Shown here: piece by piece, positions 1 to 64,000 of the stretch | How the letters are laid out: each line of letters begins with the position of its first letter | Numbering within the stretch: the stretch's first letter is position 1 | DNA from: Protonemura montana | Lineage: Eukaryota; Arthropoda; Insecta; Plecoptera; Nemouridae | Assembly (NCBI GenBank): GCA_947568835.1 | Contig: OX387612.1 | Coordinates: forward strand, 4,092,001 to 4,156,000 | Direction: 5' to 3' | Length of the DNA: 64,000 bases | Notes under the pieces: generated by a model | The model's database searches: none | The model's input: the letters and a program-made list of their open reading frames with translations, nothing else | What the model was told of the DNA's origin: nothing | Made by a program: the position numbers and the translations under genes

Positions 1-1375
1 GTCCAGGAGATATCAGATACGACCCAATCTCAAGACTTTGTATTGACGACCGATTAGCAAATATAAAGGTGCGTTTGACGACGCATCCAAATCATCTTGT
101 GTGTCAACTGCAATCGATGTCGTCTCTGGCACATATCATTAAAGTGATCGTGGGTGTTCTTATCTGGAGATCTGATATCAATCAAGTTGTAGATAAGAAG
201 CCAGGGGAAGAACCGTCTCAGAAATTCATTGGCAGTAGTTGCTAAAGGTGTCGTGTCGAATCAAGCACCTTGCCGCACCTGCTCCGAAGGTAAGCACTTA
301 CAAATTGTACAATACGACACTTGAAATTAAAATCTTCTGAATGATTTTGAATTTCCTAACTGAAATCAGAAGGAAATGTTTTGCGTGACAAAATTTCAGT
401 TGAAAGAAACCTACTGAGGCACAGACATATTGGATTCATCAACAATCTTAATTTCTCTCCCATCATTCTCTTATCATATCACGTTGTTCTTAAAGTTGTC
501 TTTGTTATTCCCATGATCTGTTTTCTCAATTCAAAGATAAGGGGGTAGTTAAAAACAAATGCTTATCACTTCTAGGAAAAGTGCATTAATTATTCGCATG
601 GGTAGTCAGACGAACAAGTTGGAAACTGTTGAGTGCATCCATCAATTGCATCCATTTTCTCATTAGGTTGGGAAAACCAAAAGCAAAACCAATTACAATT
701 CGTTCTTAAACTGAATGAATACAATCTATCAATACCATACTTGTGAACTGTTTATAAAATACCACCATAGCGTTCGGTAATCCAGAGGGTAGAACGACCA
801 TTAACAATACCAAATGAACAACTTTGAAAAACCTCCTTAAGAAAGCAGATTTTTAAGTCCTCGAACATTGGCACCATATTGCGTCGCTTCCCACATGTTT
901 TATTTAAAATGCCGTCTTTGAATTACCTTGAATGACTTCTTTTGAACGCTGCAAAAACGCCACCTGGCCAGTTCACAGCTTGACTGGCTAACTTCAGGCA
1001 TGTGGTTTCTCATATGTGCGTGAAGTTTTGCGGTGGTTTGACTTCAAGCAAAATAAATATCAAACTACTTGATTTAAAAACTCAGATTTGCCCACGACTC
1101 TACAAATAGTTGTTTCCTTAAAAGTCAAGTCTGTCTTTGTACATGTGGTGCCAACTTGATAAGTGTATTCTCGAATCGTTGAAACACTAGAAGTTTTCAG
1201 AGACAGCTAGCGTGGAAATACGAAACGGTCGCTTGAATAACGGTTCAAATTCTGATCAAAAGAATGGTGATGCATATGCCTTTTTATGAGACTACCGATA
1301 TTGAAAAACTTGACAAGTGTTGGTTTTTAAAGACGTCTGAAATATAAACGTGAATAACAATTTCTCTTCCCACAG
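1..1375. other. Non-coding upstream of ART gene 1; possible 5' UTR exon and intron
   Basis: No coding region seen. A good donor (GAAG then GTAAGC) lies at 290, and a good acceptor with a pyrimidine tract (CTTCCCACAG) ends at 1375, 15 bases before the first ATG of the next gene. A 5' UTR exon ending at 289 spliced to 1376 is plausible but rests on splice signals only. Confidence 0.35.
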
Positions 1376-1390
1376 GACTAGCGTCTGGCG

Positions 1391-2856
1391 ATGGTGAAAC
1401 TCTATCACTACACGGACCGTGCCGGCAAAGATGGCATCTACGCCGACAAGTTTATCCGCGCCACGGACGCCGGCGACGAACTGGGCAAAGTCGTGCGCTT
1501 CACAGAGTTGGACAGCGAAACGGACCAGGCCACGCTGATAGCAAACAACTGGGGTCCAACCGGGGCGCCCCCAAGGGCCAAGGATAAGCTGCGCTTCTGG
1601 TTCTGGTTCGAGTTGGATGATTTGCCGCAGGGAACAAAGGAGGTGTCCGCCTGCGCGGTTGGAGAGAGGAACATTTGGATTTGTCCTGTTAACGTGCCGC
1701 TCGCTTCAAGTAAGAGCTTATCTTTTTCTGTGACCATAAATTATGTTAAAGTAGAATGGGTGGGGCGGGGAGGGGGGGGGGGGGGGGGGGGGGGGTGGAG
1801 GGGGGGGGGGGGGGGGGGGGGCAATCGATAATTTAATATACCAGTGGCTGAAAGAGATGGATTGGAAATAAGCTAAAAATATGTTTGGTGGTAGGCTGTG
1901 GACATTCAATTAAGAGATCATTGCTAAAAGGATATGTTGTCCAGCTCAAGACAGGGCTTGCCAAGCAAAGCTTGCAGCCCATGCTGTTGTCCAGCCCAAG
2001 ACATGGCTTGCCAAACAAAGCTTGCAGTCCATGCTGTTGTCCAGCTCAAGGCATGGCTTGCCAAACAAAGCTTGCAGTCCATGCTGTTGTCCAGCTCAAG
2101 ACATGGCTTGCCAAACAATGCTTGCAGCCCATGCTGTTGTCCACCTCAAGGCATGGCTTGACAAACAAAGCTTGCAGTCCATGCTGTTGTCCAGCTCAAG
2201 ACATGGCTTGCCAAACAAAGCTTGCAGTCCATGCTGTTGTCCAGCTCAAGGCATGGCTTTCTAAACAAAGCTTGCAGTCCATGCTTTTGTCCAGCTCAAG
2301 ACATGGCTCGCCAAACGTTTCCCATTCTGTAACGTTTCTCTTACATTAACTCTACCCAAGAATTAGACTCACAAAAACTATCATTTCCTCGTCGTCGCTT
2401 TCAGACGCCCGCGACACAACAACTCGACGCCGCACAACTCGCCGAGCGTCGCGACGCCAACCAACGCCCCCGCTGCAGAGCGATGCCAACCGGACAGTGC
2501 TTTATCACTACACTGACCTTGCGGGAAAAGATGCGATCCGCGCCAGTGGCATTCTCAAAGCGGTCAGACCTCATGGCGGCAAAGGTCTAGGGGCCACCAT
2601 GCCTATAGCTGTCTACTTCACGGAGACTATACCGACGGCACCGAAGGAAGACCTGCTGTTCCACATGTACGGCACCAGAGACGTGGTCCAGCACGCCGAT
2701 TGGCTGGAACGTACCCGGTTCTGGTTCAAATTTGACTCCAAGGATTTGCCAGGGGTTTACAAGAGACAGACCCGGCTCAACCGAAATGAGTGGGTGTGTG
2801 AACAAGATGTGATTATTGCAAATTCGACAATACTTCAACGCGGTCAGAGGCGATGA
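1391..2856 (+). CDS. Two-domain ART-HYD1-like ADP-ribosyltransferase protein (gene 1)
   Basis: Two exons, 1391-1709 and 2405-2856, give 256 residues. The exons join in phase 1 across CAA|gtaaga and tttcag|acg, and the second exon continues in frame for 30 codons before the second domain. Each exon holds one copy of a domain that begins LYHYTD.AGKD.I, continues with a V.(R/Y)FTE segment and ends with a (R)FWFxF strand and an (I/E)W(I/V)C motif. This pattern resembles the HYD1-signature ADP-ribosyltransferase family (Tox-ART-HYD1), known mainly from bacterial polymorphic toxins. The link is recognition from motif shape only. The interdomain linker is rich in Arg and Thr. An in-frame TAG six codons before the chosen ATG supports that start. 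No signal peptide is seen, so the protein is probably intracellular. The gene is paralogous to the next gene at 6367. Activity, target and role are unknown. Confidence 0.72.
1766..1821 (+). repeat. Poly-G tract inside intron 1 of ART gene 1
   Basis: Two long G runs are separated by a short TGGA spacer in the intron between the two ART exons. The tract could form G-quadruplexes, and its exact length is likely to be unreliable in sequencing. Confidence 0.9.
1937..2316 (+). repeat. 50-bp minisatellite, about 7.5 units
   Basis: The unit starts CCAGCTCAAGACATGGCTTG and recurs every 50 bases (1941, 1991, 2041, 2091, 2141, 2191, 2241, 2291). It lies in the single coding intron of ART gene 1. Open frames across it are a by-product of the repeat. 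Confidence 0.95.
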
Positions 2857-3009
2857 GATACGTATCTCAAACCCCAAGAGTGTCCAGTGCAGTCCAGCGC
2901 TGAGCTAAATGGAATGCATCCAAATCAATAGTTTTTACACTAAAATCTTTCAGAAAAATTAGAACTATTTGAAAGGAATGAGTATGAACCACACTATGGC
3001 TGTGCTTGC

Positions 3010-3475
3010 AGCGTGCCAAGAACCCACCCTGTCCCATCGCACCCTGCCGCCATGTCCCATGTCTCGTGTCCCAGCCTTGCCTGGAGGTCGTGGGGTATGA
3101 ACCACACCATGGCTGTGCTTTCAGCGTGCCAAGAACCCACCCTGTCCTATCGTGCCCTGCCTAACGTGGACCCTGCCCCCATGTCCCATGTCTCGTGTCC
3201 CAGTCTTGCCTGGACCCTGCCCCCATGTCCCATGTCTCGTGTCCCAGCCTTGCCTGGACCCTGCCCCCATGTCCCATGTCTCGTGTCTCAGCCTTGCCTG
3301 GACCCTGCCCCCATGCCCCATGTCTCGTGTCCCAGCCTTGCCTGGACCCTGCCCCCATGTCCCATGTCTCGTGTCTCAGCCTTGCCTGGACCCTGCCCCC
3401 ATGTCCCATGTTTCGTGTCCCAGCCTTGCCTGGAGGTCGTGGGGTTTGAACCACACCATGGCTGTGCTTGCAGCG
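3010..3475 (+). repeat. GC-rich 44-bp minisatellite, first site
   Basis: A 44-bp core (ATGTCCCATGTCTCGTGTCC...) is repeated, with a longer interspersed segment that contains GGTCGTGGGGTATGAACCAC. The same core and the same longer segment recur at 44815-46330 in the same orientation. The open frames in it are not genes. Confidence 0.95.
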
Positions 3476-4219
3476 TGCCTACAACGTGTTAGTCTGGTTT
3501 GAAATGAATTTGCGATCTTCTTATTTGTTAAGCATTGTTTCTATTCGCACAAGTTATGTTCAACATGAACATTATGAACATTATGAACATTTATGACATG
3601 TATGACATATGGCATATCCTACTGCATTTACCTTAATAAAATAAGAAACATACTTATAAGAATATCAACTGGAATATGACATTAAAATTGGTCTATTGAT
3701 TGTCTTAATCCTAATTTATCAGAATTTGCATTTATACGTTTATCTTATCTTTTCTTATTCAATTATAAATACTTTCATTTACCTATCTTCATCTTTTCTG
3801 TTATAAGACAGCAGTACAATTTCACCAGCATCTGTGAACTTTTTGTGCCAGCATGGTAATAAAACAACAATTTACCTCACAGTGCTAAATCTTATTTGCC
3901 AATTGCACAATTATAAGAATAAGAGTTCTGAGAAATAAGATATTGTGTATATCTCAATTCACCACTTAAAATAAATCGTCACTTTTTAAAATGAAATTAA
4001 ATAACGAGCAGGAGCAAGGCACACAATGATTTCTTATCCATGTGATGTACATGCATTTTTCTATTTGCTGGCATCTTGGACGGTCTTGCTATGTTCTGCT
4101 ATGTTCTATGTTCTGCTATGCTCCCCATCTGCACCACATTTTCTTATTTTTATTAAAGCCCACGGCTTTAAAACACTTCGCCACTTCATTTTCTGTGCAT
4201 GTATTGTTTATACCAAACG
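3476..4219. other. AT-rich intergenic DNA
   Basis: No gene, RNA or clear repeat seen apart from short ATGAACATT-type repeats near 3565-3600. Confidence 0.6.
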
Positions 4220-4404
4220 TCTTGGCGTGTTGGAAACACCGGTCCTCGTGAGATCACCAAAGTTAAGCAACACTGCGCTGGGTCAGGTATTGGATGGGTG
4301 ACCACCGGACAGTTTGGCGTGTTGGAAACACCGGTTCTCATGAGATTACCGAAGTTAAGCAACACTGCGCTGGGTCAGGCATTTGATGGGTGACCACCGA
4401 ACGG
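4220..4404 (+). mobile_element. 5S-rRNA-derived SINE head, tandem dimer
   Basis: Two 92-bp-spaced monomers carry the 5S internal promoter: a box-A-like GAAGTTAAGCAAC (AAAGTTAAGCAAC in the first) and a box-C-like TGGATGGGTGACCACC (TTGATGGG in the second). The 5' third of a normal 5S gene is missing, so this is a retroposon head and not a functional 5S gene. Confidence 0.85.
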
Positions 4405-6160
4405 GACCACCCGAATTCAAATCAGTAGTCATGCTTTTACTACCAGGAAACTTCAGTACAATTTATTAACGTGAAGGAAAGTGGTGCTTTATTACATTCA
4501 TCACAAATATACTTCATAAATTTAAGTTTAGATGGAATTAAAATGTCTACGTTGGCGTTCACAAGTCCCAAAAAATATGTATGGTGGCCATAAATTAAAA
4601 GATGCTATTCTATTGAAAGAATATAATTTAAAAAAAGAATGTGAAGATTAGGTATCAAGTTTATCTGTTCTAATCTCTTAGTTCTGAGAAATTGATAAGA
4701 CATTGGCTAGCACCTCGATTGGCGATATTTGACAGAAGGTGATCGTGCACCAGACTTGACTGCAGGTAACAAAAACTTTCATTACCTAGCAAGATCATTC
4801 TAATATCACTTCATTACATACTATGTTTGTAACTTGATAGAATAAGAGAGACAGAAAGATTTTGCAAACATTGCAGCGTCTTGACGATTTGGTCACTACC
4901 TCTTACTTCTAAAATTATTCCGAGGTGCAGTACTTGAAAAGTGTTAGGATTTGTTTTAACATCAACTTAATTTATTTAAAAAAAAAAAATGTTAAAATGT
5001 TCTTTCAAATGAATGTTATACCTACTTCAATAGGAGACAGCATATATTTGACCAAAAGTTCAAAGTTGAGTGCAGAAAGATTTGAATTCAGATTGTGAGC
5101 TATGTTACAGTTTCTTTTTTGGCGACCGGAAAAATTATTTTTACAATCTCACTAACGGTGTTGTAGCCAAACGCAAGCTGTAAGAGCACATAAGACCCTC
5201 TCATCATGTACTTCTTCCTCTGTCTACCAGTGTAACACAATTTCATAGGTTGCGGATTGTTTGGGTTAGAAGCATCCAAGTCGAGCTAGGTTAGCGGGTC
5301 TCCCAAAAATCTTATCGCCGACCAAGAATAAAATGTGTCGTTTTTAGAATATCGATATTTTTATGTAGCTAATCGATTCGTCTCGATACACAAATTAACT
5401 TTGATGTTCGTTTAAATGTGAGAAATGAAAAATGGAGCCAAGGAAACCGCTCAGCCGTCCGAGCTTATTTCGTTTTCACAGACACATACATCTATAATTT
5501 AACATGACTCGAATTGAAGACAGAGATTTACGGAAGGTGGTCGATCTTCAGCCAGTATTGGTTTTACGGGATACATATATTTACTGCCGATAGTTTCAAA
5601 CCACTGAGACTAGGTAACTGAAATTCGGACCTCACACCTATATCAAAATTTCACATGTTAATTATGTATTAAATTATTTTCTAGCTCAATTCTAAGTCGT
5701 GTATTTAAAGGTTTCAGTGAAAAAAAAACAATGCAAAGAAAGATGGAAATAATACCTGGGAACAACTCTTGGCTAAGAAAGACTTCATTTTTCATATCCA
5801 TCATCAATAATCATCAATATTTTTAATATTCATAACATTTTTTATGAGTATGTTCTGTGAGAAATCAGTTTTATAATCTCTAGTCACATGGCTGTTATCG
5901 AAAACTAATCGTCTGTACTTCAAAAAATGTTTAAGAACTTTGATAAACTGCGATTATCTCAGTGAGGTCTTGCTTAAAATTATTTTTGGAGAATTCCTCT
6001 TCTGAAATTGTTGTTAACTTTCAGATTTAACTAAAAAAAAAAACGGATATTTTGTGTAAATTCTCTAACATAGCTTTCGTCCACAATGCACTAAAGAAAA
6101 GTTAAAAAATGTTTACATTTTTTTTTTAAAGAAATTTCTTAAGTTTTTAGGAATTTCCTG
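4405..6160. other. Intergenic DNA without recognisable genes
   Basis: AT-rich with several short poly-A/T runs (for example 4977-4990, 6118-6127). No open frame with coding character and no clear structured repeat. Confidence 0.6.
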
Positions 6161-6292
6161 GTGCTCTTCGACAGGAGAAGACTACGTGCCGGCTACGTCT
6201 TCCCCCTTCACTCTTTTAGACTGGGTTATGTTCATCATTTCTCTTTCACCAAAGCCGTTAGACAAGTAGCACATGACTCGTTGTCCAAACAG
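6161..6292 (+). mobile_element. 3' part of a 5S-type SINE
   Basis: The stretch TGGTGCTCTTCGACAGGAG and the following TACGTGCCGG match the body and tail of the full SINEs at 56108, 60745 and 62950. It lies about 75 bases upstream of the ATG of ART gene 2, so it may supply promoter or 5' UTR sequence. Confidence 0.75.
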
Positions 6293-6366
6293 TGACATCT
6301 TCTGAACAAAAACTAAAATCTGAATAATTCGGACCCAGACAGTGTCGCCAGATCTCTCATCGCGCG

Positions 6367-8755
6367 ATGGTGCTGCTCTACCACTACACGGACCGTGCGG
6401 GCAAAGATGGCATCTACGCTGATGAACTCATTCGCGCTACGGATGCCCACGATGGCCTTGATTTAGTCGTACGCTTCACGGAGTTGTCCCACGACACAGA
6501 CAAGCGACGGTTGATTAGCAATAACTGGGGTTCCAACCCGCCGCCAAACGCCCAAGACAAGCTTCGGTTCTGGTTCAAGTTTGACAGCGCAGAACTGCCC
6601 CCGACAACGTGCAAGGTGGACAAGAGAGATGACAGGAACATTTGGGTGTGCTACGAGGACGTGCCTTTAAAGGGTAAGTAATTTTTGTTTTAATAAACTG
6701 CTATGGTAAAATATATTTAAACTTGGTTTATGAAAGCTAAAAAAGAATTGTACCTATGTTTTGCGACTTATGTCTGTTACTTTATCAAGGGTGAAGGGCA
6801 GAGGTTGTTGACAATTAATTTTTTACCTTAGTTTTAAAAGACCCAGTTTTACGTTATTACCGTTTATCACAATTTTAGCGACAGTCACTTCAGCCCTTCA
6901 CTTGCGTTGCATCCAATCATAATGAAGTCGTTGCGATTTTTAACCAAAAAAATCGGCCAGCTAGACATAATATCAAAAAAACGGTAGGAAAAATAATGGC
7001 ATATTACGGTAAATCATCATTGTAAGCTGATACCTACAGATTTAAGAAATTTCCATGCTCAACCAGATGTCTGCCAATTCCAAAATGCCAAGAACCATCG
7101 ATACCCATTTCCGCTTGCATTTTCAGCTACGACCCAGCCACCCCCTGGGCACACATCGGCGACGCAAACGGGAAAGACATTCTACTACTACACCGGCGAG
7201 AACGAACGCGACATAATCTACAAAAACGGCTACATTTCACCAAAGGCAAAATGGAACCCCATGCATCAAGTCGTCAGACTAACAGACGTGAAGCCCACAA
7301 CGCCTAAAAGTGACATCGTGTGGCACGTGTTTGGGGAAAAGTACAGTAACCCTGAATTGGAGGCCAAGACCAAGTACTGGTTCAAATTCGACGAGTCTGA
7401 GGTGCGTGACCTGACAAGAGTTCGCAAACAGAACGGGAGGAGGGTATGGGAGACACCAATAGCGGTGTACACTAAAATGAAGAAGCCGAATGCTCCCAGG
7501 TATGAGAGTCTATGTTATGTTTGGTACTTTTGGTTCATTAAAGATGCTTTCATATCAAAATGTACTTGTAACTTCCAAAATGTATCCCTGGAAACTGTCA
7601 TGTGTTCATTCCAGAACGCCAATGTGTATAGTTTGAACTTATAAATACAAATTTTGTTGTACATTTCATGACAAAATGGGAAAAATGGCATATGTGTTAT
7701 ACACTCTTTAAAAAAAAAAAAAAAAAAAAAATACGCTCATCTACAACGACTTAAAATAAAAAATAGCAGAAAAGATTAAAATTGTAATCAAACTTGTTGA
7801 TTCTTCCTGCCAACAGTTCCACTCATCATGATGTCGGAGGATCTTCTCGTAGCAAAGATCGGCACCCTCCAGCAAACAAAAGAAAACATGACAGCACCAC
7901 GCACTCCTCGCAAAGAGATGAACGAAGCTATTCGCAAGGTTCTCCCACAGCCCCCGCGAATCAACCTTCCACAGCCCTCTACTACTACACGGACCGAGCG
8001 GGCAAGGACGCCATCTTTAACGCGGGTCGCATTGAGGCTCAAAGAGGCTGTTTAACCCTAACTGAAGTGAGTCAATTGTTTTACGCCTGCAATTTTTAAA
8101 ATTGGTAAACATCATAGTTGAGTTACCAACACAAATTCGAACTCTCAACAGCTGGGTGTTTGTTAGCCAACTTTCAAAAGTGTTGGTAGCATTAATTTTT
8201 TTATAATGAACCCTAAAGCACGAACAATTCTGAAATGCTAGTCTTATCTTGGTCAGACAAATAGTGTCAATGAAACCAAAGTCCACGTTAGTCGGTGCGC
8301 GGCACCAAATTACGTCCATCGAGTCGCTCGGACTCGCTGTCAGTAGCTACTCACTACGCCTCCAAAACAGCGGAGTGGGGAGACCCACGAATCGGCTTAC
8401 AATCAGTGCCTATCAAAGGCTTATATCGTCGCTAGATCTCTGCCGAAGAAACTAAAAAATCCCATGAAACCTATCAGAAATGAAAACATCTGAATCCCAC
8501 TGTGAAGCTGTTGCAGCTTTAGAACGACAGCATCTGATCCTCAAGTGTCTTTTCCAGCTGTCGCCGTCGTCACTGGGTGGGACTGCACAGGCGCAGTTAA
8601 GTGGTGTTGCAGTGATGGACTTCTGGTTCGAGTTCAAGAGTACCAATCTGGATGGCTTAACACAAACTGTCGACGCCCAGGGAGGGATCTTGTGGACCGT
8701 GGACAGGGACATCGAACTGAGCCGGTCGTCGAGTCAGGGGCGATTGTCAACCTAG
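6367..8755 (+). CDS. Three-domain ART-HYD1-like ADP-ribosyltransferase protein (gene 2)
   Basis: Four exons, 6367-6673, 7127-7499, 7817-8066 and 8558-8755, keep one frame and give 375 residues. Domain 1 (about residues 1-100, LYHYTDRAGKDGIYADE) is nearly the same as domain 1 of gene 1, which indicates tandem gene duplication. Domain 2 (exon 2) is more diverged, starting FYYYTGENERDIIY, but keeps a YWFKF strand. Domain 3 is split between exons 3 and 4 (ALYYYTDRAGKDAIF, then DFWFEF and LWTVD) and looks shortened in the middle. Linkers are rich in Ser, Thr, His, Arg and Pro. The His of YHYT in domain 1 is Tyr in domains 2 and 3, so these may be catalytically impaired. The family link is by motif shape; the function in this animal is unknown. 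A 22-base poly-A run lies in intron 3. Confidence 0.7.
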
Positions 8756-8827
8756 ACCTCACTCAGTTCGAGGCGTCCGTTGATTAAATAATCAGCATGG
8801 CGTAATTTTAGTAAATACTATTTCATC

Positions 8828-8915
8828 TGGGTTATGAATGCTTAGTAAAGAACAACTAAATATCCCAACGTTTCCTAACTTGTTTATCAAGGGTTAAAGC
8901 AGTCTTAAAAAAGCA
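8828..8915 (+). mobile_element. Fragment of inverted-repeat element family M2
   Basis: The words GAATGCTTAGTAAAGAACAAC and CCCAACGTTTC, in that order, also occur at 55668-55755 and in the complete hairpin at 57176-57490. Confidence 0.7.
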
Positions 8916-9524
8916 GTGCTAAGGTTAGATAAAGTAGACATGAGTCTAAAAACTATCATAATGGCGTCATTTACGTTAATAACATGGCCATTTTTTATGT
9001 ATGACAACAACGGCAGTAGCCAGCCTCATCTTTTAGTCATTAATGCATCGGAAAATGAGCGTTGTTTGTTGGTTTAGCGCCCAAACTTGGTTCATAGGCG
9101 GATATTTTTCACTGGCACCCAAGGCATTTGAAAAAATGTATGGCAAACTATGGCCAAAGTCGGTGTTTTCTGCTTGTACGACTTTTTAACAGAAAAGTGA
9201 TATTGAATATATGCAAATATATAGATAATAATATGTAATATGAAGCGTGTTTATTTAAGCTGAGTTTATCGGGCTGCAATATGGTTACACAATTTAGTTC
9301 AGTAGCAAGCATTTTACTTACCGAAATTAGCAGCCGACTAGATTTGAAATATCGCGTGTACAATGTATAGCTAAGAAAACTCGTTCACAGTGTCGGACTG
9401 GCTCCAAAAGGCCCCGGCGGCAATGAGACTTTTAGGGCCCCGCAAAGCCCATGCCTTTGTGGAGGGTGGAGGGGGGGGGGGGGGGGGAAGGGGTCCACCA
9501 CACAGGAAATGAATGTATAGGCAA
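8916..9524. other. Non-coding, with a short poly-G run
   Basis: No gene seen. A G run at about 9472-9487 is the only conspicuous feature. Confidence 0.5.
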
Positions 9525-9792
9525 GGTGGTGTATAGGTAAACTAAGGGTTGTATACACATAAACTGGTAGCAGCGCCCAAGTCTGACATTCGAGAATGGA
9601 GATTTTATAGACACAACGATCGATCAATGGGCAATTTGAAATGAATTAAACCAAAATTATACATCTGTGACGTATCTACTTGAGATACGATTGTGTCGTG
9701 TACGCAGAGTGTAGGGTTTGGGCGCCCGGAACAAAACCCAAATTTTGTGCCCCGAAAAATACTCGGGCAGCACGGCACAGGCCAAAATTAAA
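9525..9792 (+). repeat. Dispersed repeat, copy 1 (copy 2 at 25434-25743)
   Basis: About 270-310 bases, starting around TAGGCAAGGTGGTGTATAGG and running past GAAAAATACTCGGGCAGCAC, are nearly identical at both sites and in the same orientation. It contains a palindromic GGGCGCCC. Probably a fragment of a mobile element of unknown class. Confidence 0.85.
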
Positions 9793-10034
9793 TGAAAAAA
9801 TTTGTCGACAAGAGTCAACACACAACTTCTTCTTTCATTTTTTAGTTTTTAATTTTAATTTTAGTTTAATTTTTAGTTTTACATATTTTCATGAAAAAAA
9901 AAAAAAAAAACTGTAAATTTGTAAATGTGTTTTATTGTTATTACTGTTATTATTATTACTACGGTGGACTGTCACATATCATGTATTTGATCTTCACGAC
10001 AGTAAACACACACATTAAACAAACATTAAACATT

Positions 10035-10222
10035 CAATGAGTGATTCTATATCGAATTACTGACTTCTTCAAAGTTCAATAGAAAACTTACACTTTAAAA
10101 TTTTTGAAGATATTGTAGCGACTTGATGCGTATTTTCTATGCAAGAGGACATTTTGAGGCTACAATATAAACAGATTGACAACAACCGACTTGAAAGGAT
10201 CAATCAAGGTGACTGACTGAGT
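10035..10222 (+). repeat. Left arm of a large inverted repeat
   Basis: This arm, containing GAAGATATTGTAGCGACTTG and AAGAGGACATTTTGAGGCTA, is the reverse complement of 12103-12290. The two arms enclose about 1.9 kb that contains the 70-bp array, the TATA promoter and the first exon of the lectin gene. Confidence 0.85.
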
Positions 10223-10900
10223 TTAACTTTAGTTATCACCTGTCTCATAATCACCCAATCATCCCTCGGTGATATTTATGATAAGCATAGCGAGCGAATC
10301 GAGAGTTACAATTTCACTTACTCTAGAAAAAAATAATTTGTGTGCGTGTGTGTGTTTTTTCGCATTTTTGGTTTTTTTCGCATTTTTTTGCGCTCTACTG
10401 GCCTGATCTGATTTGAACGAGATTGGCAGAGCGCAATTTTGTGTTTGATCCACTGCGCTTTCAGCAAAATCAGATAAAGAGTTTTACAACACTTCAAACT
10501 TAACAAAAATGTTCAGATTTTGTATAAACGTTGCACCGCCAAAAGCGTTTGCAGTCAGACGCGCCGGTGCAACAACCACAATTCAGAGTTCATCCAGATC
10601 AATGAACTGCAGTCCCGACTGCAGTCTGCGTAAGAAACAACACATGGTTCGGGAAATTGTTGCATTTTTGACTGCATTATAAACTGGTGACCCGTGGACT
10701 GGTTACCGGGCGACCGCCATTTGCGACCGGCACCAAAGCAAAACGAGTTTTCGGCTTTGAATAGCAGTGGAGTCTCGTATTTAAAGACATTATCGCTTGA
10801 AATATCGCCGTCTTTAATGTCCAGGCTTGCAGATTCTTTCAAAATAAGTTACCTGGACCAAAACTATGTTCGCTCTCAGCAAAGATTCAAACTTGATTTC

Positions 10901-11690
10901 TTTGCGTGGAGCGAAACAAGCACCCTGTCACGGAATGTCCAGCACAAAGGGCGACGGTGACTGCCGCTCCTTTGCGTGGAGCGAAACAAGCACCCTGTCA
11001 CGGAATGTCCAGCACAGAGGCGACGGCGAGTGTCCGCTTCTTTGCGTGGAGCGAAACAAGCACCCTGTCACGAACTGTCCAGCACAAAGGGCGACGGCGA
11101 CTGCCGCTCCTTTGCGTGGAGCGAAACAAGCACCCTGTCACGAACTGTCCAGCACAGAGGCGACGGCGAGTGTCCGCTTCTTTGCGTGGAGCGAAACAAG
11201 CAGCCTGTCACGAACTGTCCAGCACAGAGGCGACGGCGAGTGTCCGCTCCTTTGCGTGGAGCGAAACAAGCACCCTGTCACGGAATGTCCAGCACAAAGG
11301 GCGACGGTGACTGCCGCTCCTTTGCGTGGAGCGAAACAAGCACCCTGTCACGGAATGTCCAGCACAGAGGCGACGGCGAGTGTCCGCTTCTTTGCGTGGA
11401 GCGAAACAAGCAGCCTGTCACGAACTGTCCAGCACAGAGGCGACGGCGAGTGTCCGCTCCTTTGCGTGGAGCGAAACAAGCACCCTGTCACGGAATGTCC
11501 AGCACAAAGGGCGACGGTGACTGCCGCTCCTTTGCGTGGAGCGAAACAAGCACCCTGTCACGGAATGTCCAGCACAATGGGGCAACGGCGACTGCCGCTC
11601 CTTTGCGTGGAGCGAAACAAGCACCCTGTCACGAACTGTCCAGCACAGAGGCGACGGCGAGTGTCCGCTCCTTTGCGTAGAGCGAAACAA
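10901..11690 (+). repeat. 70-bp minisatellite carrying repeated TTGCGTG sites
   Basis: There are eleven units of 70 bases (starts near 10901, 10971, 11041 and so on), plus a degenerate twelfth with GCGTAG. Each full unit contains CTTTGCGTGGAGCGAAACAA. TTGCGTG is the core of the xenobiotic response element bound by AHR/ARNT, and GCGTG also fits the hypoxia element, so the array may be a bHLH-PAS enhancer. It ends about 85 bases before a TATA box. It has no stop in any forward frame, but 70 is not a multiple of 3 and the three frames encode the same words shifted, so it is not a gene. Confidence 0.92.
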
Positions 11691-11773
11691 GCGTCGGTTT
11701 AGGCGTCTTAATGAATGTTTTAGTCACGATTGAATTGGCCCGGTCAGTGACCAAACGACCCTGGCCCGGAGAG

Positions 11774-11779
11774 TATAAA
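11774..11779 (+). promoter_or_regulatory. TATA box of the two-lectin-domain gene
   Basis: TATAAA in GAGTATAAATG, with a GCAGTTCG initiator-like sequence about 30 bases downstream and the first ATG at 11818. It follows the 70-bp array directly. Confidence 0.7.
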
Positions 11780-11817
11780 TGTAGAGGGAGATGAGTGACC
11801 AGCCAGCAGTTCGCAGG

Positions 11818-14800
11818 ATGGACGGTTGGAGGAAGGTAAGTTTTCCAAAATCTTACATTTATTTTTGCGAATCACCACGCCAAATTGGGCAGGAGGTTGA
11901 CAATTGGGTTGACAATTGGCGTACTAGGATGCAATTGGGTCGTGGTACGGTTCCGTTTTGAGCGTGTTTGATTCTTTTCAAGCGACTGAAATTTCCCAGG
12001 GGTGGTCAGGATCATTGGTCTCATTGATCAAGGACAACTGTGTGAGGATTAAACTTTTTATAACCAACAGTACCTACCAAGGACAGATTAGACTAGGATT
12101 TCGGGAACCCAGTCAGTCACCTTGATTGATCCTTTCAAGTCGGTTGTTGTCAATCTGTTTACATTGTAGCCTCAAAATGTCCTCTTGCATAGAAAATACG
12201 CACCAAGTCACTACAATATCTTCAAAAATTTTAGAGTGTCAGTTCTCTATTGAATTTCGAAGAAGTTAGTAATTCGATATAATTACTCATAGAAAATTAA
12301 TTGATTATTGATTGATTATTATTATTGATTGACGCACTGTTTTGACAATTGGCCCTGCGGCACTGGTCTAAAGACGTCGCTGAATGAGCGGGTGATTGTG
12401 AGGATGATGATAAACCTAACCTAGCCTAGAAGGGAGGAGGTGAATCCAGGTGCCGGCACGTAGCCTATATCTGTCAAAGAGCACCGAGGGGACCACCGGC
12501 TTAATGTCCCTTTCGAAGGACGGTACAACGCGAGCAGAAGAATTCCTCCACAAATACATGCTATCGAGAGGTTGATAAGCAAGGCGAATGAAGTTGCTAT
12601 AGTAACTTTCATCCCTCCAACCTCTCTCCCGAACAGAACTGGTCATGTGTATGATGGCCACTCATCCAATACCTGACTCAGCGCAGTTTAGCTTAACTTT
12701 CATCTCTCCAACCTCTCTCCCGAACAGAACTAGTCATGTGTATGATGGTCACCCATCCAATACCTGACTCAGCGCAGTGTTGCTTAACTTCGGTGATCTC
12801 ACGAGAACCAGTGTTTTCATTAAGCCAAACCGTTCGGTACTCATAGAAAAGAAAAATTTCATAGCGTTTCGTGAAATCTTTGCGTTGCGAAATAATAGAA
12901 TACATCAAAAGACTTTAAGTGACCTAGGGGTATATTTTAATGGGAGAATTGATTCCCGAGAACTTCATTTATGAGAACCACACATTCCCATAGTTTCGCG
13001 AGTTGGAAACACAGGTTCTCGTGATTACACCAAAGTTTAGCAACATTGCGCTGGGTCGGTTATTGGATGAGTGGCCATCATATAAATGGTCAACTTCATT
13101 CGCCCTGCTTCAATCTCTCGACAGTATGGCTTAGTGGAGGAATCCTGTTGTTCGCGCTGTACCGTCCTTCGGAAGATACGTTAAGCTGGTGACCTCCAAG
13201 AACATTTAGAGACCACCGGATTAATTTCCCTTCCCAAAGAAAGTACAACTCAAACAATAGAATTCCTCCGTTAATCTATGCTTTAAAGAGGTTGATAAAA
13301 AAGACGAACAAAGTCCGTAACGGAAATCCCTCAAACCTCATTATCAAATTACATATACTGCAATCCCTCCATCAACCCTTTGTAATTATAATGGCAATTG
13401 TCCCTTTCAGCACTGATTTGATGATCAAATCGGTATGAAGGAACAACCACTGAATAATTATTAGTATTGACGAGCGTAGCAATTGACCAATTTGTTTTAA
13501 GTTTTGTTGTAGTTAAGTTGTTGTTAAGTGCGTTTGATGTGTTTAATTTTTCTGACGCTAAATTCAAAGTGGCGCTGATTTAGGCTGACGACGGCTTGGT
13601 ACTTTCAAAATGCTCAAGACTAAATTTTAAAGGTTCCTGTTCACAGATAGCGCTGAGCGCGTTGGCGCTGCTGACGCTGGGGGCCGCTGTAGATGGCCGG
13701 GAGATCGAAAAGCCAGAGAGCTTCATCAACGGGACGAACCTTCTGCAAAACTTTTTAAACTCGATCAATATCACTGACCACAGGTACACGCCGAGAGGAT
13801 TATTCTACTGTGTCCTCGAAACTCATCCTTTAAAGGAACATTTACCCTTCAAAATAAATTTTACCATAGATTTAGAAGATTTAATAATAGCATTTGGTTT
13901 ATGAAAATAAACTCATGTGCCCACGGCAGTCCGTGCAGAAATTGCTAAAGTCCGCGTTTTTCGGCTTGGGTGCTTAGATAACAAACTCCCGTAAGAAATA
14001 ACCTATAGTGCTTTTTCGACCCCTAGCACCTAGACAAACCTCTATTGAGAGGAATACTCTCAAGATGGCGGACTCTGACAAGTCGTGTCGTGAGTCGCTC
14101 TCTGAAAAAGTGTGGTATTTCAAGGATATGTGTGTAGTGGACCTAAGAAAAGAATGTGAGAGATTGGGACTGGCGAAAAGAGGAAACAAAGAAGATCTGT
14201 GCGAGAGACTAAAAGCTGCAATTATAGATGAAAATAGCGAGGAAGGAGAAGAAGAAGAAGAGGGCGTAGTCGGTAAGCAGCACGATACCCGTCATGCACA
14301 CGTCATACAGCAGCTCCATACTCTACTAATAGAGAAAGAAAAGCTGGTGGAGGAGAAGGAAAAAAGAATTTGCAACCTAGAAGAAATAATCTTCCTCCTA
14401 AAAGCTAATAATGCTCGTACAAATGGAGAGGCTCACGCTGCTAACCAAACTCACGCTGCAAACCAAACTGACAAAGGAGGTACACAACCTCCAAACGGAC
14501 ACGGACGCAACATAATGGCGGGAAACGTAGGGGATATGGTACGACGAATTGAGACGCCCCGTAAGGAAGAAAGGTGGACACGCCAGAGTAAGTCGGCTAC
14601 TGACAAGGATACTGACAAGCAGGAATACTCAAATGCACACCAAAGTGAAATTCATAAGACGCAGAACTCTCATAGCAATAGCAGTTATGGGCATACCGAA
14701 AAAGAAGTACGAGATGAAAAATACAGGAGACTGCTGGCAAGAAAGAAGTTTGGAACGGAAGAAGAGAAGACAGAAACCGAGAGTGGGCCAGTGTTTAAAC

Positions 14801-17800
14801 CAGGTCAAGTGATGGTAGTGGGTGACTCGATGCTCTGGGGGGCAAGTGACCTGTGCAAGCGAAAGGGATGTGATGTTACTGTATACCCAGGTATAAGAGT
14901 GAACGACCTAGCTAAACAGCTGTGCGAGAAACAAAACGTTGTCAGTGAGCCGGAGGTACTTGTCCTTCATGTAGGGACAAACAACATCCAGAAGAGATCG
15001 AAAGTTCATCTCATCTCCGAGCTCGACCAACTGATGGACACGGTCAAGGTAAAGTGGGGCAAAACGAAGTGGGTGATAGGTGGGCTAGTACACAGGACGA
15101 ATGTGTTTGATTCCACGATGGACAAACTTAACGAGGGGATAAACTGGCTTTGCGAAGAGAGAGATGTCACTTTCTATGACCCCAACCTCAAAATCACAGA
15201 GCAAGACCTCGCCCGAGATGGACTACATCTAAACAAAAGGGGTGGAATACTATTGGGGCAGCTAATAGTTGAAAAAACTGAAGAGTCGCTATCAGAATAG
15301 CAATTAATACTAGAAAAGACAGAGCACGAAATTAGTTCAGAAGAGAAGACTGCAAAAGAAACAAGAACAGGAGAGAAGTCTGAGAAAGGAACAAGATTAG
15401 GCGAGAGGACTGAGATCGAAACAAGAACAGGAGAGACGCCAAGCGAAGAAGTAAAGAACAGGCAACAGGCGAAACGACCAGCTTTGAACACCGAGGTAGC
15501 GGCAAGTAGGATATTCTATACTAACATACAATGTCTCCGAAATAAAATTGATAAGGTAGAAACGGAAATGCGGCTACTAGAGCCCTCAGTTATCTGTATG
15601 ACGGAGCATTGGCTTAGAAAGGAAGAGGTTAACAGTACTACTATAGATGGGTATGTCCCGGTCAGTGTGTTCTGCAGGGAAGGAAAGAAAAACGGAGGGG
15701 TGATTATTTATGTAAGATCAAACGTCAGGGCATGTGCCTCCATAAACTTGGATGCCTTCATAAGAGAGCTGCACTGTGAAGCAGCAGGTGTCACTTTTAA
15801 TGTTGTGGGGGAGACGTTTAAGTTGGTTGGAATCTATAGGTCTCCACAAGGCGACTTTAAAATATTTATGGCAGGTCTTAGCGGTATTTTAGACGCTATT
15901 ACGAGAAATAAGGCAAATATTGTTATATGTGGTGATTTCAATACGGACTTCAGCACTAATTCAGCTAATACACTAACTATTGTAAATCTGTTTAAAGCGT
16001 ACGGCCTATCCATGACGGTGTCCACGCCAACAAGGACAACGGTCGGTTCCGCGACCTGTATAGATAATATTTTTACTAATCTAGATCTAAACGAGACAGC
16101 CAGTAGTCAGGTAGTGGAGCTAGGCTTGGCAGATCACAGCAGTATTGTCCTTAACATAAATGGCAAGGCAGAGCCTAAAAAGAACATAATCACTGTTAAA
16201 CGAACCTATACGAAACAACAAAAGGACCAGTTCTTGCTGGAGCTGAGTTCAGTTTGCTGGGAGTCTGTCTTCCGCCTGCAGACAGTAAACGATATGTTCA
16301 ATGAGTTCTTTGATATATTTGGAAAGATCTTTGACAAGTGTTTCCCGGCAAAACAAAAGCGGTCACTAATCGGTACTCGCACGACAAAACAGAAATGGTT
16401 CACTCCCGAGCTGAAACGGTCGTCAGACCTTGTCAAGCATGCTTACCATAGGTACAAACAAGGAGGGTTCGACGATACATCATATGAGTGGTTTGTGGAA
16501 GCGAGGCGGATCTATTCCCGCAAGATTAGGAAAGCCAAAAAAGATTATTACGAAGACATGCTGGCAAATGCACCCAATAAAGCGAAGGTGGCGTGGGACA
16601 TTATAAAGGGGGAACAAAATCATAAAAGTAGGTCAGGGCCGGAGGATATTGAAATCGAAGAGGGCCCAGATCTGATTACGTCTCAGTTAGATGTGGCGAA
16701 TAGATTTAACGAATACTTCTCCACGATGACAGACTCACTACTAGAATCACAAAACCCAGTCGCGACTAGTGAGAGTGTAGGACCACGTAGTACCATTGAT
16801 CGGCATAACACGAGAGCTGTAAATAAAACTATCTTCCTGGATCCAGTCTCTTCGGCGGAATTTTTTAAGCTGGTGGAAAAAGTATGCCGTAAAAAATCGG
16901 CAGGGATCGATCAGATACCCGGACACGTAATTAAATATGCAGGGATTTATATTATGGAACCACTGACACATATAATGAATGAATCGTTTGTTCAGGGGAC
17001 TTTTCCGGATGCGCTAAAAATTAGTAAAGTGGTGCCCATCTTCAAGAAGGGCGATAGGGCCAAAAAGGAAAACTATAGGCCGATTGCCCTAGCATCGGTC
17101 TTTGCTAAGCTATTCGAATTAGCCTTCTGTAATAGATTGCTATCCTTCGCAAATAAACATAAGATCATTAACAACAAACAACACGGTTTCTTAAAAGGTA
17201 AATCCACCACGTCGGCACTTGTGGACCTCGTAACAAATGTACTGCATGCACTGGATAAGAAGGAGGACGTAATATGTCTACTATATGACTATAGCATGGC
17301 CTTTAATACCGTGAACCACAAGATCCTCCTAAATTGCCTCCAGGAGGCGGGGATCGCAGGAAACGCCAACAATTGGGTACAATCCTTTCTAGAAGGTCGT
17401 AAGCAAGTTGTGGTCCTGTCTGGACCGCAGGGTCCCGTAATCTCAGATGTTAGGATGGTGCACACAGGGGTTCCTCAAGGAAGCTCCCTGTCGCCGCTGC
17501 TGTTCATTTTATACACCAATAACTTACCTAATTGCCTCGATATCGGGAATCTAACAATGTACGCGGATGACACCTCGCACGTGATAAGCGGGGACAGTAA
17601 AGAGGTGGTCGCACTTGCCAACACCGCGGTGGACAAAATGCAACACTTCAGTGCGTCCCACGAACTGATACTAAATGCCAAAAAGACGGTCTTTATGAAA
17701 TTTGTAAATAAAAAAAAGGCTATATCCAGCAGTCCACTAATCCGTCTGGAGAGTAGAAGTCTGCATGAAGTCGAGAACGCTCAAGTCTTGGGTATCCAGA

Positions 17801-20800
17801 TAACCAGCACTCTGGACTGGGAGAGACATGTGTCACATGTGGCGGCAAAAGTAGCCAGCGGTTGTTTCCTTGTGAAGAAAATGATGAAAATAGTAAACAT
17901 AAAAGCCGCAAAACTGGTGTACTATACACATGTACAGTCGCATCTACAATACGGGGTAATTTTATGGGGTGACTCGCGGTACGCCGGTAGACCATTTAAG
18001 CTCCAAAAACGAGCAATCCGCACGCTGGCAGGAGCAAGCTGGGATCCCTGTGCCACAGTGTACTATAAGGACTCGTGTCGACCATTTTTTAAACAATTTA
18101 ATGTTCTACCTCTGCCTTGCCTGTACATCTTCTACTGTATAATGTTCGTCGTACAAAATGATTGCAGATCACAAGCAAGTCAGAAGAGTAGAAGTACCCG
18201 GCACACAAATGTATTAACCTTGCCGAGGTATAGACTAAAAAAGGTGACAGAAGGGCCGTTATATGCAGGCGCTAAACTTCTAAACGCCCTGCCTGAACGC
18301 ATTAAAGTAATACAGGATCGGTCCTTCAGGACGAGACTCAGAGAGTTTTTAATGGACAACTGCTTCTACAGCGTAAAGGAATTCTATAATTTCTAGACTT
18401 GTTATTTTAGATGTATTGTAGATGTACTTACTTATTTATTAGTATTTATTATTATTATTTTTTCTTTTTTTCTTTTGTATTTTCTTTCTATTTGTAAATG
18501 TTTATCTTTGTAAATCTTTGTAAATGTAACACACCATGAACATCATGACTGTCTATATATCCCTAGGGACAAAAACCGACAATAAATTATTATTATTATT
18601 ATTATTATAATCAGATCAAATTCAAATAATTTTAGCATAGTCCTCCATCCTTTCTCTGTGATGAAATAATTTGGCTTTATGATACGATAATTTGTTTAGC
18701 CACGGTAAGCGAACTATCGCAGGTGTGTAATTAGCATGCTGCATATTTTCGTGCAGTGCCGTACTGAGCGGCAGCTACAGCGTTCGGTAGGGAGGGAATA
18801 AACTTTCAGCAACTTTGGCCAACGGAGCACCCGCAGGGAAAGACAGCACTCTACAAGTAAATCATACTCAGCTTGCAGATCGCGACGCGCGAAATGCCAG
18901 AAATCTTAAATAATTAATTGCAAATCTATATTTTCAGAAAATTCTTTTAAATCGATCAATTTCAATTCACATTACAGTTACAAATCTATGGTAAAAATGT
19001 TTGAAGGGTAATGCCCCATTAAGGAATGAAGATGGGGCTGGACACTTAAGAAGTGAAAATATTTTACATATATCTAAACGAACCAACTCAAACAATCTAC
19101 TTATTTACCAAAATAATTGTTATCAAACCCCTAATCTACAAAGTGATGACCGATTTTCATCAAGACTGGTGATACTAGTTTCTGAAGTCTTCGCACATTT
19201 TCAAAAACTTTCTTCATTCCCATGCTACAGTTAAGTAACTTCCATTTCTTAGGCCAACTTTAAAGGTTTAGACATAGGTTCTGATCCAACTGCGGTTAGT
19301 ACGTAGGACCAGCATCCAGTATCCGGTTCTTAACCCGACCCCTCCAATTAAGGCGTACAATTTTGTCCCCAGCTTTCTGAACGCCAATCTTCTGGAGAGC
19401 GCAGCGTTGAATACCAACTTGACTCTGAGGCACTGTAATGTTGAAAACCTGGAAGACGAACTACGTTTCACGTTCACCAACCGCAACCTAGGGTACCTCG
19501 GCCTGACGCAGTACTATCTGTACACGCGGCAGCTCGCGCAATTCATCAGCAATGTCATCGCTGACGACATCACTTACATACCGCATGGTAAGCTTTTACC
19601 AATAATAAGCATTTGTCTAGTAAATTAGAGTGATTCAGTCAATGCAATTAGTTGTACAGTAGGTTTGTTTGCCGGCCATGCGTTTTGTACAGACCTTCTT
19701 AAAGAAGTTTTAAAAAGGTCCGTGCAGGCCCCCTTCCAGTGTCTGCAGAAGACAGGCAGCGCCGACAAAGCATAGTGAGAGTATAGAAATCGTTTCAATG
19801 TTTTCGCCTTTTGGCGCAAAACAGCGTACGCACCTTTTTCATTACAAATTAACCACTGAGTAAGTAGGCATGAAGAGTTGATTTCCTTCCCGCCGAAATT
19901 GAGTGTATATTTACTGTATGTGCATTTATTATTTTAAAATATTTGTCTCTTCACATGACGGTAGGAGGGGGGGGGGGGGGTCCCCCCAATCAACCCATAG
20001 GAAAATGATTACCTACATCTAAAAATATTTTGCAATCTTCTCTAACCAACAACACATTGGTAAGGAATGGAAACAAGCCATGCATTTTTAACATGCAGTT
20101 GTGACTTGCTTCAGGGTACTTGTCGTTCTTCGAGAGTGCCGACTCGAAGCTCAAGTACTTCTTGGTCTGGGCGTCTTGGCGCGATGCGTCAGAGGCTTGC
20201 GAAGCGGAAGGAGGCTCATTGTACACTCCCGAGCATTCCGTGGAGCTTCACGCAGTAATGGCGATCTTCTACCCAACCCTTTTGCCCTGGATCAACTGGC
20301 GCAAATCGAATGGTGAGCGTTATAAAGATATTCTGGCTCCAATTTTGAACGAAAGGCTCTGCCATGTTGATGGATTCAACTAAGTTTGTTTACTTTGCAT
20401 CAAAACAATCTGAAGCTACATTTTAGCTTGGTTTTTTTATAATAATAACTTGGCATATGTTTGTTTGATTAGAAGTAATCAATTAATCCAAGTCAAATGG
20501 TTTGCTTGGTGGGATCTCGAAGTTGATTCTTCTCAAGCGGCAAAATAAAACTGCATGGCGCAGTACAATTTACGATCAAAGCCGGATTCAAACACAATGT
20601 TTCAAACACTAACCAACCGATAAGAATATGTTTCCAAAAAAAATTCACTGATAAAGTTAGTGAAATGATTTTGATTTGGCTCAAGCCCCATTCGGTTACA
20701 AGACAGACAACATCGTGACAGACTCCTTTTACTGTTAGTTTTCAGTTATTTACTCCTACAAAATAGAAAATATTAGAACAAAATAGTGCTGGGAAAAATT

Positions 20801-23800
20801 AGAATGTAGATATAGAGTTGATTTAGTTCAGAGCCTGGGCACAACTAAGTCCCTTGCAACAGATGAGAGATTACAAACATTTCTGCGTCAAATTACTAAT
20901 GAACATATATGTTTTCCAGTTGAGGGCGGGCACCGCAAGTCTTGTGGATATTTGCAAGCAGACTACTACGGAGACAGCTATCAATGGGACGATTGCCACC
21001 ATCCACATCCCTACATTTGTGAGACGACTTCTCACCATGCTACCTCTCTACGGACAGAAGTCAAACTCAGCGCTCGTCAAATGGCAAAGGACTTCTGGAG
21101 TTCGATCGAAAACCAATCTAAATCGAAACCAAGGTTCGTTGATTGGGAGCTCATCCTCGAATATGCTGATTCAGCACAGTTTTATCCAAATTGCGGGCCA
21201 TACATGAGTCTACGTTTCCTTCTGTGCCACTCCATTACATATCCACGGATATTTAAAACCTGGGATTAATATGTGTGAATAAATATCTAATGACTAGCTG
21301 TTCTGTTGACAGAGTTCGAAACCCTACGTTCGCAAGGTCGCTTTCTGAAACCAAGAAGGCTGCAGCCAGCACGGCTCCTAAATCCGTTAAGGTTGTCGCC
21401 AGCAAGGCTCCTGAAGCCTCGAAGGCTGTCATCGGCAAGGTGGACAAGACCGCGAATAGGCACGAAGAAGCCGTCTACAGGCTTCCAGGCAGTTCTCGCT
21501 ACGAAGTGACCAGTGTGGGTGAAAACGCCCTTGGCTTTTACTACAACTACATCAAGCGACTCCAGGCGTACGCATACGAGGTTGTTTCGAAGGATATCAC
21601 TTACCTTCCACACGGTGAGCAGAAATCGATATCTTTACAAAAATTAACAATTACCATAAGAAAAGTATTTTGTATCTAAGAGTTCACAAGTGTGACTAAA
21701 ACAAGCTCTTCGAGAATAAGTACCCAATTGACTAGAGTTACTCAAGGTTGATAGATCTAGCAGGAGTAGGAAAATATATTTATTGATTAATTTAGCGATG
21801 CACTGTTTTGACAACTAGCCATGCGGCACTGATCGGATAGCGTCGATGAATGAGTGGGTGATGCTAACTATAATGGTGAACGTAGCCTAGCATTGAAAGG
21901 AGGGGAAACCTGGAAACGGCACGTAGCCTTCTCCGGTCAAGATCACTAGGGGACCAACCTTGTTGCCCCTTCCGCAGGACGGTACAACGCGAACTACATG
22001 ATTTCTTCTCAAATCCATGCTGCAAAGAGGTTGATAAGCAAGGAGAATGATGTTTCGGTGCTAACTTTCTTCCCTCCAACCTCTCTCCCGAATAGAACCA
22101 GTCACTCATACAATACCTGACCCAGAAAAGTGTTGCTTTTAAAACGGTGATCCATCACGCTGAACCTTCTGGTTTCAGCAGTAGAATGCGATACCTGCTA
22201 CAAATCTGACCATGTTTGTTCCTTCAGAGTACCTGTCTTTCGCTGAGGCACCGTACAGGAGTTTCAAGTACTTCCTAGAGAAGAAAACCTTCGAGGAGGC
22301 TTCTCTGGTTTGCGACGAGGATCACGCCAAACTCTACACGATCACGCACTCACTCGATCTTGACTACAAGTTGGCGGCTTTCTACCCGCTTCTCACTCCT
22401 TGGATGGACTTGCGGAAACCTAGTGGTGAGAAATGCAATTATATTTGTCATAATGCCGTTGGTTGGGGTGTTTTCCACTTAATCTGAATGTTTTTATTGT
22501 TTTCACAGTTATTTTCTAAGTTAACCTCGAAGGAAGTGTTTATGCTGGCACGAAATTACTTTTTTTTTACCTACTAGAGTAGTATTGTTTAGTCACGCCG
22601 TTGAGTGTAGGTTATAGGTAGAGTTTCAGCGTCAATATTACAGTTTTTGCGTGAAAGATGACCGCCAAACGACTACCTTACCGACAAAAATGCAGAGTAC
22701 CGGAACGTCACGTTAAGTGGAGCCACTGTCGTATGAAATTTAATTTCGATATTTACAGTAGGTTACTCGCTTTTTAATATCGTTACGTGTATATCAATCG
22801 TTGAGGTAAACATTGATGGAGATTTTATAAGCATAAAAAGTCTCAAAAGCGAGTTAACCTACGAGAAATATCGAAATTAAAATTCATACGACAGTGGCTC
22901 CACTTAACGTGATGTTCCGGTACTCTGCATTTTTGTCGGTAAGGTAGTCATTTGGCGGCCATCTTTCACGCAGAGACTGTAACATTGACGTTGAAACTCT
23001 ACCTATAACCTACACTCAACGGTTATGCGTATAAGACTCGTTACTGAAACATTACTCTCCATTTTCTCCCCCTCAGGTGACGGTGGTCCCGACAGTTGTT
23101 TGTTCCTACAAGCTGAAATCTACGGCCCCAGCGTCCACTGGTGCAACTGCGACAGCAAGCATTACTTCATTTGCGAGAAAAAATCTAGGAGACCACATCC
23201 AGAACCTGAGCCAGAAAACTCTCCTCATCCAGAGACGGAGCCAGAACCAGAGCACGAGCAAGAACTTATTTCGCATTGGCCACCGAAGCCAGAAGCAGAG
23301 CCAGAGCACCTTCCGCACCGACCAAGGCCAGAACCGGAGCCGGAACACCCTCCACATCGACCACCGAGGCCAGAGTATCCTCCACATCGACCACCGAGGC
23401 CAGAGTATCCTCCACATCGACCAAGACCAGAATCGGAGCCGGAAAGTCCTCACCACCGTCCATCAAGGCCGGAACCGGAGCCTGAATATCTTCCACACCG
23501 TCCATCAAGGCCGGAACCGGAACCTGAATATCTTCCACACCGCCCATCAAGGCCGGAACTGGAACCTGGATATCTTCCACACCGCCCATCAAGGCCGGAA
23601 CCGGAACCTGAATATCTTTCACACCGTCCATCAAGGCCGGAACCGGAACCTGAATATCTTCCAGTTCGACCACCGAGGCCGGAACCGGAACCTGAATATC
23701 TTCCACATCGTCCATCGCGGCCGGAACCGGAACCTGGACATCCTCCACATCGTCCACCGAGGCCGGAACCACATCACGACCAGGACATAGTCTTCCAGAT

Positions 23801-24615
23801 TGATGTTATTCTCGACAGATTGAACGACCTTACCCGCATAATAAATGCCGTTGAGAAATCTGGTAAGTTACACTTCAGTGTAGATCCTTTAGCCTTTCAT
23901 TTAATTGTTTGAAGTACAACAAAGTTACAAAATAAAAGCTAAATATGTCAGTTGTCAATGTGTTCTCTAAAAACTAGGACATTTTGTGTAATCTATCTAA
24001 AGCTTGTTAAACCTCAGGGGAAAACTTGACGCCAATGTTTAGGCATTTAGATCCTTTGCATGCGAGTAGCAGACAGCAATGTTTGGAGGAAATAACTCGT
24101 TTTAATTGTTAACAACTATCTTAAAATTTGTCTGCAATGATTGTCGAGGGTCAGCTACTTATTTTGCTGCCCTCACAACCAGGGAAGCCGGTCATTGGGA
24201 ACAAAAATTGGACCTTTAAATGCAAGACATTCAATACAAGCAGGGTGTTCAACTCAGAGTGATCAATTTTATAATTCTTACGGTACAATTAAGGAAACTT
24301 CGAGGGTTTTTAGCTAATATTTTTTGTTTTTTCACAGAGATCCAATCAGAGCTTCGTAACGAGCCATTGGCTCTTATGAAACAAATAATCTCGCTGGGTG
24401 AAAAGAAAGATGCCATCAAGGCTCGGTGGACAGAAATGCCCGCTGCTGAAAAGCTGACTATCACCACCAAGGTAGACAAGTTCAACGAAAATATGAAGAA
24501 AGTGACCAATGATCGGTCATTGCGAAACAAGTACTTCACTGAAATAGTCGGGAAGCGTTCGTTGATCACAGCTGACCTAGAGGAGATGATTATACTCATG
24601 AAGCCTTTCTTTTAA
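11818..24615 (+). CDS. Secreted protein with two C-type lectin-like domains and a Pro/Glu/His repeat
   Basis: Nine exons in continuous phase: 11818-11835, 13647-13783, 19373-19587, 20115-20312, 20920-21133, 21313-21614, 22228-22425, 23077-23862, 24338-24615 (781 residues). The tiny first exon supplies MDGWRK, and exon 2 continues with a hydrophobic run (IALSALALLTLGAA), together forming a signal peptide. Exons 3 and 6 hold a related helical module ending DITY(I/L)PHG. Exons 4-5 and 7-8 each encode a short C-type lectin-like fold. The first carries EACEAEGG, W(I)NWRK, SCGYLQA and a C....YICE end; the second carries WMDLRKPSG, DSCLFLQA and YFICE. No EPN or QPD sugar-binding motif is visible. 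Exon 8 continues into a Pro/Glu/His/Arg repeat (about residues 460-660), and exon 9 encodes a charged helical tail. The module plus lectin pair is an internal tandem duplication. Likely secreted; ligand unknown. Intron 2 contains a LINE. Confidence 0.78.
12103..12290 (-). repeat. Right arm of the large inverted repeat
   Basis: Reverse complement of 10035-10222, with few differences. It lies inside intron 1 of the lectin gene. Confidence 0.85.
12300..12840 (-). mobile_element. 5S-derived SINE, antisense
   Basis: Reading on the minus strand: 5S head (box A and box C words), a second partial head, then a body with GAGAGAGGTTGGAGGGATGA and GTACCGTCCTTCG, and a tail ending near a TTAAACACC-type end with ATT repeats. 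In intron 1 of the lectin gene. Confidence 0.85.
13003..13345. mobile_element. Two truncated SINEs arranged tail to tail
   Basis: 13003-13195 is a SINE copy on the plus strand (head to GTACCGTCCTTCGGAAG), and 13205-13345 matches the body on the minus strand, so the two face each other. Intron 1 of the lectin gene. Confidence 0.7.
14065..15300 (+). CDS. LINE ORF1: SAP domain, coiled coil, SGNH-hydrolase-like domain
   Basis: The chosen ATG is in a good context (CAAGATGG); the frame is open slightly further upstream without an ATG. Near the N terminus, VDLRKECERLGLAKRG matches a SAP DNA-binding motif. An acidic and Lys/Glu-rich region that could form a coiled coil follows. The C-terminal half has the SGNH/GDSL esterase blocks in order: GDSM (14821), GTNN (14974) and DGLHLN (15217). 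Esterase-type ORF1 proteins are known from some CR1/L2-group LINEs, where they act in ribonucleoprotein formation. The frame ends at TAG 15298-15300, but see the readthrough site. Confidence 0.85.
   Translation: MADSDKSCRESLSEKVWYFKDMCVVDLRKECERLGLAKRGNKEDLCERLKAAIIDENSEEGEEEEEGVVGKQHDTRHAHVIQQLHTLLIEKEKLVEEKEKRICNLEEIIFLLKANNARTNGEAHAANQTHAANQTDKGGTQPPNGHGRNIMAGNVGDMVRRIETPRKEERWTRQSKSATDKDTDKQEYSNAHQSEIHKTQNSHSNSSYGHTEKEVRDEKYRRLLARKKFGTEEEKTETESGPVFKPGQVMVVGDSMLWGASDLCKRKGCDVTVYPGIRVNDLAKQLCEKQNVVSEPEVLVLHVGTNNIQKRSKVHLISELDQLMDTVKVKWGKTKWVIGGLVHRTNVFDSTMDKLNEGINWLCEERDVTFYDPNLKITEQDLARDGLHLNKRGGILLGQLIVEKTEESLSE
15298..15306 (+). promoter_or_regulatory. Predicted stop-codon readthrough site (TAG CAA TTA)
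   Basis: ORF1 stops with TAG followed at once by CAATTA, an exact match to the UAG-CAR-YYA context that drives about 5% readthrough in tobacco mosaic virus. The frame stays open from 15301 through the linker into ORF2, and no ATG in any forward frame lies between the stop and the start of the endonuclease domain. Confidence 0.75.
15301..18396 (+). CDS. LINE ORF2: AP endonuclease and reverse transcriptase
   Basis: The frame is the same as ORF1 and open from directly after its TAG. A roughly 65-residue Glu/Lys/Thr/Arg-rich linker (EKTE, ERTE and TRTGE words) leads to the endonuclease: NIQCLRNK near 15517, CMTEHWL, GDFNTDF at 15931 and LADHS near 16126. The reverse transcriptase follows, with GVPQGSSLSPLLF and YADD (17560-17571). 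The C-terminal end has an HLQYGVILWG motif and a QKRAIR motif typical of Jockey/CR1-type elements. The catalytic motifs are present and there is no internal stop. The first in-frame ATG is inside the endonuclease, so independent initiation would remove its start; readthrough is the simplest expression route. Confidence 0.88.
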   Translation, partial: QLILEKTEHEISSEEKTAKETRTGEKSEKGTRLGERTEIETRTGETPSEEVKNRQQAKRPALNTEVAASRIFYTNIQCLRNKIDKVETEMRLLEPSVICMTEHWLRKEEVNSTTIDGYVPVSVFCREGKKNGGVIIYVRSNVRACASINLDAFIRELHCEAAGVTFNVVGETFKLVGIYRSPQGDFKIFMAGLSGILDAITRNKANIVICGDFNTDFSTNSANTLTIVNLFKAYGLSMTVSTPTRTTVGSATCIDNIFTNLDLNETASSQVVELGLADHSSIVLNINGKAEPKKNIITVKRTYTKQQKDQFLLELSSVCWESVFRLQTVNDMFNEFFDIFGKIFDKCFPAKQKRSLIGTRTTKQKWFTPELKRSSDLVKHAYHRYKQGGFDDTSYEWFVEARRIYSRKIRKAKKDYYEDMLANAPNKAKVAWDIIKGEQNHKSRSGPEDIEIEEGPDLITSQLDVANRFNEYFSTMTDSLLESQNPVATSESVGPRSTIDRHNTRAVNKTIFLDPVSSAEFFKLVEKVCRKKSAGIDQIPGHVIKYAGIYIMEPLTHIMNESFVQGTFPDALKISKVVPIFKKGDRAKKENYRPIALASVFAKLFELAFCNRLLSFANKHKIINNKQHGFLKGKSTTSALVDLVTNVLHALDKKEDVICLLYDYSMAFNTVNHKILLNCLQEAGIAGNANNWVQSFLEGRKQVVVLSGPQGPVISDVRMVHTGVPQGSSLSPLLFILYTNNLPNCLDIGNLTMYADDTSHVISGDSKEVVALANTAVDKMQHFSASHELILNAKKTVFMKFVNKKKAISSSPLIRLESRSLHEVENAQVLGIQITSTLDWERHVSHVAAKVASGCFLVKKMMKIVNIKAAKLVYYTHVQSHLQYGVILWGDSRYAGRPFKLQKRAIRTLAGASWDPCATVYYKDSCRPFFKQFNVLPLPCLYIFYCIMFVVQNDCRSQASQKSRSTRHTNVLTLPRYRLKKVTEGPLYAGAKLLNALPERIKVIQDRSFRTRLREFLMDNCFYSVKEFYNF
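18610..19372. other. Rest of lectin-gene intron 2
   Basis: No further gene seen. A strong acceptor (TTTTGTCCCCAG) ends it at 19372. Confidence 0.6.
21780..22145 (-). mobile_element. 5S-derived SINE, antisense, diverged
   Basis: Minus-strand body words (GGTTGGAGGGA, GTTGATAAGCAAGG reverse, GTACCGTCC reverse) and a degraded head. In intron 6 of the lectin gene. Confidence 0.8.
22599..23021. mobile_element. Hairpin MITE family M1, copy 1
   Basis: Nearly the whole 423 bases fold back on themselves. The ends are CGTTGAGTGTAGGTTATAGG and its complement, with arms of about 180 bases around a short loop. It ends 55 bases before exon 8 of the lectin gene. A second copy is at 29715-30140. Confidence 0.9.
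23179..23790 (+). repeat. In-frame 42-bp coding repeat (Pro/Glu/His/Arg)
   Basis: About a dozen 14-residue units of the type HRPSRPEPEPEYLP lie within exon 8 of the lectin gene, preceded by looser PEPE-rich sequence. The repeat keeps frame, which argues for selection on the protein. The alternation of His, Arg and Glu suggests ion or surface binding, but this is inference. Confidence 0.9.
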
Positions 24616-24728
24616 TGTGCAAATCAGTTGATTTGCACTCCGTAATATGCAAAAAACCGATCTAAGGCTTTTGTGATGGAAACTAGTTAAGAGAGCTGAT
24701 ACTTTTGCCATTTTGTAAGCACCAGTAC

Positions 24729-24734
24729 AATAAA
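24729..24734 (+). terminator. Polyadenylation signal of the lectin gene
   Basis: AATAAA 114 bases after the stop codon, followed by a TTTGTTG-rich stretch. Confidence 0.6.
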
Positions 24735-27684
24735 TTTGTTGTATTCCTGAAAAGCAATGATTTATTTTCTGTTTCTTGCATGCATTGTCGTTGAAAAAAA
24801 TCATAACCTTGCTTCCATCTTGAGCAGTTTTATAAGTACACTAATTGATGTGTGAACAGATTAAACTGTCAGCCTTGAATTTATCCGGTCATAGTTTGGT
24901 GTTCTTCGTCACTAAATGACAAGTGTTATTAAGAGTTAGAGACAAAAGTTAGAGTTTGAGAAGACAAAAGTGATTAATTAATTAGATAATACACTAGTGG
25001 ATCGAGGCAAGCTCTATCACGAACGCCGGCTTGGGGACGACTGTCTCCTCGTCAGTTCCATAGCCTCAAACCGGCAGGTAACATAAAGGTAGGTAGTTTA
25101 TACCCTCAATCGTTACATTCTCCCTCACTTTAGGGAGAAAGGAAAATACCCGGAACAAAAGTTTTAATTATGAAGAACAAAAATACAAATGTTTACAAAA
25201 TAATAACTGCTACACAAAACTCAAACACAAATTCTATGAAAACAAAAACAGTCGCTATTTGAAAAGAAACATGATCGAATAACTATCGGTGAAAATTATG
25301 TTTGCATTGCGTAACGTGGACCTGCTTGAAACGCCCCGAGTCAACCTCTTCGCATTCTAAGTTCACTAGCGGCGTGATTTGGACAATCTCCATTGGTGGG
25401 ACCAGCGGGGGCTGAACTTGGAGGTCGTGCTATATGTATAGGCAAGGTGGTGTATAGGTAAACTAAGGGTTGTATACACATAAACTGGTAGCAGCGCCCA
25501 AGTCCGACATTAGAGAATGGAGATTTTATAGATACAATGATCGATCAATGGCCAATTTGAAATTAATTAAACCAAAATTATACATCTGTGACGTATCGAC
25601 TTGAGATACGATTGTGTTGTGTACGCAGAGTGTAGGGTTTGGGCGCCCGAAGCAAAACCAAAATTTTGCGCCCCGAAAAATACTCGGGCAGCACGGCACA
25701 GGCCAAAATTAAATGAAAAAATTTGTCGACAAGAGTCAACACGCCGACGAGTCATAAAATTGAATAGACGATTTACAACCAGGCTATAGGACTCTACGAA
25801 ATCGTAGAAATACGGTACACGATATTACAACACAATATTAATTGCCTTTGAAATTACTGAAAATAAAGCCTTTTTGAAATCGTCTATCTACTTCTCAGAA
25901 AAATGCTTGTGCTAGGGTAAAAACATACTGGTGCATTTCTTTGTCTGGAGTACGATACATTTTCTGCCCACTGCAGAGGTTATTTTTGGCGTAAGCTCAC
26001 GTTAGCCCCGCGTACCCACTTTTTCTTGCGATACCTAGTGTAAATCGATCATTCATTTCCGGAAAGGTTTGCTCTTCTCTGCTTTTATATTCAAGAAGCA
26101 CGTGTTATTTTTACGTGTTAGTGAAATATTTTTTTGTAAGCTGAAATCTGCGATAATGTACGTATTTTCATAGGATCTTATCATTCTGAAAATAATATGC
26201 CAACACCCGAAACTCAAAGTGTTGTAGGAGTACAGCTAATATGATGACAGCGCAAAGCGATCGAGCTATTTAGGATCGACGCAGCGCCGACAGAGCACTG
26301 CGACACTCGAATGTGTGGATATTGTTTCAATGTTAATTCAATGACAAATTCGCTGTAATTTTAGCCGTTTTTTTCTGCCAGCTCAGACTTCAAATTTAAG
26401 TTTAGGCTTGCTCGGGGTCATCATTCAGGCAACAATCTGTAGACAGCAAAGCACGAGTAAATCCGCCAGACCCGTGTAGCTGACAAATAAAAATCTTAAT
26501 TTCCCCGTAGAAACGCCAATAATTATTGTTGCTAATGTGAAATAGACGCGTGGTTGACGTCTAGCTCCACTGCAAATATGTGGTTATAGCTCAATGCAAA
26601 CCCTCATAATTTTATAACCCATTCAAAGTAAATTTGGAAGTTATAATTTAGAAATTCATGTAATTCTTATTCGATTATCAACCACCATGCTTATCGTAAC
26701 TTCTAAATTTTGTCCAACACCACTTACTACTTTACTTCGACTTCTTTACTTAACATTTAAAAGAAAAACCAATTCGGCGGCCAACCCATGCATTTTTGGG
26801 GCCACCTGGGTGTGCAGTTTCTTTGTATGTGCTACAAGTGCTACACAAGTGCGTTGTATAAAATACTAAATTCACTTTGGTGTCGCGTTGAAAGAGCGAG
26901 AGGCGATTGAAACGGGTTGAACCGGCGCCCCGTTTGTGTCGGTGTCGCGAGGCCCGAATGACAGGCGTATAATGTTATTCCGTAAGTCTACAAAATTGAT
27001 CTAAGAAATTTTTCCAAAATTATGTTTGGAACCCTGATTTGTGGTTTTAGGCACGAAAATCAAATGTAAAAAACCCAGCCGGCCGAGGCCCAAGGGGACC
27101 CAGTAAGAACCTTGTAAGATCAAACTAGTTTTTCTATTTAACAGTTATATTTGCCGTACTTAAACGTATGATGTAGGGAGCGAGCAAAATCTCCAGTTGC
27201 ACTAAACCCCAGAATTTTGTTATTTTTTTTTTTTGCCAAATGCCTCCCCCAATTTAGACGAACTTTGCAAAGAACATTTTTGTATTCTCAATGTTGACCT
27301 TCTTTGTTTTTTCAACACAATCGGTTAAAAAGTTGTGATACTATTACAAATGTATACTTCGGTGATTACTATATTACTCTAAGCTATTACTTCGGTACTT
27401 TGGTGATTTTTATGATAACTTTTATGTGCACTAATCAGTGAATTTCAGTCACCTTTTTTACCTATTTGTTTAAATTGTCTTATAAATTCTTTCTTTCAAA
27501 TCAAAATTCGATCTCGCAATTTTACTTTCCGACCATGGCAGCACTGTTTATCACGGTATCCAGTCCCGTCATGGAAGGTTAGGTTTCCTCGAGACAGTGA
27601 CAGCACCAAAAGTAATATTTTGACTGGCCTCTTTTTACCTACCTTCGTGGGTTTGCAGCTTTTTAAGACCACATAAGGTCGATC
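24735..27684. other. Intergenic region between the lectin gene and STAMBP
   Basis: No gene seen. It holds the second copy of the dispersed repeat (25434-25743) and a CpG-rich patch near 26880-26960. The STAMBP promoter presumably lies just upstream of 27685; no TATA box is visible there. Confidence 0.5.
25434..25743 (+). repeat. Dispersed repeat, copy 2
   Basis: Nearly identical to 9525-9792 and in the same orientation; both copies share the GCGCCCAAGTC and ATACTCGGGCAGCACGGCAC words. Confidence 0.85.
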
Positions 27685-30600
27685 ATGTCTGCGAGTAGCT
27701 ATCCTCCTCTAGATGGGAATGCCAAATCGAGGGACAATAATGAAAGCTGCAATCAATTTGGTCTCTCAGGCATGGGAATAATCAACCCACAAGAAAGACT
27801 GAAAGTTCTCTCCGATTATGGAAATGCGGTTGAAATAGACAATAATATTCCACCCAGAAGGTAAGTAGACACACTGAACGTTTCCATCCAACTACTTCTT
27901 TTAACCTCTGGATCGTTTTTATTTATGTTCATTTGTAACTGGTTGTCACGTATTTATCGTTTTTATTTTCAGATACTATCGTTCAGGGCTTGAGATGGTA
28001 CGAATGGCCAACGTTTATCTGGAAGAAGGCAGTCTGGAGAATGCATTTATCCTATACATGAAGTTTATGACGTAAGAATTGAGTCATCATGCGCTATGCC
28101 ATTGATTAAATACGACTTTGTCTTGGTACCTATCTTAGAAAAAGGATTCTAATCCTTTTTAATACTGATAATACCTATAACCTCAAAAGAAATTTTTTTC
28201 TAAATTGGAATAAGAGAAAGCAATTTGAAGTATACCATGTAAATTAAACCTGAATCTGTTCTCTCAGATACTAAAAACCCTTCGATATTTCCTATCTGAT
28301 TTCCAGGCTATTTTTAGAGAAGATCCGTGCACACCCTGGTTATTCCAAGGTTTCGGTTACCGATCGAGCTGTGAATGCAGCCAAACTTCGCGAAGTTTTA
28401 CCAAAAGCCGAGCAGCTGAAACAGCGTCTATTGGTTCAATATCATCAGGAACACCAGCAATATCTCAAGGAAGAGGTAGTCATTACCTCAAATATACAAA
28501 ATCTTTTATACAGCTGCTTTTTTTTATATTCACCTCTGTGGCATTAACTTGGGGGATTTGCGACTGTAATAATACCATGGAATGTATCGCAAATTCATTC
28601 TGTCACTACATATCTAGCAGGAACCCCTCAATTGCTGCTTGTTTCAATAGAGATTTACATTTTCACTTAGAAACTTCGAGAGGAAAAGCGAGAGAGGTTG
28701 GCTAAGCAGGCTGAGGAAAAGGGTACGAACCAACAGGACCCTCTCCCGTCGCGCGCGCCCATCATCACTTTCCCCGCCGCCGGTACCAGGTACTTGTCAT
28801 CAAACAAACTTATAGATAAAAACGCACGGTTTTAGCATAGTACTGAGCTGCACCAAGAAACAAGTGATTTAGGAGACGTTTTGTTGATGGTTTTTATAAA
28901 ATTTTCCGTTAATATTCATTAACGTGATTAGCCCAAAACTTTGTGAATTACACCTGACTATCAGTTACCAAGTAGGCCATAGATTGATTGATTGATTTGC
29001 GGTGTTTAACGACGCACTGTTTTGACAACGGACCTTGCGACACTGGTCTAATGGCGTCAGAAACTAGGTTCCGGCACGCAGCCTACTCCTGTCAAAGACC
29101 ACCGGGGACCAAGGGGACCACAGGCTTAACATCCCTTTTGAAGTCGAGAGGTTGATAAGCAAAGCGAATGAGGTTGCTGTACTAACTTTCATTCTACCAA
29201 CCTCTCTCCCTAACAGAATTAGTCATGTGTATGATGGTCACCCATCCAATACCTGACTCAGCATAGTGTTGCTTAACTTCGGTGATCATATGAGAACCGG
29301 TGTTTCCAACACGACAAACCGTTCAGTGAGTTTATATTTGTAGTAAGATGGCCAGTGCAAAAAATGGCTGCCATATGACTTTTTTACTGACAAACATTAT
29401 TGATGCTACCATGTGAAGTCACTGTCTTTTGCAGTGTCAAGAAATTCCATTTTTGTTATTTCCCGCAGATTACTCACATTTAAGTCTGGTTTACACTCAA
29501 TTAATCTTTCTTAACGCTAACCTCAACAACTGATCAACATGTATCGATATTTTGCGTCTTAATTATTTTTAGAGGTTTGTTAAAAAGGACGGAAACAAGC
29601 GTCATCGGTGATCACCGTTACCACATGTTGCCGGCCTCGTTTGCTCAGAAGGAATTAAACATTAGCACTGGGACTTTGACTAAACTTGTGAAGCTACCTC
29701 TTGAAGTATATCATCGTTGAGTGTAGGTTATAGGTAGAGAAACAACGTCAATGTTACAGTCTCTGCGTGAAAGATGGCCGCCAAATGACTACCTTACCGA
29801 CAAAAATGCAGAGTACCGGAACATCACGTTAAGTGGAGCCACTGTCGTATGAATTTTAATTTCGATATTTCTCGTAGGTTAACTCGCTATTGAGACTTTC
29901 ATGCTTAAAAAATCTTTATCGATGTTTACCTCAACGATTGATATACACGTAACGATATTAAAAAGCGAGTAACCTACGAGAAATATCGAAATTAAAATTC
30001 ATGCGACAGTGGCTCCACTTAACGTGACGTTCCGGTACTCTGCATTTTTGTCGGTAAGGTAGTCATTTGGCGGCCATCTTTCACACAGAGACTGTAACAT
30101 TGATTGACGTTGTTTCTCTACCTAGAACCTACACTCAACGGTATCATTTGGTTGTGAGATAAAGCTGGTTTCTGAAATCGATCGGTTGCAGCCCGTCAAG
30201 TTCGACATCGTTCTACACCAAGGTTGGGTTGAGGGACGTCATGGTCCCCGGCAAGTTGATGGACGGTTTCCTGCGGCTGGCGAAACGAAACACGGACTGC
30301 AACATCGAGACGTGTGCCATCCTCGCGGGCATCCTGGTAAAGACAACGACAGCAATTTTTAACAACTATGCTTAGTAATTGTGGAGAAGAAGCTGAATCA
30401 AAGTTAAAAAAAATTCTTTTAAAAAGATATAATATTTTTAAGAATTAAAAAAAAAAGGTGCTTAGGTGACATATCAGCTGTTAATTCTTTGGTTAGGTTC
30501 ATCCATTCAATACCTGACCCAGCGCAGTGTTGCTTAACATCGGTGATCTCACGAAGACCGGTGTTTCCAACACGCCAAACCGCTCGGTGATCACCCATCC

Positions 30601-33600
30601 AATACATGATCCAGCGCAGTGTTGCTTAACTTCAGTGTTTCCTGCTTGCCAAACCGTTGGACAAGATTAAATTGAGAACGTCCGTGGTTAAAACGGTTCA
30701 TGTTTTTGCGTACAGAATCACGATCAGCTGGTGATCACTCACCTACTTGTGCCAGAGCAGTGCGGGACACCCGACTCGTGCGTCACTTCCGACGAAGAAG
30801 ACATCTTCGCGTTCCAGGACGAACATAACCTCATTACACTCGGCTGGATACACGTGAGTCATCGATCTAGTGTTGTTAGCGCCGGTTTTACAGCGGTCCA
30901 TTAAGTTATTAACAGACTTTTAATAAACAGAAATTAATCTTTTGATTGGCAGTTGCTAAGCAATTGACAAGTTAACAGACTGTTATGTTCTTAATGGACC
31001 ACAGAAAAACCTGACAGTGGTGGCAAAGCTCGTATTGCATTTGATCTCCAAATATTATAAAAAAAATAATTTAAAAAAACAATGTTTATTGTGAGAATTT
31101 TAGGATCATACAGTTTTTTTCTATGAAAAATATTTTGTTTTAATATTGAAATAATAAACTGCTCAATCAATTTCTATTTATCTGATTGATTATATTTCTA
31201 ATCAGTTTTTTATTGAATTATTAGAATATGAATAATCTTACACATCTTTCATCGGGATGGGATTATAAGCTCACTTTAAAAAATGCCTATTTTTGGTCTT
31301 GGGACTCGCTAATGTGATAAAAATTAATCCTATGTTGATTGTCGATACTTTCAACGTGAATAATTGATTTTATATGCTGTTCAATTACTAGGTAAGAGAA
31401 AATAAGAATCGAAATACCTGTTGCTGCATCTGAAATCCCCATTTTCTTGTTTTTTTTTTAATCTTGTAGAGGAACGTAGATGCGTTACTTTTTCCCTATC
31501 GAAACAAAACTTTGTTTTCTCCGCTTTTGCAGACGCACCCAACGCAGACAGCGTTCCTCAGCAGCGTTGACCTCCACACTCACGCCGGCTACCAACTGAT
31601 GATGCCTGAAGCACTAGCGATCGTTTGCGCTCCTAAGTTTGACACGTAAGCCGTTAGGACCATGTTGTCTGCTTCTGTCCAACAGCACCAAAGACCGGCC
31701 ACCACTTAGCCTTGTCCCTTAGACACACTGTGTTGGCTGCTCCTGTCCAACAGCACCAAGGACCGACCACCGCTTAGCCTTGTCCCTTAGACACACTGTG
31801 TTGGCTGCTCCTGTCCAACAGCACCAAGGACCGGCCACCGCTTAGCCTTGTCCCTTAGACACACTGTGTTGGCTGCTCCTGTCCAACAGCACCAAGGACC
31901 GACCACCGCTTAGCCTTGTCCCTTAGACACACTGTGTTGGCTGCTCCTGTCCAACAGCACCAAGGACCGGCCACCGCTTAGCCTTGTCCCTTAGACACAC
32001 TGTGTTGGCTGCTCCTGTCCAACAGCACCAAGGACCGGCCACCGCTTAGCCTTGTCCCTTTGACACACTGTGTTGGCTACTCCTGTCCAACAGCACCAAG
32101 AACCGTCCAGCGCTTAGCCTTGTCCCTTTGACACACTGTGTTGGCTGCTCCTGTCCAACAGCACCAAGGACCGGCCACCGCTTAGCCTTGTCTCTTTGAC
32201 ATACTGTGTTGGCTGCTCCTGTCCAACAGCACCAAGGACCGGCCACCGCTTAGCCTTGTCTCTTTGACATACTGTGTTGGCTGCTCCTGTCCAACAGCAC
32301 CAAGGACCGGCCACCGCTTGGCCTTGTCCCTTTGACACACTGTGTTGGCTGCTCCTGTCCAACAACACCAAGGACCGGCCACCGCTTAGCCTTGTCCCTT
32401 TGACACACTGTGTTGGCTGCTCCTGTCCAACAGCACCAAGGACCGGCCACCGCTTAGCCTTGTCTCTTTGACACACTGTGTTGTCTGCTCCTGTCCAACA
32501 GCACCAAGGACCAGCCACCGCTTAGCCTTGTCCCTTTGACACACTGTGTTGGCTGCTTCTGTGGCTCTGGTCTGCTGGCTGTCAGCTGATGATGAAATAT
32601 CTGGTTGCAGCAATGAGTGCTTTACGCTGACGCCCCAGCACGGACTGCCGCTGGTGTCACGGTGCCACCAGATGGGATTTCATCCACACCCGACGGACCC
32701 CCCTCTGTTCATGGTATGTGTTCATTTGTTGTTCATGTGATACATTTCATTGTACCCACGAGTGCTCGCTCTGCACAAATGAAAGTGTATTGTTGTTGTT
32801 GCAAACATTAAAAATTGTCAGTTGGTAAAAGAAAGTCTCAGTATAATTCTTAGATAAAATGGGCAAATTCTGATATCGCATTTGAGGTTCGTGTGCATTT
32901 CTCACTGCTACATTCTTTGACATTTAAATTTTGTCAACACTATAAAAACAATGTCTGTTTGTCCTGCTCGTGATCATAGGGGGCTTTTAGCCCTAGGATT
33001 TTGTCCACTCCAGCTATGATGCTATTGCCAATTAGTTCATTCCAAATTAGTTCTATGAAAATATTGATATTGTTTGTATATGGAACCTTAAACATGTCAA
33101 TCTATTTCCAATTAGCCTCATATTCTGGTTTTTAACTCCTGTTTACTCTGGTAAAGACTTATGACAAAGAAGAAACACTGTTTATCGAGGTTGAAAAACC
33201 TGATTGCGATAAGTGCGGAGAATTATTTGACGTTTCGCCTTAAAATCACGTTGAATTTCAGCGTCGGTCCTGAGATTTGGTTTAAAAAGTACAAAAAGCT
33301 AGTGAAGCATATGATTAAAGTCCAGTTCTTTTTCCAGACTGGTAGTAGCAAATCAACGACGCTTGATGTTTATTGATTGTCAACACTTTAGAAACAAAAT
33401 GAATCGTCCGAATTGATTCATATTGCTTGGAGATAGTTGGTAAATGCTGATGTTAAACTATCTTGAACTCAATTTGGTTCATCAAAAAATGAATTGATCT
33501 GCTTGATAAAAATGGCTACTTTGCTTTAATTGCTTGTAATTAGCCGATCGTGAAATACCACCACAAAGTCACACGAGAAAATTGCGGGGATATAACGACT

Positions 33601-33717
33601 TGTTCCTTTTTTGCTCATTATGTTTGACTGTCATATTTATCTTTTCAGCGAGCTGAGCATGCCCGTATCGACGGCGATGCAAACGTCAACATTGTTGACC
33701 TACGCAAGAATCGGTAG
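27685..33717 (+). CDS. STAMBP: STAMBP/AMSH, endosomal K63-specific deubiquitinase
   Basis: Ten exons: 27685-27860, 27973-28071, 28307-28475, 28671-28789, 29573-29705, 30192-30336, 30716-30853, 31533-31645, 32611-32713, 33649-33717, about 420 residues (human AMSH has 424). The N-terminal USP8-dimerisation/MIT-like domain shows [21 protein letters not shown] charged helix ([13 protein letters not shown]) follows. The JAMM protease has the catalytic Glu in IETC, the zinc ligands in [14 protein letters not shown], and the second zinc site with C..MGFHPH. It ends IVDLRKNR, like other AMSH proteins. The enzyme removes K63-linked ubiquitin from cargo at ESCRT-0 (STAM) on endosomes. All exon joins are in phase except exon 5 to exon 6: exon 5 ends in phase 0 at the GTATAT donor, while exon 6 needs phase 2. 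That join is unresolved (microexon, other splice site or base error). A MITE lies 9 bases past that donor. Confidence 0.93.
28984..29330 (-). mobile_element. 5S-derived SINE, antisense
   Basis: Minus-strand order is head (GAAGTTAAGCAACACTATGC), body and tail (GTGTTTAACGACGCACTG reversed in place). In STAMBP intron 4. Confidence 0.85.
29715..30140. mobile_element. Hairpin MITE family M1, copy 2
   Basis: Same ends and same fold-back structure as 22599-23021. Flanked by TATCAT on both sides (29708-29714 area and just after 30141), a possible target-site duplication. It lies 9 bases after the end of STAMBP exon 5. Confidence 0.9.
30495..30660 (-). mobile_element. Two 5S-derived SINE heads, antisense
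   Basis: Two partial heads with TGTTGCTTAAC and CACCCATCCAATAC words, without a SINE body. In STAMBP intron 6. Confidence 0.8.
31663..32565 (+). repeat. 68-bp minisatellite, about 13 units, STAMBP intron
   Basis: The unit contains CACACTGTGTTGGCTGCTCC and CAGCACCAAGGACCGGCCAC. It fills most of the intron between JAMM exons 8 and 9. The same unit occurs at 49965-50395 in the same orientation, inside the Ig-gene intron 3. Confidence 0.95.
32714..33648. other. STAMBP last intron
   Basis: AT-rich; no further feature seen. Confidence 0.5.
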
Positions 33718-33849
33718 CCGAGATTTGCAGCTTAATTTCAAATACTCTGGTCAAAGACCAGGTGGCGGCATTTGACGTTTGAAGCCACCAAAATCTTCTC
33801 ACTCGCACTGAAAAATGTTTCCCTTTTAGTATTCTGGTTGGAGCCTTTC

Positions 33850-34025
33850 CTAGAGCGGTGATTTGTAACCCTGGTATTACTGTCAGTAGCACCGTGCTAA
33901 CTAGCACCACCATAGCACCAAGCAGTAACCCCGACCTAGAGCGGTGATACGTAACCCTGGTATTACTGTCAGTAGCACCGTGCTTACTAGCACCACCATG
34001 GCACCAAGCAGTAACCCCGACCTAG
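33850..34025 (+). repeat. 86-bp direct duplication
   Basis: Two copies of a segment starting TAGAGCGGTGAT and containing GGTATTACTGTCAGTAGCAC, 86 bases apart. Related words appear inverted around 34200-34275 (GGTCGGGGTTA and CCGCTCTAGG). Confidence 0.85.
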
Positions 34026-36672
34026 AGCGTCAGTATTCAGTAACGCTTCATGCAATTGCTTGCTTTGTCCTCACTGCACTGTGATGATCAACTGAAACCC
34101 AGTACGCCTTCTTGATAATGCTACAGTGTTAGCACCTCCCTAAGACTGGTTGCTAGTGGTACTGAAATCAACAAACTCAAGCATTGTTGAAAAATGTGTT
34201 ACCCTAGGTCGGGGTTATGTAATACAACCGGTCGTGTTATGTAGCAACATAGAAGCACCGCCAAATGACCGCTCTAGGTAAGGTCATTCATTTTCCAGAG
34301 TACCTATCTTCGAAGGGAACTGTGTGGCTTCCAGCTGCCAGAAATAATTTCAAATGAACAGGAAATTCAAGGAAACTGTATTCTCAATGTTCGTAACCTA
34401 AAACCTGGCTGCACGCAAAATGCCTTTAGCTTCTTGTAGGCTGTGTTTGCGATAGAGAAGAAAAAAAAAAGAACTGACTGACTGCCTATATTGGAGACCA
34501 AAATGTGACCATGCACTTAGTTTTATGACTCGCAAACGGTTTGAAATTTTGTATCGAGCGCCTTCAAAATATCACGCCTTTTAGCTAGACTTCATACCTA
34601 ACAAAAAAATTGCACTGATTCCTAAATTTACCTAACATATATATAGTAAGTACCTCATTTAAGTAAACTTAGCTGTCGCCTTGTTTTGCTTCCAATTGTG
34701 TGCTTGACGTTTTGTGACGCAGTGGTCATTTTTGTCATAGCCGTAGCTTTGATAAGGATAGCACTAGTAAAATATGTGAATTAAAAAGTCATAAGAAAGT
34801 GTGAATGGTATTATTGAGCCTTTTGAGTGAAAAGGATCAAGCTGTGATTATTTTAATTTATAACAGTAATTATTTTTTTTTTAGTTGTCAAATTGACAAC
34901 ATAGGCTGCCACATTGCTGAGCATTTGTGTAATCAGCTATTTTTCAACGACCATTCTTGTAAATGAAATTCTGTACCTACTACATTTTTAATGTCAACAG
35001 CCGCCTAATGTCATTGTGTTTATTTGTGTATTGTCGCACGGAGAGAGATGTTTATATTTGTTATTGTTTGTACGTGCAGAGTTGTTGCACTTAGAGTTTA
35101 GCGCTGGGGCACAGTGGCACGGCTTGTGAATAAACGAAGGTTTCACAAGTTCATGTCTTTCATCAGTCGTATCATTGCACCAGCTTGTGAGTGTTTTTCA
35201 GCTCTGGGACAGAAAGTATGAAGAATTTTCTTTTTGGAAACAAAGGAAATGGAAGGTATATATTTTTTTTATTGCACTTATTTAAAAGGGAGTGAAGGAA
35301 AATGGGACGTATGCTTATTTGATAATGGTAAATTTGACTTCTGTTTCACTTTTCTCTTATGCATATACTATTGTTTCTATTCATCTTGTGACAGCTAACT
35401 GAACCTTGCCTAACCTAACCTAACCTAAGATAACCTAACTAAACCTTATCTACCTAAACTTAACCTATCTCAACCTTACCCCTACATCAACCCCCAAAAT
35501 CCTATAACTAAAATATAGAAAAATATTTTTTTTTGTGATTTAATACATTGACAAACAAGAATAATAAAATAGTTAAAAAACTTTTCTTTTGTAACATTTT
35601 CTAAAAAAAAAATTTGATTTGATTTTCTAATTTTGTATTTTTTACAATTACATACTTAATCTCACACAACTTGACCAATAGGTACCTACTCACGCTCCTA
35701 GCCCTAACCCTATCCAACAAAGCCTAACCTAACCATAACTAACCTAAACCGAACCTAATCTAACCTAAGCTGACCCCAGCGTAAACCCCCATAAAATGCA
35801 TTTTAAAAAATCTTAACCTAGGGCCCGTAGTCCAATCAGTGCGTCGTTTAACACCACTAATTAATCAATCGAGCTAGTTCAGTTTAAAAAAAATATTTAT
35901 GTTTAACCAGAGACCGTTTTCGTAGCATTGTTGTAATGAACATTATGGACTTTGCGTAAACTACAATTATGATCTCGAACATAATATCTAATTTATTGTA
36001 TTTTCTCTGCAGTGTGGGCGAGATATTTTTCCTTGCACTGATTGTGCTTTTCGAGTTATCAACGGTGTCGGCTAATTTCTTACCTGGAGTAGCGTAAGTG
36101 CCAGGAATAGAACCGGCATGAGTGTACAAACCCACTGCCCGTACCACGACCGATTTCACCAACGCTGTTTAAAACGCTATTAAACGCCGTTTCGGGGTGA
36201 TTTTTACGGGCACAGTAATTTGCTTTAAAACAATGATATTTTAATAATTGCAAACCAAAAAACTAAGACAACACACGAAGAACAAGAAAAAACCAAACTA
36301 AACCTAACCTAACCTAGTTTGGACTAAAACCTCGGCCCTATTTTGTTTTTAGTACAGAAAGAAACGTGAGCAGCGAAAATGCCCGAGCAGTTACTTGGTG
36401 TTTTTCTGCTATAATTTTTAATTTTTTGGAAAAATAAATCGGGCGTTTTTCTGATTTTTAGGACTTTAAATCTGCAGATTTAATTCTGATTAGAACCCAA
36501 ACTGTTAGTTGCAAAGAAATAAAAATATAATTCACGCAATTGTTCAAGCGTAAAATCATTGTTGAAGAGTTTCGTTTCAAATTAAAAAAAAAAAAAACGC
36601 TTAAATTTGCTCCAAAATATAATCTTAGATAATTGAAATTTTTGTATTCTTCAATTGTGTTCTTCAACGCAG
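34026..36672. other. STAMBP 3' flank and intergenic DNA
   Basis: An AATAAA at 35129-35134 could end the STAMBP transcript. Degenerate telomere-like ACCTAACCTAA words cluster at 35405-35480, 35715-35770 and 36298-36315. 36153-36290 is a fragment of MITE family M3. No coding region recognised. Confidence 0.5.
36153..36290 (-). mobile_element. MITE family M3 fragment
   Basis: Begins TTTCACCAACGC and contains GTAATTTGCTTTAAAACAAT and TTAATAATTGCAAACC, as in the complete copy at 61590-62106. Confidence 0.8.
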
Positions 36673-38132
36673 CTACGAGATGTACAACTCTCGTAAGAAC
36701 CTCGTGCTGGGCGTCAGCTACGACTACCAGGACAAATTCATGTCACCTTCGTTTTGTGCGTACGCGGCTGGTAAACAGCCAGATGGCCAAAAAGTGGAGG
36801 TGCGTCGAGCAGCGTTCTTCATCGAGAAGAATCCTTTGCATCCTCAGTATTACCAAGTTATAGAAGCAAAGCACTACTTCTATTTGCACCGGTAAGGAAA
36901 CAAACACAATTGGGAATCACATCACTGCGCTTGGTCAGGTGTTGGATGGGTGACCACCGAACGGTTTGGCGTGTTGGAAACACCGGTCCTTGTGAGATCA
37001 TCGAAGTTAAGCAACACTGCACTGGATCAGGTATTGGATGGGTGACCACCGAACGGTTTGGCGTGTTGGAAACACCGGTCCTTGTAAGATCACCGAAGTT
37101 AAGTTACACTGCACTGGATCAGGTATTGGATGGGTGACCACCGAATGGTTTGGCGTGTTGGAAACACCGGTCCTTGTAAGATCATCGAAGTTAAGCAACA
37201 CTGCACTGGATCAGGTATTGGATGGGTGACCACCGGTCAGTTTGCGTGTTGGAAACACCGGTCCTTGTAAGATCATCGAAGTTAAGCAACACTGCACTGG
37301 ATCAGGTATTGGATGGGTGACCACCGAACGGTTTGGCGTGTTGGAAACACCGGTCCTTGTAAGATCACCGAAGTTAAGCAACACTGCACTGGATCAGGTA
37401 CTGGGTGGGTTATCACCGAACGGTTTGGCGTGTTGGAAACATCGGTCTACGTGAGATCACCGAAGTTAAGCAAAACTGCGCCGGGTTATAGATGTTTGAT
37501 GGGTGACCATCAGACAAATTACCAGTTTTGTTTGAGCTAAATGTAGGATGGATTCAATTTTGTACAAAAACGCTTTCCGCCTTGCTTATCAACCACGGGA
37601 CAGTTTGGATTTGTGGAGGAAGTTAAACCGGTGGTCCCCTTGGAACTGTTTGATAGGAGTTAATTACGTTTTGGGTTTTCTCTTGTTTGTTTGTTTTTAC
37701 ATAATATCATTTAAAGACGACAGTACATCCACAGGGCCATCTTAACACCACAAATCAATCAGTTTTAGATGAACCCGTTTTGGTGCCCCTTCAGCTGAAG
37801 CTCTTGTTAAACATCAACTTCTTAAAATGTAATTATTTTCTAGTTCCGACAGCGTCGGTCTCGATATCAACGGTCCTTACCACAACGTGGGCGGCTTCCA
37901 AGATGGTCAGCATATCGACGATACCACCGGGTTCTGGGAGTTCATCAGTAACGACGATGTGTTCGATGAGTACACGGTGTCGGTCGACGGTTTGGCGTTT
38001 GTCATGGAAACGCCTGACCAGCCGTATCCGATACCGAACCCGGTATTCGCGGCTCATCCAGGAGGCGGTGTGCTCAAAGAGAGCTCCAAGTGGCGCATTT
38101 ATATGAGTATGATGAACAGCAAGGAGCGCTAA
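36673..38132 (+). CDS. Unrecognised protein, last two exons
   Basis: Exons 36673-36891 and 37844-38132 join in phase 2 (acceptor CAACGCAG, donor CACCG|gtaagg, acceptor TTTTCTAG) and encode about 169 codons up to TAA at 38130. Both have even codon use and clean splice sites, so this looks like a real gene, but earlier exons were not found upstream. The first exon is basic and aromatic (SRKNLVLGVSYDYQDKF); the second is acidic (GFWEFISNDDVFDEY) and ends SKWRIYMSMMNSKER. No domain or family is recognised. A polyadenylation signal AATAAA is at 38532-38537. The intron between the exons is filled with a 5S multimer. Confidence 0.6.
36915..37525 (+). mobile_element. 5S-derived multimer, about seven 92-bp monomers
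   Basis: Tandem monomers, each with GAAGTTAAGCAACACTGCAC and TTGGATGGGTGACCACCG, separated by GGCGTGTTGGAAACACCGG. A degraded SINE body follows (37570-37650) with tail words near 37740. It begins 24 bases after the end of an exon. Confidence 0.88.
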
Positions 38133-38639
38133 CTTCACAACAGCAAAGTGGAATGGATGTGAAATTGAAAAATAATAATAATAATAATAACATTAGAATG
38201 AGGAAACTTGCGCATTTTTTTACTTTAAGATGATTTTATCGCCTCCATCTTATTTTCTGGGGGATCCAGGGAACAAAATCATATTTTTTATTCTTAAACT
38301 GAGGTTGGTTAAAACTGTTTCAGCAACTAAAAGTTACCTCTTATATTGCACATTTTCTAGAAAATTTCGGAAAACTGGATACAACCAATAAAAGAGGATT
38401 TTCAAAATGGTTGGCTCGAGTTTTTTTTATGTGTAGTTTGGAAGTGTTAACAGATTGAAGAAAGTTGAGACCAACAGCTGCTGTTTGTTATAATGTTGTG
38501 CAACCTATGTGATCTAATAGTTTAGTAGCTGAATAAAAGATATTCAGTTTCAAAGAACAACAGGAAAAACGACTTGAACTCGCTCTTTTGCAACGCGTGT
38601 TACTATGAGACGAAATAATATTTTTGACTTTGAAAAGCT

Positions 38640-39610
38640 TCAATCTGTTGGCAATATTGTTATGAGTCGTCTAGTTTTTGTTTCGTCGCGATCGGACAAG
38701 TGGTTTGGCCGATTAGTTGTATCCAGTAAACCTAAATATAGACCTGAGTAAGCTTCCACTCCAATAGACCTGGGTAAGCTCCCACTCCAATAGACATGAG
38801 TAAGCTCCCACTCCAATAGACCTGAGTAAGCTCCCACTCCAATAGACCTGAGTATACTCCCACTCCAATAGATCTGAGTAAGCTCCCACTCCAATAGACC
38901 TGAGTAAGCTCCCACTCCAATAGACCTGAGTAAGCTCCCACTCCAATAGACCTGAGTAAGCTCCCACTCCAATAGACCTGAGTAAGCTCCCACTCCAATA
39001 GACCTGAGTAAGCTCCCACTCCAATAGATCTGAGTAAGCTCCCACTCCAATAGAGCTGAGTAAGCTCCCACTCCAATAGATCTGAGTAAGCTCCCACTCC
39101 AATAGAGCTGAGTAAGCTCCCACTCCAATAGACCTGAGTAAGCTCCCTCTCTAATAGACCTGATTAAGCTCCCACTCCAATAGACCTGAGTAAGCTCCCA
39201 CTCCAATAGACCTGAGTAAGCTCCCACTCCAATAGACCTGAGTAAGCTCCCACTCCAATAGACCTGAGTAAGCTCCCACTCCAATAGACCTGAGTAAGCT
39301 CCCACTCCAAAAGACCTGAGTTAGCTCCCACTCCAATAGACCTGAGTAAGCTTCCACTCCAATAGACCTGAGTAAGCTCCGACTCTGATAGACTTGAGTA
39401 AGCTCCCACTCCAATAGACCTGAGTAAGCTCCCACTCCAACAGACCTGAGTTAGCTCCCACTCCATTAGACCTGAGTTAGCTCCCACTCCATTAGACCTG
39501 AGTAAGCTCCCACTCCAATAGACCTGAGTAAGCTCCCACTCCAATAGACCTGAGTAAGCTCCCACTCTAAACGATCTGAGTAAGCTCCCACGCCAATAGA
39601 CCTGAGTTAG
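38640..39610 (-). repeat. 26-bp minisatellite element, minus orientation
   Basis: About 32 units of 26 bases (GACCTGAGTAAGCTCCCACT...) joined to a roughly 95-base unique flank (38640-38745, with CGATCGGACAAGTGGTTTGG). The same array and the same flank occur at 47945-48735 in the opposite orientation. Long open frames across it are repeat artefacts. Confidence 0.93.
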
Positions 39611-40059
39611 CAACCAATACAACAGACTTAAGCAATAATGCTTCTCAAATTAACTTTTTTGTTGTTGTAAAAATCTAATAAAAATGACTGTTTGACTACT
39701 TGTTTTCTCTAAGTTCTTAGTTCAGAGCTCTAGGACCTAAGCATCTAGCTCATCTACTAAGTTCATAGATTTTAAAGGCATCCAGAAAATGTTATTCAAA
39801 TCAGTCCAGCTTTTATATCAGTTGAGTACAAAACCTACATTTCAGCTCAAAAAATGATTCAAAATCAATTGAAAAAGAAATCAAATCAAAAAATAATTTT
39901 CTTTTTTTTCTTAAACAAGATTGGTCGGATCGAAAATTTGGGAAACAACTTCCAAAAAAAGTTTTTGTTTTGGTGGCCACTGACAAAAGTTTAAAAGCTC
40001 TTTTCCAATGCATTGATTTGCAGTAATAGTTAGTATAGTCATATAGTCTTACGAGTCAC
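39611..40059. other. AT-rich intergenic DNA
   Basis: Nothing recognisable seen. Confidence 0.5.
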
Positions 40060-40580
40060 TTATCCGAAGGCGAAGGCGAATTAGTCGGCGACACGTAGCC
40101 TACTCCTCTCGAAGAGCTCCAAGAGGACCACCGGCTTAACGTCCCTTCCGAAGGACGGGACAACTCGAACAGCAGGATTCCTCCACAAATCCATTCAGTC
40201 GAGAGGTTGATAAGCAAGGCGAATGAAGTTGCTGTACTTACTTTCATCCCTCCAACCTCTCTCCCGAACAGAACTGGTCATGTGTATGATGGTCACACAT
40301 CCAATATCTGACCCAGCGCAGTCTTGCTCAACTTCGGTGATCTCACGAGGACCAATGTCACCAACACGCCAAACTGTTCGGTGGTTACCCATCCATTACC
40401 TCACCCAGGGCATTGTTGGAAAACTTCGCTAATCTAAAGGAAGAAGTGTTAACAACACCCCAAATCGTTTGGTAGACAACCTATTTAATACCTCACCCAG
40501 CTGGTGCCCACCTTAATACCCAGCTAAGAGTGGATTTACCTCTGTGATCTCACGAGGACCGGTGTTTTCAACACACCAAA
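40060..40580 (-). mobile_element. 5S-derived SINE, antisense, with extra degraded heads
   Basis: Minus-strand body and head at 40080-40390, then two more degraded heads up to 40580 (GATCTCACGAGGACCGGTG). Confidence 0.8.
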
Positions 40581-40814
40581 GCGTTCGAAAGGCAGACCCA
40601 TTGTTTCGTCTGTTTTCGGGGCTTAAATAAAAGCGTTGAAGGGGCTTGAAGCGTTGAATAAATTGCTGAAAGACAAGCGACAAGCCGCGACCCAAACCAA
40701 TTGTCGGCAATTGTCATAGCGACGTCGCGGCCGACCGCGTCGTGACCTTGGCAACCTAACCTAGATACCACGACGTAAACAGATCGTCGCAGAAGTGCGC
40801 TTGCGTCATTGAGA

Positions 40815-41100
40815 ACGATAGAAGCAAAGCACTACTTCTATTTGCACCGGTAAGGAAACAAACACAATTGGGAATCACATCACTGCGCTTGGTCAGGTGT
40901 TGGATGGGTGACCACCGAACGGTTTGGCGTGTTGGAAACACCGGTCCTTGTGAGATCATCGAAGTTAAGCAACACTGCACTGGATCAGGTATTGGATGGG
41001 TGACCACCGAACGGTTTGGCGTGTTGGAAACACCGGTCCTTGTAAGATCACCGAAGTTAAGTTACACTGCACTGGATCAGGTATTGGATGGGTGACCACC
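40815..41100 (+). repeat. Segmental duplication of 36858-37135
   Basis: Nearly identical over about 280 bases. It includes the last 31 bases of an exon of the unrecognised gene (AGAAGCAAAGCACTACTTCT...), its GTAAGG donor and the first 5S monomers. It cannot code here because the rest of the exon is missing. Confidence 0.9.
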
Positions 41101-41285
41101 AAACGGTCTGGCGTGCTGGAAACACCGGTTCTCATTAGATCACCGAAGTTAAGCAACACTGCGCTGGGTCAGGTAATGGATGGGTGACTACCGAACGGTT
41201 TGGCGTGTTGGAAACACCAGTCCTCGTGAGATCACCAAAGTTAAGCAACACTGCGCTGGGTCAGTCTTTTAATGGATGACCAGTT
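40885..41285 (+). mobile_element. 5S-derived multimer, about five monomers
   Basis: Same 92-bp period as 36915-37525. The first two to three monomers come from the duplication; the others differ (CGCTGGGTCAGG instead of CACTGGATCAGG). Confidence 0.85.
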
Positions 41286-41829
41286 ATGTTATGTAGAGTT
41301 GTTGGCATTTAATTGCTCATGACTTTGACGCTACACCTAGTTTTAGCCACAAAACTGTGAAATTGTATACCATTATTGCATTAAGCATGGCCGCTGTACC
41401 TTTCTACGCTAGAGTCTATAGTCAGCCTCTCTCTGCCACCTTATGGCTCTTTAGCGAAGATGTCATCTCGCTTTGATCGTGTAGCATCGTTGATTTCCGC
41501 GAAGTGCGACTGCCTGCCGAGGTACTGGCTCCTCGGTACCATCAGTCAACTGTCAGCAGGGAACTGTCAGTGCAACCGGTAAATCGTTCCAGGCAAGTTC
41601 AAACTTTTGCTTATTTTAAAACGGGTTTATAATTTTAAGTGTTGCTATTTCATTGGCTCTTTCAGTAATTTACATACTGTTATCACACAAAAAGCATCTC
41701 TGATTGGCTGTTGCTAGGAAAATACAAAATAAACGTGCTTTAAAATTCTGAACGGACAATTGAAATTATATAATTAATACTTAATGTGTTGTGTCCCTCG
41801 GGAAATCAACGAATGCCAATCTGAGATTT
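41286..41829. other. Intergenic DNA
   Basis: No gene recognised. A GC-richer stretch at 41480-41600 has no open frame I can assign. Confidence 0.45.
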
Positions 41830-42365
41830 TTTCCAAGCAGTCCAATGTACTAGGTGCTAGTGGTTGAAAAATGTCTCAGTGTTATTCTTATAGGCCATGT
41901 TTTTCCAAGCAGTTCAATGTACTAGGTGCTAGGGGTTGAAAAATGTCTCTGTGTTATTCTTATAGGCCATGTTTTTCCAAGCAGTCCAATGTACTAGGTG
42001 CTAGGGGTTGAAAAATGTCTCTGTGTTATTCTTATGGGCCATGTTTTTCCAAGCAGTCCAATGTACTAGGTGCTAGTGGTTGAAAAATGTCTCTGTGCTA
42101 TTCTTATAGGCCATGTTTTTCCAAGCAGTCCAATGTACTAGGTGCTAGGGGTTGAAAAATGTCTCTGTGTTATTCTTATGGGCCATGTTTTTCCAAGCAG
42201 TCCAATGTACTAGGTGCTAGTGGTTGAAAAATGTCTCTGTGTTATTCTTATGGGCCATGTTTTTCCAAGCAGTCCAATGTACTAGGTGCTAGGGGTTGAA
42301 AAATGTCTCTGTGTTATTCTTTGGGGCCATGTTTTTGCAGGTGGTCCAATGTACTAGGTGCTAGT
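41830..42365 (+). repeat. 72-bp minisatellite, about seven units
   Basis: The unit contains GGCCATGTTTTTCCAAGCAG and TCCAATGTACTAGGTGCTAG, with a 72-base period. Confidence 0.93.
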
Positions 42366-42377
42366 GGTTGAAAAATG

Positions 42378-42780
42378 TCTTGGTCTTGCCTACTTGGTCT
42401 CGGTCTTGCCTACTTGGTCTCGGTCTTGCCTACTTGGTCTCGGTCTTGCCTACTTGGTCTCGGTCTTGCCTACTTGGTCTCGGTCTTGCCTAATTGGCCT
42501 CGCTCTTGCCTTCTTGGTTTCGGTCTTGCCTACTTGGTCTCAGTCTTGCCTACTTGGTCACGGTCTTGCCTACTTGGTCTCGGACTTGCCCACATGGTCT
42601 TGGTCTTGCCTACTTGGTCTCAGTCTTGCCTACTTGGTCTCGGTCTTGCCTACTTGGTCTCGGTCTTGCCTACTTGGTCTCGCTCTTGCCTACTTGGTCT
42701 TGGTCTTGCCTACTTGGTCTCGGTCTTGCCTACTTCGTCTCGGTCTTGCCTACTTGGTCTCGGACTTGCCTACATGTTAT
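42378..42780 (+). repeat. 20-bp minisatellite, about 20 units
   Basis: The unit TACTTGGTCTCGGTCTTGCC follows the 72-bp array without a gap. 20 is not a multiple of 3, so all three frames repeat the same words and are not genes. Confidence 0.93.
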
Positions 42781-42879
42781 TGGTCAAAATCGAGCAAGTA
42801 TCCACTTTTACCTAATCTTTAATACCGATTAAAGATTAATAAAATTCGCTTTGGAATTTTGGACAAGCCCCTCATGTGA

Positions 42880-42985
42880 CTATGGGTTACTTTGGACTAT
42901 GGACTATGGGACTATGTGACTATGGATATATGGGTCTATGGACTATGGACTATCGGACTATAGGCTATGGACAAGCCCCACAAGT
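42880..42985 (+). repeat. Degenerate GGACTAT-type repeat
   Basis: Irregular repeats of GGACTATGG and variants. Confidence 0.8.
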
Positions 42986-43759
42986 TTAAATACCTTTTCA
43001 TTGCCAACCTCTAAACGGCTAAATCGGAAATCGCCAATCTTTGAAGGTCACGCTTGACCTCCGCCATTGTGCGTACTGCGAACCTCACAGGAACTCACAC
43101 AGCCGACCCTAGCAGCTGCCACACACATCTTTAGACGCACTTTTTAGTGGTCACACACTTTTCAAGTGCGAGAAAAGCGCACTGTCATGTAACTTAAATG
43201 AAATGAGATCCATGTAAGGTATTAATTGCAGGTATTGTGGCTTTAACTACAGATCACTTTGACCACTAGTTACCTATTGATATACTGCTGAGGGACAATT
43301 ACATGCACTTGACTTCGGTATCTGCTTTCCTGTAACCTTCAGTATTTGTTGACCAACTTTTGAATAATAATACTCATTAACGCAACGGAAACGCAGTTTT
43401 ATGTTGCATTGTTGATAAAAGTAGAATTTTTAGTAGTGGCATTTTTTTTTTTTCGGCAGCGGAGGGTTGGAGAGGCGGCGTCCTTAGCCTACTACAGAGA
43501 CTTTGAAGTCAAGGCCGCCATCTTGAGAGTCCCTGATTTTGACCTCTTTCAAAAAGCCTCAAATGGCGTATAATTATGAAAAATTTTCGCGTATTGCGTA
43601 TTAGTCCTCAAATGTTCTCAAATATCGGGAAAGTGCTTTTAGTTGTAGCTAAAAATTAAGATTTGCATCATTTGCTAGGCTTACCCCGAATATTTTGAAC
43701 AAGTTCTGGTAATATTTGCAACAATTTCTTTTTATAATTTAAAGATGATCTATTTCAGC
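42986..43759. other. Intergenic DNA
   Basis: No gene recognised. Confidence 0.45.
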
Positions 43760-44290
43760 TTTGATGATGATGAATAATGGGGTGTTTAATGACGCACTGA
43801 GTTGGCAACAGGTCGTGTGGCACTGGTCTAATGACGTCAGTGAATGAGTGGTTGATGATGCGGAGGATGATAATCCTAACCTAGCCTAGAAGGGTGGAGG
43901 GTAAAACCCGATGCTGGCAGGTAGCCTACTCCTGTCGTAGAGCACCGACTTCCCCGAAGGACGAAGGACGGTACAACGCGAACAACGGAATTCCTCCACA
44001 AATCCATGCTGACGAGAGGTTGATAAGCAAGACGAGTGAAGTTGCTGTACTAACTTTCATCCCTCCAACCTCTCTCCCGAACAGAACTGGTCATGTGTAT
44101 GATGATCACCCATCCAATACCTGACCAAACGCAGTGTTGCTTAATTTTCATCCCTCCAACCTCTCTCCCGAACAGAACTGGTCATGTGTATGATGGTCAC
44201 CCATCCAATACCTGACCAAACGCAGTGTTGCTTAACTCCGATGATCTCATGAAAGCCAGTCTTTCCAACACGTCAAACCGTTCGGCATAT
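43760..44290 (-). mobile_element. 5S-derived SINE, antisense, with repeated head-body unit
   Basis: Minus strand. The head-plus-5'-body segment is present twice (44045-44140 and 44145-44235), then body and tail down to 43770 (TTTAATGACGCACTGA). Confidence 0.85.
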
Positions 44291-44420
44291 GTCGTAGCTT
44301 TTAAAGTCTCCAAGATTCTAGGTTATTTTACGCAAAAATACCCAAATTGCATCTCTCTGTGATAATTTTGCATTGCATTTTTCAGAGAATCGTGTCATCG
44401 AGTTGCATTAGGCTGAAGAA

Positions 44421-47400
44421 ATGTTGCTTCTTTGGTTCTGCATTCCTCTGCTAGGAGCGCTTTTCGGAAGTAAGTTTCCAAATCAGACACCAGCTCACAA
44501 AGTACTTGATACCGGCGCAGTGTTGCTTAACTTAATTCAATTAAGTCATCTTCTAGCAATGGTGGTCACCCATTCGGCACCTGATTCAGCTTATTGTTCC
44601 TTAACTCTGTTGTTCAGGTGGCGTACTTGGCTATCTGGAGGAGCTCAACAGAAACAAGGCAACCTTCTTGACAGCCAGTGTGGGCGGTCATGTTGTTTTC
44701 AACTGCCCGGTGGACTTCCCTCATGACATCGCAATACCATACAGCTTGCGGTGGAACAAAGAGGTATGATTTTAAGTAAATACTCTCTCTCTGTAGATCC
44801 AATGAAGGATCCGTCCTCCATGTCCCATGTCTCGTGTTCCAGCCTTGCCTGGAGGTCGTGGGTTATGAACCACACCATGGCTGTGCTTGCAGCGTGCTAA
44901 GAACCTACCCTGTCCCATCGCACCCTGCCTAACGTGAACCCTGCCCTCATGTCCCATGTCTCGTGTCCCAGCCTTGCCTGGAGGTCGTGGGGTATGAACC
45001 ACACTATGGCTGTGCTTGCAGCGTGCCAAGAACCCACCCTGTCCCATCGCGCCCTGCCTAACGTGGACCCTGCCCCCATGTCCCATGTCTCGTGTCCCAG
45101 CCTTGCCTGGACTCTGCCCCCATGTCCCATGTCTCGTGTCCCAGCTTTGCCTGGACCCTGCCCCCATGTCCCATGTCTCTTGTCCCAGCCTTGCCTGGAG
45201 GTCGTGGGGTATGAACCACACCATGGCTGTGCTTGAAGCGTGCCAAGAACCTACCCTGTCCCATCGCGCCCTGCCTAACGTGGACCCTGCCCCCATGTCC
45301 CATGTCTCGTGTCCCAGCCTTGCCTGGAGGTCGTGGGGTATTAACCACACCATGGCTGTGCTTGCAGCGTGCCAAGAACCCACCCTGTCCCATCGCACCC
45401 TGCCTAACCTGGACCCTGCCCCCATGTTCCATGTCTCGTGTCCCAGCCTTGCCTGGACCCTGCCCCCATGTCCCATGTCTCGTGTCCCAGCCTTGCCTGG
45501 ACCCTGCCTCCATGTCCCATGTCTCGTGTCCTAGCCTTGCCTGGACCCTGCCTCCATGTCCAATGTCTCGTGTCCCAGCCTTGCCTGGAGGTCGTGGGGT
45601 ATAACCCACACAATGGCTGTGCTTGCAGCGTGCCAAGAACCCACCCTGTCCCATCGCACCCTGCCTAACGTGGACCCTGCCCCCATGTCCCATGTCTCGT
45701 GTCCCAGCCTTGCCTGGAGGTCGTGGGGTATGAACCACACCATGGCTGTGCTTGCAGCGTGCCAAGAACCCACCCTGTCCCATTGCACCCTGCCTAACGT
45801 GAACCCTGCCCCATTTCCTATGTCTCGTGTTCCAGCCTTGCCTGGAGGCCGTGGGGTATAAACTACACCATGGCTGTGCTTGCAGCGTGCCAAGAACCCA
45901 CCCTGTCCCATCGCACCCTGCCTAACCTAACCTAACCTAACCTAACCTAACCTAACCTAACCTAACCTAACCTAACCTAACCTAACCTAACCTAACCTAA
46001 CCTAACCTAACCTAACCTAACCTTACCTAACCTAACCTAACCTAACCTAACCTAACCTAACCTAACCTAACCTAACCTAACCTAACCTGGACCCTGCCCC
46101 CATATCCAATGTCTCGTGTCCCAGGCTTGCCTTGAGGTCGTGGGGTATGAACCACACCATGGCTGTGCTTGCAGCGTGGCAAGAACCCACCCTGTCCCAT
46201 CGCGCCCTGCCTAACGTGGACCCTGCCCCCGTGTCCCATGTCCCGTGTCCCAGCCTTGCCTGGAGGTCGTGGGGTATGAACCACACCTTGGTGCCAAGAA
46301 CACACCCTGCCCTATCGCACCCTGGCTAACGTGGAATATCCCATGATGACGTCTCAAAAAAGAGCAGTCAATGACTTTCAGGCGTCAACACATCCTGCAT
46401 TGACCACGCTGATCTTTAAAATAAGTGTGACGCAATTTCAAGCCTAGTGTTCAATGCGTAAAATGCGTTGCCTACACAACAATGAATGAAGTTAGACTGC
46501 TGTGCGTGGAATGGTTGGCCAATTGTGATGTCTGCAATCAGACTGCCAATCAATCGTCTCACTCAACTGGACAGTGTTTACTTTGCTCTTGTCATGAATG
46601 GACGACTGTAATAAATTTATTTCTGAATTAGATGATCGCACACAATAGTTTAGTCTGAATGCATACGATTTATTGCTAGATGCACGTTAGATTTGTATTT
46701 TAATTGGCGACCAGTGGGCGATGTTTGGCGCAATGAACTCTATGGCCATGGTAGAACAACAGAATACTGGTAGAAACCAGTTCATCCGTAGTTTTCAATG
46801 TAAATAATTGGTATTGGCAGATGAAGGTTTGATTTTCCTGTGCCGAAAGTATGAGGGTGTTAAAAGGTGTAGACTTATTTTAGGTAATTGCTGATGGAAA
46901 TATTGATTTTGTGGCTATTTGTAACTTCTTTGACAGTAATAAGGAGGGGTTAAGAAGCCAAAAATATTGAAAAATTATAGAAAGCTTAGCAAGATTTAAG
47001 TAAATTCCGTATTTAAGGTAGTTTTGCATTAAAAATAAGGGAAACCTTATACATTTTCCGCGTTAAGTGTACGGTTAAGGGTGAAGGGAAGGTAAATGCA
47101 CATGAATTCAGTATTAACTGCTCGCTTAACAAACGCCAGCAAGCTTTTGAAATCTGCATTTTGCTTCGCTCAGCGAGCAAACGGCTGGATCTTGCCAATC
47201 AGTGAAGTGACAGCCAGCTGATTGGAGGAAATACTACGGCTGGCTCGACAGTGGCGTCCTGTCAAACACTTTGCCACTGTAGCAAACTGTACGCTCTAGA
47301 CAGATTCACAAAGAAGAAATTGTGCGTCGTGAGGTGCATGGTTATAGCTTGATACGAGTTTTAAGGTTATGTTTCCAAGAAAGGTGTGATGTTAAATTGT

Positions 47401-50400
47401 CGAATATGGCATCAGATAGCATTTTTCTCACTTTTCATTGGGTGGCCATAAGGCCAATCAGCTGGCTAATCAGCTGGCCATCAGCTGGCTGGATCCTATG
47501 CTCTATCCAGGTTATTTGAGATCAGCTGGCTGGATCCTATGCTCTATCCAGGTTATTTGAGATCAGTGTACTAACCCCAAGCCCGCTCGCCACTGGTGTC
47601 CATCATTGAGCGTGCAGGGCACACTGTCCACGCAGCCCACGCCACGGTCGAGTGCATCGGAGATTCGACCTAATAGACTCGGTAATTGGTGCAATTACTC
47701 GTCAAATTGGCACGCCCCAATGTACGTAGCATTGTGTGGGTTCTGGGCCTCATTGTCGGGAGGACATATGTGGCGTTGAGTTAGCGTGCTGGCGAGGAAT
47801 TCCAGTGCGGATTTCGCGGAATGAAGTGGGCTAAACATTGAGCATTTGACATCGCAAGTTTGTCGGTGTTTTTTAACATAGCAATTATCAAATATATGCA
47901 ATGTAGGTTTAATTTAAAAAGTATGGAATGTGCAATTAGGATCCATCTTTAAAGCTGTTATATCGGGAGCTTACTCAAGTCTACTGGAGTGGGAGCTTAC
48001 TCAGGTCTATTGGAGTGGGAGCTTACTCAGATATATTGGAGTGGGAGCTTACTCAGGTCTATTGGAGTGGGAGCTTACTCAGGTCTATTGGAGTGGGTGC
48101 TTACTCAGGTCTATTGGAGTGGGAGCTTACTCAGGTCTATTGGAGTGGGAGCTTACTCAGGTCTATTGGAGTGGGAGCTTACTCAGGTCTATTGGAGTGG
48201 GAGCTTACTCAGGTCTATTGGAGTGGGAGCTTACTCAGGTCTATTGGAGTGGGAGCTTACTCAGGTATATTGGAGTGGGAGCTAACTCAGGTCTATTGGA
48301 GTAGGAGCTTTTTCAGGTCTATTGGAGTGGGAGCTAACTCAGGTCTATTGGAGTGGGAGCTTACTCAGTTCTATTGAAGTGGGAGCTTAGTCAGGTCTAT
48401 TGGAGTGGGAGCTTACTCAGGTATATTGGAGTGGGAGCTTACTCAGGTCTATTGGAGTGGGAGCTTACTCAGGTCTATTGGAGTGAGTGCTTACTCAGGT
48501 CTATTGGAGTGGGAGCTTACTCAGGTCTATTGGAGTGGGAGCTTACTCAGGTCTATTGGAGTGGGAGCTTACTCAGGTCTATTGGAGTGGGAGCTTACTC
48601 AGGTATCTAAGTATCTCAGGTATCTAGGGTTACTGGATACAACTAATCAGCCAAACCACTTGTCCGATCGCGACGAAACAAAACCTAAGAAAGACACTAT
48701 CACACTATTGGCAACAGATTGACGCTTTCAAAAATTTTAAATTTATTTAATCTTATACGCGTTGTAAAAGATCCTATTCATGGCGTTTTTTCGGTGTTTT
48801 TCAAAAGAAAAATATCAGAGTTTTCATAGCAGCTGTCAAAATATTAAAATATAAAAATTTGATTCCATAACAATCCTAGACAGACTCTTCCTTTTTATAC
48901 AGTTGTTTTTTCAGATCGTTTAGAATAATTTTAGATTCCTGAAAGTCTTTAGACGTTGACCTCTGCTCGCATAGGAGCTATGAGGTTACTTAACATTGAA
49001 AACATTGAAAACATTGAAAACATTGAAAACATTGAAAACATTGAAAGCTTACAGTCTCCGGTATGCTAGTGTTTGATGAAGATTTTGGATACGTTTAGCC
49101 AAGCGTTAAAATAAGCTATTTTCTAAACAACATGTAAAGCTTTAACTTTCAGAGAGTAATTTTGTTATATATTTTTTTGTATGTCGTTGGAGTGGGGTAG
49201 CATTACGAATTATAATCGGAAAGGTTGGCAAAATTTTCAGAAATGTGGTTTTTCTTCTACTGAAATATATCTTTTTAGAGGAAAGGTTTTTTCAGTTAAA
49301 ATCTCATACATTTGGGGATAAAATTATTAGCGCCATATTAAAAGCTCCTGACAATCTGAAAACATCGTCTGCGATTTGTTTATCACTTTAAGCCAGAGTT
49401 AATCTTAAACTCAAATTTTGTGGATCCGGCCACAGACATTTATCACGGTCGGCAAATCGGATATTTCCTGATTTGCAACGGACATTGCCACGGTGACAGC
49501 TACTTACCCCCAATTACATTTTCTTAAACGTAAACTTTGCTTAAAGAAACCTGCCCCAGGTCACGTTTGGGCCACGGTTAGGGTAATATGGACAAAAATC
49601 TTGCCCTTCATAAACCTGACTTCAGTTTTAGTTGACCAACGATTTGCACGATTTCCTCCAGAACCAAACCGTGTTCGCATGGTCAGACGAGACGCTGACC
49701 GCGGCAAACCCGTCGTACAAAGGCCGTGTGACCTTGGCGCCCAACGTGGGGCAACGTGGAGCTGTCAATCTGACAGCTATCCGAGAGTCAGACAGTGGAT
49801 GGTTCGAATGCAGCGTATTCTTTCCGAACAGAAAGCCCAACACGCGGCCGAACGGCACCTGGTTCCATCTGGCGGTGGAGGGTGCGTATTAATGTTTACT
49901 TTTTGCATCATGCATTACGTTCGGGTGGTCAATGTGGCTCTGGTGTATTTGCTGACCAAGGACCGGCCACCGCTTGGCCTTGTCACTTTGACACACTGTG
50001 TTGGCTGCTCCTGTCCAACAGCACCAAGAACTAGCCACAGCTTAGCCTTGTCACTTTGACACACTGTGTTGGCTGCTCCTGTCCAACAGCACCAAGGACC
50101 GGCCACCACTTAGCCTTGTCACTTTGACACACTGTGTTGGCTGCTCCTGTCCAACAGCACCAAGAACCAGCCACAGCTTAGCCTTGTCACTTTGACACAC
50201 TGTGTTGGCTGCTCCTGTCCAACAGCACCAAGGACCGGCCACCGCTTAGCCTTGTCACTTTGACACACTGTGTTGGCTGCTCCTGTCCAACAGCACCAAG
50301 GACCGGCCGCCGCTTAGCCTTGTCACTTTGACACACTGTGTTGGCTGCTCCTGTCCAACAGCACCAAGGACCGGCCACCGCTTAGCTTTGTCCTTTTATC

Positions 50401-53400
50401 ACTGTGTTAGCGCTGTCCCTGTGGCACTGTTTATACACGGTATCCTAAAATCCAGCCCAAGCCCAACTTTATCTAAATAGAAATCACCCATCTACATTTA
50501 GTTCAACTGTTCTGTTACCTAACCAGGCGGAACCCTATTGGCCGAACCACCAATCAACGTGACCCTCCTCGAGGGCGATACCGCGACCTTCCCGTGCGTG
50601 ACACGCGATGCTAGCGCCAAGGTGTCGTGGTTTAAAGATGGCGTCGCGTTGAACGAGCTTGCCTTGCGTGCGCGTGCCACTGTCAGCGTTGATGGAACGT
50701 TGAGCGTGGGCCCTGTACGCATGGGCGACTCGGGCGAGCTGCATTGCGTGGTCACGAGTGCGCATGGGGAGCGCCAGACGGCGGGGGCGTTTCTCGATGT
50801 GCAATGTGAGTTGGTTTTCATTGATTTTGATATCTTTCGATTTTGGTTTGCTTCGTTTTTTAAGAGAGATGGAAATGAAATTGCTTTGAATAGTTTTTAT
50901 TCATTATTAGTTTTACTTATTAGTTTCTGGATGAAATACCTAATAGGTTGAAAGAAATCTACCACAATACCTACAAATCTTAATGTAACCGTTAATTTTG
51001 AAATATGTATATGTATATATTGAATTTATTTTTAAAACTGAGTTTTAAATAGCTGCAAAGCCACATTTTACGAATTTTACTGTTATTTTCATTTTTCTAT
51101 CAAATATTTCATGAGCGTTATGGACCCGCAAGTCATGGCACTCTAATGCCATTCCAATTTTGCTGTTGATTCAAGCGTATTTTTTATCATACATTTTACA
51201 TTAGATTGATCAAAATTTATTAATAATTTATCCCCAAAAGGTTACTGAAATAAGTAATTTGTACCTACATCACTCTCAAAAAAGGGAATGCTTGCCTGTC
51301 TATTTACCCATTTTTGAAAGCGACTCTGCTCCCAAAGCATTTTTTAAAGTGTAAATTGAAAGAAACCTTCAGTCTAGAGAGGCATTGTTGTAAAACATAT
51401 CTGACCTAAATAAAAAACACATACAAAATGCAGCTTCAAGTTCATATGCCACTCTCCTGTTCGGTTCCAGTCGCCGCCAAGGTGGTGTTCTCGCCGCGAG
51501 AAGTGCTGTTTCCTTCCGGAGGATCGGCCATGTTGGATTGCCACTTCCGGTCCAACCCAGCGCTGACCAATCTGCGCTGGGAGAAGGACGGACTGCTGTT
51601 CGACCCGTACAACGTGCCCGGGGTATTTTACAAGCGTAATGGCTCGCTGTACTTCACTGATGTAAGTGAGCTTGGTTAGGATGTTTAAATTGAGTCCCAG
51701 CGCTAATTTTAATCGTTTTGTTATTGAGCTTATAAATTTAAAAAAATTCAAGATAGTCTTTTTCGTTGCGAACTTTGAGAGTAAATGAATATTAAACATG
51801 GGAGGTGCAATGGTAGATTCAACGTTTGGTAGCCATGGAGATGCTGAGATCGCCTGACAGAGCTTCTCAATTCTGCTATTTTATGTTACCACGGGTATAT
51901 CATGGCCTAGCATAGGAGGTTCAATGGTAGATTCAACGTTTGGTAGCCATGGAGATGCTGAGATCGCCTGACAGAGCTTCTCAATTCTGCTATCTTATGT
52001 TACCACGGGTATATCATAGCCTAGCATAGGAGGTTCAATGGTAGATTCAACGTTTGGTAGCCATGGAGATGCTGAGATCGCCTGACAGAGCTTCTCAATT
52101 CTGCTTTCTTATATTACCACGGGTATATCATGGTCTAGCATAGGAGGTTCAATGGTAGATTCAACGTTTGGTAGCCATGGAGATGCTGAGATCGCCTGAC
52201 AGAGCTTCGCAATTCTGCTTTCTTATGTTACCACGGGTATATCATGGTCTAGCATAGGAGGTTCAATGGTAGATTCAACGTTTGGTAGCCATGGAGATGC
52301 TGAGATCGCCTGACAGAGCTTCTCAATTCTGCTATCTTATGTTACGACGGGTATATCATGGCCTAGCATAGGAGGTCCAATGGTAGATTCAACGTTTGGT
52401 GGCCATGGATATGCTGAGATGGCCTGACAGAGCTTCTCAATTCTGCTATCTAATGTTACCACGGGTATATCATGGCCTAGCATAGGAGGTTCAATGGTAG
52501 ATTCAACGTTTGGTAGCCATGGAGATGCTGAGATCAATGAGAACCATGCTAAAATGCTGATTGCCATGCTAACCTCCTGTGCAGGTAAACGAGTCTCACG
52601 CCGGTCTCTACACGTGCACGCCGTACAACAAGCTGGGGACGGCAGGCATCTCGCCCGTCATCCGAGTGGTCGTGCAGAGACCTCCAGTGTTCACTGTATT
52701 ACCGCACAGCCTTTATCTGCGCAGACTCGGTAAAACACTCACTTTTAAAATATTGACAAAACGGTTTGGAGTTTTGAAAACACCGGTTATAGTAAAATCA
52801 CCGATGATAAGCAACACTGCGCTTGGTCAAGTACTGGATGGGTGACAATCGTGCACATGACCAGTTAGCTGGTGGTCCCCATAGTACTTTTCTGATAGAA
52901 ACAGCTCATGTTCCTGCACTGTATTTCCCCGATTTCCGTTATTGTATGCAAAGTTCTCATCAACCTCAGTATACCCTCATGAATCTACCAACGCCATTAG
53001 ACCAAATATTTAGAGTCTAATATCACAAAACAATGTCTCATTGATCCGAAAAAAAATCTATAGTCCAATAAATTTATCCGTCAAACAATCGAAAATCTGC
53101 TGAAAAAATATAGGGAAATGATAAAAGAAACTATGCTCAAATCCCACACATGGCACCAATTGTAGTGGCGATTGTGCAAAAGATCTTTTTAGACATAAAT
53201 ATATTTCATTTATGGGTTCTTGTCAATACAATTGCTTGGCTTTCACCAAATACTTTGCCATCACTAAGGTCCGGTTAATACCGAGGGGGCATATTGAGAA
53301 ACCTTGAAATTAGGGACTCTCAAGATGGTGGTCTTTGCTTCAAAGTCTCTCTATGGCAACCGCTATACCAGTTATTTGAGATCAATTCGTTCTCACCCAC

Positions 53401-56400
53401 TGCCTTCGTCACTGCCTTTGTCACCATCTTCCTCCAGGCGACACGCTGCAAATGTCTTGTGAGGCATTCGACGACGCCAGCATCGTGTGGCTGCGTAAAG
53501 ATGGCGCCTCGCTACCCTTGAACCGAACCCGCATGCGGAACGGGAATCTGACCATTGAGCACGTGCAGGCAAGCGACAGGTAAGATGGCACCATTTTTTA
53601 AACTAAAAATGCTTTTCACAGTGAAACATTTGGGTTTGTTTAGCCGTTCATAGCCAACTGCAATCACAAGTAGTTTCTTTTACCAGCCCTTTTCAGCCCA
53701 CAGCAATTGTTTGGACCACAAGGGACGGATCCTCAAAGCAGAGTTTCACTTCCATTATTTTGGGGTACAGTTGTTATTCCTTCCGTATCTGGAAACACCG
53801 TCTGTGATTGGATTATCATCTTTCAACTCCAGATACCGATTAAGCTTTAACCATTCCTTGTGGATCTAAGATAAGGGATCCAAATGTCCCTTTTATTTCT
53901 GCAAAAATCATCAGTTGTGGGCTAGTTAGCAGCTTGTGCGCTATTCAGATTTTGACCCACTGGTCCTGGGGGCATATTTAAGACTCTCTAGAATGCAAAT
54001 TACAGGTGGCTTGTGCATTATTTTACAAATATCAATCCACTAACCTCTCCCGAACAGAACTGGTCATGTGTATATAATAGTCACTCAACCAATACCCGAT
54101 CCAGCACAGTTTTTCTTAACTTCAGTGATCTCACGAGAACCGGTTCTTCTATTGCATTGCCATTCATAAACCCTCAAAATAGTATCGTTTCTCATGACCA
54201 TCCTGGGCCATCCTGGGGCCCCGGGTTCACATCTCCCTTGCGTGTTCAGTGGCGTCTACCAGTGCGTGGCATCCAACATGGCGGCCAGCGTGACGTCAGA
54301 CGCCGAGCTGATGATAGAGACGCTTTCGCCGCGACCCGCGCACAATCTGACGGCAACTGCGTCAAGCACCAGCTTCACGGCATCGTGGACGCCTGGGTCA
54401 ATGCGCGTGTTCGCTCATCATACTCTCTGGTGAGACGAAAGGATTCGTTATATGGTAGAACCACTTTTTGTGACTGGTGTCAATAGCGGGTCGGTGTCTA
54501 TGCAATCTAAAAAGAACTTTATTAAAAACGCAATTTGACAGCCGAGCCAAAGCCTACTTTGTGTGTTGAAAGATTCTAAATTCAAGATGGCCGATGGTTG
54601 TTAAATTTGTAGTGCCACTATGATTGAGTTTATTGTCATTGCCATATCAATTGTGGGAGACATGGGCCTTACTAGTCATTTACCTAATCGATTTAATAAG
54701 TTAAAATAGTTTATTAAGTTAAACAATGAAACTGACATATTTTCGAGATAACCGGGATTCGAGGAATAGTGACAGTCCATTCTGTCCTGTGACATTGACG
54801 AACTCGTTCATACGAGTCACCTCGGCTTCTTCCCCCTTCAGGGGATCCCTTATCCAACCCCCGCGAAAACTGGAATATGTGTGTCCGGATAGCTCAGTAG
54901 GTAGAGCACCCGACCGGCAATTGGGAGGTCTCGGGTTCTTATCCCGGTTCGGTTGCACATTTTTCCAGTCTAGCTTCCTTTCTGACAAACGTTGCTTGCC
55001 CCGGATGTTTGTTCAAAGGTGGCGAGTACAAGACACCGAAGACTGGCGCGCCATGGCGGTGCCCGAAGGAACTAGCTCGGCGACGGCACGCTACCTGTTG
55101 CCGGGTCGAGTGTACCACCTGTTCGTGACAAGCACCGAGGGAGAGGGTGGAGAGGGCGTGGTCAGCCAAACGGTTTCCGTGGCAACGCCGGGTGCCGACG
55201 AGCGGCTCAACAGTGCGCTAAGTTAGTCTCGATTGGTGTATTTGAGATGGCGCCCAACGTGGGGCAGTTTGACAACTAATGGGCCGGGCTAAGATGTTGA
55301 GGGGGATTTTTGGCTAATTCGGCGGGATACTTTGAACGTTGGGATCAAATTTGTATTAATTATAACTAAATGGCTAACACAACTTTGGCAGTCGGTACTA
55401 TATTTTCATATTTTAAAGTTCTATTGCCAAACAATGCCCGTCTTAAATTTGCAAGTGGATAGAAATAACGCCCTTACTGGCGCCCAACGTGGAGCATGAC
55501 AACAACTCTGTGATTTCTGAGATCACCCCATTTTGGATAAAGGAGGCAAACTGACTTCAAGGAATCGGTGATTTTTAATGAAAAAAAAATCACAGCACTT
55601 TCGTTTTCAGTGCAATGTATGTCTTTGCTATGGTTTTGTAGACTAAAATCCACTTTATCTGACCTTAGCACTAGTTTTAACAAAAACCTTCTGAACTAGG
55701 TTTTGAATGCTAAGTAAAGAACAACTAAATTTCCCAACGTTTCGTAACTTGTAGACTGCTTTCCACATTGATAAAGGAAAGTAAATATAAATTGATAAAG
55801 CTGTGTTTTGTGATTTAAATTGCAAATGCGCATAGCAAGTGTTTGAAATTTAAAATTCAATTTCATCGGACACTGTCGTATTTGGCCACGTTTTATAACC
55901 GACTTGTTCTGCGTAGACTCTGTTATGGCCATGAGTCCGCCGCGCAACCTGGCGGCCGAACTGACAGACGCCGGCGCGTTACTGCATTGGGATCCACCGG
56001 CACATGGAGTTCAAACTCTGGTCTCGTACCGTGTGCATTGGGACCACGATGACGTCATTGTCGACACTACCAACACATGGCTTATGGGTAAGAAGGAACC
56101 TAACCTAAAGGTTTGGCGTCTTGGAAACACCGGTTCTTATGAGATTACCGAAATGAGCAACACTGCGCTGGGTCAGGTATTGGATGGGTGACCATCATAC
56201 ACATGACCAGTTCTGTTTGGGAGAGAGGTTGGAGGAATGAAAGTTCAGCAACACTGCGCTTAGTCCGGTATTGGATGGGTGACCATCATACACATGACCA
56301 GTTCTGTTCGGGAGAGAGGTTGGAGGGAATGAAAGTTTAGCAACACTGCGCTGGGTCAGGTATTGTATGGGTGACCATCATACACATGACCAGTTCTGTT

Positions 56401-57100
56401 CGGGAGAGAGGTTGGAGGAATAAAAGTTCAGCAACACTGAGCTGGGTCAGGTATTGGATGGGTGACCATCATACACATGACCAGTTCTGTTCGGGAGAGA
56501 GGTTGAAGGGATGAAAGTTAGTACAGCAACTTCACTTGCCTTGCTTATCAACCTCTGGACAGCATGGATTTGTGGAGGAATCCTGATGTTCGCGTTGTAC
56601 CGTCCTTCGGAGGGGACGTAAAGCCGTTGGTCCCCTTGGTGCTCTTCGACAGGAGTAGGCTACGTGCCGGCACCGGTTTCGCCTCCTCCCTTCTAGCTTG
56701 GTTAGTTCATCATCATCCTCATCATCATCCACTCATACACTGATGCCATTAGACCAGTGCCACATGGCACGTTGTCAAAACACGGCTGAACACCAAAGTG
56801 ATAGGAATGGCTTAAAATTAATTTACTTATAATTTATCTTAAGAAAATATACCTAATATAAATTTTGTTTGAGTCTATGAATCAACTTCCTGCCTGACAG
56901 TTCCTTCTCCGCGAGAGGACGGCACGTTCACCGTCTCGGTGTCGGCAGTGTCCTCCGACTCAGCGGAGGCGACGGCCGAACTGCAGCTGGTTGTGCCCTC
57001 ATCAGGGGTCCACGCCGTCTCCGTGGCGTTGGGGGCAGCTGGAGTTTGTCTGCTAGTAGCATTGGTCGGAGGCGTTTATTGGAAAAATCGTCACGTTTGA
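44421..57100 (+). CDS. bdl: IgSF9-family adhesion receptor, borderless-like (4 Ig, 2 FN3, TM)
   Basis: Eleven exons in continuous phase (651 residues): 44421-44469, 44618-44763, 49632-49881, 50527-50805, 51471-51661, 52585-52729, 53438-53579, 54250-54429, 55019-55221, 55917-56087, 56901-57100. A signal peptide (MLLLWFCIPLLGALFG) is followed by Ig1 (about 22-147; FNCPVDF, IRESDSGWFEC and NGTWFHL are hallmark turtle/borderless blocks), Ig2 (150-241), Ig3 (243-338, ending LYTCTPYNKLGTAG) and Ig4 (339-425). Two FN3 domains (about 428-522 and 533-615), one membrane segment (about 622-645) and a six-residue cytoplasmic tail (WKNRHV) complete it. Four Ig plus two FN3 fits Drosophila borderless rather than turtle, which has five Ig. 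In flies this family mediates cell adhesion in axon and glia wiring. The very short tail suggests signalling through partners. AATAAA is at 57541. Most introns are full of repeats. Confidence 0.85.
44500..44616 (-). mobile_element. Antisense 5S-SINE head making up intron 1 of the Ig gene
   Basis: GCGCAGTGTTGCTTAACTTA and CACCCATTCGGCACCTGATT are minus-strand head words. They fill most of the 148-base intron, and the head's antisense end (CCTTAACTCTGTTGTTCAG) forms the exon 2 acceptor. Confidence 0.7.
44815..46330 (+). repeat. GC-rich 44-bp minisatellite, second site, with higher-order structure
   Basis: Same units as 3010-3475: 44-bp cores alternate with a longer segment (GGTCGTGGGGTATGAACCAC ... 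CCCATCGC(A/G)CCCTGCC). It lies in Ig-gene intron 2 and is interrupted by a telomere-type tract. Confidence 0.95.
45918..46087 (+). repeat. Interstitial telomere-type repeat (CCTAA)n
   Basis: About 34 units of CCTAA with a single CCTTA variant, equal to TTAGG on the other strand, the common arthropod telomere repeat. Both borders fall inside the minisatellite word CCCTGCCTAACCTGGACCC. Confidence 0.97.
46331..47944. other. Intronic DNA of the Ig gene (intron 2)
   Basis: No gene seen. A 52-base direct duplication containing GCTGGCTGGATCCTATGCTC occurs at about 47474-47575. Confidence 0.5.
47945..48735 (+). repeat. 26-bp minisatellite element, plus orientation
   Basis: About 25 units of GGGAGCTTACTCAGGTCTAT plus TGGAGT, then the flank with CCAAACCACTTGTCCGATCG. 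Inverted relative to 38640-39610. In Ig-gene intron 2. Confidence 0.93.
48988..49046 (+). repeat. 10-bp tandem repeat (ACATTGAAAA)
   Basis: About six perfect units in Ig-gene intron 2. Confidence 0.9.
49965..50395 (+). repeat. 68-bp minisatellite, second site
   Basis: About six units of the same 68-bp sequence as in the STAMBP intron, here in Ig-gene intron 3 between Ig1 and Ig2. Confidence 0.95.
50952..51470. other. Ig-gene intron 4
   Basis: AT-rich, no feature seen. Confidence 0.5.
51801..52545 (+). repeat. 114-bp minisatellite, about 6.5 units
   Basis: The unit contains GGAGGTTCAATGGTAGATTC and ATGCTGAGATCGCCTGACAG; starts near 51801, 51915, 52029, 52143, 52257. In Ig-gene intron 5. The same unit occurs inverted at 62150-62575. 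Confidence 0.95.
52757..52880 (+). mobile_element. 5S-derived SINE head, truncated
   Basis: ATAAGCAACACTGCGCTTGG and ACTGGATGGGTGACAATCG, then a short body remnant (CTGGTGGTCCCC). Ig-gene intron 6. Confidence 0.8.
54040..54150 (-). mobile_element. 5S-derived SINE fragment, antisense
   Basis: CCCGAACAGAACTGGTCATG and CTTCAGTGATCTCACGAGAA are minus-strand body and head words. Ig-gene intron 7. Confidence 0.8.
54883..54955 (+). tRNA. tRNA-Ala-like sequence (GGC), probably a pseudogene or SINE head
   Basis: Folds as a cloverleaf: acceptor GTCCGGA with TTCGGTT, D stem GCTC/GAGC, anticodon stem CCCGA/TTGGG with loop CCGGCAA (GGC at the anticodon), T stem TCGGG/CCCGG. Box A (TAGCTCAGTAGGTAGAGCA) is good. 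Position 33 is C instead of U, the T loop is TTCTTAT instead of TTCGAAT, and there is an acceptor mismatch, so it is probably not functional. It lies 63 bases before Ig-gene exon 9. Arthropod SINEs often have tRNA-derived heads of this kind. Confidence 0.5.
55668..55755 (+). mobile_element. Fragment of inverted-repeat element family M2
   Basis: CTAGTTTTAACAAAAACC, GAATGCTAAGTAAAGAACAA and CCCAACGTTTCGTAAC as in the element at 57176. Confidence 0.75.
56108..56800 (+). mobile_element. Full-length 5S-derived SINE with four repeated head-body units
   Basis: A 5S head is followed by four copies, 91 bases apart, of a segment from GCAACACTGCGCTGGGTCAG to the GGAGAGAGGTTGGAGG body word (56157, 56248, 56340, 56431). 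The rest of the body (CGCGTTGTACCGTCCTTCGG), CATCATC repeats and the tail (CCACATGGCACGTTGTC) follow. In Ig-gene intron 10. Confidence 0.88.
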
Positions 57101-57175
57101 AAGTGAAGATTGATGTAGGCGCTAAAAGAAGGATTTAAGTATGATGGTTTTTAGACTCATGTCTACTTGATTTAT

Positions 57176-57490
57176 CCTTAGCACTAGTTTTAACAAAAAC
57201 TATTTGAAATGGGGTTTGAATGATAAGTAAAGGACAACTTATATTTCCCCTACGTTTTGTAACATATACTAGTTACTTCTTCAGAGGTTTGAGCAGTCCT
57301 GACAATTTTTAATTTTATTTAATTAATTTTATTTTTTCAATTTTATGTGGTTCTTTTGTTATCGGAAAATTGTCAGGACTGCTCTTACCCTTGAAGAAGT
57401 AACTAGTATATGTTGCGAAACGTCGGGAATTTTAGTAGCCCTTTACTTAGCATTCAAAACCCAGTTCAAATAGTTTTTCTTAAAGGATCT
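57176..57490. mobile_element. Inverted-repeat element family M2, complete
   Basis: Palindromic over about 310 bases: the left half has GTTTGAATGATAAGTAAAGG and CTAGTTACTTCTTC, the right half their complements, around an AT-rich loop. Confidence 0.85.
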
Positions 57491-57938
57491 AAGTATTAAG
57501 TTATTTTAGAAATTGTTGTTAAAAAGCTCTTAGAATTAAAAATAAAGGGAATGGAATTGGACTGAAATGGAATGGACTACAAAAAGCATCTCTGAGAAAA
57601 GACTAGGATCCCACCCCCCCTAATCAGCATGTTAAATTGCTTATTGCTTGAAAACAGACTGTGTTTTTTTTTTGTTAACTGCTTGTTTATTTGTTAACTA
57701 TCCATAGGAAATTGTTTCAGTAAGCTTTTAAAGTTTAATTTTAGTTTTTAAGAAACTTTTGGCCACATGTAATTTGTTGGTACAAGAAAAAGGTGATTTC
57801 AAGGTGGACGAAATTTTGCACCACTCTGTATTTACTAGAGTTATTATCCGACAATTATTTTCGAAAAACTTTTAGCTGAGCGTATGAACTGATTAAAACT
57901 CTGATTTCTACCCCTGATTTTAGGCAGCCCGTGGGACA

Positions 57939-58455
57939 ATTTCACCAACGCCGTTTAAATCTTACTTAATCTTAAGAGAGGTTTTAGACTAAAATAGATT
58001 TTCCCCGTTTGGCCGACATTTTAAAAGATTTGAAAGAGAATGTTTAGATATTTACACAAAAAAGATGCAAATTTAAATTTGACTTTGGTGATGTTTCAGG
58101 AAGGCTTTGTTCTGTCAAATAAAATAAATTTTATTTAGCAACCGTCACTATTTTCTCTCTGTCCAAATCACCGTTTAATATTTGAACCTGGAAGGATGGG
58201 GTTTAACTTTTAAACTGTCATTTGGAGGTCAAATTAAGAAGTCCCATTGATATTTTGTTTGTATTTCCAAGTCACCAAATATTCCGTTTCGAAGCAAACA
58301 CATTGTTAAAAACTATTTTATTCTTGTTCTTCGTGTGTTGTCATAGTTTCTTGGTTTGCAATTATTAAAATATCATTGTTTTAAAGCAAATTACTGCGCA
58401 GGTTAAAATTACCCCTAAACAGCGTTTAAGAGCGTTTTAAACGGCGTTAGTGAAA
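57939..58455 (+). mobile_element. MITE family M3, complete copy
   Basis: About 517 bases with inverted ends (TTTCACCAACGCCGTTTAAA and CGTTTTAAACGGCGTTAGTG). The same interior is found inverted at 61590-62106. No coding capacity. Confidence 0.88.
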
Positions 58456-59534
58456 TCGACTTTAAAAACATTTATGGCTGGTACATTTTTATCCATTTTC
58501 TCACAATATACTTTTATCTAAATGTGTATGCATTTAATGTTGATCAAAGCTTTTAAAATAACGTATGATTATTGTAGATTTATGCTCGTTTCGAACAATG
58601 CTGTAGTATTATGCACTTGTTCTAAGCTTATAATTGTGTACATATATCATCTTATAGTGCCATTGTTGGGGGAATCCCTAGAAGGTTGTAAGTTGTAATT
58701 ACATTTACATGTATTGTAAGATACTGTTTATTAAATGTTGGTTAGCTACAATAATCGATGAAACATTATTTATTTAGGGCGTTTTAGACAAACGCTACGT
58801 ATAAAAATGTACCCAAAATGTCCAGTTTTGTTTTTGGCAATTCTGAAAGTTAGCAAAATTTGCAATTTAGGAACTCTTCAAAAATAATTTGCAGAAATAT
58901 TGCACTGAAATAAACGCTGTGTAACGCAATTTTTGGAAGTGAAACAACGTTTAGGATTATAGCTCTTTGTATAAGTCATAACTAAAGATAAGGAAACCAA
59001 TTTTCTAAAGAAATCAGTCCATAACTTCCCCTTGTTTCTCCTTTCCCTTGTTTTGATAAAAAGAATATCGAGTTTAGTTGCTTCATTCTCTAATAGGTGG
59101 CTAGCGCAGATAAAATTCACTGTTTTTAGTTCATTTACTCGCTGCTAGATGGCGCGCAATGTATTATTTTTGTTCGGTTTATATGGATGACCTGCTGATC
59201 GCTAGGAACAAAGCAGTCTGACAGTTCTTGAGTTAGTTTACATTAAAAAGTCGAGTGTGCTGTTTAGGTCCATGCTGTCTCGAAAAACAATTCGGGTGCA
59301 CTGAACTTTATATTGTGCTTAAGTGTTCACTGTTTGACATCTATCGAAATAAACGCTGTTGTAGTTTCTTTGTGTTTCTTTGTGTTGAAGATAATCGTGA
59401 AATATGTTCAGATGACATCTTGATTGTCTGTATTTTTTTAGCATCGACATAAAGTAGGTTGCAAACTGCTAACTGGGTTGCAACCAGTGAGAGTTGTGTG
59501 TTATCGCTGTACTCAGTGATTTACCAACGTTATC
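58456..59534. other. Non-coding DNA
   Basis: AT-rich. A short possible promoter lies near its right end (TACTCAGTGA initiator-like sequence at about 59511). Confidence 0.4.
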
Positions 59535-59563
59535 ATGGATTCACAAATACTCAATAATAACAG
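59535..59563 (+). CDS. Possible first coding exon of a gene running off the window
   Basis: ATG in a good context (TATCATGG) encodes MDSQILNNNR up to a strong donor (CAG|GTGAGT). An arthropod-type initiator word (TCAGT) lies about 20 bases upstream. No second exon was recognised to 64000, so this is tentative. Confidence 0.3.
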
Positions 59564-60744
59564 GTGAGTTTGAAATAATATCACATCAAATTGTGATAGT
59601 GAATGGAAAATATCATAACCTAGCAAATCTATTTTGTCCCAAACCCATTAGTAGGTATCAATAATTTGAGATGACACACACGTACATCAATACAATAAAT
59701 ATTATAAAGTGATTTCTTTTGGTCGACATCCAATGATTGGATTGCCAATAAGATCGGATGAGTTTCTAACACAAGTTAAAATTCGCTCGATGTCCATTCA
59801 GCTCTCATTGCGTAATAGAGTAGTTTTGAGGATATTATGCAATTAGTTCGTTCAAGTGAGACATCTCAAACTAAAACCACGTGAAAAACATCAAATGCTA
59901 AGTTATTTATCTCTAGTTTATATTTTCGATCAAATGTAAATACCACTGGACATTGAATTGAGTGGACAACAGATTGAGGATGAGTAAATCGTATTTATTT
60001 GTCAACAAAGTCAACAATAGAATTAAATTTATCTTCTCGGTATCCGCTATTGAGTTGTATTTCTAAACATACCAAATAGCTTTCACTGGATGTTAGTTAT
60101 AACGAAAATGCAAGTAGAATTTCCGCAACCAGTGATTACCACTACTTCTTGATTCGTAATAATTTCTTATTCGAAGCCTATAGCCGAGAGAGAGAGAGAT
60201 TCGAACACTATTATTATACATCAGGCAATTTTAATTTGTAAAAAAAATAGCCATAGGATATGTAAGTATCTGCCACAACAGCCCGTGCACTTATCTTATG
60301 TCAGTAATAATTAGGTAATCACAAATTTGGTTGATTATAACCGCGATTTATCTCTATTATCATCTCGATTTGATTTCAAGGGAATGGTCTACGGTTGTCA
60401 AATACGTACCTTCTTCTCAGAAACAAAGCGAGCTCGGGTTTCAGACACATGTTCATCTAAAGTAGACTATGGAATTCGGATAAAGGTCACCCAGATAGGA
60501 GCAAAGGGCAAAAGTAATTGATCACGTGACTAATTGATCTCTGGACAGTGTCGTCATACGAACACAAGCTCACTCCACGCATTCATTACCTCATCAATGT
60601 CGGAGAAAAGATTTCGTAGTTGACTAACAACTAGTTCATGAGCTAAACGTTTACGATGTTTACAAATCGCTAAAAAATAAATGAAACACATTTTTTATAC
60701 AGTCTTAATATTCTAATTTAGCTAGCATGGCATTAAAAATGACA
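59564..60744. other. Non-coding DNA
   Basis: No feature seen except an AG-dinucleotide run near 60187-60200. Confidence 0.45.
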
Positions 60745-61105
60745 CAAAAGTTAAGCATCACTGTGCTGGGTCAGGTATTGGATGGGTGACCATCATACAC
60801 ATGACCAGTTCTGTTCGGGAGAGAGGTTGGAGGGATACAAGTTAGTACAACAACTTCACTCGCCTTGCTTATCAACCTCTCGACAGCATGGATTTGTGGA
60901 AGAATCCTGTTGTTCGCGTTGTACCGTCCTTCGGAAGGGACGTTTGACAGGTTGTCCGCTTGGTGTTTTTCAACAGAAGTAGGCTACGTGCCGGTACCGG
61001 GTTTCTCCTACTCCCTAGAAGCATCATCATCCTCATCATCATTCACCGACGCCATCAAAACAGTGGCAAAAGGCCCATTGTAAAAAACAGTACGTCGTTA
61101 AACTC
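60745..61105 (+). mobile_element. Full-length 5S-derived SINE
   Basis: Head lacking its first part (AAGTTAAGCATCACTGTGCT), body (GTTCTGTTCGGGAGAGAGGT, GTACCGTCCTTCGGAAGGGA), CATCATC repeats and the CGTCGTTAAACTCAAC tail. Confidence 0.88.
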
Positions 61106-61589
61106 AACAAATCAAGCATTCAATTAAAGTCAAATGATAACAAATTAATTACAATATATCTCTAAATCCCGTATAAACTTGTTCAACTGAACTAACACAT
61201 ATGTTTCTCGTAAACGGGTCAAAGTAAGAATTACAGTAATTGTCATTTGTAATCGATTATCACACTTTTACATATACTTTCACAGCAAAGAGTGGCATGT
61301 GGCAAAGTTTTAATTAAACTTACAACTAATCATGATCTATTATGAAAATATTGCCGACAGCTTTTTCCTAATCGGTTGTCTTTCCTGTAATTATTCTGTA
61401 ACGCATGTACTCGAGAAAAACAATTGCAATTATTAAGATAGAATATAGCTTTTGTTATTTGATAGTTGCTTGGTGTATTTTTAGAATATGCGCCTAAAGG
61501 TTTGAAGTTTAGTTAATCAGCAAAACTCGGACTGTCTTTCCTGATTTTCAGTGCTTATTACCATAGTGATTATAAATGTAGTTCTTATC
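61106..61589. other. Non-coding DNA
   Basis: AT-rich, nothing recognised. Confidence 0.45.
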
Positions 61590-62106
61590 TCACCAACGCC
61601 GTTAAAACGCTCTTTAACGCAGTTTAGGGTTGATTATAACCGGTGCAGTAATTTGCTTTAAAACAATGATATTTTAATAATTGCAAACCAAGAAACTATG
61701 ACAACACACGAAGAACAAGAATAAAATAGTTTTTAACAATGTGTTTGCTTCGAAACGGAATATTTGGTGACTTGGAAATACAAACAAAATATCAATGGGA
61801 CTTCTTACTTTGACCTCCAAATGACAGTTTAAAAGTTAAACCCCGTCCTTCCAGGTTCAAATATTAAACGGTGATTTGGACAGAGAGAAAATAGTGACGG
61901 CTCCTAAATAAAATTAATTTTATGTGACAGGACAAAGCCTTCCAGAATCATCACCAAATTTAAATTTAAATTCACATATTTTTTGTGTATTTATCTAAAC
62001 ATTCTCTTTCAAATCTTTCAAAATATCGGCTAAACGGGGAAAATCAATCTTGGCCGAAAACCTTCTTTAAACGCCGTTTAAGCAGGATTAAAACGGCGTT
62101 GGTGAA
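61590..62106 (-). mobile_element. MITE family M3, complete copy, inverted
   Basis: Reverse complement of 57939-58455 with scattered differences; ends CACCAACGCCGTT and GGCGTTGGTGAAAAC. Confidence 0.88.
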
Positions 62107-62149
62107 AACGGCCCTTACCCACATATTTATGTGTGGTAAGTTGGTAACA

Positions 62150-62575
62150 TGATATAACAGAATTGAGAAACTCTGTCAGGCGATCTCAGCATATCCATGG
62201 CTATCAAACGTTGAATCTACCATTGAACCTCCTTTGCTAGGCCATGATATACCCGTGGTAACATAAGATAGCAGAATTGAGAAACTCTGTCAGGCGATCT
62301 CAGCATCTCCATGGCTATCAAACGTTGAATCTACCATTGAACCTCCTATGCTAGGCCATGATATATCCGTGGTAACATAAGATAGCAGAATTGAGAAGCT
62401 CTGTCGGGCGATCTCAGCATCTCCATGGCTACCAAACGTTGAATCTACCATTGAAACTCCTATGCTAGGCCATGATATACCCGTGGTAACATAAGATAGC
62501 AGAATTGAGAAGCTCTGTCAGGCGATCTCAGCATCTCCATGGCTACCAAACGTTGAATCTACCATCGAACTTACT
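62150..62575 (-). repeat. 114-bp minisatellite, second site, inverted
   Basis: About 3.7 units of the sequence found at 51801-52545, in the opposite orientation. Confidence 0.94.
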
Positions 62576-62675
62576 ATGCTTGTTAGTTTTTTTGTTTCAA
62601 ATTTGGCGTCGAAAATCACCTTGTCAGAGAACTTTGAGTGCATCTACGTAATGCGGATGCTTCCGCCTCTCTCTC

Positions 62676-62690
62676 CCCCCCCCCCCCCCT
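62676..62690 (+). repeat. Poly-C run
   Basis: A run of about 14 C after a CT-rich stretch. Confidence 0.9.
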
Positions 62691-62949
62691 TTTATCTAGA
62701 TACGTCACTATCTGCTGGCAGTAGGAAATGAGCGACGGGTCAGTTCCGCGAAGGATCATGAGTAAATGATAGCAACTTGATAAGCAACACAGAAGCGTGA
62801 TCAAAAGCATAAACTAAACAAAAACCACATGACTTGTGCGGGTTTCACATATCATTCTTGTTTGGAATTGTTGAGTTATTCTGCGTGATGTTGGTACACC
62901 TGCAGTGTTTTTAGGATAAAAACTATCGTTGACTATGGCCGGTTAAACA

Positions 62950-63455
62950 CCGGACTGTTTAGCGTGTTGGAAACACCGGTTCTTGCGAATCACCGAAGTT
63001 AAGTAACATTGCGCTGGGTCAGTTTTTAAGTGGGTGACCGTCATAGACATGACCAGTTCTGTTCGGGAGAGAGGTTGGAGGGATGAAAGTTAAGTAACAC
63101 TGCGCTGTGTCAGGTTTTGGATCGGTGACCATCATACACATGACCAGTTCTGTTCGGGAGAGAGGTTGGAGGGATGAAAGTTAGTACAGCAACTTCACTC
63201 GCCTTGCTTATCAAACTCTCGACAGCATGGATTTGTGGAGGAATCCTGTTGTTCGCGTTGTACCGTCCTTCGGAAGGGACGTTAAGCCGGTGGTTTTCTA
63301 GCTTTTCGACAGGAGTAGGCTACTTTCTGGTACCGGGCTATTTATATTCACCATCCATATTTTCACGTACTCATTCATCGAAGCCATGATACAAGTACCA
63401 CATGGCCCGTTGTCAAAACAGTGCGTCGTTAAACACCACAATCAATCAATGTCCC
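62950..63455 (+). mobile_element. Full-length 5S-derived SINE with a doubled head-body unit
   Basis: A head (GGCGTGTTGGAAACACCGGT near 62960, then a box C word), a second partial head near 63095, a body (GTTCGCGTTGTACCGTCCTT) and a well-preserved tail GTGCGTCGTTAAACACCACA followed by ATCA repeats. Confidence 0.9.
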
Positions 63456-64000
63456 ATCAATATCTTATAAACTTTGAGTCACTTTTTTCTGGTGAGTCAT
63501 ATTTTGAAAATGTCGTGAATCATTCAGTTAATTTCAAGTAAGATGTTTCGTGTCGACCTTCCACTTCATATGTTTGTCTAAAGAAAATATTTATCTAATT
63601 TGTCACGACTACTTAAGTGCTGAGTGTATATAAACATAATACGTACGTGACCGTCTTGAAATGATCTTAACGTACCTACGTTTTGTTAATTTGAGTGATG
63701 TTTTTTTCCTTTCTCCTGGTCAAGGAAAATCCGAAGTAACAATACACATTTCTACGCTGATTTGATGGGATTTTCATAATGAATTTTATTGAAAACTGGC
63801 TGGCAAGGAAAGGTTTTGACAGTTCTCAAACAATGTCAAACAACTTAATTACCAAAGAAACTTAGATTTTGTCAATTTTAGGTGCTTATCCGTTCATTAA
63901 ACATGTTTTTAGTAATATCTGGTGGAGATGTAAAAGGTATTTCACAAGTTTCACTCTCTAAGAAAAATTTCAAGAAATCATACACGGAAATCTTTTGACA
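63456..64000. other. Non-coding end of window
   Basis: AT-rich, no gene or repeat recognised. Confidence 0.45.

Follow-up and report, generated by a model that had tools for sequence, protein, structure and literature searches.

Candidate TMV-like stop-codon readthrough between ORF1 and ORF2 in LINE retrotransposons of the stonefly Protonemura montana

How a LINE makes a little ORF2 protein from an RNA that serves mainly for ORF1 is an old question and one that, as presented in PMC5972666, has been solved for few elements. The question is raised afresh by a LINE in the stonefly Protonemura montana, found in a 64,000-nucleotide stretch of DNA (C15:4092001-4156000; hereafter the window) from a genome of 258 Mb on 34 contigs. 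In this element, ORF1 and ORF2 share one frame and are parted by a single TAG, after which comes CAATTA. The initial annotation proposed that the polymerase is made by readthrough of this stop, in the manner of tobacco mosaic virus (TMV), and our direct reading of the junction (bases 15298-15306, TAGCAATTA) bears out the arrangement on which that proposal was built.

The features of the element are collected in Table 1. From the ORF1 ATG at 14065 up to 18399, the frame is interrupted only by the TAG at 15298 and a second TAG at 18394, whilst the other two frames of the same stretch contain 102 and 118 stops. The first ATG in any frame after the TAG is at 15531 (in another frame), followed by in-frame ATGs at 15568 and 15598, by which point the endonuclease, beginning at around 15511, is already under way; the earlier statement that no ATG lies between the stop and the endonuclease start is therefore correct. 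The count of 61 sense codons given with it was roughly right for the linker alone, which comes to 70 codons by the present placing of the endonuclease; the whole frame is open for 1031.

Table 1. Features of the LINE in the window (positions counted from the first letter of the window)
Feature	Positions	Strand	Support
Full-length LINE copy	14053..18609	+	Second copy on C1 identical where compared; flanks differ; (TTA)n ends
Apparent 12-base 5' leader AATACTCTCAAG, abutting the ORF1 ATG	14053..14064	+	Present in both independent copies; upstream identity ends there
ORF1, 411 aa	14065..15300	+	SAP and SGNH/GDSL hydrolase-like domains
SAP domain of ORF1	14125-14223	+	Pfam 34.5 bits, cut-off 23.9
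SGNH/GDSL hydrolase-like domain of ORF1	14842-15243	+	Lipase_GDSL_2 30.2 bits, E 7.7e-7, under the cut-off of 32.9
Candidate readthrough signal UAG-CAA-UUA	15298..15306	+	Direct reading; TAG-CAR-YYA or TAG-CAA-CGA in 57/62 related loci
Linker joined to ORF2, without stop or ATG	15301..15510	+	Window reading
ORF2 frame, 1031 codons	15301..18396	+	Pfam: endonuclease and reverse transcriptase
APE-type endonuclease in ORF2	15523-16137	+	Pfam Exo_endo_phos, 44 bits
Reverse transcriptase in ORF2	17047-17802	+	Pfam RVT_1, 106 bits

That one ORF carries both APE-type endonuclease and reverse transcriptase domains, as found with Pfam, identifies the element as a LINE, and the solved structures closest to ORF2 are chains named LINE-1 ORF2 protein. 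Metagenome proteins related to ORF1 (P0051-P0055) and to ORF2 (P0001-P0005) are 41-45% and 38-40% identical at the protein level, respectively. CR1-like families are characterised by an esterase (SGNH) ORF1, an APE endonuclease, a reverse transcriptase and a 3' end of short repeats. The window element has the endonuclease, the reverse transcriptase and the short-repeat end, and its ORF1 is SGNH-like at a score just under the Pfam cut-off; from this make-up it is tentatively called CR1-like, although other one-frame families of the genome have a cysteine-rich ORF1 instead.

The surroundings of the element can be described briefly. By eye, the LINE seems to be intronic, within a host gene that runs in the same direction (window positions 13640-13790 and 19365-20315); one nearby exon weakly matches C-type lectin (17.2 bits, under the cut-off). 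Elsewhere in the window are a tandem repeat in which three overlapping forward frames are open (10866-11702) and an ORF full of PHRPSRPEPEPEYL-type repeats with no Pfam match (23025-23912). In the wider assembly, COX1, translated with the invertebrate mitochondrial code, matches Protonemura and Nemouridae entries at 100% identity and the other Plecoptera listed at about 96-99%, as expected of a nemourid stonefly. COX1 copies lie on the large contig C4 (C4:5760925-5777755), with one on the small contig C34, and the first C4 copy scores equal to it; the C4 copies could stem from mitochondrial DNA that entered the nuclear genome recently, or be an artefact of assembly.

A second copy of the LINE is located at approximately C1:32006470-32011028 on the minus strand. 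It is identical to the window copy at all 2733 bases compared, including 601 of 601 at the junction, and its ORF1 and ORF2 proteins are wholly identical; both copies finish with a (TTA)n tail. Identity begins 12 bases upstream of the ORF1 ATG, with the flank differing from base 14052 outward, and the 5' neighbour of the C1 copy is a CACGTGACC-type satellite. Because the flanks differ, the two copies are two insertions rather than a single duplicated segment, and the window copy is young and probably full-length. Among the matches listed, the same family has three more long pieces without ORF1, plus one pair at 94%. An abrupt 5' boundary is seen more widely: in six families (window 14053-14075; L009-L029) the similarity between copies does not start until some 5-14 bases upstream of the ORF1 ATG (about 17 for L013/L014 and 3 for L013/L015), and at those 5' ends all seven read AAGATGGC(G/T/C)G, which closely resembles the TISU/YY1 element. 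The RNAs of these LINEs may thus carry ultra-short 5' leaders.

Is the stop with its hexamer peculiar to the window copy, or is it a property of a larger group of elements? A protein search with the window ORF1 gave 78 genome matches, of which 50 were examined (30 loci and 20 more fetched). LINEs with a second, cysteine-rich kind of ORF1 were reached through an ORF2 search (45 of 4540 candidates scored) or through ORF1 ends; used as a query in turn, this ORF1 gave 112 matches, from which 30 previously unseen junctions were fetched. The two kinds of ORF1 are unrelated. The cysteine-rich proteins of L039, L040, L041 and L057 display CX2CX4HX4C by eye; of the four searched with Pfam, L039 has a zinc knuckle match below threshold, and L040, L047 and L059 have no match. 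In total, 94 loci were obtained for the junction (L007-L070 and L103-L132). Sixty-two were placed in one-frame families, either by the frames of ORF1 and ORF2 or, where the piece was short or decayed, by kinship to such a family. A further 24 with a readable ORF1 stop lie outside these families (L028, L029, L032-L036, L042, L043, L048-L050, L053, L055, L056, L058 and L060-L067), ORF1 could not be read in four (L037, L038, L044, L068) and four of the 30 last fetched were unusable (L109 was cut short; L128, L129 and L130 are not LINE junctions). The 62 include decayed members, L024 in which the endonuclease was not found and L051 which has a TAA within the linker, as well as L023 and L031, whose ORF1 is frame-broken and whose stop was taken from the ORF2 side. 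One match to a 15-base pattern (L002, C14:3691032) was discarded, there being no LINE at that site. Relatives with DNA context outside this genome were found neither in three scans of viral_contigs nor in one scan of genome_contigs; the DNA evidence throughout is that of a single species.

In 57 of the 62 one-frame loci the stop between the ORFs is TAG followed by CAR-YYA or CAA-CGA. Grouping by sequence sorts these 57 into 27 clusters, of which 25 have YYA and two CGA; one cluster (L016, L017-L022, L023, L045, L046, L052) lumps several families together through repetitive linkers. The first set of loci contained the signal in 35 of 36 cases. TAG-CAR-YNA was then predicted beforehand for in-frame junctions, and was found in 22 of the 26 readable new ones. 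Families related to the window ORF1 have TAG followed by CAATTA, CAATCA, CAACCA, CAACTA or CAGCTA, and those with the cysteine-rich ORF1 use these same five hexamers, with CAACGA in two, so that a single signal connects ORF2 with two kinds of ORF1. The initial annotation had asked whether TAG-CAATTA is kept whilst its neighbours drift: it is, but as a degenerate CAR-YYA (CAA-CGA in two of 27 clusters) rather than as a fixed string.

The five exceptions are isolated copies. In the first set, the decayed L069 has TAA-CAATTA, and in the second L112 has TAA-CAACTA. L117 has an earlier TAA, yet retains the in-frame TAGCAATTA. The remaining two have a sense codon at the stop position: TGG in L108, where a TGA five codons later breaks the frame, and TAT in L106, where ORF1 is fused to ORF2 and the open frame is reported at 786 aa. 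L106 is a natural sense-codon copy, and its close sister L107, which agrees with it ungapped at 174 of the first 200 bases, has the TAG. Sister copies with a sense codon or a variable stop had been named as observations that would speak for a chance mutation; they exist (sense codon in 2/62, TAA in 2/62, earlier TAA in 1/62) but only singly.

The conservation is confined to the signal itself. Across 18 families, the nine bases contain 2.0, 2.0, 2.0, 2.0, 2.0, 1.5, 1.0, 0.65 and 2.0 bits of information, whereas the roughly 60 bases on each side average 0.31 bits and never exceed 0.81, with a mean pairwise identity of 0.31. The second codon past the stop specifies Leu, Ser, Pro or Arg but has A as its third base without exception. 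Since the residue varies while the last A is fixed, and since the flanks are only about 31% identical, selection has acted on the nucleotides, not on the protein. Given the local codon make-up, the chance that 16 families would all bear CAR and then YNA is about 10^-40. The linkers of these 16 families contain no stop in the ORF2 frame (0/964 codons), against 31/948 and 127/948 in the other two frames.

Other junctions in the same genome serve as controls. ORF1 stops outside the one-frame families are never TAG-CAR (0/24; 12 TAA, 9 TGA, 3 TAG), and ORF2 stops, taken from the window and 12 fetched loci of readthrough and other families, are never followed by CAR (0/13; 7 TAA, 4 TGA, 2 TAG). Of the 21 other loci whose endonuclease could be located by motif, 19 have ORF2 in the -1 frame; the decayed L055 is +1. 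The last, L056, alone combines a shared frame for ORF1 and endonuclease with a different stop, TGA-AAAATC, and two further in-frame stops lie ahead of its endonuclease. Several of the -1 junctions have features suggestive of other forms of recoding. L028 and its sister L029 have A_AAA_AAC in register directly 5' of the ORF1 UGA, L042 has U_UUU_UUA 30 bases upstream of the stop and L043 has several such heptamers, and -1 frameshifting is probable at these junctions; no such heptamer was seen in the ORF overlap of L033, L048, L049, L060, L061, L062 or L067. In L048 (~390) and L067 (~327), the ORF1 stop overlaps the ORF2 ATG as ATGA in the -1 frame, an arrangement that looks like stop-start reinitiation.

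The conserved hexamer bears directly on the explanations that could be offered for the TAG. It might be a recent nonsense mutation, CAG to TAG for example, in an element built as a single long ORF; after all, it is a codon within an open frame, and L106 and L108 bear a sense codon at that place. However, the signal is common to loci with barely similar flanks, and the homologous proteins P0051-P0055 likewise finish just past the SGNH domain. Because 27 clusters bear the same signal, a chance mutation is excluded for all practical purposes. Nor is a reassignment of TAG to sense supported, because the window ORF2 itself stops at TAG (18394, context ACTTGT) and because the ORF2 stops of its relatives are of all three kinds, none with CAR. 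The UAG might instead be changed at the RNA level, either by A-to-I editing to a Trp codon, as hepatitis delta virus does with an amber codon, or by removal through splicing with TAG as the acceptor, for which that triplet is suited. Against these, no stable fold was found on the downstream side of the stop, pyrimidines make up 39% of the 20 bases 5' of it across the 27 clusters with no polypyrimidine tract, and neither editing nor splicing would be expected to conserve CAR-YYA; we regard both as very improbable.

A more substantial competitor supposes that ribosomes terminate at the UAG and ORF2 is begun anew, through reinitiation or a nearby non-AUG start, with CAR-YYA serving that purpose. 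According to PMC5972666, SART1 and LINE-1 are elements in which reinitiation has been established or suggested. The AUGA overlaps of L048 and L067, two sister families, provide possible instances in this genome. Moreover, an ATG in frame with ORF2, which the initial annotation had also listed as a point against readthrough, is present between the stop and the endonuclease core (in the linker or at its end) in 11 of 16 families, making internal initiation possible there. The window family and four others, however, have no in-frame ATG ahead of the endonuclease core. The hexamer also goes unexplained: the stop-start families are without CAR-YYA, and we know of no reinitiation signal of that form. 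Restarted translation is thus improbable as a general account of these junctions, although a little less so than events at the RNA level.

We conclude that the ORF2 polymerase of these LINEs is very probably produced by programmed type I (TMV-like) readthrough of the ORF1 UAG, the reading first suggested for the window copy and now supported by the conservation of stop and hexamer across the survey. Ribosomes would initiate close to the 5' end of the RNA, at an ORF1 AUG preceded by only a few nucleotides, and translate ORF1, most of them terminating at the UAG. Under the influence of the CAR-YYA hexamer 3' of the stop, a minority would insert an amino acid by means of a near-cognate tRNA and continue in frame. 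The major product would be ORF1 alone, and the minor product a gag-pol-like fusion of ORF1, linker, endonuclease and reverse transcriptase. Readthrough in the stonefly, its efficiency, the residue inserted and the use of the fusion as the working polymerase in transposition are what we infer from the sequences.

The parallel with the viral signal is close. Type I readthrough as described for TMV (PMC2194720, PMC2754532) involves, as here, a UAG stop, a degenerate hexamer and an in-frame downstream ORF, which in TMV encodes the polymerase, and the viral signal requires no structure. UAG with CAR-YYA is described as acting by itself (PMC2194720). Folding of 90 bases downstream of the stop in 18 families, pseudoknots not being modelled, revealed no stable RNA structure (z -1.2 to +1.9), and a downstream hairpin as the signal is accordingly unsupported; this fits a type I signal, because there the hexamer alone is described as sufficient (PMC2194720). 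In a plant reporter, the TMV region is reported to give 32% readthrough with insertion of Tyr, which is abolished when the C 3' of the stop is changed to G (PMC2754532). An insect virus with a predicted type I signal, UAG-CAA-CUA, has also been described (PMC5127029). The differences are that TMV is a plant RNA virus whereas the present elements are insect LINE retrotransposons, two clusters of which have CAA-CGA.

Amongst retroelements, the gag-pol junction of murine leukaemia virus (MuLV) and the LTR elements SIRE1 and Tca2 likewise link ORFs in frame across a stop. MuLV requires a purine-rich spacer and a pseudoknot, the Tca2 stop is UGA and the stop in SIRE1 precedes an envelope-like ORF. 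All three are retroviruses or LTR elements, in contrast to the LINE in the window. Readthrough in MuLV gag-pol is given as 5% (PMC2194720). Amongst other LINEs, the same need for a second protein from one RNA is answered by stop-start in SART1, reinitiation in LINE-1 and 2A sequences in L1Tc and sea urchin elements, as outlined in PMC5972666; these restart ORF2 or split one chain, and no stop codon is read through in any of them. LINEs and type I readthrough are thus each known, and their union is, as far as we have searched, unreported: in open-licence PMC papers we found no LINE described with a readthrough signal, as the initial annotation had supposed, and no description of a CR1 ORF2 as a readthrough product.

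Did the signal arise once? In a tree of endonucleases from this genome and from metagenomes, several branches of which are long, readthrough families lie scattered amongst other-frame families and both kinds of ORF1 are mixed, with six changes in the SGNH group and seven in the cysteine-rich group. Because of this interspersion, a single origin of the readthrough trait is unsupported. A possible cause is visible at the junctions themselves. L110 and L118 agree at 33 of the 37 bases that lead up to the stop and at 33 of the 36 that follow it, but at only 93 of 285 further on, and part into unrelated ORF2s some 36 bases past the stop; L123 and L124 belong to the same cluster and have differing endonucleases. 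Both pairs point to apparent exchange of ORF1 and ORF2 modules beside the readthrough signal. ORF1 with its signal may be a module swapped between ORF2 lineages, or the reverse, and this could account for the interspersed tree.

If the fusion is indeed made, the polymerase of these LINEs would be an ORF1 fusion, with a bearing on RNP assembly. Since the viral signal is short, portable and well studied, its presence in LINEs makes the ratio of ORF1 to ORF2 something that can be tested and tuned in a reporter, and a host genome with dozens of natural type I sites would provide a panel for studies of readthrough in animals. A wider view, which we put forward tentatively and which may well prove too broad, is of a LINE radiation using the recoding devices of retroviruses and RNA viruses, with at least 27 clusters relying on UAG readthrough, others probably on -1 frameshifting and a few on stop-start, and with the junction serving as a swap point for unrelated ORF1 and ORF2 modules. 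On that view, a gag-pol-like fusion polymerase would be an ancient solution to which LINEs have turned time and again.
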